This document shows positions 1 through 64,000 of a stretch of 64,000 nt of DNA, piece by piece. Position 1 is the stretch's first letter. Every line of letters begins with the position of its first letter. The position numbers and the translations under genes were made by a program. The notes under the pieces are model-generated. The model had not been told where the DNA came from. It searched no databases and saw only the letters and a list, made by a program, of their open reading frames with translations. This DNA is from an uncultured Pelagibacteraceae bacterium (lineage in GTDB: Bacteria; Pseudomonadota; Alphaproteobacteria; Pelagibacterales; Pelagibacteraceae): the NCBI GenBank assembly GCA_902599665.1, contig CACKGK010000001.1, forward strand, positions 62,001-126,000. Reading direction: 5' to 3'.

Positions 1-133
1 CTTCTAAATCTAAAAAAACATAATCTGCTGCAGAACTAAGGGCTTTCTCAAACATTTTAGGTGATGAACCTGGAACTGCTAATTCACTTCTTTGTAATCT
101 TGATCTTGCAGGTTTATAAAATTTATGACTCAT
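1..133 (-). CDS. CitE/malyl-CoA lyase family protein (N-terminal part only)
   Basis: The first 44 residues of a gene that runs off the left edge. The reverse strand starts at ATG 133-131 and reads RSRLQRSELAVPGSSPKMFE, followed by SAADYVFLDLE. The PGS-P-x-x-F-E-K-A and A-D-x-x-x-LDLE pattern is the N-terminus of the HpcH/HpaI/CitE aldolase-lyase family, and the full pattern is closest to L-malyl-CoA/beta-methylmalyl-CoA lyases, Mg-dependent cytoplasmic enzymes that split malyl-CoA into acetyl-CoA and glyoxylate. The start overlaps the hisE stop by 3 bases (ATGA), so the two genes are probably translated in series. The family call is good; exact substrate cannot be decided from this fragment, and a citrate lyase beta-like protein is the alternative. 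Confidence 0.72.
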   Translation of the reverse strand, partial: MSHKFYKPARSRLQRSELAVPGSSPKMFEKALSSAADYVFLDLE

Positions 134-402
134 TTTTTTCTTTTATCTAGTTCACTCATTACATCTTCAATTTTTATATTATTTGCCTCAAGGTACATTA
201 TTAAATGATAAAATACATCAGCAGCTTCATGAATTTTATTTGAGTCTTCTTCAACTGCCTCTATTAGTTCATTTATTTCCTCAAGCACTTTAGCTTTACT
301 CAAAGATTTATCACTCAGAAGTTTATTGGTATACGAACCATCAACTGGTGAAGATTTTCTTTCTCTTGCAAGTTTAAATAGACTTTCAAGGGTATTTAGC
401 AT
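130..402 (-). CDS. hisE: Phosphoribosyl-ATP pyrophosphatase HisE
   Basis: Second step of histidine synthesis: hydrolyses phosphoribosyl-ATP to phosphoribosyl-AMP and pyrophosphate. It is a small all-alpha MazG-like enzyme of 90 residues, close to the usual 90-110. The metal-binding acidic helices are visible as KVLEEINELIEAVEED (about residues 39-54) and the following HEAADVFYHLIMYLE, matching the family's E-x-x-E ... E-A-A-D-x-x-Y-H-L. It is a stand-alone HisE, not fused to HisI; no hisI lies in the window. It follows hisF with a 1-base gap and overlaps the next gene by 3 bases, so it belongs to the minus-strand hisB-H-A-F-E run. Confidence 0.93.
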   Translation of the reverse strand: MLNTLESLFKLARERKSSPVDGSYTNKLLSDKSLSKAKVLEEINELIEAVEEDSNKIHEAADVFYHLIMYLEANNIKIEDVMSELDKRKK

Positions 403-403
403 C

Positions 404-1159
404 TCAAATCCTAACAGGAATACCTTTTGAGTCCAGATATTCTTTTGCTTCTTTCACAGAGTATTTTCCATAGTGAAATATGGATGCTGCTAAAACCGCG
501 CTAGCATTGCCTAATTTGATGCCATCGACTAAGTGGTCAAGATCTCCAACTCCTCCTGATGCTATTGTGGGTATGTTTACCATAGATGAAATTTTAGACA
601 TCAAATCTATGTCATAGCCTACCTGCGTACCATCTCTGTCCATTGAAGTGACCAACAACTCACCTGCACCACTCTCTTCCATCTTCTTTGCAAACTCTAA
701 AGCGTTAATTCCAGTATTATTTCTACCCCCATAGGTAAAAACCTCCCATTTCTCTCCATTTTTCTTAGCATCTATTGCAACGACGATACATTGAGATCCA
801 AATTTTTTTGAACTTTGAACAACAACATCGGCATTTTGAACTGCAGCTGTATTAATTGAAACTTTATCAGCTCCACAATTTAATAATTTACTGATATCAT
901 CCACACTTCTAACCCCACCACCAACAGTTAGAGGTACAAAACATTTTTTTGAAGTATCTTTTACAACTTCGTAAATTGTATCTCTATTTTCATTTGAAGC
1001 TGTAATGTCTAAAAAACAAATTTCATCTGCCCCACCATCACTGTAAATCTTTGCTTGCTCAACGGGATCACCCGCATCTTGTAAATCAACAAAGTTAATA
1101 CCTTTTACAACTCTTCCGTTTTTAACATCTAAACAAGGTATTATTCTATTTTTAAGCAT
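404..1159 (-). CDS. hisF: Imidazole glycerol phosphate synthase, cyclase subunit HisF
   Basis: Cyclase half of IGP synthase. It takes ammonia from HisH and converts PRFAR to imidazole glycerol phosphate and AICAR, linking histidine and purine synthesis. The 251-residue (beta/alpha)8 barrel is full length. The catalytic Asp11 is in [14 protein letters not shown] and the second catalytic Asp, near residue 130, is in [10 protein letters not shown]. Phosphate-binding loops [11 protein letters not shown] and [10 protein letters not shown] are present. The start overlaps the end of hisA by 8 bases, indicating translational coupling in the his operon. Confidence 0.97.
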
Positions 1160-1877
1160 CTATCTCTTTTGCAAGTTCATCTAATTTAATATCACCATCA
1201 TATATAGCTTTACCAACTATAATTCCTTCAATATTTTTATTTCCTAATTCTTTGGCCTTTTTAATATCATCTATTGATGAAACACCCCCAGATACAATTA
1301 CAGGACAGTTTGAATTATTAGCTAAATTTTCTGTTTCCTCAAAATTTGGGCTTAGCTTCATTCCATCTCTATTAATATCTGTATAAATTAATCTACTGGC
1401 TCCATAATCATTTACATCTTTTAAAAATTCTAAGGTTTTTAAATTAGAATTTTCTTTCCATCCAGATACAGACAGATAACCATCTTTAGCATCTAGACCT
1501 AGAGCAATCTTGTCTGGAAATTTTTGACAAGCTTCTTTTAAAAAATTTTTATCTTTTATTGCAGCGCTTCCTAAAATTACTTTCTCTACTCCAGCATCAG
1601 TATAATTTTGAATACTCTCAAAGTTTCTTACACCACCACCTATTTCAATTTTAAGATCAAATTTTCCAACAATTTTCTCAATAATATCAATATTTACAGT
1701 CTCTCCTGTTAATGCTCCATCCAAATCAACTACGTGTAAATTTTTAAAACCGTGATCTTTATATTTACCAGCTTGTTCAACTGGAGACATTTCATATTCA
1801 GTTTTATTATCAAAGTCTCCTTTGACTAACCTCACGCACTTTTTATCTTTAATATCTATTGCAGGAAAAATTTTCAT
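1152..1877 (-). CDS. hisA: Phosphoribosylformimino-AICAR ribotide isomerase HisA
   Basis: Isomerises ProFAR to PRFAR, the substrate of HisF-HisH, by an Amadori rearrangement. It is a 241-residue TIM barrel, homologous to HisF but with the HisA signature: the N-terminus [18 protein letters not shown] carries catalytic Asp8, the second active-site region is [10 protein letters not shown] (Asp near residue 168), and the phosphate loops are [10 protein letters not shown] and [10 protein letters not shown]. It overlaps hisH by 4 bases and hisF by 8 bases, so the three genes form a tight translation-coupled unit. Confidence 0.96.
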
Positions 1878-2500
1878 AAGCTTATGAAGTTATTAATTAT
1901 TTTAAGACCAATTTTATCACTCTTTTCAGGGTGAAATTGGGTTCCAAATATGTTTTCTTTTTCTGCAGCACAAACAACATTAGATGAGTAATCAGTTGTT
2001 GCTGAAATTACAGATTTATCCTCAGGTACAAATTCATAACTGTGAACGAAGTACATGTGAGAATTATTTTTTATGCCTTTAAAAATCTTACTTTCTTTAG
2101 TTATATTAATTTCATTCCAACCAATGTGTGGAAGCTTAAATTTGCCACCTTGGTTATCAATTTTAGACACTTTTCCTGAAATCCAACCTAAACCTTTAGT
2201 CTCAACTTCTTCATAACCGATGTCTGCAAACATTTGAAGTCCAACACAAATTCCAAGTAGTGGTTTTTTACTTTCCAATGCAAATTCGTTAAGAGTATCT
2301 GTCAAACCACTAATGCTATTAAGCCCATCAATGCAGCTTTTAAAAGATCCTTGTCCTGGTAATACAACTTTATCGCTAGTTTTTATGGTCGAAAGATCTG
2401 ATGTAACAGCAATGTTTACTTTGTCTTTTGCAACTTCTTTAAACGAATTTATTACAGAACTAATATTGCCTGAATTGTAGTCAACAATTGTGACATTCAT
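1874..2500 (-). CDS. hisH: Imidazole glycerol phosphate synthase, glutaminase subunit HisH
   Basis: Class I glutamine amidotransferase that releases ammonia from glutamine and channels it to HisF. At 208 residues it is the expected length. The nucleophilic Cys is in LLGICVGLQMF (near residue 85) and the His-Glu pair of the triad is in FGTQFHPEKS near the C-terminus; the N-terminus VDYNSGNISSV is typical. Gene order hisB-hisH-hisA-hisF-hisE is the common alphaproteobacterial order. It is separated from hisB by only 5 bases. Confidence 0.96.
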   Translation of the reverse strand: MNVTIVDYNSGNISSVINSFKEVAKDKVNIAVTSDLSTIKTSDKVVLPGQGSFKSCIDGLNSISGLTDTLNEFALESKKPLLGICVGLQMFADIGYEEVETKGLGWISGKVSKIDNQGGKFKLPHIGWNEINITKESKIFKGIKNNSHMYFVHSYEFVPEDKSVISATTDYSSNVVCAAEKENIFGTQFHPEKSDKIGLKIINNFISL

Positions 2501-2505
2501 TAAAT

Positions 2506-3096
2506 TTATAAAGAACCTTTTGTCGAAGGTATTGTAGTTTTATTTCTTGGATCCATTTCTAAAGCAGCTCGTAATGATCTAGCTAATCCTTTAAAGCAAG
2601 ACTCGATTATGTGGTGACTGTTATCACCATAAATATTTTCAATGTGCAAAGTAATTCCTGCAGCTTGTGAAAAGGCTTGGAACCACTCTTTAAATAGTTC
2701 TGTATCCATCTCACCTAATTTTTCTACTTTCAATTTTACTTTCCAAATTAAATAAGGTCTGTTTGATACATCAATTGCAACTCTAGTTAATGTTTCATCC
2801 ATTGGAATCATTGCATGAGCATATCTTTTAATACCGACAAACTTTTTTGATGCTTTTTTTAAACATTCGCCAATTGCAATTCCCGTATCTTCAGTTGTGT
2901 GGTGAAGATCAATGTGCGTATCACCTTTAGCTTTAATATTCATGTCCATCGAAGAGTGTTTCGATAGTTGCTCAAGCATGTGATCTAAAAATCCTATGCC
3001 TGTGTCAACTTTGTACTTACCCTTACCATCAATGTTTAAATCAACACTGATGTTAGTCTCTTTTGTTTTTCTACTTATTTTGGCTTTACGTTTCAT
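2506..3096 (-). CDS. hisB: Imidazoleglycerol-phosphate dehydratase HisB
   Basis: Mn-dependent dehydratase converting IGP to imidazole acetol phosphate. The two metal-binding motifs [13 protein letters not shown] and [13 protein letters not shown] are intact. It is monofunctional, without the histidinol-phosphatase domain of enterobacteria. I place the start at ATG 3096 ([14 protein letters not shown]), giving 196 residues, because that matches the normal family N-terminus with R-K-T-K-E-T close to the start; an in-frame ATG at 3126 would add ten untypical residues. This is the first gene of the minus-strand his cluster and is divergent from hslV, so the 90 bp between them must carry both promoters. 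Confidence 0.94.
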
Positions 3097-3151
3097 ATTT
3101 TGAAAAGGTATATATCTATTATTCAATTATGGCAATAATTCTAGCCTTGGT

Positions 3152-3179
3152 CTTGAACTATTAGATTTAGTATCCATCT
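3152..3179 (+). promoter_or_regulatory. Candidate heat-shock (sigma-32-like) promoter of hslVU
   Basis: CTTGAAC at 3152-3158 and ATCCATCT at 3172-3179, 13 bases apart, resemble the RpoH promoter (CTTGAAA, 13-17 bases, CCCCATNT): six of seven positions at -35 and CCATNT kept at -10. It lies just upstream of hslVU, a classical heat-shock operon. Transcription would begin at about 3186, next to the ATG at 3187, so the mRNA could be leaderless. This is a motif match only; random matches are easy in AT-rich DNA. Confidence 0.35.
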
Positions 3180-3186
3180 ATATTCC

Positions 3187-3702
3187 ATGACAACAATAGT
3201 ATTAGTAAGAAAAAATAATGAAGTAGTAGTTGCTGGAGATGGCCAAGTTAGTATGGGAAATACAGTAATTAAGAAAACTGCAAATAAAGTTCGTAAGATT
3301 GAGAAAAGAAATGTGATCGCAGGTTTTGCTGGATCTACAGCAGATGCCTTAACATTATTTGAAAGATTAGAGTCTAAACTAGAAAAACATGCTGGAAATC
3401 TAGCAAGAGCTGCTGTTGAATTAGCTAAGGATTGGCGAACAGATAAATATTTAAGAAGATTAGAAGCCTTAATGGCTGTTGGTGATAAAGAAAATAGTTT
3501 TATTATTTCAGGAACTGGTGATGTTTTAGAGCCTGAAGGTGATGTCATTGGAATAGGATCAGGTGGAAATTATGCATTGGCTTCAGCAAAAGTATTGATG
3601 GATACAGATTTATCTGCAGAAGAAGTTGCAAAAAAAGCAATTAAAGTTGCTTCTGAAATATGTGTGTTCACAAATAATAATTGCAACATAGAGAAAATTT
3701 AA
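3187..3702 (+). CDS. hslV: ATP-dependent protease proteolytic subunit HslV
   Basis: Threonine peptidase, the bacterial relative of proteasome beta subunits, which stacks as two hexameric rings and degrades proteins fed by HslU. The protein begins MTTIVLVRK: after Met removal Thr1 is the catalytic nucleophile, which fixes the start. Characteristic stretches are [31 protein letters not shown] and [17 protein letters not shown]. At 171 residues it is full length. The stop codon is directly followed by the ATG of hslU. Confidence 0.97.
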
Positions 3703-5073
3703 ATGGAAAAATCAAACGTTACAACTCTCCCAAACGCTAAAGTAAAAAAAGAAAAAAATAATATTCAAAATTCATTATCTCCGAGAGAAATAGTTTCTGA
3801 ATTAGATAGATTTGTCGTTGGACAAAATAATGCAAAAAGAGCTGTTGCAATTGCTTTAAGAAATAGATGGAGAAGACAAGCTTTAGAAGGCGATATGAAA
3901 GATGAAGTGCTTCCAAAAAATATTTTAATGATGGGGCCAACAGGTGTTGGTAAAACTGAAATATCTAGAAGATTATCAAAATTAGCTGAAGCACCATTTG
4001 TAAAAGTTGAAGCTACAAGATTTACTGAAGTTGGTTATGTTGGAAGAGATGTTGAACAAATAATTAGAGATCTTTTAGAAATTGCTATTGCAATGGAAAA
4101 AGTTAAAAAAAGAAAAGAAGTTCACGCTAAAGCACAAAAATTAGCAGAGGATAGAGTTCTTGATGCAATTGTAGGTAATAAAGCAAGTGTTGCAACAAGG
4201 GAAAGTTTTAGGAAAAGATTAAGAGATGGTGATTTAGACGACAATGAGATTGAAATAGCTGTTACTGAAAGTGGTGGTGGTATGCCATCATTCGAAATTC
4301 CTGGTATGCCTGGTGCAAATGTTGGTATGATTAATATTTCAGACATGCTTGGTAAATCTATGGGTCAAAAAGCTAAGAAGAAAAAAATGTCAGTAAAAGA
4401 ATCTCATGAGATATTACTTAATGAAGAAGCTGATAAATTAATCGAACAAGATAAAATTATTAAATCTGCAAAAAACACAACAGAAAATAACGGTATCGTA
4501 TTTTTAGATGAAATAGATAAGATTTCAGCAAGAACTGATAGAGTTGGTGGAGATGTTTCAAGAGAAGGTGTTCAAAGAGACTTACTTCCTCTCATTGAAG
4601 GAACGACGGTGAGTACAAAATACGGTCCAATAAAAACAGATCACATATTATTCATAGCTTCTGGAGCATTCCAGTTAGCAAAACCATCAGATCTTTTGCC
4701 AGAGCTTCAAGGAAGACTACCAATTAGGGTAGAGCTAGATGCTTTGAATAGTGATGATTTTAAACGAATTTTGAAAGAGCCAGACAATAGTTTGATTAAA
4801 CAATATAAAGCTTTACTTAAAACCGAAAACGTTGATTTAGAATTTACTGAAGATGGAATTGATACAATTGCGACAATTGCAAGCGAAGTAAATACAACAG
4901 TTGAAAATATTGGCGCTAGAAGACTGCATACCATAATTGAAAGAGTTTTAGATGAAATTAGTTTTACAGCCACAGATAGAGCTGGTGAAAAGATTAGCAT
5001 AGATTCAGATTATATTAAGAAAAATATTGGTGAACTTGTTAAGGACGCAGACCTATCAAAGTTTATTTTGTAA
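3703..5073 (+). CDS. hslU: ATP-dependent protease ATPase subunit HslU
   Basis: AAA+ unfoldase that binds, unfolds and threads substrates into HslV; acts in the cytoplasm in protein quality control. Walker A is [16 protein letters not shown] (about residues 78-93), Walker B is [10 protein letters not shown], and the C-terminus DLSKFIL is the conserved tail that docks into HslV and activates it. The I-domain lies between Walker A and B. The 456 residues match the family. It starts on the base after the hslV stop, so the pair is one operon. The next gene (smr) is convergent with only 3 bases between. Confidence 0.97.
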
Positions 5074-5076
5074 AAA

Positions 5077-5493
5077 TTACTTTTTTTTTCTTAAAAAAAT
5101 ATCAAAGTTTCCAACGGATGGGTTTTCAACAGCCTCGAAATCAATACTTATAATTCTTTTCATTAGATAATCACTACCTTTAATAAAATTAGGTACTGAG
5201 TGTTTTAATATACTCAAATTGCTAGATTGATATGGGTCATTTAAGTTTTTAGATCTAAGTCCCTTTCCTGTAATGACACTAATTTTGTTAACTCCATTTG
5301 CATAACATTCTTCAATGTAAGAAGTCATCTTTTGATTTGCTTCCTCTAAAGTATAACCGTGCAAATCAATAGATCTTTCAATATATCTTTTAGGTGTTGT
5401 GGAAATTTTTTGGTCTTTATTTTCTAGTTTGTCAGAACTATTTAAGAAATTTTGCCAATCCTGTTTATCTTTATCTGATATTTTTTTAATCAA
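5077..5493 (-). CDS. Smr-domain protein
   Basis: A 138-residue protein with a single C-terminal Smr (small MutS-related) domain: SIDLHGYTLEEANQKM carries the LDLHG-type motif and ISVITGKGLRS the TGKG motif. Smr domains nick or cleave DNA or RNA; proteobacterial stand-alone versions such as SmrB cut mRNA at collided ribosomes, but whether this one does so is inference. The first 45 residues are charged and low complexity. It immediately follows the Tim44-like gene and is probably co-transcribed with it. The same Smr/Tim44/FxsA/SecB neighbourhood is common near alphaproteobacterial origins. Confidence 0.85.
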   Translation of the reverse strand: MIKKISDKDKQDWQNFLNSSDKLENKDQKISTTPKRYIERSIDLHGYTLEEANQKMTSYIEECYANGVNKISVITGKGLRSKNLNDPYQSSNLSILKHSVPNFIKGSDYLMKRIISIDFEAVENPSVGNFDIFLRKKK

Positions 5494-6084
5494 CTAAGCT
5501 TGGGTGTCTACTATTAACCAGTTAGGATTTTTTGAAGTACTATCTTTTGTAAATTTCCAAGTATCTAATACTTTTTTAACTTTTTGAGCATCACCTGAAA
5601 TAATTTTATTATCTTTATCTTTAATGCAAGATATAATTTCACTCACAAATTCAACACTTACTTCAAGCATATTTTTATTTTGATTATGCTCTTTTATTTC
5701 TGCAGAATTAATACCAATGAATGTAGTTTCTGATGTAACATTTCTTGCTTTTTTATCTTTAATAGCCTCATCAAATTGATCGTACACATTTTTTGCTAAA
5801 AGATTTTTTATTGACTTTAAATCTCCTTTAGAAAAACTAGTAATAATACTTTCATAAGCAATTTTAGCGCCATTTAAGAAATCTTTCTTTGCTGCATCAT
5901 CAAAAGTATCAGCGTTTAAAATAGGAGAAGTTTTTGTTTCTGGAACCTCTTCATGAGGAAAACTCGAGTTAATATTTTCTTCAAAACCAGTTTTTTTACC
6001 TAAAATTCCTCTTAATCTTAGGAAAATAAAACCGGCAATCATGGCCAGTAATATTATATCGATGTACTCAAAGCTGTAACTCAT
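5494..6084 (-). CDS. Tim44-like domain inner-membrane protein
   Basis: A 196-residue protein with one N-terminal membrane helix (about residues 8-28, IDIILLAMIAGFIFLRLRG) and a C-terminal Tim44-like domain (about 75-196) that includes DAAKKDFLNGAKIAYESIITSFSKGD and ends WLIVDTQA. Bacterial Tim44-like proteins are the ancestors of the mitochondrial import motor subunit; their role in alphaproteobacteria is poorly defined and probably concerns membrane protein handling. It is divergent from fxsA-secB with 58 bases between. A lytic transglycosylase gene (mltA) often present between this gene and smr in relatives is absent. Confidence 0.85.
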   Translation of the reverse strand: MSYSFEYIDIILLAMIAGFIFLRLRGILGKKTGFEENINSSFPHEEVPETKTSPILNADTFDDAAKKDFLNGAKIAYESIITSFSKGDLKSIKNLLAKNVYDQFDEAIKDKKARNVTSETTFIGINSAEIKEHNQNKNMLEVSVEFVSEIISCIKDKDNKIISGDAQKVKKVLDTWKFTKDSTSKNPNWLIVDTQA

Positions 6085-6142
6085 ATACTAATAATATTTA
6101 CTATGTTGATTAATTTCAACCTGCAATTTACATTATAGACAA

Positions 6143-6571
6143 ATGAACACAGCAATAATACTTATTTTAGGGATACCTCTTATTGAAATCTACCTATTTA
6201 TAAAGGTTGGATCAGAAATAGGAGCTTTAAACACCATTTTATTAATTCTTACAACTGCGGTTGTGGGTATTTGGTACGCAAGATATGAAGGATTTAACAC
6301 ATTGCGTTCAGGCATGTCTCAGTTAGTTAAAAATGAACTACCACTTTATGAAATTGTTTCTGGCGCGGCAATTGCTTTTGCAGCACTTTTATTAATATTA
6401 CCAGGTTTTGCTACTGATATTATAGGTATTTTATTGATTTTCCCTGTTACAAGAAAAATAATTATCAGTAAATATTCAAAAAAAAATACATCTAAAAGAA
6501 AAGATAATGATAGAGGAAAAAATTATATTGAGGGAGAATATGAAGATATAGAGGATAAAGATGGAAAATAA
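6143..6571 (+). CDS. fxsA: FxsA family cytoplasmic-membrane protein
   Basis: A 142-residue polytopic membrane protein. The first 100 residues contain hydrophobic segments NTAIILILGIPLIEIYLFI, NTILLILTTAVVGIWYARY and a long pair around GAAIAFAALLLILPGFATDIIGILLIFP, the last with the family motif LLLIxPGFxTDxxGxLL. The tail after residue 110 is highly charged and cytoplasmic. In E. coli FxsA overproduction relieves F-plasmid exclusion of phage T7; the normal function is unknown. It overlaps secB by 11 bases. Confidence 0.9.
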   Translation: MNTAIILILGIPLIEIYLFIKVGSEIGALNTILLILTTAVVGIWYARYEGFNTLRSGMSQLVKNELPLYEIVSGAAIAFAALLLILPGFATDIIGILLIFPVTRKIIISKYSKKNTSKRKDNDRGKNYIEGEYEDIEDKDGK

Positions 6572-6983
6572 ATTTAAAATAATTGTAAGTTATATAAAAG
6601 ATTTATCAGTTGAAATTCCAAGCCCAGAAGCTTTGCTAACAATTAGAAATACTATTCCAGAATATAAGATGAAAGTTGATATTAATACAAAACCTTTAAA
6701 AAGAAAAATGATAGAAGTTTTAACTACTTTAACATATGAAAATCCAAACAAAAAAAAAGAAAAAGGTTTTTTTCAAATCGCATATGCAAATGTCATAGAG
6801 ATACTTGATTTACAAATTAAAAAGGGAGATCTAGAAAAAATAATATTATGTGATCTTCAAATAATGATGTACCCAGAGTTAGAGGAAAAGTTTTTAACTA
6901 TTTTACGATCCTCAGGTTTACCAGATTTAAAATTTGGCAATAAGATTGATTTTGAAAAACTATATAAAGAAAGATTAAATTAA
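6561..6983 (+). CDS. secB: Protein-export chaperone SecB
   Basis: Cytoplasmic tetrameric chaperone that keeps precursors unfolded and delivers them to SecA. The 140 residues contain the typical YIKDLSVEIPSPEAL N-terminal strand and GFFQIAYANVIEIL, which corresponds to the conserved hydrophobic core. The overlap of 11 bases with fxsA implies coupling, and the fxsA-secB pair is conserved in alphaproteobacteria. The end is convergent with dnaQ and overlaps it by 4 bases. Divergence from E. coli SecB is large, as usual for this group. Confidence 0.88.
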   Translation: MENKFKIIVSYIKDLSVEIPSPEALLTIRNTIPEYKMKVDINTKPLKRKMIEVLTTLTYENPNKKKEKGFFQIAYANVIEILDLQIKKGDLEKIILCDLQIMMYPELEEKFLTILRSSGLPDLKFGNKIDFEKLYKERLN

Positions 6984-7645
6984 AAGAAGTTTTTTTTTAA
7001 ATTTTTTTTAAGAAATTCTTTATGGTTCAGTAACTCTTGTTCAGTTGGTTTAATAACTTTTTTGTAATATTCTAGTCCACCTTGATATAAAGAAATGTTA
7101 TTTTCACTATTTTCGACTAGATTTAGAGTAGGTTCTTTTTGATCAATTAAATTAATGTAAACTTTTGCAAGTAAATCGCAATCAATCAGAGCTGTATGCT
7201 TTTCTCTTCTTGAATTATCAATTCTAAACCTTTTGCATAATGCATCTAGGCTTATTCCTGATCCTGGAAATTTATTTCGCGCTAGTTCTAACGTATCAAT
7301 AACATTTGCCATACTTATCTTTGGCTTTCCAATTAAACTTAATTCATTATTTAAATGACCAATATCAAATTCAGCATTATGTATAATAATTTTTTTATCC
7401 TTAATAAAATCTATAAATTCATCAGCTATATAAGCAAATTTATGTTTATTTGCTAAAAATTCGTCAGAATAACCGTGAACTTCAAATGCTTTCTCTGATA
7501 CTTTTCTTTCAGGGTTTAAATAAAAATGAAATATATTTTTTGTTGGCACTAAATTATCTAACTCTATACAGCCAATTTCAACAATTCTATGACCATCTCT
7601 AACTGATAGGCCTGTTGTCTCAGTATCTAGAACTATTTCTTTCAT
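6980..7645 (-). CDS. dnaQ: DNA polymerase III epsilon subunit (3'-5' proofreading exonuclease)
   Basis: Proofreading exonuclease of the replicative polymerase. Exo I is VLDTETTGLS (residues 5-14), Exo II HNAEFDIGHLN, and Exo III-epsilon HTALIDCDLLAKVY, with the His and Asp that mark the DEDDh class. At 221 residues it has a short C-terminal segment for alpha-subunit binding. The start lies inside the end of coaE, a 26-base overlap. The coaE-dnaQ-secB region is the usual left flank of the origin in alphaproteobacteria. Confidence 0.94.
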   Translation of the reverse strand: MKEIVLDTETTGLSVRDGHRIVEIGCIELDNLVPTKNIFHFYLNPERKVSEKAFEVHGYSDEFLANKHKFAYIADEFIDFIKDKKIIIHNAEFDIGHLNNELSLIGKPKISMANVIDTLELARNKFPGSGISLDALCKRFRIDNSRREKHTALIDCDLLAKVYINLIDQKEPTLNLVENSENNISLYQGGLEYYKKVIKPTEQELLNHKEFLKKNLKKNFF

Positions 7646-8213
7646 TTAAGATTTCTTTTTTAATTAGTTTTACTTTTTTTTTTATCTCGTTTGCTGAAAA
7701 ATTATTATTGATGACATAGTTAGCTAATTTTTCTTTTTTAGATAATATAACTTGGTTTTCTTTAAGATTCCTAATTAATTTTTCGTCAAAGTTAGGTCTT
7801 TTTTTTAATCTGTTTAAGACTTTAGATTTTTTTGATTTAACATAAATAATTATATCTTTTTTTTTATTGAGTTTGTTTTCTATTAACAAAGGTATATCAA
7901 AAATAATCATTTCACTCTTTTTGTTTCTTATTATAAATTTTGTCAATTTTTTTTTTACTAATGGGTGAACAACTGAAGATATAATTTTAAGATTTTTCTT
8001 ATTTGAGCTTATGGACAATATGAGTTCTTTTTTTTTTATAGGAAATGTTTTTATAAATTTTGGTAATTTTTTTTTTAATTTATTAAAACATTCCTTATTT
8101 TTTTTATAAATATATTTTACTTCATCATCTGCATTAAATACTGGATATCCAAAAAGCTTTGAAATAAAAGATTTTCCTGAACCTATACCGCCAATTATTC
8201 CAACTCTAATCAT
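7620..8213 (-). CDS. coaE: Dephospho-CoA kinase
   Basis: Last step of coenzyme A synthesis: phosphorylates the 3'-OH of dephospho-CoA with ATP. The P-loop GIIGGIGSGKSFISKLF (residues 6-22), the DADD-like NADDEVKYIY, and IIFDIPLLIENKLN (the DxPLLxE motif) are clear. The protein is 197 residues, normal length, and extraordinarily lysine-rich, reflecting the AT bias. It overlaps dnaQ by 26 bases and is 23 bases downstream of aroE. Confidence 0.94.
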   Translation of the reverse strand: MIRVGIIGGIGSGKSFISKLFGYPVFNADDEVKYIYKKNKECFNKLKKKLPKFIKTFPIKKKELILSISSNKKNLKIISSVVHPLVKKKLTKFIIRNKKSEMIIFDIPLLIENKLNKKKDIIIYVKSKKSKVLNRLKKRPNFDEKLIRNLKENQVILSKKEKLANYVINNNFSANEIKKKVKLIKKEILNERNSSRY

Positions 8214-8236
8214 GTTTAATTTTAAATCTCATAGTT

Positions 8237-9031
8237 TCAACTTTTTAGAAATTCTATTAATTCTTTATTAATTTCTGGTTCAACATTATGCCAAATATTA
8301 AAAGCTTGTTGGCCCTGAAATAAAAACATATTTAAACCATTTTCAATTGAATTACCCTTTGCATTTCCTGACTCTGAAAACTCTGTTTGAAACGGTGCGT
8401 ATATAACATCATAAAAAAGCTTATTTTGACCAGCCTGAGAAAAGTCTATGCCAAATTTATCTTTTTCTTTTAGACCTATAGTCGTAGCATTAATTATCAT
8501 ATCAAAATCAGGTAAATCACCCCAGTCTATAATATTAATCTCTTTGAAAAACTTCTTTAAATTATTAGCTTTTTCTCTTGTTCTATTGCTCAAAAATATT
8601 TTTGATGCTTTCATCCTTAACAACGAAAAAATTATTGACGGCACAACTCCACCGGCACCTAATATCAGAACTGTTTTGTCACTAATGTCATAATTCAATT
8701 TTCTCACACTTAATTCAAAACCATTAATGTCAGTGTTATCTCCAATTAAATGACCTTTATTTAATGAGATAGTATTTACTGATTGTGTTCTTAATGCATT
8801 ACTACTTAAAATATCTAAGTGAGGTATTATTGATTTTTTAAAAGGGACAGTAACATTTAAACCCTCTAAATCTCCCTTTTTAATAGATTTGCATAGTTCG
8901 GACAAATCATTGTCATAGGTTTCCAGTTTTCCGTAAATTGCATCTAAATTATTTTTTTTTATCCAATAATTATGTAACTTTGGAGATAAAGAATGTTCAA
9001 TTGGATTCCCTATTACTAAAAATTTTTTCAT
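8237..9031 (-). CDS. aroE: Shikimate dehydrogenase (NADP+)
   Basis: Reduces 3-dehydroshikimate to shikimate with NADPH in aromatic amino acid synthesis. The N-terminal domain has the substrate signature GNPIEHSLSPKLHNYW and NVTVPFKK with the catalytic Lys; the C-terminal Rossmann domain has VLILGAGGVVPSIIFSL and LSNRTREKA, which binds the NADP 2'-phosphate. At 264 residues it is full length. It is 4 bases after the polysaccharide lyase gene and 23 bases before coaE. Confidence 0.95.
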   Translation of the reverse strand: MKKFLVIGNPIEHSLSPKLHNYWIKKNNLDAIYGKLETYDNDLSELCKSIKKGDLEGLNVTVPFKKSIIPHLDILSSNALRTQSVNTISLNKGHLIGDNTDINGFELSVRKLNYDISDKTVLILGAGGVVPSIIFSLLRMKASKIFLSNRTREKANNLKKFFKEINIIDWGDLPDFDMIINATTIGLKEKDKFGIDFSQAGQNKLFYDVIYAPFQTEFSESGNAKGNSIENGLNMFLFQGQQAFNIWHNVEPEINKELIEFLKS

Positions 9032-9035
9032 TTTT

Positions 9036-10034
9036 TTAATTTAAATTCATTCTTTTTAATTTTCTTTTTAACTTATGTATTTTTCTAGAAATTTCTGGAT
9101 CATTATTTTCTTTAATCTTTATTTTAAGTATTGCTAATTCTTCTTGTATAAATTCTTTCTCACTTTTTTTATGCTCTAATTCAATTGGATAGTTTAATTT
9201 ACCTAAAACACTTTCCATTGTTTCTCCTGCATTAATGTTGTCATAGTAAACAACTGTGGTACCACCGTCTCTTCCCATGCCCCACAGTCTATTTACAGCA
9301 TTTCTATATATTCCAATCTTTAAATAGGCATTATTTTTATTTTCATAAACAGTTGGTCCTTTTACATCGTAAATAAATTTTCCATTTGCCCAAACTCTAT
9401 AAAATCCATCTTCTTTATCTGACCAATTTACATTAATAATTATGTCAGTCCATTTACCAACCGGATCAATGCTTCTGCTCTTGCATTCAGATCCACACAC
9501 CACATTGTTGAATGTATACTTTCCATCATTATGCTCAAAGTGAGCTTGTTGAATATATTTCTTATGTAATTTTGAGTGAAACTGTCCCATTTTTAAACTC
9601 GCAGGTTTAAATTTTTCTTGACCTTTTGGCACATAAATTGACCATGAATACCACTTTTCACCTAATTTAAAATACTTTGAGTATAATTCTGCTCTTTCCG
9701 ACTTATGATCTCTTTCACAATCATTGCTAAGTTGGAATCCGCCTTCACCTTTTACTTTAGAGCCATCAAAAGTTCCTCCGCACTCCCCTGGCCTTACCTC
9801 AAATCTTATACTTTGTTTTCCGTCCCTAACTGGGTGACCATCTTTTTTTGAAACTATTTGAATTTGATGTTTATTTCCTTTGGTTCTGTGACCAACTTTC
9901 CAAACACATCCAAATCCATTTGATATGTCTTTTGGTAGACAAAATCTCTTTTCTTTTTTATGCGATATAGATTTTGCATACGAAAAACTTATGGACAAAA
10001 ATCCTAAGACTAATATCAGTAGAATTTTTTTCAT
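9036..10034 (-). CDS. Secreted polysaccharide lyase, heparin-lyase-I-like fold
   Basis: A 332-residue exported protein. A signal peptide (MKKILLILVLGFLSISFSYA, residues 1-20) is followed by a beta-jellyroll region with patterns of the PF14099-type polysaccharide lyases: ERAELYSKYFKLGEKWYSWS, MGQFHSK, DIIINVNWSDKEDGFYRVWANGK (only short parts cited) and LKIGIYR. Paired cysteines (residues about 32/43 and 179/183) suit a periplasmic or extracellular location. The last 50 residues are a charged, probably helical tail. Substrate cannot be predicted; acidic marine polysaccharides are plausible. It sits between maf (4-base overlap) and aroE, an accessory gene inside a housekeeping cluster. A non-catalytic concanavalin-like carbohydrate-binding protein is the alternative. 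Confidence 0.75.
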   Translation of the reverse strand: MKKILLILVLGFLSISFSYAKSISHKKEKRFCLPKDISNGFGCVWKVGHRTKGNKHQIQIVSKKDGHPVRDGKQSIRFEVRPGECGGTFDGSKVKGEGGFQLSNDCERDHKSERAELYSKYFKLGEKWYSWSIYVPKGQEKFKPASLKMGQFHSKLHKKYIQQAHFEHNDGKYTFNNVVCGSECKSRSIDPVGKWTDIIINVNWSDKEDGFYRVWANGKFIYDVKGPTVYENKNNAYLKIGIYRNAVNRLWGMGRDGGTTVVYYDNINAGETMESVLGKLNYPIELEHKKSEKEFIQEELAILKIKIKENNDPEISRKIHKLKRKLKRMNLN

Positions 10035-10615
10035 TTTTGAAGTTCTAGGTATTCCTTTATTTTTTTTATAGGTAAGCCCATTATAGTATCTTCATCGCCA
10101 TCAATATTTGAAAATAAGGCTCTTCCTTCTCCTTCAATTTGATAAACATTATAAGCATATAGAGCCTCATCACTTATTTTACTTAGATAAGTAGTTAATT
10201 CATTTTCAGAAAAATCCTTCATAGTCAAGTAAGCTTTGTCGGTATAGTTCCAAACCATAGATCCATTCTTAGATATACAAACCGAACTGATCAAAGAATG
10301 TTTTTTTCCATTGAGTTTCTTTAAAATATCCAAAGCCTCTTCTCTACTTTCTGGTTTTGAAATTAATTCTCCAGTTAAATCGATGACGCTATCTGCTCCT
10401 AATACTAGAGCATTATTAATTTTTTGACTTACTTTGTTTGCTTTTAATTCTGCTAGATTCTTAGAAATAATTTCTGGTGAAGCTCCTTCCTTTAATAAAC
10501 TTTCTTTTATAGGGTCCTCGTCAACATTTGAGACTTCAACCTTATTATTAATATTGTGATTATCTAGTATTTCTTTTCTTACTTTACTTTTTGAAGCTAA
10601 AATTATGTTAGGCAT
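10031..10615 (-). CDS. maf: Maf family nucleoside triphosphate pyrophosphatase
   Basis: Hydrolyses non-canonical or modified nucleoside triphosphates to monophosphates, cleaning the nucleotide pool. ILASKSKVRKEIL at the N-terminus is the Maf signature, LVLGADSVIDLTGELISKPES carries the catalytic Asp, and GEGRALFSNIDGDEDTIMGLP is the C-terminal signature. It is 194 residues. It overlaps the PPSR gene by 8 bases upstream and the lyase gene by 4 bases downstream. Substrate preference among Maf subfamilies (dTTP/UTP or m7GTP) is not decided here. Confidence 0.93.
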   Translation of the reverse strand: MPNIILASKSKVRKEILDNHNINNKVEVSNVDEDPIKESLLKEGASPEIISKNLAELKANKVSQKINNALVLGADSVIDLTGELISKPESREEALDILKKLNGKKHSLISSVCISKNGSMVWNYTDKAYLTMKDFSENELTTYLSKISDEALYAYNVYQIEGEGRALFSNIDGDEDTIMGLPIKKIKEYLELQK

Positions 10616-11435
10616 TTTTTTTGTTCTTTATCTCAAAAATTTTTATTACTGATGCGGCTGTTTCTTCAACTGATTTTCTTGTTACATCTATTGTTGGCCA
10701 ATTATTTTCTTTGAATAATTTTCTAGAACTATTTAACTCATCTCTAATCTTATCAATATTTACATATTCACTATTTTGATCTTCTTTTAACGAATTCAAT
10801 CTATTTTTTCTTAAATCATATAATCTTTCTGCTTCTGTAACTAAGCCAACAACGCATGGTTTAAAATTTTTTTCAGTAACTTTAGATGGTATAGAATTTT
10901 TATTTACTAGTGGAATATTTGAAGTTTTAAAGCCTCTATTGGCTAGATAAATGGAAGTAGGTGTTTTACTGGTTCTACTTACACCTAATAAAATAATATC
11001 TGATTTCTCTATATCATCAGTTTGATTACCATCATCATGGTTCATCGTAAATTGGATAGCTTCAATTCTATCATAATATTCTTCATTTAAAATATGTTGT
11101 CCGCTTGGCTGATGGGAAGCTTTTTGGTTTAAGACTTTCGAAAAGTTTAAAATAAGGTCTCCAAGAACTCCAAAACAAGGTATATTTCTTTCGTAGGCTT
11201 TTTCTGTTAGAAATTTTGCTAATTTACTATTAACAATAGTATATAAAATAATTGAATTTCTATCTTTTTTTGCCTGTTTTAGTATAGTGAGAGTTTGACT
11301 CTCGGTACGAGTAAAAGAAAAGTGATTTGTCTCATATTCGAAACTAGGAAATTGTGCTTTCAAAGCTAAAAAAATTCTATCAAGTGTTTCGCCAGTAGAG
11401 TCTGATATTAAATATATTTGATATAAATTTCTCAT
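10608..11435 (-). CDS. PEP synthase / pyruvate phosphate dikinase regulatory protein (PPSR/PDRP, DUF299)
   Basis: Bifunctional serine/threonine kinase and Pi-dependent pyrophosphorylase that switches PEP synthetase or PPDK off and on, linking gluconeogenic flux to ADP. The N-terminal IYLISDSTGETLDRI and the P-loop-like ILLGVSRTSKTPTSIYLANR (about residues 147-166) are diagnostic; the tail ends WPTIDVTRKSVEETAA. It is 275 residues. This gene (RP001 in Rickettsia numbering) is the standard left neighbour of the alphaproteobacterial origin and reads away from it. Confidence 0.92.
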   Translation of the reverse strand: MRNLYQIYLISDSTGETLDRIFLALKAQFPSFEYETNHFSFTRTESQTLTILKQAKKDRNSIILYTIVNSKLAKFLTEKAYERNIPCFGVLGDLILNFSKVLNQKASHQPSGQHILNEEYYDRIEAIQFTMNHDDGNQTDDIEKSDIILLGVSRTSKTPTSIYLANRGFKTSNIPLVNKNSIPSKVTEKNFKPCVVGLVTEAERLYDLRKNRLNSLKEDQNSEYVNIDKIRDELNSSRKLFKENNWPTIDVTRKSVEETAASVIKIFEIKNKKNA

Positions 11436-11551
11436 GTATAAAGTGTTTATAATCTATAAGTAAAATAAGAAAGATTCAGGTTTATCCTTCTGGGTACTAA
11501 TAGTTAGTTTTTTTTCCATCAAATTACCAAAATTATAAAATGTTAACAAAG

Positions 11552-11560
11552 TTATACACA
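11552..11560 (+). promoter_or_regulatory. DnaA box
   Basis: TTATACACA is a perfect match to the TTATNCACA DnaA-binding consensus. It is followed directly by ATATACACG, two mismatches away, which may act as a weak cooperative site. Its position in the PPSR-hemE gap supports origin function. Confidence 0.7.
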
Positions 11561-11627
11561 ATATACACGAAATGTGAGAAATCTTAATTAATCCCTATAA
11601 AATCGATCTAAATAAAGATCTAAATTA

Positions 11628-11642
11628 TTAATAAAGAGTTAA
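11628..11642. promoter_or_regulatory. TTAA-N7-TTAA site (CtrA-type)
   Basis: TTAA at 11628-11631 and TTAA at 11639-11642 with exactly seven bases between match the consensus of the cell-cycle regulator CtrA, which binds the Caulobacter origin. In AT-rich DNA such a match can arise by chance, and the window holds no ctrA gene. Treat as a candidate. Confidence 0.3.
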
Positions 11643-11669
11643 TAAAGTGTGATAATTGACTAATTTACG

Positions 11670-11678
11670 TTATTCACA
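11670..11678 (+). promoter_or_regulatory. DnaA box
   Basis: TTATTCACA matches TTATNCACA perfectly, in the same orientation as the box at 11552 and 118 bases away. It lies 42 bases before hemE, so DnaA could also influence hemE transcription. Confidence 0.65.
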
Positions 11679-11719
11679 ATACATAATACTAATAAAGTAA
11701 ATAATATATATCTATTTAT

Positions 11720-12721
11720 ATGAGTCCCTTAACTAACTGTATAAAAAATAAAGACACTAAAACTAATCCCATATGGTTAATGAGACAAGCGGGAAGGTAT
11801 TTGCCTGAATTTCGGGAGATAAGAAAAAAAAATACAGATTTTATTAAGCTTTGTTTGAATAGCGATTTAGCATCTGAAATTACTCTTCAACCTATAAAGA
11901 GATTTGGATTTGATGGTGCAGTAATATTCTCTGATATTTTGATGTTACCATATGGTCTTGGTCAAAAGGTAGAATTCGAAAAAAATTTTGGACCAAAGCT
12001 TGGAGAAATAGAATTAGATAATATTAAAAATGTTGATGAGATTAATTTTACAGAAAAAGTTTATAAAGTTTACAAAGCAATTTCCAAAACTTCTCAGGAT
12101 CCTTTAATGGATAATAGAGACATGATAGGATTTGTTGGAGCTCCATGGACTATTCTTGTTTACATGATCAATAGATCATCACCAAAAAAAGGTCTAACAG
12201 CTGAATTCTTCAAAGATGAATTTCTAATAAACAGACTATTAGGAATTATTGAAAAATTCTTAAAAGTTCATATAAAAAATCAAGTTGAAGCTGGGGCCAA
12301 AGTAATTCAAATTTTTGATAGTTGGGCAGGATTATTAGATGATAAAATTCCTGAATACATTTATATACCCACACTAAATATTGTAGAATATGTTAAACAA
12401 TTAGGTGTGCCTGTAATTTGTTTTCCAAGAGGTATTAAAGACTACAAAAATTTCTGTGAAATAGTTAAACCAGATGCAGTAAATATAGACTATGATGTTG
12501 ATCCAGAAATAATAATAAAAGAAATAAAAATTCCTGTCCAAGGGGGGCTTGACCCTAAAATATTATTGACTGATAAAGAAGTTCTTAAAAAAGAAGTTGA
12601 AAAATATCTTCATATTTTTAAGGATCATCCATATATATTTAATTTAGGACATGGAATTCTACCTGAAACTAAAATTGAAATGGTTGAAGACTTGATTAAA
12701 ATCGTAAGAAACTTTAAATGA
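11720..12721 (+). CDS. hemE: Uroporphyrinogen decarboxylase
   Basis: Decarboxylates the four acetate side chains of uroporphyrinogen III to give coproporphyrinogen III in haem synthesis. The N-terminus PIWLMRQAGRYLPEFRE carries the invariant Arg-rich signature, FSDILMLPYGLG contains the catalytic Asp, and NLGHGILPET is the C-terminal signature. It is 333 residues. First gene right of oriC; its stop overlaps the ATG of hemH by 4 bases, so hemE-hemH-hemJ form a haem operon. Confidence 0.96.
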   Translation: MSPLTNCIKNKDTKTNPIWLMRQAGRYLPEFREIRKKNTDFIKLCLNSDLASEITLQPIKRFGFDGAVIFSDILMLPYGLGQKVEFEKNFGPKLGEIELDNIKNVDEINFTEKVYKVYKAISKTSQDPLMDNRDMIGFVGAPWTILVYMINRSSPKKGLTAEFFKDEFLINRLLGIIEKFLKVHIKNQVEAGAKVIQIFDSWAGLLDDKIPEYIYIPTLNIVEYVKQLGVPVICFPRGIKDYKNFCEIVKPDAVNIDYDVDPEIIIKEIKIPVQGGLDPKILLTDKEVLKKEVEKYLHIFKDHPYIFNLGHGILPETKIEMVEDLIKIVRNFK

Positions 12722-13710
12722 AATCAGACCATCCAAAAGTTAATTATGGCAAAACAGGGGTTTTAATTATAAATCTTGGAACACCTGACTCTACCAGTTG
12801 GCTGGATATAAGAAAATATTTAAAGGAATTTTTATCAGATAGAAGAGTTATCGAAGTAAATCCTCTTATTTGGCAAGTAATTCTTAACTTATTTATACTT
12901 ACTTTCAGGCCATCAAAAACTGCTAAAGCCTACAAAGAAATATGGATGAAAGACAAAAACATGTCACCACTTAGGTTTTTTACAGAGAGCCAAGCTCATA
13001 AATTATCCAAGAAAATTGGGAATGAAAAGTTGATTGTTGATTTTGCTATGAGGTATGGCAATCCAAGTATCAAAAGTAAAATAAATCAACTTCACAAAAA
13101 AGGTTGTGAAAATTTAATTATACTTCCGCTTTATCCCCAATATGCTGCTGCAACGACCGCAACTGTATGCGACGAGGTTTATAGAACTCTTATGAAAATG
13201 AGATGGCAACCAAATTTAAAAATAATTCCACATTATGAATCCGAACCTTTATATATAGAAGCTATTAAAAATAGTATTATAAAAAAAATTAACGAAATTA
13301 ATTGGAAACCAGATTTAATAGTAGCTTCGTATCACGGAATTCCAAAAAAATATTTTGATAAAGGTGATCCTTATCATTGCTATTGTCATAAAACTACTAG
13401 ATTAATTTCTGAAAGATATTCAGATATTAAAATTATGACAACATTTCAATCAAGATTTGGTCCTCAAGAATGGTTGCAACCTTATACAGATAAAACTTTT
13501 GAAGCCTTGCCCAAAGATGGAAAAAAAAATATTTTAGTTATATGTCCTGGTTTTTCATCTGATTGTGTTGAGACTTTAGAAGAAATATCCATCCAAGGGA
13601 AAGAAAGTTTTATCAAATCAGGAGGTGAAAACTTTGAAGTGATACCTTGCTTAAATGATAATGAAGATCATATTTCTTTATTCAAATATCTTATTTCGAA
13701 AAATTTATAA
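12718..13710 (+). CDS. hemH: Ferrochelatase
   Basis: Inserts Fe(II) into protoporphyrin IX, the terminal haem step, on the inner face of the membrane. GVLIINLGTPDS opens the protein, VASYHGIPKKYFDKGDPY has the metal-handling His of the SYHGxP motif, and CPGFSSDCVETLEEI carries the second active-site acid region. At 330 residues it is normal length for alphaproteobacteria. It overlaps hemE by 4 bases and is 3 bases from hemJ. Confidence 0.96.
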   Translation: MKSDHPKVNYGKTGVLIINLGTPDSTSWLDIRKYLKEFLSDRRVIEVNPLIWQVILNLFILTFRPSKTAKAYKEIWMKDKNMSPLRFFTESQAHKLSKKIGNEKLIVDFAMRYGNPSIKSKINQLHKKGCENLIILPLYPQYAAATTATVCDEVYRTLMKMRWQPNLKIIPHYESEPLYIEAIKNSIIKKINEINWKPDLIVASYHGIPKKYFDKGDPYHCYCHKTTRLISERYSDIKIMTTFQSRFGPQEWLQPYTDKTFEALPKDGKKNILVICPGFSSDCVETLEEISIQGKESFIKSGGENFEVIPCLNDNEDHISLFKYLISKNL

Positions 13711-13713
13711 TCA

Positions 13714-14148
13714 ATGAGCGGATATCTTTTATTTAAATCACTTCATCTAATAGCAGTAATTTCTTGGATGGCAGGCTTATTATATTTACCAAGAATATTT
13801 GTTTATCACGTTGAAAATTTTGAAAAGGATCAAGCTACCGAAATTTTTGAAACGATGGAAAGAAAACTTTATAATTATATCATGCGACCAGCCATGATTT
13901 TGTCTTGGCTTTTTGGAATTATTTTAATTTGGATTAATGGTATCGAAAGTTTTACTTATCTATGGTTACAGCTTAAAATTCTATCAGTAGTGATTTTAAC
14001 AATTTACCATGAGTATCTAGGTAAATGTATGCGTTCTTTAAAGTCTAAAGAAAATTCAAAATCATCCAGATTTTTTAGAATAATAAACGAAATACCCACA
14101 GTGATGCTTATTTTCATTGTTTTTATTGTGGTTTTTAAGCCTATCTAG
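13714..14148 (+). CDS. hemJ: Protoporphyrinogen IX oxidase HemJ
   Basis: Oxygen-independent protoporphyrinogen oxidase of the UPF0093 family, converting protoporphyrinogen IX to protoporphyrin IX, the substrate of HemH. It is a 144-residue membrane protein with four predicted helices. The conserved His in FKSLHLIAVISWMAGLLYLPRIFVYH and the K-x-x-x-x-x-x-x-Y-H segment near LKILSVVILTIYHEYL are visible. Its place directly after hemE-hemH fits the missing penultimate step of the pathway. No hemG or hemY is in the window. Confidence 0.93.
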   Translation: MSGYLLFKSLHLIAVISWMAGLLYLPRIFVYHVENFEKDQATEIFETMERKLYNYIMRPAMILSWLFGIILIWINGIESFTYLWLQLKILSVVILTIYHEYLGKCMRSLKSKENSKSSRFFRIINEIPTVMLIFIVFIVVFKPI

Positions 14149-14207
14149 GGTTGAAATTTTTAAATCAGTATATATATTTAGATTATCTATAACAAAAACT
14201 TCCATAC

Positions 14208-15479
14208 ATGAATATTCAAGAATTAAAAGAAAAAAGCTCTGAAAAATTAATTACAGAAGCTGAAAAGCTTGGCATAGAAAATGCTAGTACACTTCGTAGA
14301 CAAGAAATTTATTTTGCAGTTTTAAAAAAGCTTGCAGAAAAAGGTGAAGAAATTACGGGTGGAGGAGTTTTGCAATTACTCCAAGATGGCTTTGGGTTTT
14401 TGAGAGCAATGGAGTCAAATTATTTACCAGGTGCAGATGATATATATGTAAGCCCGAGTCAGATTAGAAGATTTGGTTTAAGAACAGGTGACACTGTAGA
14501 AGGTCCAATTAGATCTCCAAAAGAAGGAGAACGATATTTTGCATTACTTCAAGTAAGTAAAATAAACTTTGAAGAACCAGATAAATTTAAACATAAAATC
14601 GCTTTTGACAACTTAACTCCACTTTATCCGAATAAACAATTAGGAATGGAAGTTGAAACTAACAAAATAGAAAAAAAACCTGATCTAACTCCAAGACTAA
14701 TTGATTTAGTTAGTCCAATTGGCAAGGGTCAAAGATCACTTATAATATCGCCACCAAAGGCTGGGAAAACAATGATTTTACAAAGTATAGCAAACTCTAT
14801 TACTGCAAATCATCCTGAATGTTATCTTATGGTTTTACTAATCGATGAAAGACCTGAAGAGGTTACAGACATGCAAAGAACTGTGAAAGGCGAAGTTATA
14901 AGTTCAACTTTTGATGAGCCTGCACAACGCCATGTGGCAGTTGCTGAAATGGTAATTGAAAAAGCTAAAAGACTCACAGAACATAAGAAAGATGTTGTAA
15001 TACTTTTAGACTCAATAACAAGATTAGGTAGAGCTTATAATGCAGTTGTTCCAAGCTCAGGAAAAGTTTTAACAGGCGGTGTTGACGCCAATGCTCTTCA
15101 GAGACCAAAGAGGTTTTTTGGTGCAGCTAGAAATATAGAGGAAGGTGGATCTTTAACAATAATAGCTACTGCTCTTATTGATACAGGTAGTAGAATGGAT
15201 GAGGTGATTTTTGAAGAATTTAAAGGAACTGGAAATAGCGAAACAATTTTAGACAGAAAAATATCAGAGAAAAGAATTTACCCTGCAATTGATATTACTA
15301 AATCAGGAACAAGAAGAGAAGAATTAATTTTTGACAAAAATGATCTACAAAAAATGAATGTTCTAAGAAGAATAATTGCTCCAATGGGATCTATGGATGC
15401 TATCGATTTTATTAATTCTAAATTAAAGACAACTAAAAATAATGCTGAATTTTTTAACTCAATGAACAAACCATCATAA
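14208..15479 (+). CDS. rho: Transcription termination factor Rho
   Basis: Hexameric RNA helicase that ends transcription of untranslated RNAs. The N-terminal domain (residues 1-45) is followed by the RNA-binding cold-shock-like domain with [22 protein letters not shown] and then the ATPase with Walker [12 protein letters not shown] (about 179-189) and Walker [17 protein letters not shown]. The 423 residues lack insertions. The hemE-hemH-hemJ-rho-mnmE order is the standard right flank of the alphaproteobacterial origin. Few strong intrinsic terminators are visible in this window, so Rho is probably important here. Confidence 0.97.
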
Positions 15480-15483
15480 AAAA

Positions 15484-16365
15484 TTATAAATAACCTAATT
15501 CTTTCATTTCTTTATTAAATTCTTTTTCAATTTTATATATACTTTCCTTTTTTAATATTTCCTTCCAATTATTTTTTGGCCCCAAATTAAAAAAAGTATT
15601 CTTTTCCCCAGTTATTTCATTTATAGAATTTTCGTTAAATTTTCCTTTAGTTTCTAATTCTTTAAAATTTTCAAAGGATGTATTTTTTTTAATTTCATCA
15701 ACTATTTTTTCGGAAAATTCATATTCAAAATGATTTGATAAGTATTTAGCTATTCTGATAATTTCTTTACTTATGTCTGTAACTAAATCTTCATATTTTA
15801 TTAATAAATAGTTATTAGGAAATTTTTTCCAAGAATTATAATGGTTACTCCATGAAGAAAGAAATTGTGGTATCTCATTATTTGCAAAACCTGTCCAATT
15901 ATAATTATCACAGAGCATCTCAACACTTTCTTCTTCAGTATTAATTGAAAAATGATTTTTAACAGAAGTTACAATATTGCGAGGATCTCTTACAATATGG
16001 ATAACACCAATTGTATTGTTTAAATCAGCAAATGAATAATTTTTTCCATCCAAATTTAATTTACAAAGAATATTATGCGTTTTTAAAATGTTTGTTTTAT
16101 TATTTGTATTAATTTTGTCTTGAGAAACCGACCAATTTTTAATTGTAAAATCAATAACCTCCTTTTTCTGTTCTTTTGTAAATTCATTATGATTTGGTAA
16201 TTGTGGTAATCCAATAATATCTATTTTAGATGGATACCTTCTTATTCTAGTCAGTTTATCAAAAACTTCAGTTTTGGATTTTATATCATTGAAGATTATT
16301 TGATTAATGATTGTTCTAACCCATGTATTTCCGCTTTTAGGATAAGATGCCAACCAAATAATCAT
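15484..16365 (-). CDS. Sulfotransferase-domain protein
   Basis: A 293-residue protein of the PAPS-dependent sulfotransferase family. The 5'-phosphosulfate loop is WLASYPKSGNTWVRTII (residues 4-20) and the 3'-phosphate motif is HIVRDPRNIVTSVKNH (about 137-152); the remaining helical region with LLIKYEDLVTDI fits the Sulfotransfer_1 fold. No signal peptide is visible, so it is likely cytoplasmic. The acceptor (surface polysaccharide, lipid or small molecule) cannot be told. It lies on the minus strand, 4 bases after rho and 44 before mnmE, interrupting a conserved block, which suggests insertion in this lineage. Confidence 0.85.
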   Translation of the reverse strand: MIIWLASYPKSGNTWVRTIINQIIFNDIKSKTEVFDKLTRIRRYPSKIDIIGLPQLPNHNEFTKEQKKEVIDFTIKNWSVSQDKINTNNKTNILKTHNILCKLNLDGKNYSFADLNNTIGVIHIVRDPRNIVTSVKNHFSINTEEESVEMLCDNYNWTGFANNEIPQFLSSWSNHYNSWKKFPNNYLLIKYEDLVTDISKEIIRIAKYLSNHFEYEFSEKIVDEIKKNTSFENFKELETKGKFNENSINEITGEKNTFFNLGPKNNWKEILKKESIYKIEKEFNKEMKELGYL

Positions 16366-16409
16366 AAAAAAATATATAATAAAATATAATACTAGTTATA
16401 TTTGATATT

Positions 16410-17741
16410 ATGACAATCTATGCATTATCTTCTGGATCTGGAGTTTCAGGTATAGCTGTAATTAGAATATCAGGCCCAGAAACTAGAGAAATTATAACAA
16501 AAATGACCTCTGGCTATTTTCCAAAGGCAAAGCAAGCTACTCTTAAAAAAATCATTAAAATTGGATCAAAAGAGGTTATTGATCAGGGGATTGTTATATG
16601 GTTTCCTGGCCCGGAGAGCTACACAGGTGAAGATATGGCTGAATTCCATGTTCATGGTAGTATAGCAGTGGTTAAAGCTATACATGCTTCCGTTTCAAAA
16701 TTTGCAAATTGTAGATTGGCAGAACCTGGTGAATTTACAAAACTTGCTTTTCAAAATGGAAAAGTAAATTTATTAAAAGCCGAAAGTATTTCAGATTTAA
16801 TTTCAGCTGAAACAGAAATTCAAAGGCAACAAGCTATTAAAATAATGAGTGGAAGAAGTTCTGAAAAATTTAATTCTCTTAGAGAAAAACTTTTAAAAAT
16901 TTTATCAAACATTGAGGCTAAAATAGATTTTCCTGAAGACGATCTTCCAGAAGATGTGATTAAAAATATTAAAATAGAATCCGAAAAAATAAGAAATGAA
17001 ATTGAAAAAATTTTAAATGATCAAAAAGTTGGAGAAAGAATAAGAGAAGGTTTTAAGATTGCAATTATTGGACCAGCAAATGCAGGTAAATCTTCTTTAT
17101 TAAATTATCTTTCTAACAGAGATGTTGCTATCGTTTCAGAAATTGCTGGAACAACAAGAGATGTCATTGAAGCTCATTTAAATTTAGATGGGTACCCAGT
17201 TGTAATTTCTGATACTGCTGGGATTAGGGAATCTAAAAACGAAATAGAAAAAAAAGGAATTAAACTAGCTCTGAAAAGTGCTGAGGATGCTGATCTAAAC
17301 ATAATAGTGATAGAGCCAAAAAGTATTGATTTTACAGGATTTTTGAACGATTTAGTGAGTGAGAAATCAATAATTGTAATAAATAAAATAGATCTTGGAT
17401 ATGAAAGTATTAACCAACAAATTTCAAAATTTAATCCAATTTTTTTATCAATTAAAAACGAAACAAACCTAGATGAACTGATAAATCGAATAAAAGAAAA
17501 ATTAAAAAATAAATTTGTTAGTTCAAATGAAACTTTAATTACGAGAGAAAGACATAGACAAAGTTTGGAAGCTTGTGTTCAAAATTTAAAAAATTTTGAA
17601 GAAAAAAATTACCAGGGAGACTTCGATAAAGCTGCAGAGGATTTAAGATTGGCAACTAGACACTTAGGTATGATTGTTGGAAAAGTAGATGTTGAAGAGA
17701 TACTAGGTTCAATTTTTAGTGACTTTTGTATAGGCAAATAA
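16410..17741 (+). CDS. mnmE: tRNA modification GTPase MnmE
   Basis: With MnmG makes the 5-carboxymethylaminomethyl group on wobble uridine 34 of several tRNAs. The 443 residues have the N-terminal formyl-THF-binding domain with GSGVSGIAVIRISGP, the G domain inserted in helices with IIGPANAGKSSLLN (G1), AGTTRD (G2), DTAGIRES (G3) and INKID (G4), and the C-terminal FCIGK tail whose Cys is catalytic. It is followed after 76 bases by its partner mnmG. Confidence 0.97.
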   Translation: MTIYALSSGSGVSGIAVIRISGPETREIITKMTSGYFPKAKQATLKKIIKIGSKEVIDQGIVIWFPGPESYTGEDMAEFHVHGSIAVVKAIHASVSKFANCRLAEPGEFTKLAFQNGKVNLLKAESISDLISAETEIQRQQAIKIMSGRSSEKFNSLREKLLKILSNIEAKIDFPEDDLPEDVIKNIKIESEKIRNEIEKILNDQKVGERIREGFKIAIIGPANAGKSSLLNYLSNRDVAIVSEIAGTTRDVIEAHLNLDGYPVVISDTAGIRESKNEIEKKGIKLALKSAEDADLNIIVIEPKSIDFTGFLNDLVSEKSIIVINKIDLGYESINQQISKFNPIFLSIKNETNLDELINRIKEKLKNKFVSSNETLITRERHRQSLEACVQNLKNFEEKNYQGDFDKAAEDLRLATRHLGMIVGKVDVEEILGSIFSDFCIGK

Positions 17742-17817
17742 GTATTGAATTTCTTTACTTTTAGGGCATTTATAACTGTTTTCTTGTAAAATCCAATATC
17801 GATAATAAATTACAGCT

Positions 17818-19689
17818 ATGAAAAATGAGATGTCATATGACGTAGTCGTAATTGGTGGTGGTCACGCTGGTTGTGAGGCAGCAGCAGCATCTGCTAGATT
17901 AGGTGTAAATACTGCCTTGTTTACACATAAATTTGATACTATCGGTGAAATGTCATGTAATCCAGCTATTGGTGGATTAGGTAAAGGTCATCTTGTTCGC
18001 GAGATAGATGCACTAGATGGCGTAATGGGAGAAGTTGCGGATAAATCAGGGATACAATTTCGATTATTAAATAGAAGTAGAGGCCCAGCCGTAAGAGGAC
18101 CACGTACTCAAAGTGATAGATCATTATATAAGAAATATATGCAAGAAAAACTTGTAAATTATTGTAATTTAAGCATTTTTTCAGATCCTGTAATTGAGTT
18201 TATTTTTGAAAAAAATAATATAATTGGTTTTATTACACAAGAAGGTAAAAAGGTACTATCATCTAAAGTAATTCTAACAACCGGAACTTTTCTAAATGGT
18301 TTAATTCACATTGGTAATGAAAAAACACCTGCTGGAAGATTTAATGAAAAACCTTCAACTGGATTAAGTGAACAATTAGAAAAATATAATTTTAAAATCG
18401 GAAGATTGAAAACAGGGACACCTCCAAGACTGGATGCAACGACAATTAATTTCGAAAAACTTGAGGAGCAGCATGCAGATGATGATCCTTATTTTTTTTC
18501 TTTCCTTACAAAAAAAAATATCAATAAACAAATTTCTTGTAGGATGACTTATACTAATCAAACAGTTCATGAAATTATTTCTAGAAATATAAAAAGTAGT
18601 GCTATGTACTCAGGAAGTATCCAAGGAGTTGGTCCTAGATACTGTCCATCAATTGAAGATAAAATTGTAAAGTTTGCAGATAAGCAAAAGCATCAAATAT
18701 TTTTAGAGCCAGAAGGTCTAAATGATAATACAATCTACCCTAATGGAATTTCAACCTCTCTTCCTGCTGGAATACAGCAAGAAATATGTAATAATATCAA
18801 TGGTTTAGAAAATGTTAAAATTTTAAGGCCTGGATACGCAATAGAATACGATTTTGTGGATCCAAGGGAGCTATTCCTTACTTTAGAGACAAAAAAAATT
18901 AAAAATCTTTACCTTGCAGGACAAATAAATGGAACAACAGGATATGAAGAAGCTGCAGCACAAGGATTGATAGCTGGAATAAATGCTGCTCTCTCTATTA
19001 AAGGTAAAGAACCATTTATACTTGATAGATCTGAGGCATATATAGGTGTTATGATAGATGATTTGGTTACAAAAGGAGTTGCAGAACCTTATAGAATGTT
19101 CACTTCAAGGGCAGAATACAGGTTATCTTTGAGATCTGATAATGCAGATATAAGACTAACCCAAAAAGGAATTGATATTGGTTTGATATTAGATGAAAGG
19201 AAAATCATATTTAAAGAGAAAGCGTTTAAATTAAAAAAAAGTCTTGAAAAGATGGAAAATTCTTTAATTTCCCCCTCAAAAGCATCAAAATTTGGAATTA
19301 ATATTGCTAAAGACGGGATTAAAAGGAATGCAATAGAGATATTAAGCCAAAAGCCAGTAAACATGATTAAAATTAGAGAAATTTGGCCAGAAATTAAATA
19401 TGTTTCACGTGAAATTGATGAGCAAATTGAGATAAAAGCTCACTATAAAGGATATTTGAAGAAGCAAGATGCGGATATTTTAGCATTTAAAAGAGATGAA
19501 AATCTCAAAATACCAGAAAACTTAGATTATGATCAATTTTCTGGATTATCAAATGAGGTGAAGTCAAAACTTAAGGAAATAAAACCAAAAACACTAGGTC
19601 AAGCACTTAGAATAGATGGGATAACTCCGGCAGCAGTATATATTTTGTTGTCTCATGTCAAAAGAAAGTCTATTAAGCATATAGCTTGA
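17818..19689 (+). CDS. mnmG: tRNA uridine-5-carboxymethylaminomethyl modification enzyme MnmG
   Basis: FAD-dependent partner of MnmE in tRNA wobble modification. The dinucleotide-binding motif [14 protein letters not shown] lies at residues 9-22, followed by the GidA signatures [17 protein letters not shown] and GTGTFLNG-like [13 protein letters not shown], and [16 protein letters not shown]. It is 623 residues, full length. An in-frame ATG at 17830 is an alternative start. Near its C-terminus the DNA contains a near-perfect parS site read as Val-Ser-Arg-Glu-Ile. Its TGA overlaps the TTG start of rsmG. Confidence 0.97.
19401..19416. promoter_or_regulatory. parS-like centromere site (14 of 16)
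   Basis: TGTTTCACGTGAAATT matches the ParB-binding parS consensus TGTTTCACGTGAAACA at 14 of 16 positions, including the whole central palindrome TTTCACGTGAAA. It lies inside mnmG, 332 bases before the perfect site in rsmG and about 1 kb before parA-parB. Confidence 0.7.
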
Positions 19690-20330
19690 TTGATTCGAAA
19701 ATTATAAAAACAGATAAAATTCACCTCCCAAATGTTTCACGTGAAACACTTAAGGAGTTAGAAGACTATTCAAAATCAATTTTGACCACAAACAAGAAAA
19801 TAAATTTGATAAGTTCAAGCACAGAAAAGTCAATAAATATAAGGCATATCTACGATAGTGCACAAACCATTGATTTTATTGATAAAAATGACATAAATGT
19901 TTGTACTGATCTTGGCTCTGGTGCTGGGCTTCCTAGCATAGTTTTAGGTATTTTGATGAAATCAAAAAAACAAGGTTTTAAGCTAATTTTTTATGAAAAG
20001 AGTTATCATAAAAGCAATTTCTTAGAAGAGATGGCAAAAAAATTTAAATTAGAGGCGAAAATTTATCAAAAAAATATATTTGAAGAGAAAAATTTAGTGA
20101 CAGATGTAATAATTTGTCGAGCATTCAAACCTCTACCGGTGATTTTTGATATTGCAACGACGAATTTTAAAAATTTTAAATACATAGTCATGTATTTAGG
20201 AAAGAGTGGAAAAAAAATTATAAAAGATGTCTCCACAAAATGGAACTTTGACTTAGAGGAGATGAAAAGTCTTACAAGTGAAGAGTCATCAGTGATAAAA
20301 ATTTCAAATTTAAAAAAAAAAAATGAATAG
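19686..20330 (+). CDS. rsmG: 16S rRNA (guanine527-N7)-methyltransferase RsmG
   Basis: SAM-dependent methylation of G527 of 16S r[20 protein letters not shown] (about residues 75-91) is the SAM-binding motif and ICRAFKPL a later conserved site. The start is a TTG embedded in the mnmG stop (TTGA), which gives 214 residues; there is no ATG near the expected start. The N-terminal [10 protein letters not shown] is encoded by the perfect parS site. It overlaps parA by 8 bases, making mnmG-rsmG-parA-parB a coupled series. Confidence 0.94.
19733..19748. promoter_or_regulatory. parS: parS centromere site, perfect 16-base palindrome
   Basis: TGTTTCACGTGAAACA is an exact match to the near-universal bacterial parS consensus bound by ParB. 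It lies in the 5' part of rsmG, about 8 kb from the proposed origin and 575 bases before parA. parS inside rsmG/mnmG-type genes next to parAB is known from several bacteria. Confidence 0.93.
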
Positions 20331-21123
20331 AAAAATTATTTCAGTCATTAACCAAAAAGGAGGAGTGGGTAAGACCACCACTGTCATTAATCTTGCTGCT
20401 GGTTTATCAATGAAAGGAAAAAAAATTCTTGTAATTGATCTTGATCCACAAGGTAATGCTACTACAGGTCTTGGGTTACTTAACACAACAAGTTCTGTTA
20501 AAACAATTTACAATGTATTAAATGGAAATAAAAAAATTTCAGAGGTGATCCAGTCTACAAGTTTTAAAAATTTAGATTTAATATCATCAAATGTTGATTT
20601 GTCTGGACTTGAGGTGGAGACAGCAGGAGACAGTCGTAGAGCCTTTAAATTAAAAGATGAATTAACCTCTATTTTAAACAATTCTGGGCCATCATATGAC
20701 TATATCATAATTGACTGTCCACCATCCCTAAGCTTACTTACAATCATGGCATTAGTAGCCTCTGATGCTTTAGTGGTGCCACTCCAGACAGAATTCTTTG
20801 CTCTCGAAGGACTGACACAGCTTATGAAAACAATTGAGCGGATAAAGTCAAACTTAAATCCATCTTTGGATATAAGAGGAATCCTTCTTACAATGTATGA
20901 TAAGAGAAATAAATTATCAGGTGAGGTAGAAACAGAAGCAAGGAACTATTTTAAGGATAAAGTTTACAGTACAGCTGTACCAAGAAATGTCAGACTATCA
21001 GAGGCACCCTCGCATGGTGTTCCTGTTCTTATTTATGACAAGACTTGTCCAGGTAGTAGAGCATATTTTAGTTTTACAGAGGAATTTTTAAACCAAGATA
21101 AACCAGTGGAGAGTGCAGCATGA
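20323..21123 (+). CDS. parA: Chromosome partitioning ATPase ParA (Soj)
   Basis: Deviant Walker-A ATPase that moves ParB-parS complexes so that new origins separate. VINQKGGVGKTTTVINLAAG (residues 7-26) has the signature Lys in KGGxGKTT; VIDLDPQGNATTGLG and IIDCPPSLSLL complete the ATP site. At 266 residues it is the chromosomal type with no N-terminal DNA-binding extension. Overlaps rsmG by 8 bases and parB by 4. Confidence 0.97.
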   Translation: MNRKIISVINQKGGVGKTTTVINLAAGLSMKGKKILVIDLDPQGNATTGLGLLNTTSSVKTIYNVLNGNKKISEVIQSTSFKNLDLISSNVDLSGLEVETAGDSRRAFKLKDELTSILNNSGPSYDYIIIDCPPSLSLLTIMALVASDALVVPLQTEFFALEGLTQLMKTIERIKSNLNPSLDIRGILLTMYDKRNKLSGEVETEARNYFKDKVYSTAVPRNVRLSEAPSHGVPVLIYDKTCPGSRAYFSFTEEFLNQDKPVESAA

Positions 21124-21971
21124 TCAATCCATTTAAATCAAAAAAAGGACTTGGAAGAGGATTATCTTCCTTAATAGGTGATAGTGAGAAAATCGATAAT
21201 AAAAAAAATGTATCTATAAGTTCATTAGTTAGAAATAAGTATCAACCAAGAAAAAAATTTGACGAAATTAGTTTAGAAGAGTTAACTAACTCTATACGAG
21301 AACGAGGTATTATCCAACCTATTGTTGTAAGACCATCTTCTGATGTTGAAGATAAATTTGAAATAATAGCTGGAGAAAGAAGATGGCAGGCAGCACAATA
21401 TGCAGGTCTTCATGAGGTGCCAATTATTGTAATAAATGTAGATAATCTTAAATCATTAGAATTTGCAATTGTTGAAAATGTTCAAAGAAAAGATTTAAAT
21501 CCAATAGAGGAAGCCGAAGGTTACAAAAGATTAATAGATGAATTCAGTTACGATCAGAATAAGGTATCAAAATTTATTGGCAAAAGTAGAGCACATATAT
21601 CAAACTGTTTGCGACTTCTAACTCTCCCACAAGAAATTATAGAATTAATAATTGAAGATAAATTATCTCAAGGTCATGCAAAAATTTTAGTTGGTTTAGA
21701 TAATTCTGTTCTCTTAGCAAAGAAAATTATTTCAAAAAAATTATCTGTTAGACAGACCGAGAGTTTAGTCCGTATGTTGAAATCTAGCCCTAATGGCTCT
21801 ATTAAGAAAAAAGATCCAAATATCTTAAGTCTTGAGGAGGAGTTAACAGACAAAATTGGAATGAGAGTTTTTGTTAAGAACAAAAGGAATAATTCTGGGA
21901 CTATAAGTTTAGAGTATAAAGGAGCTGATCAATTAGATAGATTAGTAGAAATTATTAAGCAAAATTACTAA
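21120..21971 (+). CDS. parB: Chromosome partitioning protein ParB (Spo0J)
   Basis: CTP-dependent clamp that loads at parS and spreads on DNA. The N-terminus GLGRGLSSLIGD is the conserved ParA-contacting segment; the CTPase/spreading domain has QPIVVRP and IAGERRWQAAQYAG (GERRxxA motif); a helix-turn-helix follows in DQNKVSKFIGKSRAHISNCLRLL. It is 283 residues. Its cognate sites are the two parS sequences about 1.4-1.7 kb upstream. It ends convergently with holA, overlapping by 4 bases. Confidence 0.97.
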   Translation: MINPFKSKKGLGRGLSSLIGDSEKIDNKKNVSISSLVRNKYQPRKKFDEISLEELTNSIRERGIIQPIVVRPSSDVEDKFEIIAGERRWQAAQYAGLHEVPIIVINVDNLKSLEFAIVENVQRKDLNPIEEAEGYKRLIDEFSYDQNKVSKFIGKSRAHISNCLRLLTLPQEIIELIIEDKLSQGHAKILVGLDNSVLLAKKIISKKLSVRQTESLVRMLKSSPNGSIKKKDPNILSLEEELTDKIGMRVFVKNKRNNSGTISLEYKGADQLDRLVEIIKQNY

Positions 21972-22945
21972 TAATTACTTACAAAATTAGAGACAAAAAG
22001 CATTGAATTTGTTGTATTTTTCTTAACTAAAGCCTCTAAATCATTAATTCTAAATATAATTTCTTTTACTTCTTGAGTAGACCATGACTGAGCTTGTTTT
22101 TTTACAATATCTTTTTCTTTCCAAAATATTGGAGGCTTAAAACTAGATATAACTTTATCAACATTTTTATTATTATCAATTTCATTTCTTATTTTTAAAA
22201 GTCTTTTAGATTTATTTAATATTGTTCTTATAATCAGTATGCAGTCTTCAGATGAATAATTATTCTCATTAAGAATATTTGCCACTTTTTTTGAATTTTT
22301 AGCCAAGTAATTGTCCGATAACTCAAATACGCTGAAGTTCTCTGCCAGATTTGAAAGTTTTAGGACATCATCAGTATTTAATTTATTTTTACTAATTTTC
22401 AAATTTTCCAATTTTGAGAGCTCATTTTTTAAATTAATTCTATCTCCTTTAGATCTTTCAATAAGTATATTTTTAATTTCCTGGGAAAGATTAAATTTCT
22501 TTTCTTTTAAAAAATTATTAATTATAATATTCAAAGATCGAGAATCATCTTCGTAAACAGGAGTGCAAATCTCCTTTTTCTCTTTTTCAATTAAATTTCG
22601 TAACTTAGATTTTTTTTCTAAATTTGAACATTTAATTATTATTTTTATTTCAATTTCTTTTTTTTCAACAATATCACTTATGAGATCAGTTAATTTATCA
22701 GTCGCTCTTGAGATGATAATTATTTTATTTGTTTCAAATAGAGATTTAGTTAACAAACTTGATAAAAATTCTTCTTTATTATTTAAAATTTCCTTTTCAT
22801 CATATTTTAATACTTCACCTTTAAAATCTTTTAGATAATAATTTTGAATGATATCTTGTTTTATACCTTCATTATTCCCATAAATTAGATGAATATTAAA
22901 ATTTAGCAAATTAAGTTTTTCTAATTCAAAACTTTTAATTATCAT
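21968..22945 (-). CDS. holA: DNA polymerase III delta subunit
   Basis: Clamp-loader subunit that opens the beta sliding clamp. The 325-residue protein has few invariant motifs; support comes from N-terminal LIYGNNEGIKQDIIQ, later KNELSKLENL (alpha-helical lid region) and the C-terminal helices that assemble the loader collar, and from position: holA follows lptE and leuS and faces parB in most alphaproteobacteria. The sequence is highly diverged and lysine-rich. It overlaps lptE by 11 bases. Confidence 0.85.
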   Translation of the reverse strand: MIIKSFELEKLNLLNFNIHLIYGNNEGIKQDIIQNYYLKDFKGEVLKYDEKEILNNKEEFLSSLLTKSLFETNKIIIISRATDKLTDLISDIVEKKEIEIKIIIKCSNLEKKSKLRNLIEKEKKEICTPVYEDDSRSLNIIINNFLKEKKFNLSQEIKNILIERSKGDRINLKNELSKLENLKISKNKLNTDDVLKLSNLAENFSVFELSDNYLAKNSKKVANILNENNYSSEDCILIIRTILNKSKRLLKIRNEIDNNKNVDKVISSFKPPIFWKEKDIVKKQAQSWSTQEVKEIIFRINDLEALVKKNTTNSMLFVSNFVSNY

Positions 22946-23411
22946 CTAAATTAATAATTGAAGACATAATGTTGTCACTAAGAATTCCAGCTAAATTTTC
23001 TAAAATAATATCTTCTGTTTGCTCTAATTTAAATTGATCAGATTCATTATTGTAAATACTATTTTTTTCGATTTCATTAATAATTCTTACTGAATTATTA
23101 TAAATAACTTTATACTCAACTTTAACACTCATCTTAAATTTTAATGGATCTCCCTTTGAGTCTTTAGATACTGTTTTTCTTTCTTTAAATGAATTTATCT
23201 CAATTGTATAATTTTTCTTTTTTCCATCATCGCTCTGTTTAATAAATTTAAGTTTATTCTCTATAATCTTATTTATATCTTTTTCACCAGTTAATAAAAC
23301 TTCTTTGATTTGAAAATCATAATCTTTTTCAATGAAGATTGGTTTATAAGAGCATGAAGTTAGTAAAAAAATTAATAAAAGAATTTTAGTTTTGCTTAAA
23401 ATGTTATTCAT
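22935..23411 (-). CDS. lptE: LPS-assembly lipoprotein LptE
   Basis: Outer-membrane lipoprotein that plugs LptD and helps insert lipopolysaccharide. A lipoprotein signal with lipobox LTSC puts the lipidated Cys at residue 20, followed by SYKPIF, a typical LptE beginning. At 158 residues the fold-level assignment rests on the signal, size, and the conserved leuS-lptE-holA order. It overlaps leuS by 8 bases and holA by 11. Sequence is strongly diverged, so the call is mainly contextual. Confidence 0.8.
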
Positions 23412-25950
23412 TTGTCAATAGATTGATTAATCTGTTTTTCACAAAAATTATTTTCCTAATAGACTTATCTTTTAAATATTTTTCTGACAATTTATTTAAT
23501 TTTATCTTATTCATTAGACTCTCTTGATCTATGTCTCTATTTTCATTTAAAATAGCCCTCTTTTTTCCATTTATTTGAATAACGTAATCTATTTTTTCTT
23601 CTACTAAAAGACTTTTATCTATTTTGGGCCATTCAATTTTTTCCAAAAAACTTAAGTCATCTAAGCATTCTGCTGAGAAGTGTGGTATTGCTGGAGAAAA
23701 TAAAATTAACATTTTTTTATAACATTCCTTAAGGATTGTACTATTGATCTCTCTATCGATTATTTTATTAAGAAAATTATATGTCTCATAAATATTTGCA
23801 ACAATTACATTGTAGTTAAAACCTTCTAAGTTATTAGTTATTTTATCTATCATTTGATTAGCAAATTTTTCTAGATTTATATTTTCTGAATTATTATCAT
23901 TATCTCTATTAATTTTTTCTTTAATTTTATTATGTAGCAACCATAATTTCTGTAAAAATTTGTAAGATGCAATCATTCCTTGCTCGGACCATTGTACATC
24001 TTTTTCAGGAGGACTGTCTGATAATATAAATAGTCTTACAGCATCCGCTCCATAATTCTTAATTATATTTTCAGGATCAATAACATTTTTTTTTGATTTG
24101 GACATCGACTCTGATGGGCCTACTGTAACTTTATGATTTTGGTCATCTTTTTTATAAAATTGATTTCCTACCAACTCTATTTCATCAGGGCTTAACCAAT
24201 TATTGTTTTTATCTTTGTATGTTTCATGACAAACCATACCTTGTGTAAATAAACCTTCAAAAGGTTCTTTGAATTTAAAATTATCATTTTTGTAACCTAA
24301 GGCTTTTATAAAAAATCTAGAGTAGAGTAGGTGAAGAATTGCATGTTCGACGCCACCAATATACTGATCTACAGGCATCCAATAATCAATTTCCTCTTGT
24401 GTATATCCATACTCAAAGTTGTTTGATGAACAAAATCTAAGATAGTACCAAGAAGAGCAAACAAAAGTATCTAAAGTATCAGTTTCTCTAGTATATTTTT
24501 TTCCATTAATAGTAATATTCTTCCAATCTGTTTTTGCGTCTAATGGATTACCTTTTGAATTTAAATTTACATTTTCTGGGAGTTTTACAGGTAAATCTTT
24601 TTTTGGAATTGTTGTGACATTTCCATTTTCATCATAGGCCATAGGTATTGGACATCCCCAATATCTCTGTCTAGAAACTCCCCAATCTTTAAGTCTAAAA
24701 TTAATTTTTTTTTGACCGATTTTTTTTTCCTCTAAAATGTCAATTGTTTTTATAATTGACTCTTCTGGTACTTTTAGATTGTTAAGAAATTCAGAATTTA
24801 TTAAAGAACCAGGGCCAGAATAAGCTTCATCTTTAACCTCAAAATTATCACTTTCATCGTTTGGTTTAACTACGGTTTTAATATTAAGATTATACTTTTT
24901 AGCAAAATCAAAATCCCTTTGATCATGAGCGGGACAACCAAATACTGCACCAAAACCATAATCCATTAAAACAAAATTAGCGAAGAAAACAGGAACTTTT
25001 TGGCTTGGATTTAAAGGATTTATTGCAACTAAGTTTGTTTTAAAGCCAATTTTTTCACCAATTGCAATTGCTTCTTCAGTAGTTCCAGTTTTTGAACATT
25101 CTTTTTTAAACTCTTGAAATTTTTTATCATTTATAAAATATTTTGAAACTTCATGATCTACAGAAAGTGCTAAAAACGAAAATCCAAATAAAGTGTCTGG
25201 TCTTGTTGTAAAACATTTGATCTCTTTTACTGGCAGGTTTCCTTCTGTTTTAAACGAAATTTCACAGCCAAAAGATTTACCTATCCAATTTTTTTGCATC
25301 ACTTTAACTTTATTCGGCCATTGCTTTAAGTTATCTAAACCATCCAATAATTCTTGTGAGAATTTTGAAATATTAAAAAACCACTGATTTAATTTTTTAC
25401 GTTCAACAACTGCTCCAGATCTCCATCCTTTCCCATCAATAACTTGCTCATTTGCGAGCACTGTTTGATCGACCGGGTCCCAGTTGACATAGTTTTCTTT
25501 TCTATAAACCAATCCTTTTTCATAGAGCTCTAAAAAAAATAATTGTTGATGTTTGTAATATTCTTCTGAACATGTTGAAATTTCTCTATCCCAATCGATA
25601 GAAAGACCTAGTTTTTTTAACTGTTCTTTCATTGTTAATATATTTTTATTTGTCCATTCTTTAGGATCTAAATTATTTTCCCTTGCCGCATTTTCTGCTG
25701 GCATACCAAATGCATCCCAACCCATTGGATGCATTACGTTAAAGCCTTGTAAAGTTTTATAACGAGATAAAACATCACCTATAGTATAATTTCTTACATG
25801 ACCCATATGAATTTTTCCTGAGGGATATGGAAACATTTCAAGGCAATAAAATTTTTTTTTAGAGTGGTCTACTTTAGATTGAAAAACTTTTGATTTAAGC
25901 CACTTATCTTGCCATTTCTCTTCGACAGTTTTAAAATTATATCTTTCCAT
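23404..25950 (-). CDS. leuS: Leucyl-tRNA synthetase
   Basis: Charges tRNA-Leu. Class I motifs are clear: HIGH-type [19 protein letters not shown] (about residues 41-59) and KMSKS-type [14 protein letters not shown] (about 625-638). The CP1 editing domain has [10 protein letters not shown], the site that removes mischarged norvaline or isoleucine, and the zinc-free insert is short. The 848 residues are full length. It starts the leuS-lptE-holA run, 29 bases downstream of the DUF3576 gene. Confidence 0.97.
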
Positions 25951-25979
25951 TGGATTAAATTAAAATATTACTTTTTTAA

Positions 25980-26555
25980 TTATCTTGTTGTATTGACAGA
26001 ACTCCCTTTATAGGGCTTGAAATTTTTATCGTCATTTTGTTTTTTATAAACTACTGCTTTTGATAAAATCTGTTTTTTTAGCTCTGCAGATAATGACCCT
26101 GTCTTTTGTGAAACTTTGCAGCTTGCTACTTGATTACATTTTTTATAAAAAACTTTTATATCTAAAGCGTCTGATCTAATCTCATTTGTTAAAAAGCGAA
26201 TTGATATTTTTACAGACTCATCAAGACTATTACCATCTGAATACCAATCTGTAATAATTATTCCACCACTGTAATTTACAGATGAAAGAGGCATAAAATC
26301 TAAAGTATCAAGAGATGCTCTCCACAACTCATTTGCACTAGCAAACAAAAAATCTCCTCCTTTTAGGTTTTTTCCAAAGTTATCTAATCTAAAACCTCTA
26401 CCCTCTTCTAAATTCTTTTTAACTCTCTCTCGAGGATCTGGAGATGTTTTCCTTGCATCTCCTCCTGGTAAGTTTTCTATGTTTTTACAGGAATTAAGAG
26501 CAAATAATGCTATGATAAAAAATAATATAATTTTAAAATTTAATATTTTTGGCAT
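25980..26555 (-). CDS. DUF3576 lipoprotein
   Basis: A 191-residue exported lipoprotein. The signal ends in a lipobox LNSC with the lipidated Cys at residue 23. The body matches the DUF3576 pattern known in alphaproteobacteria: LFASANELWRASLDTLDFMPLSSVNYSGGIIITDWY, here cited as its parts LWRASLDTLDFMPL and GGIIITDWY. The gene is normally found just upstream of leuS, as here. Function unknown; an outer-membrane or envelope assembly role is guessed from neighbours lptE and the porin. Three cysteines remain after processing besides Cys23, two of them in KKCNQVASCKV. Confidence 0.82.
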   Translation of the reverse strand: MPKILNFKIILFFIIALFALNSCKNIENLPGGDARKTSPDPRERVKKNLEEGRGFRLDNFGKNLKGGDFLFASANELWRASLDTLDFMPLSSVNYSGGIIITDWYSDGNSLDESVKISIRFLTNEIRSDALDIKVFYKKCNQVASCKVSQKTGSLSAELKKQILSKAVVYKKQNDDKNFKPYKGSSVNTTR

Positions 26556-26772
26556 AAAGCTTTAAAAATTAGTAATAGATTAAAAAACAGGATAATTAAA
26601 AGATTTTTTTTATAAATGTTAAAAATGCCATATAATTCAACATATTAGGTGATGTAAAAATACAACACTACCATAAAAAAAGATCTCTCACTAAACTATA
26701 AGCAAGGAAAATAGGCAAATATTGATAATAATCGCTATGTTTAATATTAAACAATTAACGAAAGGTAATAAT
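26556..26772 (+). promoter_or_regulatory. Porin upstream region with candidate promoter and long leader
   Basis: A 217 bp gap between the divergently read DUF3576 and porin genes. TATAAT at 26631-26636 is the best -10 element; the region 17 bases upstream is T-rich without a clear TTGACA. Transcription from about 26643 would give a leader of roughly 130 bases. AAAGGT at 26761-26766 lies seven bases before the ATG and is a usable ribosome binding site. No small ORF or tRNA is seen. Confidence 0.4.
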
Positions 26773-27720
26773 ATGAACAATCTAAAGAAAATAGGGTTGA
26801 CAGCATTAGGTACTGCAATGGTAGCAAGTTCAGCACAAGCTGCTACAGTTTCTGTATCTGCTGCAACTTCAATCTTTTTTGGTGGAGAAGATAACAGTAA
26901 CTCTGGTAACGGTTGGTCAATGACTGACCAAGTGTCTTTCAACGCGAGCGGTGAAATGGACAACGGTTTTACTATATCTACTCACTTACAAATCGACTCA
27001 GCAGCCGAGCAAGCAGCTGGTTATCATTTTGATGACAGAAACTTGGTAATTGGAATGGGTGATGCAGGTACTTTAACTTATTCTGGACATGGTAGTTCAG
27101 GACCAGTTGGTGCTTGGGATGATTTAACTCCTACAGCAAATGAAGAGTCTTGGAGTACAGCTCTCGGTGGATCAGCTGATGGACCAATCAATTCTGATAC
27201 TTTAAATGATTCATTCATTTATGACTATACATTTAGTGATGCAATTGCTCTTAAAGCTGCATATAAACCATCAAAAAGTGGTGGACTTGATAGTTCAACT
27301 GAATTCGGTGTTGCGTTCACAGGTATCGATGGTTTAACTATTAAAGCTGCAATGGGTGAAAATAATGCTGCTGCGGATCAAGTAGACTTAACTGTATTTA
27401 GTGCAAACTATGCAATGGGTCCAATGACGTTTGGTCTTCAATCAAACGAATCTGATCACAGCACATCATCAAACGATGAAGACTTCACAGCATACGGTGT
27501 ATCATACGCTGTAAGCGATGATGTTTCTGTATCTTATGGTGTATCTACAATTGATTATTCTTCATCTTCAAAAGAAGATCAAGATTCATCTGCAGTAAGT
27601 GCTTCATTTACAGCAGGTGGTGTAGCAATTTCAGCTTCATATCAGGTTACTGATAACGTTGCTGGAACATCTACAGCGGATAACACAGGTTATGAAATAA
27701 ACTTCTCTTTTGCATTCTAA
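26773..27720 (+). CDS. Outer-membrane porin
   Basis: A 315-residue exported beta-barrel protein. The start is ATG 26773, because the next residues are a signal peptide MNNLKKIGLTALGTAMVASS with cleavage after AQA (residue 23); an in-frame TTG at 26722 would bury it. The mature protein is rich in Ser, Asp, Gly and Thr with alternating beta-strand patterns, low in Lys, and ends NFSFAF, a terminal Phe beta-signal for the BAM machine. It resembles the Gram-negative porin (porin_4-type) family. It stands alone with its own leader and a strong terminator, suggesting high expression. Solute specificity unknown; phosphate or amino-acid passage is not predictable. Confidence 0.85.
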   Translation: MNNLKKIGLTALGTAMVASSAQAATVSVSAATSIFFGGEDNSNSGNGWSMTDQVSFNASGEMDNGFTISTHLQIDSAAEQAAGYHFDDRNLVIGMGDAGTLTYSGHGSSGPVGAWDDLTPTANEESWSTALGGSADGPINSDTLNDSFIYDYTFSDAIALKAAYKPSKSGGLDSSTEFGVAFTGIDGLTIKAAMGENNAAADQVDLTVFSANYAMGPMTFGLQSNESDHSTSSNDEDFTAYGVSYAVSDDVSVSYGVSTIDYSSSSKEDQDSSAVSASFTAGGVAISASYQVTDNVAGTSTADNTGYEINFSFAF

Positions 27721-27742
27721 TTAAAGAGTTATTTTTTTATAT

Positions 27743-27773
27743 AAAAGGCCCCTTTATAGGGGCCTTTTTTTTT
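27743..27773 (+). terminator. Intrinsic terminator of the porin gene
   Basis: A perfect inverted repeat AAAAGGCCCC (27743-27752) and GGGGCCTTTT (27759-27768), loop of six bases, followed by a T run to 27773, 22 bases after the porin stop. It is one of only two strong hairpin-plus-T-run terminators I can see in the window. Confidence 0.93.
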
Positions 27774-28299
27774 ACTTAAAAAACGAGATACCAGCAACAC
27801 CAGCTGATTTTGTAAGATTAATTAATCCAAAATTATCTTTTGATATACCACCAAGGGCCACAATTTCTTTGTATGAGAGTTTTGATATTAAATTAAATTT
27901 ATTTATTCCTAAAAAGTTATTATTATTTTTAAAGATTGACGATATAAAAATTTTATCGACATTTTGCTTCTCTTTAATTCTAATCTCTTTTAAGTTATGT
28001 GCTGATCCTAGTAATATGAAATTTTTTTTAAATTTATAACTAAGATGAGAAAAATTTTTATTGAAAGAAGGGAGATATGCACCATCTAAGTCTAATTTAA
28101 TTGATAATTTTACATTATTAGATAGGAGAAATTTAAGTTTTTTTTTTCTACAATAATTTTTTAAAAAAAGAATTTCACCAATTCTGTAATTTTTTTTATA
28201 ATTTCGGTATATTATTGTTGTATTTAAGTCTTGTTTATCAATATTACTTTTTTTAAATTCTTCTATAAAGTAATATTTTTTAATAAATTTATAATGCAT
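27772..28299 (-). CDS. Thiamine phosphate synthase / TenI-like TIM-barrel protein
   Basis: A 175-residue protein of the ThiE/TenI family, which couples HMP-pyrophosphate and thiazole phosphate (ThiE) or aromatises the thiazole (TenI). Family landmarks are GAYLPSF, LLGSAHNLKEI and EIVALGGISKDN; phosphate-loop glycine is kept. It is shorter and more diverged than authentic ThiE (about 210), so a TenI-like or moonlighting role is possible. I choose ATG 28299 (MHYKFIKKYYFI); ATG 28311 is an alternative. The start codon overlaps that of divergent yggS within ATGCAT. SAR11 bacteria depend on an external thiamine precursor, which makes a salvage role plausible. Confidence 0.68.
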   Translation of the reverse strand: MHYKFIKKYYFIEEFKKSNIDKQDLNTTIIYRNYKKNYRIGEILFLKNYCRKKKLKFLLSNNVKLSIKLDLDGAYLPSFNKNFSHLSYKFKKNFILLGSAHNLKEIRIKEKQNVDKIFISSIFKNNNNFLGINKFNLISKLSYKEIVALGGISKDNFGLINLTKSAGVAGISFFK

Positions 28300-28956
28300 A
28301 AAACAGTTCAAAACCTAATATCAATTCAAAATCAAATTAAATCAAAATTAGTGGACTTAAATGTAAAAGAAAGAATACCAAAAATAATTGCAGTTTCAAA
28401 AACATTTAAGATTGATCACATTTTGCCATTAATTGAATATGGTCATTTAGACTATGGTGAAAACAAAGTTCAAGAAGCACTAGAAAAATGGACTGATATA
28501 AAAAATCAAAATAACAAAATCAATCTTCATTTAATAGGTAAATTACAGACTAATAAAGTTAAATTTGCTGTTAAAATTTTTGATTATATTCATTCATTAG
28601 ATAACGAAAAATTGGCAAAAAAAATAGCGGATGAACAACAAAAACAAAGCAAAAAACCAAAAATTTTTATTCAGATTAATCTTGGGGAGGAGGATCAAAA
28701 ATCTGGGATACTAATAAATGATTTAACTGAATTTTATAATTATTCACAAAATCTTAATTTAAATATTATTGGATTAATGTGTATACCTCCATTTAATGAG
28801 GACTCGACAAAGTTTTTTATGAAAATGAGTGAGCTTAATGAAAAAATTAATCAAAATGAATTAAGCATGGGAATGTCCTCAGATTACATGAAAGCTGTAG
28901 AATATAAATCTACATTCTTACGTATAGGTTCAAATATATTTGGACAAAGAGGTTAG
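28294..28956 (+). CDS. YggS family PLP-binding homeostasis protein
   Basis: Pyridoxal-phosphate carrier of the YggS/PROSC (PLPHP) family, affecting vitamin B6 balance and amino-acid pools; no enzyme activity is established. The PLP-binding Lys is in IIAVSKTFK (about residues 31-39), then YGENKVQEALEKW, HLIGKLQTNK and SMGMSSDYMKA. I place the start at ATG 28294, giving 220 residues; an earlier TTG at 28231 would lie well inside the opposite gene. The stop overlaps the end of the convergent L,D-transpeptidase gene by 4 bases. Confidence 0.93.
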   Translation: MHKTVQNLISIQNQIKSKLVDLNVKERIPKIIAVSKTFKIDHILPLIEYGHLDYGENKVQEALEKWTDIKNQNNKINLHLIGKLQTNKVKFAVKIFDYIHSLDNEKLAKKIADEQQKQSKKPKIFIQINLGEEDQKSGILINDLTEFYNYSQNLNLNIIGLMCIPPFNEDSTKFFMKMSELNEKINQNELSMGMSSDYMKAVEYKSTFLRIGSNIFGQRG

Positions 28957-29447
28957 GTTATTTTGATTTTTGTTCTTTTATTAATTAGTTTACACAATAT
29001 TAAAAAATCTTTTTTTTTAAGAGCTATACAACCAGCTGTAGGCTTATAATTTTTTGTGAGATGAAGAAAAATTGCACTTCCTTTTCCTAATTTAGTTTTT
29101 TGGGTATTATAATTAATTGGTATCATTAAATCATATTTGCAGTCTTTCCTATATAATTTTTCATGCCTTAGCTTACGACTGACATTTATCAATTTATTAT
29201 ATTTTTTTTTATTTTTAATATCATCACACCAACCCATAACTTTCCTTATTTTTATACACCTTAGCTTAGTTGTAGGTTTTAGAATTCTGTCAGCCCTATA
29301 ATATATATTTCCTAATGAAAATGTGCCAATTGGGGTTTTCTTATCTCCTTCAATCTTTTTTTTAGTTAATCCTTTTTCTCCAATACTGCATTTAAAATAA
29401 AAGTCATCAAATTTAAGAGTTACTTTATTTTTCAAAATAATTGTCAT
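28953..29447 (-). CDS. L,D-transpeptidase (YkuD) domain protein
   Basis: A 164-residue YkuD-family protein. The catalytic region IFLHLTKNYKPTAGCIALKKKDF supplies the His and Cys of the H-x(n)-[ST]-x-G-C motif; the first half, GEKGLTKKKIEGDKKTPIGTF, also matches the family. L,D-transpeptidases make 3-3 peptidoglycan crosslinks or attach proteins to the wall, in the periplasm, yet no signal peptide is seen, as in several short alphaproteobacterial members, so its location is uncertain. The start faces the regulator gene at 29461 with only 13 bases between. Confidence 0.85.
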   Translation of the reverse strand: MTIILKNKVTLKFDDFYFKCSIGEKGLTKKKIEGDKKTPIGTFSLGNIYYRADRILKPTTKLRCIKIRKVMGWCDDIKNKKKYNKLINVSRKLRHEKLYRKDCKYDLMIPINYNTQKTKLGKGSAIFLHLTKNYKPTAGCIALKKKDFLILCKLINKRTKIKIT

Positions 29448-29460
29448 ATCTTAATAATAT

Positions 29461-30030
29461 ATGAATAACCAAAATTTAGTAATTTATGACTTTAATATAA
29501 TTTATGACATATTAAAGGAAATAGAGGACTATCTTAATTTCAACCTAATTAAAATTGAAAAATCTAAACTCGATATTCAAAAAATTAAAAATCAGGAAAA
29601 TTTTTTGATTATTTCAAAAAAAGAAATAGCTGGTTTTAAAAATCAAATCATAATTAATCAGTTTCCATTAGAAATTTCAAAGTTGGTAGAAAGTATAAAC
29701 ATTAAATTTTTAAAAAAAATATACAATCAACAATCAGAAATAGATTTAGGGAGTTATAAATTAAATTTAAATTCCAGAAAAATATTCAATAGAACTAATT
29801 CACTTGATTTAACTGAAAGGGAAGCAAATATTATTGTTTTCCTTGAAAAATTAAAAAAACCAGTAAAAATTTCTCAACTCCAAACTGAAGTGTGGGGTCA
29901 CAACTCAAAATTAGAAACTCATACTGTAGAAACACATATATATAGATTAAGAAAAAAAATTAATAAAAATTTTAAGGATAATAATTTTATAATAAGTACC
30001 AAGCAGGGCTACTCGATATCAAAAAAGTGA
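29461..30030 (+). CDS. OmpR/PhoB-type winged-helix regulator with degenerate receiver
   Basis: A 189-residue protein. The C-terminal half (about 95-189) is an OmpR-type winged helix: LTEREANIIVFLEK, VWGHNSKLETHTVETHIYRLRKKI (recognition helix within it) and IISTKQGYSI. The N-terminal half has the size and alternating pattern of a CheY domain but lacks the phosphate-accepting Asp: the expected strand reads FLIISKKE, and the conserved Lys region reads IIINQFPLE. It is therefore probably phosphorylation-independent. No histidine kinase is adjacent. The nearest neighbour is the divergent L,D-transpeptidase gene, a possible target. Confidence 0.8.
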   Translation: MNNQNLVIYDFNIIYDILKEIEDYLNFNLIKIEKSKLDIQKIKNQENFLIISKKEIAGFKNQIIINQFPLEISKLVESINIKFLKKIYNQQSEIDLGSYKLNLNSRKIFNRTNSLDLTEREANIIVFLEKLKKPVKISQLQTEVWGHNSKLETHTVETHIYRLRKKINKNFKDNNFIISTKQGYSISKK

Positions 30031-30072
30031 AAACATCTCTAATTGACAATATAATATCCAACACTTTTAAAA

Positions 30073-30183
30073 ATGAAATCTAAAAAAAATTTTATTGCAA
30101 AAGATTTATATTCCAAAAAATATAAGCCTAGAATTGTAAAACCTAAAAAAGGTAAAGGTAGTTTTAAAAGGAAGAAAAAATAA
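30073..30183 (+). CDS. Mini ArfA-like alternative ribosome-rescue factor
   Basis: A 36-codon ORF beginning MKSKKNFIAKDLYSKKYK and ending KGKGSFKRKKK. The pattern A-x-D-L ... Y-K-x-R-I-V-K-P-K-K-G-K-G-S-F-x-R-K matches the conserved core of ArfA (ribosome rescue with RF2 when tmRNA fails), whose E. coli form has KKGKGSYMRK. It lacks the long hydrophobic C-terminal tail removed in functional E. coli ArfA anyway. Very high Lys content suits binding in the mRNA channel. It lies in a 170-base gap, 42 bases after the regulator. The short length means chance resemblance to a basic peptide must be considered. Confidence 0.66.
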   Translation: MKSKKNFIAKDLYSKKYKPRIVKPKKGKGSFKRKKK

Positions 30184-30200
30184 ATTGTTGTTTATATTCT

Positions 30201-31130
30201 CTATAGTCTAGCCCCAATTTGTTGAATGACTTTAGAAGACATTTCAGTTCCTTTATCCAAACTTTCTTTCAGTGACATATTATTTACATGTCCATGTAAA
30301 AAGCCCCCTGCAAAAAGATCCCCAGCTCCAGTTAAATCAACAATTTTAAGATCTTTTTTGATACCACATTCTACCACTTCATCCCCATTAATAGCAACAG
30401 CACCTTTTTCACCTCTAGTTAAGACAATTATTTTACCAAGAGATTTGGAAAAGCTTATCACCTCATCAAAAGATTTTGCATCTATCAATGACATTATTTC
30501 TTGCTCATTGGCAAATGTTATATCCAATTTATTTTTAACTAATTCTAAAAAATGTAGTTTATGTCGATCTACGCAAAACTGATCTGATAATGACATGGCA
30601 ACTTTGTTTGCACTCTGAATAGCTTTTTCAAAAGCTTTTTTGGGCTCTCCTTCGTCCCAAAGGTAACCTTCTAGGAGTATTATTTCACTTTGTTTAATAG
30701 CATCAATACTTACATCATTTTCATTTATTTTTCCTGCCGTACCTAAAAAAGTACACATCGTTCTCTCAGAGTCTGGAGTAACTAGTATTAAGCAAGTTCC
30801 AGTTGGAAGTTCCTCTTTTTTTTTAGAGTAAAAATATTTAACATTCTCCTGCTTTAAACCATCTTCGTATTTACTTCCAAGATCATCATCATTAACTTTG
30901 CCTATGAAACCCACCTCATTCCCGAGTTGGGATAAACCAACAATTGAATTAGCAACTGATCCTCCTGAAACTGTTTTTTCAATTTTAAGATTAGATAATA
31001 ATTCTTTAAATTCTTTGTCATCAAAAATTAATTTCATCGTACTTTTTGTTAAACTATTTTTAGCAATAAAATCGTCCTCTACTTTGCAAATTACATCTAC
31101 AATTGCGTTTCCAATTCCTAGTATTTTCAT
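30201..31130 (-). CDS. PfkB-family carbohydrate/adenosine kinase
   Basis: Ribokinase-like kinase of 309 residues. N-terminal ILGIGNAIVDVIC and SGGSVANSIVGLSQLG form the sugar-binding lid; C-terminal DLTGAGDLFAGGFLHG (about 271-286) holds the catalytic Asp and anion hole. The overall pattern matches the adenosine-kinase branch widely annotated in alphaproteobacteria, which would phosphorylate adenosine to AMP and help recycle the adenosine made from S-adenosylhomocysteine. A fructose or other sugar substrate cannot be excluded. It follows nth by 3 bases and so may share its transcript. Confidence 0.85.
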   Translation of the reverse strand: MKILGIGNAIVDVICKVEDDFIAKNSLTKSTMKLIFDDKEFKELLSNLKIEKTVSGGSVANSIVGLSQLGNEVGFIGKVNDDDLGSKYEDGLKQENVKYFYSKKKEELPTGTCLILVTPDSERTMCTFLGTAGKINENDVSIDAIKQSEIILLEGYLWDEGEPKKAFEKAIQSANKVAMSLSDQFCVDRHKLHFLELVKNKLDITFANEQEIMSLIDAKSFDEVISFSKSLGKIIVLTRGEKGAVAINGDEVVECGIKKDLKIVDLTGAGDLFAGGFLHGHVNNMSLKESLDKGTEMSSKVIQQIGARL

Positions 31131-31133
31131 TAA

Positions 31134-31787
31134 TTATGCTTTCTTGGTTATAAGTGGTTTTTTTCTCTTAGGATAACAAGTAGTACAGATTTTACAAGAT
31201 AAACCATAGCACTCTCTTGCTTTACAATATTCTCTTCCATAATATATAATTTGAAGATGTAACTTATTCCAATATTTTTTAGGAAACAGTCTTTTAAGAT
31301 CTTCTTCTGTTTGAACTACATTTTTTCCATTAGTTAAGCCCCATCTTTGTGCTAGCCGATGAATATGGGTGTCGACTGGAAATGCAGCATATCCAAACCC
31401 TTGAGACATCACTACACTGGCTGTTTTATGCCCAACACCTGGTAATTCTTCAAGTTGTTCAAAAGTTTTTGGAACTTTACCATTATACTTTTCAACTAAA
31501 GTTTTTGACAAATTGTATACACTTTTTGCCTTAATTCTAAAAATACCAATACTTCTAATTAGTTTTTCAATTTTTTTTCTTCCCAACTTAACAAAGTGTT
31601 CAGGCTTATTATATTTTGGATATATATTTTTAGTAACATTATTAACATTAACATCTGTACATTGTGCAGATAAAAGAACAGAAACTAGTAAAGTAAAAAT
31701 ATTTCTGTGTTTAAGAGGAATTGGCGTCTTTGGATATATTTTGTTTAAAGTTCGAAGAACAATTTTTGCCCTTTGCTCCTCACTCAT
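31134..31787 (-). CDS. nth: Endonuclease III
   Basis: Base-excision-repair glycosylase/AP lyase that removes oxidised pyrimidines. The helix-hairpin-helix LEELPGVGHKTASVVM carries the catalytic Lys, FPVDTHIHRLAQR the catalytic Asp, and the C-terminal cysteines in CKARECYGLSCKICTTC bind the 4Fe-4S cluster. The 217 residues are normal. It overlaps dapB by 4 bases and precedes the adenosine-kinase-like gene by 3. Confidence 0.95.
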   Translation of the reverse strand: MSEEQRAKIVLRTLNKIYPKTPIPLKHRNIFTLLVSVLLSAQCTDVNVNNVTKNIYPKYNKPEHFVKLGRKKIEKLIRSIGIFRIKAKSVYNLSKTLVEKYNGKVPKTFEQLEELPGVGHKTASVVMSQGFGYAAFPVDTHIHRLAQRWGLTNGKNVVQTEEDLKRLFPKKYWNKLHLQIIYYGREYCKARECYGLSCKICTTCYPKRKKPLITKKA

Positions 31788-32560
31788 TTAAAATTTAAAA
31801 CATCACGCATCGAATATAAACCCGGTTTTTTTTTCATCAACCATTTTCCAGCCGTTAAAGCTCCTTCACTGTATAAAGCCCTATCAAATGCTTCGTGATT
31901 TAATGTAATAATTTCTTTTCCACTTGAAAATTTGACTTCATGTTCACCAACTGTTTTGCCTTTTCGTATTGAGTTAAAATTTATTTTTTTTCCATAAGGA
32001 AAACTTTTTTTATTAAGATATTTTTTTCCAAATAAATTATAAAAATCTTTATTTTTGCCAGCAGCAATTCCTTTACCCAACATTAACGCTGTTCCAGATG
32101 GATAGTCTATTTTATGTTTATGATGAACCTCATATACTTTACTTAAAAAATTATTTCCTAATGATTTAGACGCTATTTCGGTTAAATACATTAACAAATT
32201 TATGCCTAAGCTCATGTTTCCAGCTTTCAGTATTGGAATTTTCTTTGAAAATTTTTTAATAAGACTTTCCTCTTTTTTGGTAAATCCAGTTGTACCAATA
32301 ACAACTCTTTTTTTAAGCTTTGATGCAATTTTAAGAATTTCAAAAGTACAATTAGGGACAGTAAAATCGATAATTAAATCAACATTTTTGAAGGAATTTT
32401 CATTATTTAAAGTAGGTTTAATTCCAGAAATTTTTTTTTTTATTAATCTATTTTCTGTAAGAGTTGTTAGTTTAAAATTTTTATCAACTCTAGAAGATTT
32501 TACCAGTTGTTGGCCCATTCGTCCCATGCAACCAGATATCGCTAAATTTACTTTGCTCAT
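31784..32560 (-). CDS. dapB: 4-hydroxy-tetrahydrodipicolinate reductase
   Basis: Reduces HTPA to tetrahydrodipicolinate in lysine and meso-diaminopimelate synthesis, so feeds both protein and peptidoglycan. The nucleotide-binding ISGCMGRMGQQLV (residues 8-20), GTTGFTKKE, and the substrate loop EVHHKHKIDYPSGTAL with the catalytic His-Lys pair are all present. It is 258 residues. It is the first of the dapB-nth-kinase run and is divergent from the exported VCBS-repeat protein with 41 bases between. Confidence 0.95.
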   Translation of the reverse strand: MSKVNLAISGCMGRMGQQLVKSSRVDKNFKLTTLTENRLIKKKISGIKPTLNNENSFKNVDLIIDFTVPNCTFEILKIASKLKKRVVIGTTGFTKKEESLIKKFSKKIPILKAGNMSLGINLLMYLTEIASKSLGNNFLSKVYEVHHKHKIDYPSGTALMLGKGIAAGKNKDFYNLFGKKYLNKKSFPYGKKINFNSIRKGKTVGEHEVKFSSGKEIITLNHEAFDRALYSEGALTAGKWLMKKKPGLYSMRDVLNFK

Positions 32561-32601
32561 TAAATTATTTTAATATATTTTTTCAACAATATACAACAAT
32601 T

Positions 32602-34041
32602 ATGGTTATTAAATACCTTTTAAAATTATTTTTGGTTTTTATTTTTTTCGTGTCTATCAATCAATCTAAAGCTGACTTTTTTAAAGATATAACAACTCTA
32701 ATTGATAATAATGATTTTAGACTAAGTTATGGTGTATCTGTCACTGATATAAATCAAGATAATAAATATGAATTTGTTGTTACTGGGTTTGGTTTTTCAA
32801 ACTTAGCGTTGTCTTACGAAAATGGAAAACTTGTAAATATAAATAAAAATGAAATCTTTGATGATGCTAAAAGAAAAACAATTGGAGTTGCTGCTTGTGA
32901 TATTGACCAAGATGGATTTGAAGAAATATATTTTTTAAATACCGACACCTATAGTGGAGAAAAAAAATATTCAGATAGATTGATTGATTACACTAGTGAT
33001 GGTTTTATTGATTTATTTGAAAAAGGAATTAATAAAAAAAATTTAAACTTAACTGCTGGTAGGTCTGTTGCTTGTGTGGATAGAAATGGTGATGGAAAAT
33101 ATGGCATATATGTAGCTAATTACGGGGGTCCGACTAGGTTTTATGAGCAGAGTTCTGGACAAATACTAGATTTAGCAGAGCAGCTTAAAATTGATAAAAT
33201 AACTGGTGGAAGAGCTGTAGTTGCAGGAAACATTTTATCAGGAAAAACTGACATATTTGCTGCAAATGAAAGGGGAAAAAATTTTTTATATTATAATTCT
33301 GATGGTTTCTTTCAGGATATTGCTAAGGATTATAAAATTGATGATCAATATGAAAATGGAAGAGGCACAACTTTATCAGACATACTTTATAGAGGGAGAT
33401 TAGATATAATCACATCCAATTGGAACGGTTATCATAGAGCTTTTGTACTAGAAGATAATAAATTTAAAGATATCGCTACTCCAACTTACAATATTCCTAC
33501 TAGAATTAGAACAGTGATATCAGCAGACTTTGATAATGACGGCTATGACGAAATATTCATGAATAATATTGGTGAACCAAACAAATTATTCAAAATAAAA
33601 GAAGATGGATTTTTTGAAGAGATAAAAATTCAAAATGCTTATGAATCTAACGGATTAGGAACAGGAGCAGCAGTTGCGGATATAGATGATGACGGTATTT
33701 TAGAATTATTAGTTTCTCATGGAGAATCTGGCCTGCAACCACTGACAATGTATAAAGCAGATATTAAAAAAAACTTTAATTATATAAGAATTAAACCATT
33801 AAATAAGTATGGTGCACCTGCAAGAGGTGCAACAGTTATACTTAACTCAAATCTAAGAAATCACGCCAAAACCATTGATGCTGGTTCTGGATATTTATGT
33901 CAAATGGAACCCGTAGCTCATTATGGCATCAGAGAGAGTGAAAAAAATATTGTAGTAAAAATAGTTTGGACTGATGGTTCTTCGCAGTCACTTAAAATAA
34001 ATGAATTCAATAAAACAATACAAGTAAATCAGAAAAAATAG
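32602..34041 (+). CDS. Exported VCBS/FG-GAP repeat protein with ASPIC/UnbV C-terminus (CRTAC-like)
   Basis: A 479-residue secreted protein. The signal peptide spans residues 1-24 (ends QSKA). Repeated calcium-loop motifs of FG-GAP/VCBS blades occur as DINQDNKYEFVVTGFG, DIDQDGFEEIYFLN, DRNGDGKYGIYVAN, DFDNDGYDEIFMNN and DIDDDGILELLVSH, consistent with a seven-bladed propeller. The last ~100 residues, with YIRIKPLNKYGAPARGATV, match the ASPIC/UnbV domain. Human CRTAC1 is the best-known relative; bacterial homologues are common in marine bacteria, with unknown binding partner. It is followed by another exported gene of unknown function. Confidence 0.85.
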   Translation: MVIKYLLKLFLVFIFFVSINQSKADFFKDITTLIDNNDFRLSYGVSVTDINQDNKYEFVVTGFGFSNLALSYENGKLVNINKNEIFDDAKRKTIGVAACDIDQDGFEEIYFLNTDTYSGEKKYSDRLIDYTSDGFIDLFEKGINKKNLNLTAGRSVACVDRNGDGKYGIYVANYGGPTRFYEQSSGQILDLAEQLKIDKITGGRAVVAGNILSGKTDIFAANERGKNFLYYNSDGFFQDIAKDYKIDDQYENGRGTTLSDILYRGRLDIITSNWNGYHRAFVLEDNKFKDIATPTYNIPTRIRTVISADFDNDGYDEIFMNNIGEPNKLFKIKEDGFFEEIKIQNAYESNGLGTGAAVADIDDDGILELLVSHGESGLQPLTMYKADIKKNFNYIRIKPLNKYGAPARGATVILNSNLRNHAKTIDAGSGYLCQMEPVAHYGIRESEKNIVVKIVWTDGSSQSLKINEFNKTIQVNQKK

Positions 34042-34097
34042 GACAATAACACTCAATTCAACAAGTAAAATTAATGAAGTATTCTAAATATTAGATC

Positions 34098-34799
34098 ATG
34101 AAAAAATTAAAATACTTTACTATTTTTTTTCTATTAGTAACTTTTAGTTTAATAAAACCAACATATTCAAATCAATTTAATTATTATGCTGATTTAGTCA
34201 AAGATTGGCCAAAAATTTTTCCTGATCAAAATAGAAATGCTGCAGGTCCAAAATTTTTCAAACATATTTTGTCAAAAGAAATCACATACCAAGATTTTTT
34301 AGAATATAATAAGTTATATTGTGCTGTGTCTGGATCATTGATTGATCCAAATAGCAAACCAGAATTTGTTTATCTTAAAAATGCTGAAAATGACGAGAAA
34401 ATATGTGGATTTTATTATAAGTGTTGTTATCCATGTTCGTGTGATTTGATGAAATACTCTAAAGTAAAAAAAATGAAATATACTTTTACAGATGGTGAAA
34501 AAGAATTTTTTGTTCTCACAATAAAAAATCCCTGCAGTAAAAAAGACTTTCCAAGGGAAGTAAACAAGGATTATTTTTGTCATGAAAATAAACTCGATAA
34601 TAATCAAGTTGTTGTATTAGATGAGAGATTAGTAATTGGTTTATTTCATAACACCACAAAATGTAATTCTCAAAGTATTGCTGCTATTGATAGTCATGAG
34701 ATTACTGGACAATACTGTGAGCTAAGAAATAATGCTCCTCTTGAAGAAGTTCAGGGTGGTATGGGAGATATATTTATAAGATTAGCAAAAGATAATTAA
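34098..34799 (+). CDS. Exported cysteine-rich protein of unknown function
   Basis: A 233-residue protein I cannot assign. A signal peptide (about residues 1-24, ending PTYS) leads to a mature domain with ten cysteines, several clustered in ICGFYYKCCYPCSCDLMKYS, then NPCSK, YFCHEN, TKCNSQ and YCELRN, suggesting disulfides or metal binding. The C-terminal half, with VVVLDERLVIGLFHNTTKCN and AIDSHEITGQYCELRNNAP, has a compact pattern that might be an enzyme or binding fold. It lies 56 bases after the VCBS/UnbV gene in the same direction, so the two could act together. Its stop overlaps the small convergent ORF by 4 bases. Confidence 0.78.
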   Translation: MKKLKYFTIFFLLVTFSLIKPTYSNQFNYYADLVKDWPKIFPDQNRNAAGPKFFKHILSKEITYQDFLEYNKLYCAVSGSLIDPNSKPEFVYLKNAENDEKICGFYYKCCYPCSCDLMKYSKVKKMKYTFTDGEKEFFVLTIKNPCSKKDFPREVNKDYFCHENKLDNNQVVVLDERLVIGLFHNTTKCNSQSIAAIDSHEITGQYCELRNNAPLEEVQGGMGDIFIRLAKDN

Positions 34800-34897
34800 A
34801 TTATTCCAATTCCTTCTTTATAAAAATAGGCACCTAGAATTAGAATTGCTAAAACGTAAATAATTCCAAAGATTGTATATTTAATTTTTTTTTTCAT
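34796..34897 (-). CDS. Small single-helix membrane protein downstream of dnaJ
   Basis: A 33-codon ORF that begins on the base after the dnaJ TAG: MKKKIKYTIFGIIYVLAIL then a hydrophobic run and a short YKEG tail. It predicts one membrane helix with a positively charged N-terminus inside. Contiguity with dnaJ suggests the same transcript. The gene fills what would otherwise be a 98-base gap. Being short and hydrophobic in an AT-rich genome, it could be chance. Confidence 0.5.
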   Translation of the reverse strand: MKKKIKYTIFGIIYVLAILILGAYFYKEGIGII

Positions 34898-36025
34898 CTA
34901 ATTTTTCCAAAAACTTTTTGCTTTTTTAAAGAATTTTTTAATACTTGGATTTGATTTTTCATTTTCAATTTCTCTAAATTTCTCAAGTAATTCTTTTTGT
35001 TCTTTATTTAAAGATACTGGCACTTCAGTGTTAACTTGGACATAAAGGTCTCCATAATCATTTCCTCTCATTAATGGCATTCCTTTTTCTCTTAGTCTAA
35101 ATTGTTTACCACTTTGTGTTCCAGCTGGGATTTTTATCTTTGCTTTTCCACCATCTATTGTTGGTATTTTTATTTCAGCTCCTAAAGCAGCGTCTGCAAT
35201 TGATATTGGGCATTCAAAAAACAAATTTTCTTCAGACCTTTTGAAAAGGTCATGAGAATTTACATTAATAAATAAATAAAGATCACCATTACTAGCTCCT
35301 CTTGATCCAGCCTCTCCTTTACCTGAAAGTCTAATCCTAGTTCCATCGTCTACCCCTTTAGGAATCGTCACTGAAAGTCTCTTACTTGTTTGTTTTTTAC
35401 CTGTGCCCCCACAGTTTGTACATGGGTGAGTTATTTGTTCACCAGATCCTGCACACTGAGGGCAAGTTTGTTGCACAGTAAAAAACCCCTGGCTTGAGCG
35501 AACTTGTCCATGACCACCACACATTGAACACGTACTTGCACTATAGCCTGGTTTTGAACCAGATCCGTTACAAACATCGCATTTATCAGAAGTTGAGAAT
35601 TTAATATCTTGTTTTTTTCCAGCATAAGCTTCTTCTAAACTTATAGAGAGATCATATCTTAAATCAGAACCACGGTTGTTAGATCTTCTTGATCTTCTTC
35701 CGCCACCACCAAAACCTTCACCAAAAAAATCCTCAAAAATATCTGAAAATGATCCTGAAAAGTCAAAGTTTCCAAAGCCTCCTCTGTCACCTCCGCCATT
35801 TTCAAAAGCTGCATGTCCAAAATTGTCATAATTTTGTTTTCTCTCTGAGTTTGACAAAACATGATATGCTTCAGAAGCTTCTTTAAATTTTTCCTCAGCT
35901 CCTTTATCGCCTTTATTTTTATCTGGATGATATCTGACCGCTTGTTTTCTGTAAGCTGCTTTTATTTGATCTGGGCTAGCACTTTTTTCAACACCTAATA
36001 CTTCATAGTAATCTCTTTTTGCCAT
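34898..36025 (-). CDS. dnaJ: Chaperone DnaJ
   Basis: Hsp40 co-chaperone that loads substrates on DnaK and stimulates its ATPase. The J domain (residues 1-70) has the HPDK motif; a Gly/Phe-rich linker with FGNFDFSGSFSDIFEDFFGEG follows; the zinc-binding region has four CxxCxGxG repeats (CDVCNGSG, CSMCGGHG, CPQCAGSG, CTNCGGTG). The 375 residues are full length. It follows dnaK by 28 bases. Only a 33-residue ORF sits between its stop and the convergent gene. Confidence 0.97.
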   Translation of the reverse strand: MAKRDYYEVLGVEKSASPDQIKAAYRKQAVRYHPDKNKGDKGAEEKFKEASEAYHVLSNSERKQNYDNFGHAAFENGGGDRGGFGNFDFSGSFSDIFEDFFGEGFGGGGRRSRRSNNRGSDLRYDLSISLEEAYAGKKQDIKFSTSDKCDVCNGSGSKPGYSASTCSMCGGHGQVRSSQGFFTVQQTCPQCAGSGEQITHPCTNCGGTGKKQTSKRLSVTIPKGVDDGTRIRLSGKGEAGSRGASNGDLYLFINVNSHDLFKRSEENLFFECPISIADAALGAEIKIPTIDGGKAKIKIPAGTQSGKQFRLREKGMPLMRGNDYGDLYVQVNTEVPVSLNKEQKELLEKFREIENEKSNPSIKKFFKKAKSFWKN

Positions 36026-36053
36026 AACTAGTTATAGACAAATGGTTGATAGT

Positions 36054-37973
36054 TTAGGCGCTCTTTTCTTTATCTTCTTTTACTTCTTCAAAGTCTGCAT
36101 CAACAACATTTTCGTCTTTTTTCCCTTCATCTTTTGCATCTTTAGGTGCATCACCAGGTTTAGTACTTTGTTGTGATTTGTAAATAGCTTCTCCTAATTT
36201 CATAGAAGCTTGAACCAAATCTTGAGTTTTCTTTTTAATTTCCTCTACATCTGTTCCTTTTAATGCATTTCTTACATTTGCAGATGCATCTTCGATAGCT
36301 TTCTTATCTGCATCAGAAACTTTATTACCATGTTCTTTTAAATTCTTTTCAGTAGAATGAAGCAAAGTATCTGCTTGATTTCTAGCATCAACCGCTTCTC
36401 TTTTCTTTTTATCAGCTTCTTTATTTGTCTCAGCATCTTTAACCATTTGATTAATTTCATCCTCACTTAATCCACCTGAGGCCTGAATCTGAATTTTTTG
36501 TTCTTTACCAGTTCCTTTATCTTTTGCAGAAACATTTACAATTCCATTTGCGTCTATATCAAAAGTAACTTCAATTTGCGGCACACCCCTTGGTGCAGGA
36601 GCAATACCTACTAGTTCAAAGTTCCCTAAAACTTTATTATCTGAAGCCATATCTCTCTCACCTTGCAAAACTCTTATTGAAACTGCGGGTTGGTTATCTT
36701 CCGCTGTTGAAAAAACTTGGCTTTTTTTTGTTGGAATCGTTGTATTTTTTTCTATCAATTTAGTCGAAACTCCACCTAAAGTTTCTATACCAAGTGAAAG
36801 TGGCGTCACATCAAGTAATAATACATCTTTGACGTCACCTTGTAATACTCCAGCCTGAATTGCGGCACCCATTGCAACAACTTCATCAGGATTTACAGAT
36901 TTATTTGGTTCCTTACCAAAAAAGTTTTTTACTTCTTCAATAACTTTAGGCATTCTTGTCATTCCACCAACTAGTATTACTTCGTCAATTTCACTCGCAT
37001 TTAGTCCAGCATCTTTAAGAGCTGTTTCACATGGTGGAATTGTTCTAGAAATAAGGTCTTCGACAAGTGCCTCAAGTTTTGCTCTAGTCATTTTCATATT
37101 AATATGTTTTGGACCAGTTTTATCTGCAGTTATAAATGGTAAATTGATTTCAGTTTGTGCAGCTGAAGATAATTCAATTTTTGCTTTTTCCGCAGACTCC
37201 TTTAGTCTTTGTAAAGCTAATTTATCAGATTTTAGATCGATACCGTTTTCTTTTTTAAACTCTGACAGTAAATATTCTACGATCGTGTTATCAAAATCTT
37301 CTCCACCTAAAAAAGTATCTCCATTTGTAGATTTTACCTCAAACACACCATCACCTAACTCAAGTATAGAAACATCAAAAGTTCCACCACCTAAATCATA
37401 AACTGCAATTTTTTTATTTGTTTTTTTATCTAACCCATAAGCAAGCGAAGCTGCTGTTGGTTCATTAATAATTCTTAAAACCTCCAGACCTGCTATTTTT
37501 CCTGCATCTTTAGTTGCTTGTCTTTGAGCATCATTAAAATAAGCTGGTACAGTTATAACTGCTTGGGATACCTCTTGCCCCAAATATTTTTCAGCAGTTT
37601 CTTTCATCTTTTGTAGTGTAAAAGCAGAAATTTGAGATGGAGAATATTTATTACCTTTTGCCTCTATCCAAGCATCGCCTTTATCTGAATTAACAATTTT
37701 AAATGGAGCAGTTTCTATATCTTTTTTTACAGATGGATCGTCAAAGTTTCTTCCAATTAATCTTTTAACCGCAAATATTGTATTTTCAGGATTAGTTACC
37801 GCTTGTCTTTTAGCGGGTTGGCCTATCAACTTCTCATCATTATCTGAAAAAGCTACTACTGATGGTGTTGTTCTGGCTCCTTCAGCATTTTCTAGAACTT
37901 TAGCTTGTGTACCCTCCATAACAGCAACACAAGAGTTTGTTGTTCCTAAATCTATACCTATTACTTTGCTCAT
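36054..37973 (-). CDS. dnaK: Chaperone DnaK (Hsp70)
   Basis: Major cytoplasmic Hsp70. The N-terminal ATPase starts [18 protein letters not shown]; the linker/hydrophobic [13 protein letters not shown] (about 390-402) leads to the substrate-binding domain, and the acidic C-terminal tail [11 protein letters not shown] is the usual co-chaperone site. The 639 residues are complete. A candidate RpoH promoter lies 21 bases upstream. Gene order grpE-dnaK-dnaJ on the minus strand forms the complete folding machine in one place. Confidence 0.98.
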
Positions 37974-37993
37974 AATTTAATTACCTTTTGCTC

Positions 37994-38021
37994 ATATAAG
38001 TGTTAATTTCTAGACTACAAC
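37994..38021 (-). promoter_or_regulatory. Candidate RpoH promoter of dnaK
   Basis: On the minus strand GTTG (38021-38018), 17 bases, then CTTATAT (38000-37994). The alphaproteobacterial RpoH consensus is CTTG, 17-18 bases, CYTATNT; the -10 element is a full match and -35 three of four. It lies 21 bases before the dnaK ATG. In AT-rich DNA a chance match is possible. Confidence 0.45.
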
Positions 38022-38050
38022 CGTATTTAAAATTAAAATTTTCACTGGTT

Positions 38051-38707
38051 TTATTGGTTTTTCTTATCTTTTTTCTCATTTTCTTTATTTTCCTCTACTT
38101 TTTTCTTCGAAACACCTACTAAAGAAGGCCTTAATAATCTGTCTTTCATTTTAAAACCTTTTTGTATTTCCTGAACTATAGTGCCAGGCTCTTTTGAATC
38201 ATCCTCTATTTCCATCATAGCTTGATGTAGATTGGGATCCAGTTTCTCATTAATAGATTTTATTGGCTCGATGTTATTCTTTTTGAATATTGAGAGCATG
38301 TCATTATTTATAATACTTAAATGTTCCACAATTTTTTTAAGTGCAACTGTATCTTTTAATTTCTCATCACTCTCTAACACAGCTTTTGATCTTTCTAAAT
38401 TATCTAACAAATTTAAGGCTTCTTTTGCAAAAGAAAATCCACCGTATTCATATGCATCATCTCTCTCTTTCTCAAACCTTCTTCTTTGATTTTCCATCTC
38501 CGCAAAAGTTCTTGCCAGTTTATCCTTGGTTGCTTCTAATTCTTCTTCTGGTGTGAGCTTTTCTTCCTTTATTTTATCTTTTTCAGCCTCTGAATTTTCA
38601 TCCTTAGACGTTCCATCATTAACTTCGCTATCTGATGATCTTGCATCTGGTTCAGAATCCGGAGCTTCTTTATTACCTATACTTTCTTTTAGATCTTCAT
38701 TATCCAT
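38051..38707 (-). CDS. grpE: Nucleotide exchange factor GrpE
   Basis: Releases ADP from DnaK to reset the chaperone cycle. Residues 1-50 are a disordered acidic/Ser-rich tail; from about 50 a long coiled coil (EEELEATKDKLARTFAEMEN) leads to the C-terminal beta domain with KGFKMKDRLLRPSLVGVSKK, which carries the family signature (Y/F-x-x-x-x-R-x-L-R-P-x-x-V-x-V). It is 218 residues. It is divergent from rdgB with only 36 bases between the starts and 77 bases before dnaK. Confidence 0.95.
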   Translation of the reverse strand: MDNEDLKESIGNKEAPDSEPDARSSDSEVNDGTSKDENSEAEKDKIKEEKLTPEEELEATKDKLARTFAEMENQRRRFEKERDDAYEYGGFSFAKEALNLLDNLERSKAVLESDEKLKDTVALKKIVEHLSIINNDMLSIFKKNNIEPIKSINEKLDPNLHQAMMEIEDDSKEPGTIVQEIQKGFKMKDRLLRPSLVGVSKKKVEENKENEKKDKKNQ

Positions 38708-38743
38708 AATTGTTTATATGGTAAGAAAAAGTATAATTGCTAG

Positions 38744-39346
38744 ATGTTCAAAAAAAAAATTAAAGAAATATTTATTGGCTCAAATAATAAAGGAAAACTA
38801 GAGGAAATAGCTAATCTATTACCTAAAAGTCTCAAAATATGCTCTAATCTGGAATATCAGATACCTAGCCCTAAAGAAACCGGAGCTTCATTTGAACAAA
38901 ATTCACTTTTAAAAGCAAAATACTTTTCTAAAAAAACTAATAAAATATGTTTATCCGATGATTCTGGAATTGAAATTGATATTTTAGATAAAGCACCTGG
39001 CATATATTCAGCAGACTGGTCAGGAAAAAAAAGAAATTTTAATTTGGCTATTAAAAGAGTTTACAGAGAAATTTTCAAAATAGATAGAAATTGGAAAAAA
39101 AAAAAAATTACTGCAAGATTTATTTGTGTACTCACAATATTTTGGCCAGGTGGTAAATTTGTGAGTAAATTAGGTAAAGTAGAGGGTCGTATATCTATTT
39201 CGAAAAAAGGAAAAAATGGCTTTGGTTACGATCCAATTTTTATTCCAAATAGGAAGAGATTGACATTTGGTGAGATGGAGCCTAAAAAAAAATATAAAAT
39301 AGATCATCGTTTTGATGCATTCAAAAAAATTAGAAAATTTTTTTAA
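38744..39346 (+). CDS. rdgB: RdgB/HAM1 non-canonical purine NTP pyrophosphatase
   Basis: Hydrolyses ITP, dITP and XTP to monophosphates, keeping deaminated purines out of nucleic acids. IGSNNKGKLEEIANLL (about residues 11-26) is the substrate-binding start; LSDDSGIEIDIL holds the catalytic acids; GFGYDPIFIP and the C-terminal HRFDAFKK complete the signature. It is 200 residues. In many alphaproteobacteria it sits near grpE and hemW. Its 3' end overlaps the next convergent gene by 17 bases. Confidence 0.95.
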   Translation: MFKKKIKEIFIGSNNKGKLEEIANLLPKSLKICSNLEYQIPSPKETGASFEQNSLLKAKYFSKKTNKICLSDDSGIEIDILDKAPGIYSADWSGKKRNFNLAIKRVYREIFKIDRNWKKKKITARFICVLTIFWPGGKFVSKLGKVEGRISISKKGKNGFGYDPIFIPNRKRLTFGEMEPKKKYKIDHRFDAFKKIRKFF

Positions 39347-40481
39347 ACTGATTATCTTCGACACTATAAAAGTTTAATTGATGTGTTATAATATTTTTAT
39401 TAATTTCAAAAATACCGATTTTACCCTTAAATTTATTTTTTTTATAGAATATATTTTTTGAAATTTTAAAATCGTTCTCATAAATTAAAAAGTATACCAA
39501 TCCAAATAAATCATAGCTCAAAAAAGAAAGTTGATCTCCATTTATGCCGTACGTATTTTTGAAATCATTCATAAAGCTTTCGTAGTTTTTCTTATTTATA
39601 GATGGGAAATAAATTGGATGAAGTGAACTTTCTTTTAAAAGGCTCTCATCAAACCACTGGTTTAAAGTTATATACGAAATCCTTTTTGATGATATATCTG
39701 TATAAAGAAGTGATGTTGCTACACTTTTTAAATTTTCGTCAAAATCAGCTATAATAACAGAGTCAAAGTCGATATTTCCAAGCGTATCTTTCTTCATTAG
39801 GTTTTGAATTTTTTTTTCTTTATCCTTGAATGATAATTTTTCTAATCTTTTTATCTCATATTTTAGATTATTTTTTCTGAGTTGATATTTTGTTATATCC
39901 TCAATTTGCTTAGTAAGTTTAGTTGGTTCTCTATCATAATAAAATAATTCTTTATGCTTTATATTCGTTTTTTTTATTGCTACTTCTATTTCTCTCTTAA
40001 AATTTGATTTTGGAATTAAAAAAATACTTTTTGATAAATTATTTTGGTTGTTAAATTTTTTAATAGTTTGTACTTGGGAAATTGCATTTACACCTGCACT
40101 GATAACATTACTTGGGTTATCAATTAACTTATTAGTAAAGGATAAAAAAGTTACATCTTTTAGATCATCAAGATATTTATTACTTTCATTAAATACGGGA
40201 CCAATTATGATTCTTACACCATCTTTATACAACTCCTTGGAAACTCTTAGTGCATCAATAGGATTTGACCTTGTATCTCTTGGGATAATTTCTATTTTTT
40301 TATCATCTATTTTATTTAAAGCCATTCTAATTGATTTAATGATTCTTTCACCAATTAGAAAATTATCACCACTTAAAGGGACTATTAATCCAATCTTAAT
40401 TTTTTCTGATGCGTGTATGTTTTGATTGAAAACACACATACTAATTATAGAAAATATTAATAATTTAATTAAAGTTTTCAT
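39330..40481 (-). CDS. LppC/LpoA-like type-1 periplasmic-binding-fold protein
   Basis: A 383-residue exported protein with a signal peptide (about 1-24, ending IHA) and a type-1 periplasmic-binding fold: IGLIVPLSGDNFLIGERI opens the domain and IIGPVFNESN follows. This resembles the penicillin-binding-protein activator family (LppC, E. coli LpoA C-terminal domain) that stimulates PBP1a. The family gene is normally next to rsmI, as here (divergent, 36 bases). An alternative is the solute-binding protein of a branched-chain amino acid ABC transporter, but no transporter gene is adjacent. No lipobox is seen, unlike classical LpoA. Confidence 0.75.
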   Translation of the reverse strand: MKTLIKLLIFSIISMCVFNQNIHASEKIKIGLIVPLSGDNFLIGERIIKSIRMALNKIDDKKIEIIPRDTRSNPIDALRVSKELYKDGVRIIIGPVFNESNKYLDDLKDVTFLSFTNKLIDNPSNVISAGVNAISQVQTIKKFNNQNNLSKSIFLIPKSNFKREIEVAIKKTNIKHKELFYYDREPTKLTKQIEDITKYQLRKNNLKYEIKRLEKLSFKDKEKKIQNLMKKDTLGNIDFDSVIIADFDENLKSVATSLLYTDISSKRISYITLNQWFDESLLKESSLHPIYFPSINKKNYESFMNDFKNTYGINGDQLSFLSYDLFGLVYFLIYENDFKISKNIFYKKNKFKGKIGIFEINKNIITHQLNFYSVEDNQFKKIF

Positions 40482-40517
40482 TTAAGTTTTAATAATATAT
40501 TTAAATAAACAATTCAT

Positions 40518-41369
40518 ATGAATGTAAACAATAATAAATTTAAACCTGGGCTATATTGTGTTGCCACACCTATAGGAAATATGGGAGATATTTCATTCAG
40601 GGCAATTGAAATTCTAAACCACTCAGATCTAATTTTATCTGAAGATACAAGAGTCTCAAAAAAAATTCTCCAAAAATTTGATATAAATAAAAAATTAATT
40701 TCAAATCATAAGTTTAATGAAAGTAAAAATTTAAAGCACGTGTTAGATCTTCTCAAAAAAGAAAAAATAGTATCTTTACTCTCAGATGCGGGAACACCTG
40801 CTATTTCAGATCCTGGAAGAATAATTGTTAAAGAGTGTATTAAAAATGGAATTGATATTTTTCCTATTCCAGGTGCATCAGCAGTAAGCACTGCTGTTTC
40901 AATTAGTGGTTTTTCAGATAATTTTTATTTTTGTGGTTTTCTTCCTGAAAAACAAAATCAAATAAAAAAATTATTTGAGAATTTAAAGCTACTTGAATGT
41001 TCAATCGTATTTTTTATTTCACCCAATAAACTTGTTAAAAGAATTGATGATGTAAAAGAATTCTTTTTAAATAGAGATATCTTAATTTGTAGAGAAATAA
41101 CAAAATATCATGAAGAGTATATTAGATCTTCAGTAAAAGATTTATCAAATATAAATTTTTCAAGAAAAGGTGAGATAACTGTTGTTATTTCAGAAATAAA
41201 GAAAAACAAATTAAGTTTTAAAGAACTTGAAGAATCAGATAAAAAAAAAATTAATAAATTAATAAAAAAAATGTCAATAAAAGATATTGTAAGAAAAGTT
41301 TCACAAGATAGAGAAATTTCTAAAAAACTTGTTTATAATTATTGTCTTGAAATAAAGAATGAAGATTAA
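40518..41369 (+). CDS. rsmI: 16S rRNA (cytidine1402-2'-O)-methyltransferase RsmI
   Basis: Methylates the ribose of C1402 in the 16S decoding centre with SAM. Motifs of the tetrapyrrole-methylase fold are clear: YCVATPIGNMGDISFRA at the start, LSEDTRVSKK, and LLSDAGTPAISDPG; also IPGASAVSTAVSISG. It is 283 residues. The usual downstream partner yraN is missing; instead the BON-domain gene overlaps it by 11 bases. Confidence 0.96.
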   Translation: MNVNNNKFKPGLYCVATPIGNMGDISFRAIEILNHSDLILSEDTRVSKKILQKFDINKKLISNHKFNESKNLKHVLDLLKKEKIVSLLSDAGTPAISDPGRIIVKECIKNGIDIFPIPGASAVSTAVSISGFSDNFYFCGFLPEKQNQIKKLFENLKLLECSIVFFISPNKLVKRIDDVKEFFLNRDILICREITKYHEEYIRSSVKDLSNINFSRKGEITVVISEIKKNKLSFKELEESDKKKINKLIKKMSIKDIVRKVSQDREISKKLVYNYCLEIKNED

Positions 41370-41952
41370 AAAAATAATAATTTTATTTTATTTTTTAATA
41401 ATTACTGGCTGTGTTGGTTACTCTTCTACTGGAGTTTTAGGAACAGGTGTATCAATAGCTTTGGATCCTAGAAGTCTAGGTACTCAAATTGACGACTCTT
41501 TAATGCAACAAAATTTAAGAGCAAAATTACTATCAGAAGATAAAGGATATATTATATCAGTTAAAACAAAAATACTTGATGGAAGAATATTTCTTACAGG
41601 AAAAGTAAATTCTATTGAGGATAAACTTAAAATTACAAAACTAGCATGGGAAATTAAAGGTGCAAGATCTGTAAATAATGACTTACGGATTAAAGAAGAA
41701 TTCAATTTTAAAAGATCCATAAAAGATTTACTTATAACTTCTCAATTAAGAGCAGCCATGATTGGGAATAAAAAAATTAAAGCGGTAAACTATAATATCG
41801 ATACTTATAAAAAGATAATTTATATTTATGGAATAGCTCAAAACAAAACCGAGAGAGATGAAATAACAAAAGAAGCAAAACAAATTCTTGATGTTAAAGA
41901 TGTTATCACTAGTATTTTTTTAGTTGATGATTTAAGAGTTGTTAAAAAGTAA
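41359..41952 (+). CDS. BON-domain lipoprotein (YraP/DolP-like)
   Basis: A 197-residue exported lipoprotein with lipobox ITGC (Cys17), followed by two BON domains (about residues 50-115 and 125-190). The first contains VKTKILDGRIFLTGKVNSIEDKLKI, cited in part as DGRIFLTGKVNS, and the second KIIYIYGIAQNKTERDE, the canonical V-x-L-x-G-x-V pattern. E. coli DolP (YraP) is an outer-membrane lipoprotein at the septum that maintains envelope integrity, and its gene is also near rsmI. It is convergent with maeB, 8 bases apart. Confidence 0.87.
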   Translation: MKIKKIIILFYFLIITGCVGYSSTGVLGTGVSIALDPRSLGTQIDDSLMQQNLRAKLLSEDKGYIISVKTKILDGRIFLTGKVNSIEDKLKITKLAWEIKGARSVNNDLRIKEEFNFKRSIKDLLITSQLRAAMIGNKKIKAVNYNIDTYKKIIYIYGIAQNKTERDEITKEAKQILDVKDVITSIFLVDDLRVVKK

Positions 41953-41960
41953 AAAACTTC

Positions 41961-44249
41961 TTAATTATTTTTTTTGTATTTTATTACACCAGCTGAATAA
42001 GCAGCAACAGATGCTAAATCCAATATCTCTGAAGTAGATGATCTTAAAGGAGCAATCTCTATTGGTTGAGCAAGTCCTATCAATAATGGACCAATTACTT
42101 TAGCGCCTCCTAATGTTTTCATAATTTTATAAGAAATAGCTGCACTATGTTGACCAGGCATAACTAAAATATTTGCATTTCCAACAATTTCTGAAAATGG
42201 ATACAAGTCAGTATATTCTCCGTTGAGGGCAACATCTGGTTGCATATCTCCATCAAATTTAAAATCTACCTTTTTATTTTTTAGTATCTCTACAGCATCT
42301 CTTATATGTTTTGTTCTACTTGTTATTGGTTGGCCAAATGTAGAATGAGATAAAAACGCAACTTTTGGATCGAAACCGAATAATCTTACAACTCTTGCTG
42401 ACGAAATTGCTATATCAGCTAATTCTTTAGATGAAGGATATTCATTTACAGATGTATCAGCAATAAATACAGTCTTACCCTTACTCACCACCATATTTAA
42501 TCCAAACATTATTTCACCTTCTCGAGCAGGCACAACTTTTTTAATTTTTTCAAGTGATTGAGAATATCTTCGTGTATTACCAGTCACCATTGCATCTGCA
42601 TCTCCAAATTCAACCATACATGATGCCCAAATAACTCTATCATTTCTAATTATTCTGTCACAATCTCTCTCAAGTAAACCTTGATCTCTGTGCATTTTTT
42701 TAAATAGAAATTTAACATATTTATCTCTCATTTTCTTATCAGTTGAATTAACAATTTTAATATCTAAATCTTCTCCGTAACCGATTTCATTTAATCTTTG
42801 TTTAACAACCTTTTCTTTTGCAATAATTATAGGAATACCAAGCCCACTATTTTTAAATGCAATAGCAGCCTTAAGAGTATTTTCGTCTTCACCATCTGCA
42901 AAAACAACGGTTTTTTGATTTTTCTTAATTTTAGAATTTATTCCTTGAAGAATAGTCACTGAAGGGTCTAATCGTTGTTTTAATTGTTCAGAATACAGAT
43001 TAAAGTTTTCGATTTTTTTTCTAGCCACACCAGTTTTTATTGCAGCTTTTGCTACTGCCAATGGAATAACGCTTATTAATCTTGGATCAAATGTTGATGG
43101 AATAATATAATTTTTTCCATATTTAGGTCTATCTCCACCCATTGCAGCTGCCACTTCGTCAGGAACTCTTTCCCGAGCTAATTTAGCAATAGCATAAGCG
43201 GCAGAAATTTTCATTTCTTCATTTATTGTTTTTGCGCGAACATCAAGAGCTCCTCTAAATATGTAAGGAAACCCAATTAAATTATTCACTTGGTTTGCAT
43301 AATCCGATCTGCCAGTTGCTATAATTGCATCTTTTCTAATTTTGTGTGCCTCTTCAGGCAATATTTCTGGGTCTGGATTAGCGCATGCAAATATGATTGG
43401 ATTTTTTGCCATTCGTTTAATCATTTCCTTTTTAAGAATTCCTGCAGATGACAAACCTAAAAAAACATCAGCATTTTTTAAAGCATCACTAAGATTTTTA
43501 TCTTTGGTCTTTTTTGCATATTTCAATTTCCACCTATTTAAATTTTTTCTGTTAATACTAATTACGCCCTTACTGTCAATCATTGTTAAATTGTTTTTTT
43601 TTACACCAAGCTTTAAAAATAAATCTGAACATGCCATTGCTGATGCTCCTGCTCCATTTACTACGACTTTAATCTTAGAAATTTTTTTCTTTGTTATATG
43701 TATCGAATTAATAAGTGCCGCTGATGTAATAATTGCTGTTCCATGTTGATCGTCGTGAAATACAGGTATATCAAGTATTCTTTTTAGATTTTCCTCAATT
43801 ATAAAACATTCTGGGGCAGCAATATCTTCAAGATTTATACCTCCAAAACTAACTGCGAAGTTTTTAATACTGTTAATTATCTCTTTGGGATCTTTACTAT
43901 CAATCTCTAAATCAATAGCATCTATATCAGCAAATCTTTTGAATAAAACAGCCTTACCCTCCATGACGGGTTTTGAGGCAACAGCACCTAAATTCCCTAA
44001 ACCCAGAACTGCAGATCCATTACTTATTACTGCAACTAAATTCCCTTTAGTGGTATAATCATACGCTCTTTCTGGATTTTTATAAATTTCTTTAACTGGT
44101 GCAGCTACACCTGGCGAATACGCCAAAGCCAGGTCTCTTTTTGAAGTCATTGGCTTGGAGGAATTAATCTCAATCTTGCCAGATTTCTTAGAATTATGAA
44201 ATTCAAGAGCTTCTTTATCGGAATAATGTTCAATTTTATTTTTTTTCAT
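41961..44249 (-). CDS. maeB: NADP-dependent malic enzyme with phosphotransacetylase-like C-terminus
   Basis: Oxidative decarboxylation of malate to pyruvate with NADP, supplying NADPH. From ATG 44249 the protein is 762 residues: the malic enzyme N-domain has LALAYSPGVAAPVKEI, the NAD(P) domain has VVNGAGASAMACSDLFLKLG (the GAGAS site), and the C-terminal 320 residues form a phosphotransacetylase-like domain (QKTVVFADGEDENTLKAA and others) which is regulatory, binding acetyl-CoA, in MaeB enzymes. An ATG at 44324 would add 25 residues that are hydrophobic and out of family. It is divergent from murJ. Confidence 0.94.
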   Translation of the reverse strand: MKKNKIEHYSDKEALEFHNSKKSGKIEINSSKPMTSKRDLALAYSPGVAAPVKEIYKNPERAYDYTTKGNLVAVISNGSAVLGLGNLGAVASKPVMEGKAVLFKRFADIDAIDLEIDSKDPKEIINSIKNFAVSFGGINLEDIAAPECFIIEENLKRILDIPVFHDDQHGTAIITSAALINSIHITKKKISKIKVVVNGAGASAMACSDLFLKLGVKKNNLTMIDSKGVISINRKNLNRWKLKYAKKTKDKNLSDALKNADVFLGLSSAGILKKEMIKRMAKNPIIFACANPDPEILPEEAHKIRKDAIIATGRSDYANQVNNLIGFPYIFRGALDVRAKTINEEMKISAAYAIAKLARERVPDEVAAAMGGDRPKYGKNYIIPSTFDPRLISVIPLAVAKAAIKTGVARKKIENFNLYSEQLKQRLDPSVTILQGINSKIKKNQKTVVFADGEDENTLKAAIAFKNSGLGIPIIIAKEKVVKQRLNEIGYGEDLDIKIVNSTDKKMRDKYVKFLFKKMHRDQGLLERDCDRIIRNDRVIWASCMVEFGDADAMVTGNTRRYSQSLEKIKKVVPAREGEIMFGLNMVVSKGKTVFIADTSVNEYPSSKELADIAISSARVVRLFGFDPKVAFLSHSTFGQPITSRTKHIRDAVEILKNKKVDFKFDGDMQPDVALNGEYTDLYPFSEIVGNANILVMPGQHSAAISYKIMKTLGGAKVIGPLLIGLAQPIEIAPLRSSTSEILDLASVAAYSAGVIKYKKNN

Positions 44250-44298
44250 TAAGAAAATTAAATATACTATTAAGTAAAATTTAGGACTAATATGATTT

Positions 44299-45828
44299 AT
44301 GAACCTCATTAAGTCAACAAGCACATTTAGTATATTTGTTTTATTAAGCAGGGTTCTTGGTTACATAAGAGATTTTTTTATTGCAATATACCTTGGATCT
44401 GGCCCATTAGCTGATGCATTTTTTGTAGCTTTTAGAATCCCTAATACATTTAGAAGATTGTTTTCTGAGGGAACTTTTAATGCAGCTTTTGTTCCCTCTT
44501 ATTCCTCAGAGATTCTTAGAGGAAAAAACAAAGCAAATTCTTTCGCTAATACAGTCTTTAATTTATTATCCCTAGGCCTGTTATTTATAATCCTTTTAAT
44601 TGAAATTTTTATGCCTGCTTTTATTAAATTAATTGCACCTGGATTTTCAAATGACTCAGAAAAATTTAATATTGCAGTAGATTTAACTAGAATTACTTTC
44701 CCTTTTTTATTTTTTATCTCACTTGCTTCATTTTTTTCAGCAATTTTAAACTCACATAATAAGTTTGCGGCAGCAGCGGCAGCCCCAATAATTCTAAATG
44801 TATTATTGATAATTTGTTTGTTATATGAAGATAATTTAAGTTATGATTTAGTTTATTACTTAGCTTACACAGTTACTCTTGCTGGTCTTTTACAATTTAT
44901 ATTTTTATTTATATTTGTAAAAAAACACTTTGTAGTAAATATAAAATTTAATTTTAAAATTAATGAGAAAGTTAAAATTTTTTTTAATAAACTTTTACCA
45001 AGTATTTTTTCATCAGGTGTTACTCAAATAAATATTTTAGTTGGAACTGTTATTGCATCATTTCAAGCAAGTGCTGTCTCTTATTTATATTATGCAGATA
45101 GAATTTATCAGATAAATCTAGCAATCGCAGGTATTGCAATAAGTACTGTAATACTACCAAACTTAAGTAGACATATTAAAAGTAAAAATACTATAAAAAC
45201 CATAGAATTACAGAATAAAGCATTAGAACTTAGTTTATTTTTGAGTTTGCCTGCATCATTAGCACTTATGGTTGGATCAGAACAAATAACTTCTGCATTA
45301 TTTGGATATGGTTCTTTTGATCAGTTAAGTGTTAGCAATTCTGCAAAAGCATTGTTTTATTTTTCTTTTGGTTTACCTGCATTTTCTTTGATTAAAATAT
45401 TTTCTACTTTTTTATTTGCAAGGAATGATACAAAAACACCTTTTAAGTTCTCACTAATTTCTGTAATCTTGAATATAATAATAAGTATAACTTTCTTCTC
45501 AAAAATTGGCTTTATTATTATACCAGTCGCAACAACGATCTCTTCATGGTTTAATGGAATTATTTTGTTGGTATATGTAATAAACAAAAATTACTTTAAA
45601 TTTACTTTTAATTTTATTACTCAAATAACAAAAATTATACTCTCAAATATTATTGCAATTATTATATTTTATTTTTTAATACATTTACTTTCTAGCTCCT
45701 TAGAATATATAAATAATTATAAATTTATTTTTATTGTTTTTATTGTTTTAATAACTTTTGTTTTATACATTGGTATTTCAATTGTTACAAAAGCTTTTAA
45801 AATTTCAGATATTAATTTAAGGTATTAA
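44299..45828 (+). CDS. murJ: Lipid II flippase MurJ
   Basis: Flips undecaprenyl-linked lipid II across the inner membrane for peptidoglycan synthesis. The 509-residue protein has about fourteen hydrophobic segments; the N-terminus STFSIFVLLSRVLGYIRD holds the conserved SRxxGxxRD motif and FRIPNTFRRLFSEGTFNAAFVPSY the second signature. MviN family member. It is 3 bases before trpS, so the two are probably co-transcribed. Confidence 0.94.
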   Translation: MNLIKSTSTFSIFVLLSRVLGYIRDFFIAIYLGSGPLADAFFVAFRIPNTFRRLFSEGTFNAAFVPSYSSEILRGKNKANSFANTVFNLLSLGLLFIILLIEIFMPAFIKLIAPGFSNDSEKFNIAVDLTRITFPFLFFISLASFFSAILNSHNKFAAAAAAPIILNVLLIICLLYEDNLSYDLVYYLAYTVTLAGLLQFIFLFIFVKKHFVVNIKFNFKINEKVKIFFNKLLPSIFSSGVTQINILVGTVIASFQASAVSYLYYADRIYQINLAIAGIAISTVILPNLSRHIKSKNTIKTIELQNKALELSLFLSLPASLALMVGSEQITSALFGYGSFDQLSVSNSAKALFYFSFGLPAFSLIKIFSTFLFARNDTKTPFKFSLISVILNIIISITFFSKIGFIIIPVATTISSWFNGIILLVYVINKNYFKFTFNFITQITKIILSNIIAIIIFYFLIHLLSSSLEYINNYKFIFIVFIVLITFVLYIGISIVTKAFKISDINLRY

Positions 45829-45831
45829 TCG

Positions 45832-46833
45832 ATGTCCAAAAAAATATTTTCTGGTGTTCAGCCTACTGGCAATTTACATCTAGGTAACTTCCTGGGTGCT
45901 ATAAAAAATTTTGTGGACTTAAATAAGGAAAAAGAAAATGAGTGTATTTTTTGTGTTGTGGATTTACATGCAATAACTATTAAGCAAGATAAAGGTCAAT
46001 TACAGAATAATATACGAGAAACGGCGGCAACCTTTATAGCTAGTGGTATTGATCCAAACAAAAGTATTATTTTTAATCAGTCAAAAGTGCAAGCTCATGC
46101 AGAAGGTTCATGGATTTTAAGTTGCATGTCACCAATGGGTTGGTTAAATAGAATGACACAATTTAAAGAAAAAGCTGGGAAAGATAAGGAAAAAGCTTCT
46201 GTAGGTCTATACATATATCCAATATTGATGGCCAGTGATATACTACTTTATGATACTACGCATGTACCAGTTGGAGAAGATCAGAAACAACATTTAGAAT
46301 TAACAAGAGACATAGCTCAAAAATTTAATAAAGATTTTAATTGTGAGGATTTTTTAAAAGTTCCAGAACCATTAATAAAAAAAAAATTTTCAAGAATAAT
46401 GAGTTTAAAAGATGGTTTAAAAAAAATGAGTAAATCAGATCCATCAGATCTTAGTAGAATTAACTTAACTGATACCAAAGACGATATAATTAATAAAATT
46501 AAAAAAGCGAAAACCGACTCTTTTGCAATTCCAAGTGAGGAACATGATTTAATAGATAGACCTGAAGCTGTAAATCTTCTCGGAATTTATTCTAGTATTT
46601 CAAATCAAACTTTGGTCAAAACTTTAGAGGAATTTGGAGGAAAAAATTTTTCTGATCTAAAAAAAGATTTAGCTGAGGTTTTAACAAATAAAATTTCTCC
46701 AATTTCAGATGAGATAAAAAAATTGATTAACGATAAAGGGTATCTAGATAACATTCTTAAACAAGGGGCAAGTAAAGCTGAAGAAATCGCTGGTAAAAAG
46801 ATTAGAGAAATGAAGAAAATAATAGGTTTTTAA
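45832..46833 (+). CDS. trpS: Tryptophanyl-tRNA synthetase
   Basis: Charges tRNA-Trp. The class I HIGH motif appears as SGVQPTGNLHLGNFLGA (residues 5-21) and KMSKS as LKKMSKSDPSD (about 199-209). The 333 residues are normal. In alphaproteobacteria murJ-trpS is a common pair. It precedes the Nfu gene by 38 bases. Confidence 0.96.
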   Translation: MSKKIFSGVQPTGNLHLGNFLGAIKNFVDLNKEKENECIFCVVDLHAITIKQDKGQLQNNIRETAATFIASGIDPNKSIIFNQSKVQAHAEGSWILSCMSPMGWLNRMTQFKEKAGKDKEKASVGLYIYPILMASDILLYDTTHVPVGEDQKQHLELTRDIAQKFNKDFNCEDFLKVPEPLIKKKFSRIMSLKDGLKKMSKSDPSDLSRINLTDTKDDIINKIKKAKTDSFAIPSEEHDLIDRPEAVNLLGIYSSISNQTLVKTLEEFGGKNFSDLKKDLAEVLTNKISPISDEIKKLINDKGYLDNILKQGASKAEEIAGKKIREMKKIIGF

Positions 46834-46871
46834 ATTCTTTAAATATAATAATAAATGATTATATAATTGTT

Positions 46872-47414
46872 ATGTTCATTCAAACACAAGAAACACCAAA
46901 TCCAAATTCTCTTAAATTTTTAACAGGGAAAAAAGTGTCAAATAATGGGCCATATGAATTCATAAATGAGAGCCAAACAGATATTCCAATATTAAAAAGT
47001 ATTCTTTCAATAAATGGTGTTACAGGAATATTTTTAAGTGAGGATTTTTTGTCGATAAATAAATCTCAAGATGAAAAATGGGAAAATATAAAGCACATTG
47101 TGATTTCATATCTCAACGAATACTATGCTGAAGGAAATGAATTCATAATCAGTAAAAATATAAAATTAGATGAGAATAAGGAATATGGAGAAATAGAACA
47201 TAAGATAATTAAGATATTAGAAACTAAAATTAGGCCAGCTGTAGCAAGAGATGGAGGAGACATAACATTTAAAGAATTTAAAGATGGTAAAGTTACAGTT
47301 ATGTTAAAAGGTAGCTGTTCAGGATGCCCATCTTCAACTTTAACTTTAAAACAGGGCGTTCAAAACCTTCTTTGTCATTATATTCCTGAAGTAAAAGAAG
47401 TTTTAGCTGTATAA
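46872..47414 (+). CDS. Nfu-type iron-sulfur cluster carrier
   Basis: Scaffold/carrier for Fe-S clusters. The N-terminal Nfu_N domain (residues 1-90) begins MFIQTQETPNPNSLKFLTG; the C-terminal NifU-like domain (about 105-180) has ETKIRPAVARDGGDI and the cluster-binding GSCSGCPSSTLTLK CxxC motif. At 180 residues it is the alphaproteobacterial/mitochondrial NFU1 type. This is the usual neighbour of trpS in the group. Confidence 0.94.
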   Translation: MFIQTQETPNPNSLKFLTGKKVSNNGPYEFINESQTDIPILKSILSINGVTGIFLSEDFLSINKSQDEKWENIKHIVISYLNEYYAEGNEFIISKNIKLDENKEYGEIEHKIIKILETKIRPAVARDGGDITFKEFKDGKVTVMLKGSCSGCPSSTLTLKQGVQNLLCHYIPEVKEVLAV

Positions 47415-47450
47415 TATTATAAATATTATTTATAAGTGATTCATAGAGAT

Positions 47451-48518
47451 ATGAAAAAAAGACAAAATAATAGCAATCTTAATTTTTTTAAAACATTTTT
47501 AACAAGTTTGATAATCATATTTGTATTTTCAATCTTACCAAACACAGTAAATTTTATAAAAAATAATTTAAAACCGAATGAAGTTGTAATTAATTCCTCT
47601 AAACAAAATTTCGATAAAATTCTAGAAAAGCAGAGAAAAAATAATAAAGAAATTGAAGAAAAAATAAAAGATAGATTTTCTTGGAATATTTTTGAAGATA
47701 TTGACGTTTTTGAAAAGGACGAAAAGGATGAAAATCCTCAAAGATTAAGTGCCTCAACAATTGAAGAGTTGTTTAAAGATAATGGATATAATCTTGATAT
47801 TGTTAAAAAAACTAAATTAGTTAATGCAGGCAATCAATTAACAAAGCTACCTAAAGAGCTTAAAAATATTGAAAGTCCAAAAAAAAGAAAAAAACTATTC
47901 ATTAAAATTGTTTTACCATTAATTATTGAGGAAAATCTTAAAATAAGATTTGATCGAAAGAAACTTTTTAAAATTTTAAATAAAAATAATACCTCATTAA
48001 GAGATAAGGCATGGCTTGATCTTAAATTTAAGCAATATGGAGTAAAAAATAATGATTTAGCAAAACTAAAAATTAGGATGGATGAAATTCCAGTTTCACT
48101 AGCAATTGCACAAGCAGCTAAAGAAACTGGATGGGGAAGTTCGCGGTTTGCTCAAGAGGGTAATGCATTATTTGGACAGTGGACATGGTCTGGTGATGGT
48201 ATCAAACCTTTAAATTTAGAAAAAAATAAAAAACATAAAGTTGCAAAATTTAAAATTTTGAAAGCTTCAGTTAGAGCATATCAAAGAAATTTAAATACAC
48301 ATCCTAGTTATAAAGAATTTAGAATTGAGCGAGCGATTCAAAGAGATAATGATAAAAAATTAGACAGTTTAAAATTAGTAAAATTTCTTGAAAAATACGC
48401 AGAAACAGGAAAAGAATATACAGAAGTTCTTAAAAAAATTATTAATCAGAATTCTTTGACTGATTTTGATGATGTGGACATTTTACCAACAAGTTTGAAA
48501 ATGAAAAATTTAATTTAG
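47451..48518 (+). CDS. Bax-like glucosaminidase, membrane-anchored
   Basis: A 355-residue protein with an N-terminal helix (about residues 13-38, FFKTFLTSLIIIFVFSILP) acting as signal anchor, a charged linker, and a C-terminal glucosaminidase domain (about 205-310) with IPVSLAIAQAAKETGWGSSR and ALFGQWTW. The Glu in KETGWG is the catalytic acid. This is the Bax/mannosyl-glycoprotein endo-beta-N-acetylglucosaminidase family, peptidoglycan hydrolases. I chose ATG 47451; a GTG at 47436 is possible. It is convergent with the polysaccharide deacetylase gene, overlapping by 9 bases. Confidence 0.85.
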   Translation: MKKRQNNSNLNFFKTFLTSLIIIFVFSILPNTVNFIKNNLKPNEVVINSSKQNFDKILEKQRKNNKEIEEKIKDRFSWNIFEDIDVFEKDEKDENPQRLSASTIEELFKDNGYNLDIVKKTKLVNAGNQLTKLPKELKNIESPKKRKKLFIKIVLPLIIEENLKIRFDRKKLFKILNKNNTSLRDKAWLDLKFKQYGVKNNDLAKLKIRMDEIPVSLAIAQAAKETGWGSSRFAQEGNALFGQWTWSGDGIKPLNLEKNKKHKVAKFKILKASVRAYQRNLNTHPSYKEFRIERAIQRDNDKKLDSLKLVKFLEKYAETGKEYTEVLKKIINQNSLTDFDDVDILPTSLKMKNLI

Positions 48519-49562
48519 AGTAAACTGAGTTCCAAACCATCTCCATTTATCTTCGTCTTTCATAGAACAATTGATTCTTCCTCTTCTTGGTATAAATTTT
48601 TCAGTAAAAATAACTTCAATTTTGTCTTTTTTATAATTTAATTTAGAATTTTTCCACTCCCCACCTTCATTTGAAAAGCAATTTATTTTATTAATTTTAG
48701 GTTGATCATTAAAAAATTCTATTATGAGTTTAGGTGGATTATTAGCTTCTAACAAAAATTTTTCTTCTGGAGTTATGACTTTATATTGAATTGGTAAAAG
48801 ATTAATTAAAAATTTAAATCTTTCAAGGTCTCCGTACTTCTCATTTATTGGGAATCTTGGTAATTCATATTTATCTTTATTTAAATCAATAACTCCTGAA
48901 TGTTGACCAAAAGCATAGTCAAATCTTTCAGTTATATATTTCTTTTGTTCTAAACTATACTCGCCAAATGGATATGAAAAAAACTTAGAATTATAGCCAA
49001 GATTTTTCTCAAATATTTTTATTGATTTTTGAATATCTTTTTCAAATTTTTCAAAATTATATTTAACTAAGTACTCATGTGAATGTGAGTGATTTCCTAT
49101 AAATACAAAATCCTCATTTGATATCTCTATAATTTCATCCCAACTCATATAACCTCTCTTACCTACGGTCTCTGTTGAAACAAATAAAATAAATGGGATC
49201 TTATCTTTTTTTAGAATTGGCCAAGCATTTATATAAAAAGATGAGAATGCATCATCAATAGTAAGTAAAATTTTTTTTTCTTCACTTACTTTATTAAACT
49301 CTTTCTCAAAGTTTTTCGGATTTAAAAAAGAGAAATTATTTTCTTTGATAATATTTAAATGTTCTTGAAATACACCAATTTTTATATTGGTTGAAGGATA
49401 TTTATTTTCTTCAAATCTATGATACATCAGGGCCAAAATTCCCTTTTCTTTAGGTTCATATTTCTTATTTACAGGATCTGCATAAGCATTTAAAAAAAAA
49501 AGGTAAATAATGATAAATTTAATTATTGATGCGGCTAATGAAGAAATTGTTTTTGTGATCAT
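48510..49562 (-). CDS. Exported polysaccharide deacetylase (NodB-type)
   Basis: A 350-residue exported protein: a hydrophobic signal (about residues 13-32, ending NAYADP) then a NodB-homology domain. LLTIDDAFSSF carries the TFDDG-type catalytic Asp pair, and GNHSHSHEYL the H-x3-H zinc site. ILALMYHRFEEN opens the domain as in many CE4 enzymes. It may deacetylate peptidoglycan or surface glycan; the Bax-like neighbour supports a cell-wall link. The signal peptide requires a start at ATG 49562 (or 49589), which overlaps tsaB on the other strand by 53 bases or more. The C-terminal 90 residues are a separate beta-rich region. Confidence 0.82.
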   Translation of the reverse strand: MITKTISSLAASIIKFIIIYLFFLNAYADPVNKKYEPKEKGILALMYHRFEENKYPSTNIKIGVFQEHLNIIKENNFSFLNPKNFEKEFNKVSEEKKILLTIDDAFSSFYINAWPILKKDKIPFILFVSTETVGKRGYMSWDEIIEISNEDFVFIGNHSHSHEYLVKYNFEKFEKDIQKSIKIFEKNLGYNSKFFSYPFGEYSLEQKKYITERFDYAFGQHSGVIDLNKDKYELPRFPINEKYGDLERFKFLINLLPIQYKVITPEEKFLLEANNPPKLIIEFFNDQPKINKINCFSNEGGEWKNSKLNYKKDKIEVIFTEKFIPRRGRINCSMKDEDKWRWFGTQFTLN

Positions 49563-49875
49563 TGCTGATAAACAATCATATACTAGCAAACATATAAACA
49601 GTAGAGAAAATTTTGATAATTTTATGAAACTACTCTTGAAATTTTTGAATAAAAAAAAAATTAAAATAAGTGATATTCACAGAATATTTGTCAATTTAGG
49701 ACCTGGTAAATTTACCAGTCTTAGAATTTCCTTATCAGTAGCCAAAGCTATTTGTTTGGTAAATAGTGCATTTTTAATCGGATTTAAATCACATGATTTA
49801 ATTAATAAAAATTATAAAAATTTAATAAAATTGGATAAAAATAAAAGTTTGATAAAACCTGTATATTCAAGTTAG
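49510..49875 (+). CDS. tsaB: TsaB-like protein, short form
   Basis: Partner of TsaD in making the t6A37 modification of ANN-decoding tRNAs. It has NLIIDAANEEIVFVII at the start and VNLGPGKFTSLRISLSVAKAI, matching the GPGSFTGLRIG signature of TsaB. At 121 residues it is about half the usual 200-230; the C-terminal subdomain is absent, and only 8 bases separate its stop from fur, so no remainder lies in another frame. The N-terminal half is the part that forms the TsaD interface in E. coli. The usual rimI between tsaB and fur is also missing. Confidence 0.8.
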   Translation: MINLIIDAANEEIVFVIIADKQSYTSKHINSRENFDNFMKLLLKFLNKKKIKISDIHRIFVNLGPGKFTSLRISLSVAKAICLVNSAFLIGFKSHDLINKNYKNLIKLDKNKSLIKPVYSS

Positions 49876-49883
49876 AATAAGCT

Positions 49884-50312
49884 ATGTCTGAAACTATAGA
49901 ACAAATTTGTCTGAAGAAAGGTGTTAAACTTACTGATCAAAGAAAAATAATTGCTAAAGTTTTATCTGAGTCAAAAGAAGTTTATGGTGAGTCTGATCAT
50001 CCTGATGTTGATGAATTATATCAAAGAGTTTCCAAGTTAGATTCAAAGATAAGTATTGCAACTATTTATAGAACAGTTAAGCTTTTTGAGGAATCTGGCA
50101 TACTGACTAAGCACGATTTTAAAGGTGGAAAAGCAAGATATGAAACATTAGTTGAAAGTCATCACGATCATCTTATTGATATTAAATCAGGAGAAATTAT
50201 TGAGTTTGTTGATGAAGAAATAGAAAAACTACAAAAAAAAGTTGCAGAAAAGTATGGATATAACTTAGTAGATCATAAATTAGAGCTTTACGGAATTAAA
50301 AAAAATAAATGA
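49884..50312 (+). CDS. fur: Fur family metal-responsive repressor
   Basis: A 142-residue ferric uptake regulator relative. The winged helix spans about residues 10-90 (GVKLTDQRKIIAKVL, ISIATIYRTVKLFEESGIL); the dimer domain has ESHHDHLIDIKSGEIIEF with the regulatory metal His cluster. No CxxC zinc pairs are visible. In alphaproteobacteria a gene at this place (tsaB-rimI-fur-miaB) can be Fur, or Mur responding to Mn, so the metal is not certain. With few other regulators nearby, it may control a broad metal regulon. Confidence 0.9.
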   Translation: MSETIEQICLKKGVKLTDQRKIIAKVLSESKEVYGESDHPDVDELYQRVSKLDSKISIATIYRTVKLFEESGILTKHDFKGGKARYETLVESHHDHLIDIKSGEIIEFVDEEIEKLQKKVAEKYGYNLVDHKLELYGIKKNK

Positions 50313-50345
50313 TAGCGACTTCAGAATTTTTTTAAAGGTTAAAAT

Positions 50346-51680
50346 ATGCTGAATGGAAAAATCTTCATAAAAACTTTTGGTTGCCAAATGAACGAGTATG
50401 ATTCAAATAGAATCTATGATTCTGTTAGTAAGTTGGGTTTTACAAAGACTACAAACCAATCAAATGCAGATTGTTATATTTTAAATACATGTCACATACG
50501 TGATAAAGCTAAAGAAAAAGTTTACCATGAAATTGGTAGAGTTAAAAAATTATATAGAGATAAAAAAAAACCAATAATGGTAGTTGCAGGTTGTGTTGCA
50601 CAGGCTGAAAATGAAGAAATGGTTAAGAGGGAACCATATATAGATATAGTATTAGGACCTCAATCATATCACAAAGTTAATGAATTGTTAAAAAATCATA
50701 TTGTAAATCTTAAACAAGAAGAAACAGAATTTGATACTATTTCAAAATTTGGATATTTTGATAATATAAAAAACAGTAATAACAAAATATCTGCTTTCTT
50801 AACTATTCAAGAGGGATGCGATAAGTTTTGTCATTTTTGTGTAGTACCTTATACAAGGGGACCTGAGTACTCTAGACCATTCAATAAAATCGTAGCAGAA
50901 GCAGAACAATTAATTGAAAACGGCGCAAAAGAAATCACATTTCTTGGTCAAAATGTTAATGCTTACTCATATAAAGAAAATTTTAAAGAGTTTAGAATAT
51001 CTAGTCTAATAAAACATTTAGACCAATTTTCAGAATTGGAAAGAATAAGATATACGACTTCACACCCAAGAGATATGACAGATGATTTAATCGATTGTTA
51101 TTCTTATAGTAATAAATTAATGCCATTTGTTCATTTACCTATTCAAAGTGGTTCAAATAAAATATTAGAATTAATGAACAGAAAACATACTGTCGATGAT
51201 TATTTAAAAGTTTATGAAAGATTAAAGAAAATCAATGCAGAAATAGAATTTTCAAGCGATTTTATTATTGGTTATCCTGGAGAAACTCAAAAGGATTTTG
51301 AAGAAACATTTGAACTGATAAAAAAAATTAAATTTATAAATTCTTTTTCTTTTATTTTTAGTCCTAGACCTGGAACGAAAGCTGCAAAATTAGAAATGAT
51401 TGAAAAAAATATTGCTAAAGAGAGACTGACATTAATTCAAGAGGAATTATTTAATAATCAAATAGCACTTAATAAATCATTGGAAAATAATACAGTTAAT
51501 GTTCTTGTTGAAAACAAAATGGAAAAACAAAATAAATTATTTGGAAGAAATAAATATATTTCACCTGTAATTTTTGATGGCAATGAAAATCTTATTGGTA
51601 AAGTTGTAAAAATAAAAATTCAAACTAGTAATCAGAATACCTTATTTGGTTTATTAGATAAAAAAATGGAAGCTGCTTAA
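50346..51680 (+). CDS. miaB: tRNA-2-methylthio-N6-isopentenyladenosine synthase MiaB
   Basis: Radical-SAM methylthiotransferase acting on i6A37 of tRNA. Two clusters: the N-terminal UPF0004 domain cysteines in TFGCQMNEYDS, LNTCHIRDKA and AGCVAQAE, and the radical-SAM CxxxCxxC in GCDKFCHFCVVPYTRG. A C-terminal TRAM domain (about 375-440) ends the 444 residues. The next gene phoH begins with a TTG two bases after its stop. Confidence 0.97.
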   Translation: MLNGKIFIKTFGCQMNEYDSNRIYDSVSKLGFTKTTNQSNADCYILNTCHIRDKAKEKVYHEIGRVKKLYRDKKKPIMVVAGCVAQAENEEMVKREPYIDIVLGPQSYHKVNELLKNHIVNLKQEETEFDTISKFGYFDNIKNSNNKISAFLTIQEGCDKFCHFCVVPYTRGPEYSRPFNKIVAEAEQLIENGAKEITFLGQNVNAYSYKENFKEFRISSLIKHLDQFSELERIRYTTSHPRDMTDDLIDCYSYSNKLMPFVHLPIQSGSNKILELMNRKHTVDDYLKVYERLKKINAEIEFSSDFIIGYPGETQKDFEETFELIKKIKFINSFSFIFSPRPGTKAAKLEMIEKNIAKERLTLIQEELFNNQIALNKSLENNTVNVLVENKMEKQNKLFGRNKYISPVIFDGNENLIGKVVKIKIQTSNQNTLFGLLDKKMEAA

Positions 51681-51681
51681 G

Positions 51682-52689
51682 TTGAGTAATTTAATCAAAA
51701 AAAATATTATTTCAGAGTTAAAATATGTATATTCTGAAAATAATACTTTAAGCATAATATTTCAAAATAATGACTTGTTACTTGGTGTAGCAGGTGAGTT
51801 TAATAATAATTTAAAGGAATTAGAAAAAATTACGAAAACTAGCTTATATTCTAGAGGGAATTCTATCCTAGTAAAAAGTGATCCAGAAAAGAATAATCTG
51901 ATCAAAAATGCAATACAATTTTTGACCGAACAGTTTTTAAGTAATGGAACAATTGAAAAAAAAGATATAATTTCTTCAATAAACGAATTTATGATCGACG
52001 AAAAAAATGATACTAAAAAAAAAGTAGAATATATAATTAAAACTCCCAAAAAGTCTGTAATACCGCGGTCTGAAAGACAGAAAGATTATGTTAGAGCTTT
52101 AAAAGAATCCGACATAATTATTTCAGCTGGACCTGCTGGAACTGGTAAAACTTTTTTAGCAGTTGCAGTAGCACTAACAATGTTGTTAGACAAAAAAATA
52201 GAGAGAATTATTTTATCGAGACCTGCTGTCGAAGCTGGTGAAAGACTTGGATTTTTACCTGGTGATATGAGAGAAAAAGTAGATCCATATCTAAGACCAT
52301 TATACGATTCTTTGTACGATTTATTAGATTTTGAAAAGATACAAAAAAAAATTGAGGTTGGTGATATAGAAATAGCCCCTCTAGCATTTATGAGAGGTAG
52401 AACTTTAAAAAATTCTTTTGCAATTCTTGATGAGGCACAAAACGCAACAGATACGCAGATTAAAATGTTTTTAACTAGAATTGGAGAAAACTCGAAGATA
52501 GTAATAAATGGTGATCCCTCACAAATAGATTTACCTAATAAATCTCTTTCAGGTTTACACAGATCAAAAAAATTACTGGGACATCTAAAAGAAATTTCTG
52601 TAGTTGATTTTGATCATAAAGATGTAGTTAGACACCCACTTGTATCTAAAATTGTTAAGGCATATTCAGATCAAAGCTCAGAAAGATGA
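51682..52689 (+). CDS. ybeZ: PhoH family ATPase (YbeZ)
   Basis: PhoH-like P-loop ATPase linked to RNA metabolism with YbeY. Walker A SAGPAGTGKTFLAVAVALTM (about 152-171) and Walker B AFILDEAQNAT-like SFAILDEAQNATDTQIK are clear; RPAVEAGERLGFLPGDMREKVDPY is the family signature. The 335 residues include an N-terminal KH-like region. Start is TTG 51682; no ATG is suitably placed. It overlaps ybeY by 4 bases, as in most proteobacteria. Confidence 0.94.
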   Translation: MSNLIKKNIISELKYVYSENNTLSIIFQNNDLLLGVAGEFNNNLKELEKITKTSLYSRGNSILVKSDPEKNNLIKNAIQFLTEQFLSNGTIEKKDIISSINEFMIDEKNDTKKKVEYIIKTPKKSVIPRSERQKDYVRALKESDIIISAGPAGTGKTFLAVAVALTMLLDKKIERIILSRPAVEAGERLGFLPGDMREKVDPYLRPLYDSLYDLLDFEKIQKKIEVGDIEIAPLAFMRGRTLKNSFAILDEAQNATDTQIKMFLTRIGENSKIVINGDPSQIDLPNKSLSGLHRSKKLLGHLKEISVVDFDHKDVVRHPLVSKIVKAYSDQSSER

Positions 52690-53132
52690 TAAAAGCCAAT
52701 GTAATAACTGGCTATTCAAATTGGAAAAAAATTATAAAAAAACCAAACGATTATTTAAAGAAAAGACTTAAAATACTGTCCAAGAAACCTTTATTTGTAA
52801 AAAAAAATCATGAATTCTCAATATTAATGACCAACAATAAGAAAATGAAATATTTAAATCTTAAATTTAGAAAAAAAAATAAGCCTACTGATGTTTTATC
52901 ATTTCCAATTAAAATTAAAGTGAAAAAAACACTATATTTAGGTGATATAGCAATCAGCTATGAAATTATTAAAAAACGATCAAAAAAAACAAATTTCTTT
53001 TTAGAGTTTGATAAAATGTGGATACATGGATATCTTCATTTAATTGGCTATGATCATAAGAAATTAAATGATTTTAAAAAAATGTTTAAAAAAGAAAAAT
53101 TGATATTGAAATACTTTCACAAAGTAAATTGA
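52686..53132 (+). CDS. ybeY: Endoribonuclease YbeY
   Basis: Metal-dependent endoribonuclease in 16S rRNA 3'-end maturation and ribosome quality control. The zinc site is WIHGYLHLIGYDHKK (about residues 117-131), with the three His of HGxLHLxGYDH; TDVLSFP is the other family motif. It is 148 residues and very lysine-rich. It overlaps phoH and lnt by 4 bases each, so phoH-ybeY-lnt are coupled. A CorC-type gene usual between ybeY and lnt is absent. Confidence 0.95.
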   Translation: MIKANVITGYSNWKKIIKKPNDYLKKRLKILSKKPLFVKKNHEFSILMTNNKKMKYLNLKFRKKNKPTDVLSFPIKIKVKKTLYLGDIAISYEIIKKRSKKTNFFLEFDKMWIHGYLHLIGYDHKKLNDFKKMFKKEKLILKYFHKVN

Positions 53133-54655
53133 CTTTATTATACAAAAATAAAATTATATTATACTCTTTTGTATTTTCTTTTGGTCTAATATCTTCTTTT
53201 AGTCTTCCACCATACAATTTATTCTATTTAAATTTCTTTTCATACCCAGCTCTTCTGTGGACATTATTACTATATTCAAAAGATAAAATTATTTCATTTA
53301 ATATTGGATTGATATTTGGATTTGGCTACTTTATATCAAATTTATATTGGATAACAAATTCGTTAACTTTTGAAGATATTTTTAAACCTTTGATACCATT
53401 TGCTCTAATTTTAATTCCATTATTTTTAGGATTATTTTATGGTCTTTCAACTTTAGTTTTTTCTTTTTTAAACCCCAAAAAAAATATTTTATCAATTTTG
53501 ATTTTGGCTACTATTTTGTCTATATTTGAATATACTAGAACCTTTTTATTTGGTGGTTTTCCTTGGAATTTAATTGCTTTTAGTTTTGTAAATTATTTAG
53601 AATTTATTCAAATACTTTCCATAACAGGAACATATGCTTTTAATTCGTTAGTTATTTTATTATTTTTATTCCCAATCATTTTATTTTTTAATTACAAAAT
53701 AAAAATCAAAATAAGTGTATTTGTTTTTTCTCTGGTAGCTCTTTTTACTAATTATCTTTGGGGCAACTCTAATTTGAGACAGTTTGAATTTACTGAAAAA
53801 AAAGATTTAGGTTTCAATATTAAGATAATTTCTCCTACAATTAATATTAATAGATATTTTCAAAATGAAAGTACCAATGAATTTATACTTGAGTTGATTA
53901 ACATTTCTAAACCAAATCCATCGAGCGAAACAATATTTATTCTACCTGAAGGTATTCTATCAACTATCTATTTTGAGGATCTTAAAAAATTTAAAACTCT
54001 TTTTTCAAAAAATTTTTCAAAAAAACATAAGATTATTTTTGGTATGAATATAAATGAAAAACAAAAGATTTATAATTCACTTTTAGTAGTGAATAATGAA
54101 CTTAATATTTTGCAAAAATACTACAAAAATAAATTGGTACCATTTGGAGAATTCTTGCCATTCGAAAATATATTAAGTAATTTAGGATTTAAAAAAATCA
54201 CTCAAGGTTACCAATCTTTTTCTGCAGATAATCAAAGAGATCTTATTAGACTCAATAATTTTAGTTTTGTTCCACTTATTTGTTACGAAATCATTTATTC
54301 TGGTCAATTAAATAGAAGTGACAAAAATTACGATTTTATATTAAACATTTCTGAAGATGGATGGTTTGGAAATTCTATTGGTCCATACCAGCATTTCTCT
54401 CACTCAATTTTCAGATCCATTGAGGAAGGCAAACCAGTCATCCGCTCATCAAACAATGGAATTTCAGCCTTTATTAATCCTAAAGGACAGGTAATTGAGA
54501 AAATTTTAACAACTGATAAGGGATTTATTGAGATTAAATCTTTCAAAAAGTCAAAAAAAACAATCTTTGGCTCTCATGGTAATAAGATCTTCTTTTATTT
54601 TCTATCTATTTATATTAGTTTAATTTTTTTTTTTAAAATACGGGAGAATAAATGA
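53129..54655 (+). CDS. lnt: Apolipoprotein N-acyltransferase
   Basis: Adds the third acyl chain to lipoproteins in the inner membrane; the lipoproteins in this window (LptE, DUF3576, BON) are potential clients. The first ~210 residues contain about six membrane segments; the nitrilase-like periplasmic domain has FILPEG (catalytic Glu), [14 protein letters not shown] (Lys) and [11 protein letters not shown] (Cys). It is 508 residues. The start is TTG embedded in the ybeY stop (TTGA). It overlaps metK by 4 bases. Confidence 0.93.
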
Positions 54656-55815
54656 AGAAAAATTTTTTATTTACTAGCGAATCAGTTTCAGAAGGGCACC
54701 CAGATAAAGTTTGTGACAGAATTTCAGATATGGTTGTGGATAGTTTTTTAGCTTCAGAACCCCAAGCTAGAGTTGCTTGTGAAACTTTAACAACAACAAA
54801 CAAAGTTGTATTAGCAGGAGAAGTAAGAGGACCAGAAATTAAAGAAGATGAATTGATCTCAAAAGTTAGAGATTGCATCAAAGATATTGGTTATGACCAA
54901 GATGGTTTTTCTTGGAAAGAGCAAACTAAAATTGAGACTCATTTACACTCTCAATCAGCTGATATTGCGATGGGAGTAGACTCTGCAGGAAATAAAGATG
55001 AGGGCGCTGGTGACCAAGGAATTATGTTTGGTTATGCTTGTAATGAAACAGATGTCTTGATGCCTGCTCCAATTCACTATTCTCACAAAATTTTAAGATT
55101 AATGGCTGAAGATAGGAAATCCGGAAAGTTAAATGGAATAGAGCCAGACTCAAAAAGTCAAATTACTATTGAGTATAAGGACGGCATGCCTTCAGCTGTA
55201 ACTTCAGTAGTAATCTCTACACAACACTCTAAGGATGTAAACTTAGCTCAAGTAAAAGAACTTTGTATGCCTTATATAGAGAGATCCATACCTAAAAACT
55301 TACTAGGAAGTCTTGACGAAAAAGAGATTTATATTAATCCAACTGGAAATTTTGTAATTGGTGGTCCAGATGGAGATAGTGGTTTAACTGGTAGAAAAAT
55401 TATTGTTGATACTTATGGAGGAGCAGCGCCACATGGTGGAGGTGCGTTTTCTGGAAAAGATCCTACAAAAGTTGACAGATCAGCTGCTTATGCTTCAAGA
55501 TACTTAGCTAAGAATATTGTAGCATCAAAAATTTCTGATAAATGTTTAATTCAATTAGCCTACGCTATTGGAGTGTCTAAACCACTGTCAATTTATGTTG
55601 ATTTGTTTGATAATGATGAAGAGAAGAATTTGCACGTGGAAAAACTTATCAAAGAAAACTTTGATCTAAGCCCGAGAGGAATTAGGGAAATGTTAGGTTT
55701 AAATAAACCTATTTATGAAAAAACTGCTGCCTACGGCCACTTTGGAAGAATTCCTGAGAACGATGGCTCATTTTCATGGGAAAAAACAGATAAATCTGGA
55801 GTTTTTGGTAATTAA
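54652..55815 (+). CDS. metK: S-adenosylmethionine synthetase
   Basis: Makes SAM from methionine and ATP, the methyl donor for RsmG, RsmI, MiaB and many others. [20 protein letters not shown] (residues 6-25) and the P-loop-like [19 protein letters not shown] are the two PROSITE signatures, and [12 protein letters not shown] the third. The 387 residues are complete. GGGAG-like GGGAG/GAATAA upstream, with GGGAG at 54643-54647, is an unusually good Shine-Dalgarno for this genome. The ATG overlaps the lnt stop. In relatives trmB and rimP follow; here a terminator-like hairpin does. Confidence 0.97.
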
Positions 55816-55872
55816 ATATTGTTGATAAACAATAAAAAATAACTATATTTCAAGTACATTGTTGAAATTCGC

Positions 55873-55898
55873 AAATGGGCCCAGGCCCATTTTTTTTT
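55873..55898 (+). terminator. Terminator or attenuator hairpin between metK and nusA
   Basis: AAATGGGCC (55873-55881) and GGCCCATTT (55884-55892) form a perfect stem with a very small loop, running into a T run that ends at 55898. It ends 13 bases before the nusA ATG, so it can terminate metK transcripts or act as an attenuator in the leader of the nusA operon. Confidence 0.85.
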
Positions 55899-55911
55899 GG
55901 TTAAAAAAATT

Positions 55912-57465
55912 ATGTTAAATAGAAGAGCTGATAAACTTGAATTATTAAGGATAGCCGAGGCTGTTGCCTTAGAAAAATCAATAGATAAGGAATTAATAAT
56001 CGGATCTATGGAGACAGGAATTGCGAAAGCAGCAAAGTCAAAATTTGGATCAGAAAACGAAATAAAAGTAGAAATTAATAGAGATAATGGAGATATAGGA
56101 ATATTTAGAAAACTTGTAATAGTTGATAAACCTGAGAATTCTAATTTAGAAATTACACTTGACGATGCAGTAAAATTAAATACTTCGAATAAAGACAAAA
56201 ATATAGGTGATGAAGTTCTCCAACCTTTACCATCATTTGATTTTGGAAGAATTGCAGCCCAAACAGCAAAACAAGTTATAAGCTTTAATGTAAGAGAAGC
56301 CGAAAGAGAAAGACAATTTAATGATTTTATTGATAAAAAAGATACTATCTTAAGTGGAATTGTAAAAAGATTAGAATTTGGAAATGTAATAGTTGATCTT
56401 GGAAGAACAGAAGCGATAATTCAAAAAAATGAAATGATACCTCGCGAAAATATTAAAGCAGGAGATAGGATTAAGGCGTATTGTTTAGATGTAAGAAGAG
56501 AACCAAGAGGTCAACAAATTTTTTTATCAAGAGCTCATCCAAAGTTTATGGATAAGTTATTTGTTCAAGAAGTCCCTGAAATTTATGATGGTTTAATTGA
56601 AATTAAATCTTCATCAAGAGATCCAGGCAGTAGAGCAAAAATTTGCGTTAAAGCTATAGATACATCATTGGATCCAGTCGGAGCATGTGTTGGTATGAGA
56701 GGTAGCAGAGTTCAAGCTGTAGTAAATGAGCTACAAGGTGAAAAAATTGATATTGTTAATTGGTCTGAGGATCCAGCTATTGTTGTAGCTAACGCATTAT
56801 CACCTGCAGAAGTTCAGAGAGTTAACGTTGATAAAGAGTCAAAAAGACTAGATGTAATATTAACTGAGGAAAATTTAAGTAAAGCAATAGGAAGAAGAGG
56901 TCAAAATGTGCGACTTGCTACAAAACTTTTGAATTACGAAATTAATATAATGACTGAGCAGGAAGACTCTGAAAGAAGACAATTAGAATTTAAAGAAAAA
57001 ACAGATAACATTGTAAAAAATCTAGAACTTGATGAAACTTTAGGACAACTTTTAGTAGCCGAGGGCTTTTCATCAATTGATGATATAAAAGACAGTGCGA
57101 CAGAGGATCTAGTAAAAATTGAGGGAATTGAAGAGGACACAGCAAAGGAATTGGTTGAAAGGGCAAAAGAGTTTTACGAAAAAGATCAGGAAGAAATATC
57201 AAATAGAATAAAAGATCTTGGACTTGAAAATGACTTGATAAATCATGAGGGACTAACCCCAGGAATGCTTGTAACTTTAGGAGAGCAGAAAATACTCACT
57301 TTAACTGATCTAGCAGATTTGGCGTCCGATGAATTAACAGGTACATATGATGTTGTTAAAGGTGAAAGAGTAAAAATTAAAGGTTATTTGGAGGACTTTG
57401 CATTAACAAAATCAGAGGCCGATAACTTGGTTATGGCAGCTAGAGAAAAAGTTTATAAAGATTGA
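55912..57465 (+). CDS. nusA: Transcription termination/antitermination protein NusA
   Basis: RNA-polymerase-associated factor in pausing, termination and rRNA antitermination. From ATG 55912 the 517 residues show the N-terminal RNAP-binding domain (KLELLRIAEAVALEKSIDKE), S1 domain (GIVKRLEFGNVIVDLG), KH1 and KH2 (VGACVGMRGSRVQAVVNEL, SKAIGRRGQNVRLA) and two C-terminal acidic helix-hairpin-helix repeats. A TTG at 55897 would add five residues. It follows a hairpin that could provide feedback through NusA itself. infB starts 10 bases after. Confidence 0.96.
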   Translation: MLNRRADKLELLRIAEAVALEKSIDKELIIGSMETGIAKAAKSKFGSENEIKVEINRDNGDIGIFRKLVIVDKPENSNLEITLDDAVKLNTSNKDKNIGDEVLQPLPSFDFGRIAAQTAKQVISFNVREAERERQFNDFIDKKDTILSGIVKRLEFGNVIVDLGRTEAIIQKNEMIPRENIKAGDRIKAYCLDVRREPRGQQIFLSRAHPKFMDKLFVQEVPEIYDGLIEIKSSSRDPGSRAKICVKAIDTSLDPVGACVGMRGSRVQAVVNELQGEKIDIVNWSEDPAIVVANALSPAEVQRVNVDKESKRLDVILTEENLSKAIGRRGQNVRLATKLLNYEINIMTEQEDSERRQLEFKEKTDNIVKNLELDETLGQLLVAEGFSSIDDIKDSATEDLVKIEGIEEDTAKELVERAKEFYEKDQEEISNRIKDLGLENDLINHEGLTPGMLVTLGEQKILTLTDLADLASDELTGTYDVVKGERVKIKGYLEDFALTKSEADNLVMAAREKVYKD

Positions 57466-57475
57466 GAGATGGAAA

Positions 57476-59692
57476 ATGGAGAAAAAAAAATTAAAGTTAT
57501 CAGTATCAGGAAACTCAAAAAAAACATTTAGTAGTATAGAACAAGCTAAATCAAAATCTAAGAACACAGTTGTTATAGAAAAAAAAACATCAAAGTTTTC
57601 TGGAAAAACACAATTCTCCAGACAAAATAGTAGTAATTTTAAAACCAGCACCATTATTCCTTCAAAATCGAGTAATTTATCTCGACCTTCTGCGCAACCT
57701 TCCTCAGATTTTGAAAAAAGAAAATTAGCTGAGCAAAGAGCTACTAGAAGACTAAAAGGTGAAACACCATATAAAGAAAATAAATCCAATAAAATTGGTG
57801 GAAAAAGAAGAGAATTAAAATTAACTATTTCAAGAGCTTTGAATGATGAACACGCTGAAATAAAGTCAAGAAGTTTAGCATCTTTAAAAAGAGCTAAACA
57901 AAAAGAAAATAGAAGTTTAAATCAAAACGAAAAGGAAGATAATTTTAAGCCAATTAGAAGGGAAGTGAATCTTCCAGAATTGATAACAATTAGAGAGCTT
58001 GCAAATAGAATGGCTGAACAGTCTAGTAGTATTATAAAACATCTTCTTGGTATGGGTGTAACAGTTACTATTAATCATACTATAGATGCAGATACGGCTG
58101 AATATTTAGTCAAAGAATTTGGTCACAATCCAATTAGAGAAAAGAAAGCAGAGGAAATAATTGAAAAAATTAAAGAGGTAAAATCAGATAATCTAAAAAA
58201 TAGAGCTCCAATAGTTACGGTTATGGGTCATGTTGACCATGGTAAAACTTCTGTTCTGGATGTTTTAAGAGAAGCAAATGTAGTATCAGGGGAATTTGGA
58301 GGTATCACGCAACACATCGGAGCATATCAAATTAATTACCAAAATAATAGTATTACTTTCATAGATACACCGGGACATGCGGCCTTTACAGAGATGAGAG
58401 CTAGAGGTTCAAAATTAACAGACATAGTTGTATTGGTTGTTGCAGCAGATGATGGAGTTAAACCTCAAACCATTGAGTCAATTAAACATGCGAAGGCTGC
58501 AAAAGTACCAATAGTTGTAGCAATAAACAAATGTGATTTACCAGAAGCAGATCCACAAAAAATAAAAAATCAACTCTTAGAGTACGAATTAGTTGCTGAA
58601 GAACTTTCGGGTGATACTTTGATGGTGGAAATTTCTACTAAAACAAAGAAAAACTTAAATAAACTAGTAGAGTCTATTATTTTACAATCAGAATTATTGG
58701 ATTTAAAAACAGACTTTGAAACAAGTGCTAAAGGAATAGTTTTAGAGTCAAAAATAGATATTGGAAGAGGATCTGTAGCCAATATTATTGTTACTGTAGG
58801 TACTTTGAAAAAAGGAGACTATTTCGTTAGTGGATTAAAATGGGGAAAAATAAGGGCAATAATTAATGATCGTGGTAAAAATATTGAAATTGCAGAGCCA
58901 GCTACTCCGATTGAAATAATTGGTATTAATGGTGCAGCAAAATCTGGAGATGACTTTATAGTTTTGCCAAATGAGAAAGAAGCCAAATCATTATGTCAAG
59001 CTAGAGTGCAACAGTCTAAAGATGATAAAATACCACTTAATTTTGTTACTCAAGACTCTGCTTTTCAAAATTCAGTTTCAGAGGAGTTAAATATTATTAT
59101 AAAGTCAGACGTGCATGGTACATCTGAGGCAATTAAAAATGCAATAGATCAAATTAAACATGACGAAGTAAAACCAAAAATACTCCTTTCTGATATAGGA
59201 ATGGTAACAGAGACTGATGTAACTTTGGCAAAGGCTTCACAGGCTGTAATAATAGCATTCAATGTAAAACCTAGTAAGGAGGCCAAAAAGAGAGCTGAAC
59301 AAGAAAAAATTTCAATTTCCTACTTCAATATAATTTATGAGGTTTTAGATTTTATAAAAGGTAAAATGGCTGGATTACTGTCCCCAGATGTAGAGGAAAA
59401 AATAATTGGTAGTGCCGAAATACTTGAAATATTTAAAGTATCGAAGGTTGGTAAAGTTGCAGGCTCAAAAGTAGTTGAGGGAGAAATAACACAAAACTCT
59501 AGTGCAAGGGTCATCAGGGATGGGACTATAATATTTAATGGAAAAATTGGTTCAATATTTAGAGAGAAAGACCAAACTAAACAAGTTTCTGCAGGATTAG
59601 AATGTGGAATTACATTAAAAGATTTCGCTGATTTTAAAAAAAAAGATATTATAGAAGTTTATAATTCAACAGTTATCGAGAGAACAATTTAA
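57476..59692 (+). CDS. infB: Translation initiation factor IF-2
   Basis: GTPase that brings initiator tRNA to the 30S subunit. N-terminal ~160 residues are basic and low complexity; then the IF2_N helix bundle ([19 protein letters not shown]), the G domain with [14 protein letters not shown] (G1), DTPGHAAF (G3) and AINKCD (G4), and the C-terminal domains II-IV. 738 residues. The ylxR gene normally between nusA and infB is absent, and the N-terminus is short for an alphaproteobacterium. It is directly followed by rbfA. Confidence 0.96.
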
Positions 59693-60037
59693 ATGAAAAA
59701 TTTAGGCAAACCAATTACTCAACGTCAACTTCGGGTTGGAGAAATGATAAAGCAAGCTCTAGGAACATTATTTGTAAGAGATGAGGCAAAAATTCATAAT
59801 TTATCTACAAGAGAAATTACAGTTACGGAAGTTAGAATGTCTCAAGATTTAAAAACTGCTAAAGTATTTGTAATGCCCCTAGGAGGAAAAAATTCAGAGG
59901 AAATTATAGAAAAACTAAAAATATCTTCTTTTATAATCAGAAAAGTTTTATCAAAAAAAATTATTATGAAATTTCTACCAAAACTTTTTTTGTCAAAGAT
60001 GATTCTTTTGATTATGCAGAAAAAATTGAAAATTTAA
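59693..60037 (+). CDS. rbfA: Ribosome-binding factor A, apparently frameshifted near the C-terminus
   Basis: 30S maturation factor with a KH fold. Residues 1-98 are normal: ITQRQLRVGEMIKQAL at the start, EITVTEVRMSQDLKTAKVFV, and IRKVLSKKIIMKFLPKL near the end of the KH domain. At 59985-59991 there is a run of seven T; after it this frame reads LSKMILLIMQKKLKI and stops at 60037. With one extra T the reading becomes FVKDDSFDYAEKIENLIK and ends at 60057, exactly the expected RbfA C-terminus. So the gene is frameshifted by a single base in a homopolymer: sequencing error, recent mutation, or slippage that restores the frame. The true product would be about 121 residues. Confidence 0.88.
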   Translation: MKNLGKPITQRQLRVGEMIKQALGTLFVRDEAKIHNLSTREITVTEVRMSQDLKTAKVFVMPLGGKNSEEIIEKLKISSFIIRKVLSKKIIMKFLPKLFLSKMILLIMQKKLKI

Positions 60038-60065
60038 TTAAACAAACAAATAAATAAGGAAAATA

Positions 60066-60314
60066 ATGAAAGAAAAAATAAAAGAACTTCGAATCCATGA
60101 TAAAGACACTGGATCTTCAGAAGTTCAGATTGCTCAACTAACTGGAAAAATTGAGAGCTTATCTAAACACATAAAGCAATCGAAGAAGGATAAACACTCT
60201 TCTGTTGGTCTTTTAAGAGCAGTAAATAGAAGAAAAAAATTATTAGATTATTTAAAAAAAAATAATATTGAGTCTTACAAAGCAGTATTAACAAAATTAA
60301 ATTTAAGGAAATAA
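60066..60314 (+). CDS. rpsO: 30S ribosomal protein S15
   Basis: Primary 16S-binding protein of the platform. The core DTGSSEVQIAQLTGKI and HSSVGLLRAVNRRKKLLDYLKK is typical. At 82 residues it is about seven shorter at the N-terminus than the usual 89, lacking the S-I-T-A-E-R-K segment; upstream in-frame sequence offers no better start. It follows rbfA with a gap of 8 bases from the restored rbfA stop at 60057, and truB, normally between them, is missing. pnp starts on the next base after its stop, as in most proteobacteria. Confidence 0.94.
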   Translation: MKEKIKELRIHDKDTGSSEVQIAQLTGKIESLSKHIKQSKKDKHSSVGLLRAVNRRKKLLDYLKKNNIESYKAVLTKLNLRK

Positions 60315-62387
60315 ATGTTCAAAGTAGTAAAAAAAGAAATAGAGATAAGTGGGAAAAAAATTAGTTTAGAGACAGGAAAAATAGCAAGACAAGCAGATGG
60401 AGCTATTATAGCTCAATGTGGTGAGACTGTTGTTTTAGCAACAGTGGTTGGTGCAAAAAAAGTTAATCCAGACATGGATTACTTTCCTTTGTCAGTAAAT
60501 TATCAAGAAAAGTATTATGCAGCTGGTAAAATTCCAGGTGGTTATTTTAAAAGAGAGGCAAGGCCTACAGAAAATGAAACTTTAATATCAAGATTAATTG
60601 ATAGACCTATCAGACCTTTGTTTCCTGATGAATTTAAAAATGAAGTTCAGCTGTTACCGACTGTAATATCTTATGATAAAGAGAACGAGCCTGATATTTT
60701 ATCAATAATTGCCTCTTCAGCTGCATTAGCTATATCAGGTATGCCTTTTATGGGTCCTGTAGGAGCTTCTAGAGTTGGCTTTATTGAAGGAAAGTACGTC
60801 CTTAACCCATCTAAAAAAGAATTAGAAAATTCAAAGTTAGATTTAGTGGTTGCAGGAACTAAAGATGCAGTATTAATGGTTGAGTCAGAAGCAAATGGTT
60901 TAACAGAGGAAGAAATGTTAAATGCTGTAAAATTCGGACATGAGGGTTTCGTTCCTGTCATAGAAATGATTGAAGATCTTGCGAAAGAATGTAGAAAACC
61001 TGAATGGACTGTCGAGAAGAAAGATCTTTCAGAGATAAAAAAGAAATTAGAGGAAGAATTTACCGAAGATTTGAAAAAAGCATTTTCTACCAGAGATAAA
61101 CAAGATAGATCAAATCAAATTTCAGAAATAACCGAAAAAGCAAAAAAGCTTTATGAGGAAAATGAGGATTATACAGATCTAGATGTGAATTCTCAACTTA
61201 AGAGTTTAGAAAAATCTATTGTAAGAACTGATATCTTAAAAAACAAAAATCGTATTGATGGACGAGGCCTAGCAGATGTAAGACCAATCATGTGTGAGGT
61301 GGGCATATTGCCTAGAGTTCATGGTTCTGCTTTATTTACAAGGGGTGAAACTCAAGCAATTGTTACAACTACTTTGGGTACATCAGATGATGAACAAAGA
61401 ATTGAGAGTTTAGATGGGCTTCAAAAAGAAAGATTCATGCTTCATTATAATTTTCCACCATTTTCAGTAGGTGAAACTGGTAGAATTGGAACAGGTAGAA
61501 GAGAGATTGGTCATGGTAAGTTAGCATGGAGAGCAATTAACTCATCACTTCCATCAAAAGAAAGTTTCCCATATACGTTTAGAATTGTATCAGAAATAAC
61601 TGAGTCAAATGGTTCATCCTCAATGGCAACTGTTTGTGGAACTTCACTTGCTCTTATGGATGCAGGAGTTCCTATTAAAGAACCTGTAGCTGGAATTGCA
61701 ATGGGTTTAATTAAAGAAGGCGATGATTTTACAGTCTTATCAGATATTCTTGGCGATGAAGACCATTTAGGTGATATGGATTTCAAAGTTGCTGGCACTA
61801 AGGATGGCATCACATCCTTACAAATGGATATTAAGATTACTGGAATTACATTTGAGATCATGGAGCAGGCTTTAAATCAAGCTAAAGATGGTAGAATTCA
61901 TATCTTAGGTGAAATGAATAAAGCTCTTTCTAAATCAAGAGATAATGTTGGTAAACACACACCAAAAATGGAAAAAATCACAGTTGATAAAAAAGATATC
62001 GCAGCAGTAATTGGTAAGGGTGGTGCAACAATAAGAGAAATAGTTGAAAAATCTGGAGCAAAAGTTGATGTTAATGATGAGGGTGAAGTAACAGTAGCAG
62101 CACCAGATGAAGAGTCTAGAAATAAAGCAATGCAAATGATTAAAGATATTACCGCTAAAGCTGAATTAAATAAGATTTATAACGGTAAAGTTATGAAAAT
62201 TATGGAATTTGGTGCTTTTGTAAATTTCTTAGGAAAACAAGATGGATTAGTTCATATTTCAGAACTTGCAGACAAAAGAGTTGCCAAAGTTACTGACGTA
62301 GTCAAAGAAGGTGACGAAGTTAAAGTAAAAGTTATTGGATTTGATCGAGGAAAAGTAAAACTATCTATTAAGCAAGCGGCTATATAG
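60315..62387 (+). CDS. pnp: Polyribonucleotide nucleotidyltransferase (PNPase)
   Basis: Phosphorolytic 3'-5' exoribonuclease, part of the RNA degradation machinery. Two RNase PH domains (the first from residue 1, including [18 protein letters not shown], the second from about 310, with [23 protein letters not shown] shown in part) are followed by a KH domain ([15 protein letters not shown]) and S1 ([21 protein letters not shown] in part). The 690 residues are complete. It starts on the base after rpsO and ends 3 bases from the convergent msrB. Confidence 0.97.
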
Positions 62388-62390
62388 TTT

Positions 62391-62882
62391 TTAACTTTCT
62401 GGCACAAATAATAAGCAAAGACCATTGCTACAATATCTTTTTCCTCCATCAGGACCATCGTTGAAAACATGGCCATGATGAGCGCCGCAATTTGCACAAC
62501 TATATTCTGTTCTTTTCATGCCGAATGAATAGTCAACTTTTGTTACAAATACTCCTGGTATTGCCTCAGTGAATGAGGGCCAACCAGTTCCACTGTCAAA
62601 TTTAGCAGTGGACTCAAATAATTTTACACCACAGTTAGCACAATGATATGACCCTTTTCTCTTCTCATAGTTTAATTCACTAGTACCAGCACGCTCAGTA
62701 CCTTCCTCAAACATTATTATTTTCTGTTCCTCAGTAAGATCAGGATTTATTATATTGTATTCACTTTCATCTTTTTTCAATTTTTTTTTAAATCCAACTA
62801 AGTTGTTAGCTAAAGAGTTTAAAGGATGTATCAGTAATCCCAATAAAGATGTTGCTGCAATTTTTAAAAAATTTCTTCTCAC
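62391..62882 (-). CDS. msrB: Exported peptide-methionine (R)-S-oxide reductase MsrB
   Basis: Reduces methionine-R-sulfoxide in proteins. MRRNFLK followed by a hydrophobic stretch and LANN is a twin-arginine-type signal, so the enzyme is probably periplasmic. The catalytic domain has SGTGWPSFTEAI, two CANCG zinc pairs, HHGHVFNDGPDGGKRYC with the catalytic Cys, and FVPES at the end. The 163 residues include about 25 of signal. The terminal NGLCLLFVP has a second Cys that may resolve the sulfenate. It is convergent with pnp. Confidence 0.93.
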   Translation of the reverse strand: MRRNFLKIAATSLLGLLIHPLNSLANNLVGFKKKLKKDESEYNIINPDLTEEQKIIMFEEGTERAGTSELNYEKRKGSYHCANCGVKLFESTAKFDSGTGWPSFTEAIPGVFVTKVDYSFGMKRTEYSCANCGAHHGHVFNDGPDGGKRYCSNGLCLLFVPES

Positions 62883-62894
62883 AATAAATTGATC

Positions 62895-63047
62895 TTATTT
62901 AACTTTTCTTTTTCCTAATTTATTTATTAAGAATAAAGCTATTGCAGTCAATAGGGCAAAAACTTCTAATGCATGACCAGAACCTTCAAGTATTAGTTGT
63001 ACTATAAAAAAAATTATACAAACTACAAACCAAACTAATATAAGCAT
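62895..63047 (-). CDS. Small two-helix membrane protein
   Basis: A 50-codon ORF between msrB and fabI: MLILVWFVVCIIFFIVQLIL, then EGSGHALEV, then FALLTAIALFLINKLGKRKVK. Two hydrophobic helices joined by a short polar turn, ending in a basic tail, make a membrane hairpin. It fills the 176-base gap almost completely and reads the same way as fabI and msrB (13 bases before msrB ATG). Not recognised as a family; could be chance but the regular two-helix layout and charge bias argue for a gene. Confidence 0.6.
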   Translation of the reverse strand: MLILVWFVVCIIFFIVQLILEGSGHALEVFALLTAIALFLINKLGKRKVK

Positions 63048-63058
63048 AACAATTGAAT

Positions 63059-63844
63059 TTAAGATATATTTTTTGGGTCTGGCATTCCCACTTTGTTATA
63101 GCCAGCATCCACATAGTGAATTTCACCAGTCACACCACCTGCCATATCACTTAGAAGATATAGTGCAGAGTTTCCAACATCTAAATTATCTACATTTCTT
63201 TTTAAAAATGAGTGATCAGCATTCCATTTATATAAAAATTTAGCATCTCCAATTGCAGATGCTGCTAAAGTTTTAATTGGACCTGCGCTGATTGCATTAA
63301 CTCTTATTCCTTTAGCTCCTAAATCACGCGCTAAATATTTTACACTAGATTCCAAGGCAGCTTTACAAACTCCCATGACATTATAATTTGGTATAGCTTT
63401 ATTAGCCTCATAACTTAGAGTAATCATACTACCACCCTCTTTCATAACTTTGGAAGCTTCCCTTGCAACTTCTGTGAAAGAAAAACATGAAATAAGCATA
63501 CTTCTTTGAAAATTTTCTCTAGTAGTATTTAAATATTCTCCAGATAATTCAGATTTATCTGAAAATGCGATTGCATGGACAACAAAGTCTATCTCTCCCC
63601 ATTGGGATTTAATATCTTCAAATAGTTTTACTACTTCCTCTTTTTTTTCTACATCACAACTAAATGTAACATTTGAATTGAGTTTTTCAGCTAAAGGTAC
63701 CACTCTTTTTTTAAGTGCATCGCCAAGATATGTAAAAGCTAACTCTGCACCTGCTTCTGCAAGTTTTTGAGAAATGCCCCATGCAATAGACCTTTCATTT
63801 GCAACACCCATTATCAGTCCTTTTTTTCCCTTCATTAAAGACAT
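63059..63844 (-). CDS. fabI: Enoyl-[acyl-carrier-protein] reductase (NADH)
   Basis: Last reduction of each fatty-acid elongation cycle. LIMGVANERSIAWGISQKLA (residues 10-29) is the FabI-specific nucleotide-binding motif, and YEANKAIPNYNVMGVCKAAL holds the catalytic Tyr-x6-Lys. It is 261 residues. It lies immediately after the fabB 3' end (3 bases), giving the order fabB-fabI on the minus strand, common in alphaproteobacteria as fabA-fabB-fabI. Confidence 0.96.
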   Translation of the reverse strand: MSLMKGKKGLIMGVANERSIAWGISQKLAEAGAELAFTYLGDALKKRVVPLAEKLNSNVTFSCDVEKKEEVVKLFEDIKSQWGEIDFVVHAIAFSDKSELSGEYLNTTRENFQRSMLISCFSFTEVAREASKVMKEGGSMITLSYEANKAIPNYNVMGVCKAALESSVKYLARDLGAKGIRVNAISAGPIKTLAASAIGDAKFLYKWNADHSFLKRNVDNLDVGNSALYLLSDMAGGVTGEIHYVDAGYNKVGMPDPKNIS

Positions 63845-63847
63845 TGA

Positions 63848-64000
63848 TTAAACTTTCTCAAAAATTAGAGTTGCATTTGTTCCACCAAAACCAAAACTAT
63901 TAGACATAACTGTATTTAAAGTAGCCTCTGTTTCTGTTTTAGCAACGATTGGAAATTTTTTAGCCTCTTCATCCATTTCACTGATGTTGGCTGATCCAGC
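63848..64000 (-). CDS. fabB: 3-oxoacyl-[acyl-carrier-protein] synthase (FabB-type), C-terminal part
   Basis: Only the last 50 residues are in the window. They read [17 protein letters not shown] ... [20 protein letters not shown], ending EKV before the TAA at 63850-63848. [10 protein letters not shown] is the conserved C-terminal motif of condensing enzymes (KAS I/II). Whether FabB or FabF cannot be settled from this part; the neighbourhood with fabI favours FabB, the enzyme of unsaturated fatty acid synthesis. Confidence 0.85.

Follow-up and report, generated by a model that had tools for sequence, protein, structure and literature searches.

A frame break in a seven-T run of rbfA in a Pelagibacteraceae genome, probably a private contraction of an eight-T tract

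Does an rbfA gene that leaves its reading frame within a run of seven T reflect a sequencing or assembly error, a very recent mutation, or slippage that makes the full-length protein? An earlier note on this DNA had placed the three explanations side by side. The window, that is, the whole stretch of 64,000 nucleotides analyzed in this study, corresponds to positions 62,001 to 126,000 of contig CACKGK010000001.1 (assembly GCA_902599665.1) from an uncultured Pelagibacteraceae bacterium. Comparison of the site with its homologues suggests, at a probability of about 0.92, a T8-to-T7 contraction that is private to this genome and involves no dedicated recoding.

The rbfA locus and its reading frame

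The gene order on the + strand of the window is infB-rbfA-rpsO-pnp, and the relevant features are as follows.

57476-59692, + strand: infB (translation initiation factor IF-2), intact, directly upstream of rbfA; PF00009, PF11987 and PF04760
59693-60037, + strand: rbfA open reading frame as read, 114 aa, in the proper frame only to about residue 99-100; PF02033, E 2.4e-17
59985-59991, + strand: run of seven T (T7) in which the frame breaks; all relatives have T8 or an interrupted run that stays in frame
59992-60057, + strand: C-terminus of RbfA in the next frame, VKDDSFDYAEKIENLIKQTNK, with the stop TAA at 60055-60057; invariant in relatives
60066-60314, + strand: rpsO (ribosomal protein S15), intact, directly downstream of rbfA; PF00312, E 1.7e-29

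The product of the rbfA reading frame matches the RBFA profile (PF02033) at 63.6 bits, above the curated cut-off of 34.7. The match extends over residues 11-98 and, because of the frame break, covers only positions 1-87 of the 105 in the profile. The run at 59985-59991 contains exactly seven T in the sequence of the window, and all four close reference genomes place the break at position 59985, bearing out the earlier claim that RbfA leaves its frame in a seven-T run. As read, the open reading frame ends in ...MKFLPKLFLSKMILLIMQKKLKI followed by a stop codon. When one T is added, the gene reads KLFFVKDDSFDYAEKIENLIKQTNK and then TAA at 60055-60057, with eight bases between the restored stop and the ATG of rpsO (60066); with one extra base, the downstream DNA encodes FVKDDSFDYAEKIENLIKQTNK. 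The block D-x-S-F-x-Y-A-E-K of the genus is absent from the frame of the gene itself and is found in the next frame only. This next-frame tail is not a chance reading, since it is the most conserved block of RbfA in relatives and since the four references break at the same position. The claim that the right C-terminus is intact in the next frame, with its stop ending at 60057 and eight bases to rpsO, was confirmed as well.

In the predicted structures, the frame break falls within the third strand (E97-102) or at its end, and the models of intact RbfA copies have a helix at residues 105-119. In the model of the frameshifted protein, the core is similar up to β3 and only residues 106-114 fall below a pLDDT of 50, although both models derive from shallow alignments, and in the frameshifted form the homologous rows may bias the model towards the strand. 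From these models, it is possible that the frameshifted RbfA is partly functional.

The operon itself also differs from the usual arrangement. TruB_N (tRNA pseudouridine-55 synthase) had no match in this genome or in 24 further genomes of the genus, and the genomes without a match include a one-contig genome of the genus rated 100% complete. TruB_N was found in 14 of the 16 sister-family genomes, and it adjoins rbfA in those checked by coordinates. TruB looks to have been lost in the genus at exactly the rbfA-rpsO junction (60038-60065 of the window), or a very divergent copy may be present. In addition, RimP_N was found in none of 41 Pelagibacterales genomes, compared with 10 of 14 control genomes, and the usual place of RimP before nusA is empty (the metK-nusA gap, 55816-55896 of the window). 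Without RimP and TruB, the operon is unusually reduced.

The site in relatives and the constraint on the tail

RbfA was compared in a protein-match set consisting of the genome of the window and 100 relatives, mostly members of its genus, with a sister family supplying the others. In this set, nearly every genome of the genus with a match encodes a full-length, stop-free RbfA, and the proteins of the nearest relatives are full-length at 121 aa and 81-94% identical. Among the genomes of the genus, 323 out of 399 have an RbfA match, which is split in the genome of the window only. Six weak or partial matches in the genus were rechecked as possible further frameshifted copies, and all six were rejected, five being fragments at contig ends and one a divergent open copy.

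At the DNA level, the site is readable in 95 distinct rbfA sequences of Pelagibacterales, the segment being measured between conserved Lys codons. The segment is 12 nt long and in frame in 94 of the 94 other distinct sequences, and 11 nt long in the genome of the window. T8 is present in 38 of these 94 sequences, and the remainder have interrupted or shorter runs. No frameshift common to relatives was found, either with the degenerate T7 pattern, which occurs in one of 399 genus genomes (that of the window), or among the other distinct sequences (0/94). The 12-nt segments in all 94 others, together with the single occurrence of the T7 pattern, indicate that T8 is a common state of the clade and most likely ancestral for this lineage, and that T7 is, on the sequences compared, private to the genome of the window. 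The ancestral site in the clade would have read CTT TTT TTT GTN. These comparisons are between species. The nearest genome is about 86% identical in DNA over the locus and the nearest genomes compared are about 84-86% identical over 3.3 kb; a viral collection contained no same-species sequences.

In the original frame, the 20 codons past the break show no amino-acid change and 0-4 synonymous changes relative to each of 13 relatives. Moreover, among 22 intact proteins no block of RbfA is more conserved than this tail, with K102, D103, S105, F106 and Y108-Q118 invariant. The lack of nonsynonymous differences alongside 0-4 synonymous ones suggests that the tail was kept coding until very recently, and it would thus have been under coding constraint until just before sampling, or be constrained still. 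These data also bear on whether the shorter C-terminus might be the normal RbfA variant of the lineage. The reading frame runs for 114 aa without a stop and the core is predicted to fold similarly, but the tail in the original frame differs from relatives only synonymously, and none of the homologues in the genomes searched has such an end. The earlier note had named homologues with the same shorter C-terminus as evidence that would count against a frameshift, and the search for them returned none. A normal short variant is therefore exceedingly improbable.

Origin of the missing T

In the preferred reading, a private T8-to-T7 contraction, a polymerase would have slipped on the T8 tract and lost one T. 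The slip would have occurred either very recently, in a cell apparently without MutSL, or during DNA amplification, sequencing or assembly. The one-base deletion would shift the frame, so that the conserved C-terminal helix is replaced by an unrelated tail of 14 residues. Of the three explanations offered earlier, the comparison with relatives supports error and very recent mutation as a pair, without separating them, and gives no support to slippage as an evolved mechanism.

A technical origin would mean that the cell itself carries T8, one T having gone missing during whole-genome amplification, sequencing or assembly. The lesion is private to one draft assembly, which consists of 41 contigs and is about 87% complete. 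In the named collection, most of its close relatives are genomes of single cells (AG- and SAG- isolates) from uncultured Pelagibacteraceae (SAR11), a type of genome that usually derives from amplified DNA. Furthermore, the rest of rbfA is undamaged and the genus shows no variation in the C-terminal block, making a standing broken copy unlikely. Against a technical origin, about 394 coding A/T runs of at least 8 are present in the sampled stretches of this genome and no second lesion was found in them, indicating no general weakness of the assembly at homopolymers. In our rough judgement, a technical loss has slightly better than an even chance of being the cause.

The frequency of such lesions was surveyed at the DNA level by frame offset in sampled stretches, in which the coding sequence of this genome covered by at least one relative amounts to about 288 kb. 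Because the survey relied on BLAST, lesions close to the ends of genes may have escaped it; within this scope, the break in rbfA is the only internal one that was both supported by several references and upheld on inspection. Several candidates with a single reference resemble alignment ambiguities and were inspected in part. No equivalent lesion was found in about 786 kb of coding sequence of relatives, and the difference (1 in 288 kb versus 0 in 786 kb) shows no excess (Fisher p = 0.27). One slip per several hundred long runs is thus unremarkable, by error or by mutation alike, and the fact that the rbfA lesion was picked for standing out favours rare errors.

An initial tblastn survey for frameshifts gave mostly noise, produced by shadow ORFs on the antisense strand and by stop-to-stop ORFs extended upstream, and rbfA was missed by direct tblastn comparison because its tail is short. 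A frameshift at window position 47470 from this survey was rejected, as the region spans two convergent genes. In the frame-offset survey, window position 27772 was rejected as a frame break; in this region (about 27760-27790, - strand) a gene ends just before a GGGGCC-type terminator, and the copy in relatives reads into the terminator. Another candidate of that survey, L169:2188 on contig C2 of the same genome, was rejected because it precedes a small intact ORF on the - strand (L169:1951-2290), MKRMHRVLSSFSRGSKNAKLNQLMFRNLKTVETNANGTSGYVIKSGKNSGETLAHIKKETKKI, and falls in its 5' leader. The interspecies conservation of this leader nearly equals that of the gene, and the leader includes GACCGATATCGCATCGGTT, which is able to form a hairpin.

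Long runs in the coding DNA of the window are strongly strand-asymmetric, with 94 sense-strand A runs of at least 8 versus 6 T runs of at least 8.

The other branch of the preferred reading is a genuine and very recent T8-to-T7 mutation, a deleterious variant caught before its removal by selection. Neither MutS_I nor the MutL family DNA_mis_repair gave a family match in any of 41 genomes (this genome, 24 of the genus and 16 of the sister family), whereas 11 of 14 control genomes have matches to both. Missing MutSL repair leads to higher indel rates at homopolymers. The lack of mutS and mutL has been reported for SAR11 subclades Ic and IIa.A (PMC12374537), and homopolymer indel rates climb steeply with run length (PMC3812077). 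With neither MutS nor MutL found in this genome or its 40 relatives, a genuine indel is plausible; many relatives are in the T8 state, and the frameshifted model keeps the core to β3, so that some function may remain. However, the block that would be lost is the most conserved part of RbfA, no relative has the change, and deletion of rbfA in other bacteria causes slow growth and unprocessed 16S rRNA (PMC9032327). We regard a genuine mutation only tentatively as the source, at rather less than even odds by rough judgement. If real, the lesion would leave RbfA without its conserved C-terminal block, perhaps with a little full-length protein from chance slippage, and presumably at a functional cost.

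Slippage, recoding and known systems

It may also be proposed that slippage of RNA polymerase, or a -1 shift by the ribosome, on T7 yields full-length RbfA as the working product. The run reaches the length at which bacterial RNA polymerase slips, the minimum reported for the E. coli enzyme being seven T (PMC6260861). In the 0 frame the site reads CTT TTT TTG, with the slippery heptamer T TTT TTG, similar to the U UUU UUA site of HIV type, in phase, and the tail would be recovered exactly by a -1 shift or by one inserted U. In E. coli, about 0.75% of transcripts gain an insertion by RNA polymerase at T7 runs, and out-of-frame GFP is rescued to about 5% at T7 and about 10% at T8 (PMC6260861); endosymbionts correct 12-50% of transcripts at long poly(A) (PMC5009743). 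The heptamer, however, arises automatically on the loss of any T from CTT TTT TTT G and is therefore no sign of design or selection. Neither a stimulatory downstream structure nor a near Shine-Dalgarno-like element was found at the site: the downstream RNA is unstructured (z = +0.98, and z = +1.81 over 191 nt), and the nearest AGGAGG lies about 100 nt upstream of the run. In addition, none of the relatives has an out-of-frame T7, all staying in frame through the site, and in E. coli U_UUU_UUA shifts less readily than A_AAA_AAG (PMC5009743).

Recoding that makes full-length RbfA the working product is accordingly very unlikely, and still less is it to be expected that the lineage truly has T7 and obtains functional full-length RbfA through slippage of RNA polymerase or the ribosome. 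With the lesion unique, the relatives in frame and no frameshift stimulator at hand, the earlier option that slippage makes full RbfA as an evolved mechanism is not supported. By analogy with E. coli, incidental slippage on the run would recover a few per cent of RbfA at best.

Taken alone, the rbfA lesion is ordinary and matters little. It is a caution for annotation, in that the loss of one base from a homopolymer in a lone draft genome is no ground for annotating a truncated RbfA or recoding. If T7 were real and common, it would show that slippage can rescue a conserved gene outside endosymbionts, here in a group in which MutSL is not detectable. Such rescue, if true, would concern a broadly conserved ribosome-assembly gene in a free-living bacterium apparently without mismatch repair.

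Among known systems, programmed -1 frameshifting, as at A_AAA_AAG in E. coli dnaX and U_UUU_UUA in HIV, likewise involves a slippery-looking heptamer in phase, whereas the rbfA site lacks conservation, a stimulatory structure and an upstream Shine-Dalgarno sequence, and its homologues use no shift. The slippage-rescued frameshifts of Buchnera and Blochmannia (reviewed in PMC5009743) also combine an AT-rich reduced genome, the gain or loss of one base within an A/T run of a conserved gene, and a gene that is otherwise intact in the next frame. They differ in having long poly(A) tracts and measured corrected transcripts (12-50%), compared with T7 in one assembly only, from a SAR11-type genus. 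The analogy with endosymbionts drawn earlier is loose, since the genome is not that of an endosymbiont but belongs to the GTDB genus that contains the SAR11 single-cell genomes. The private indel or sequencing error in a homopolymer of a draft genome is the system from which no difference was found, and the rbfA lesion shares with it a single genome, a single run, a single base and intact relatives.
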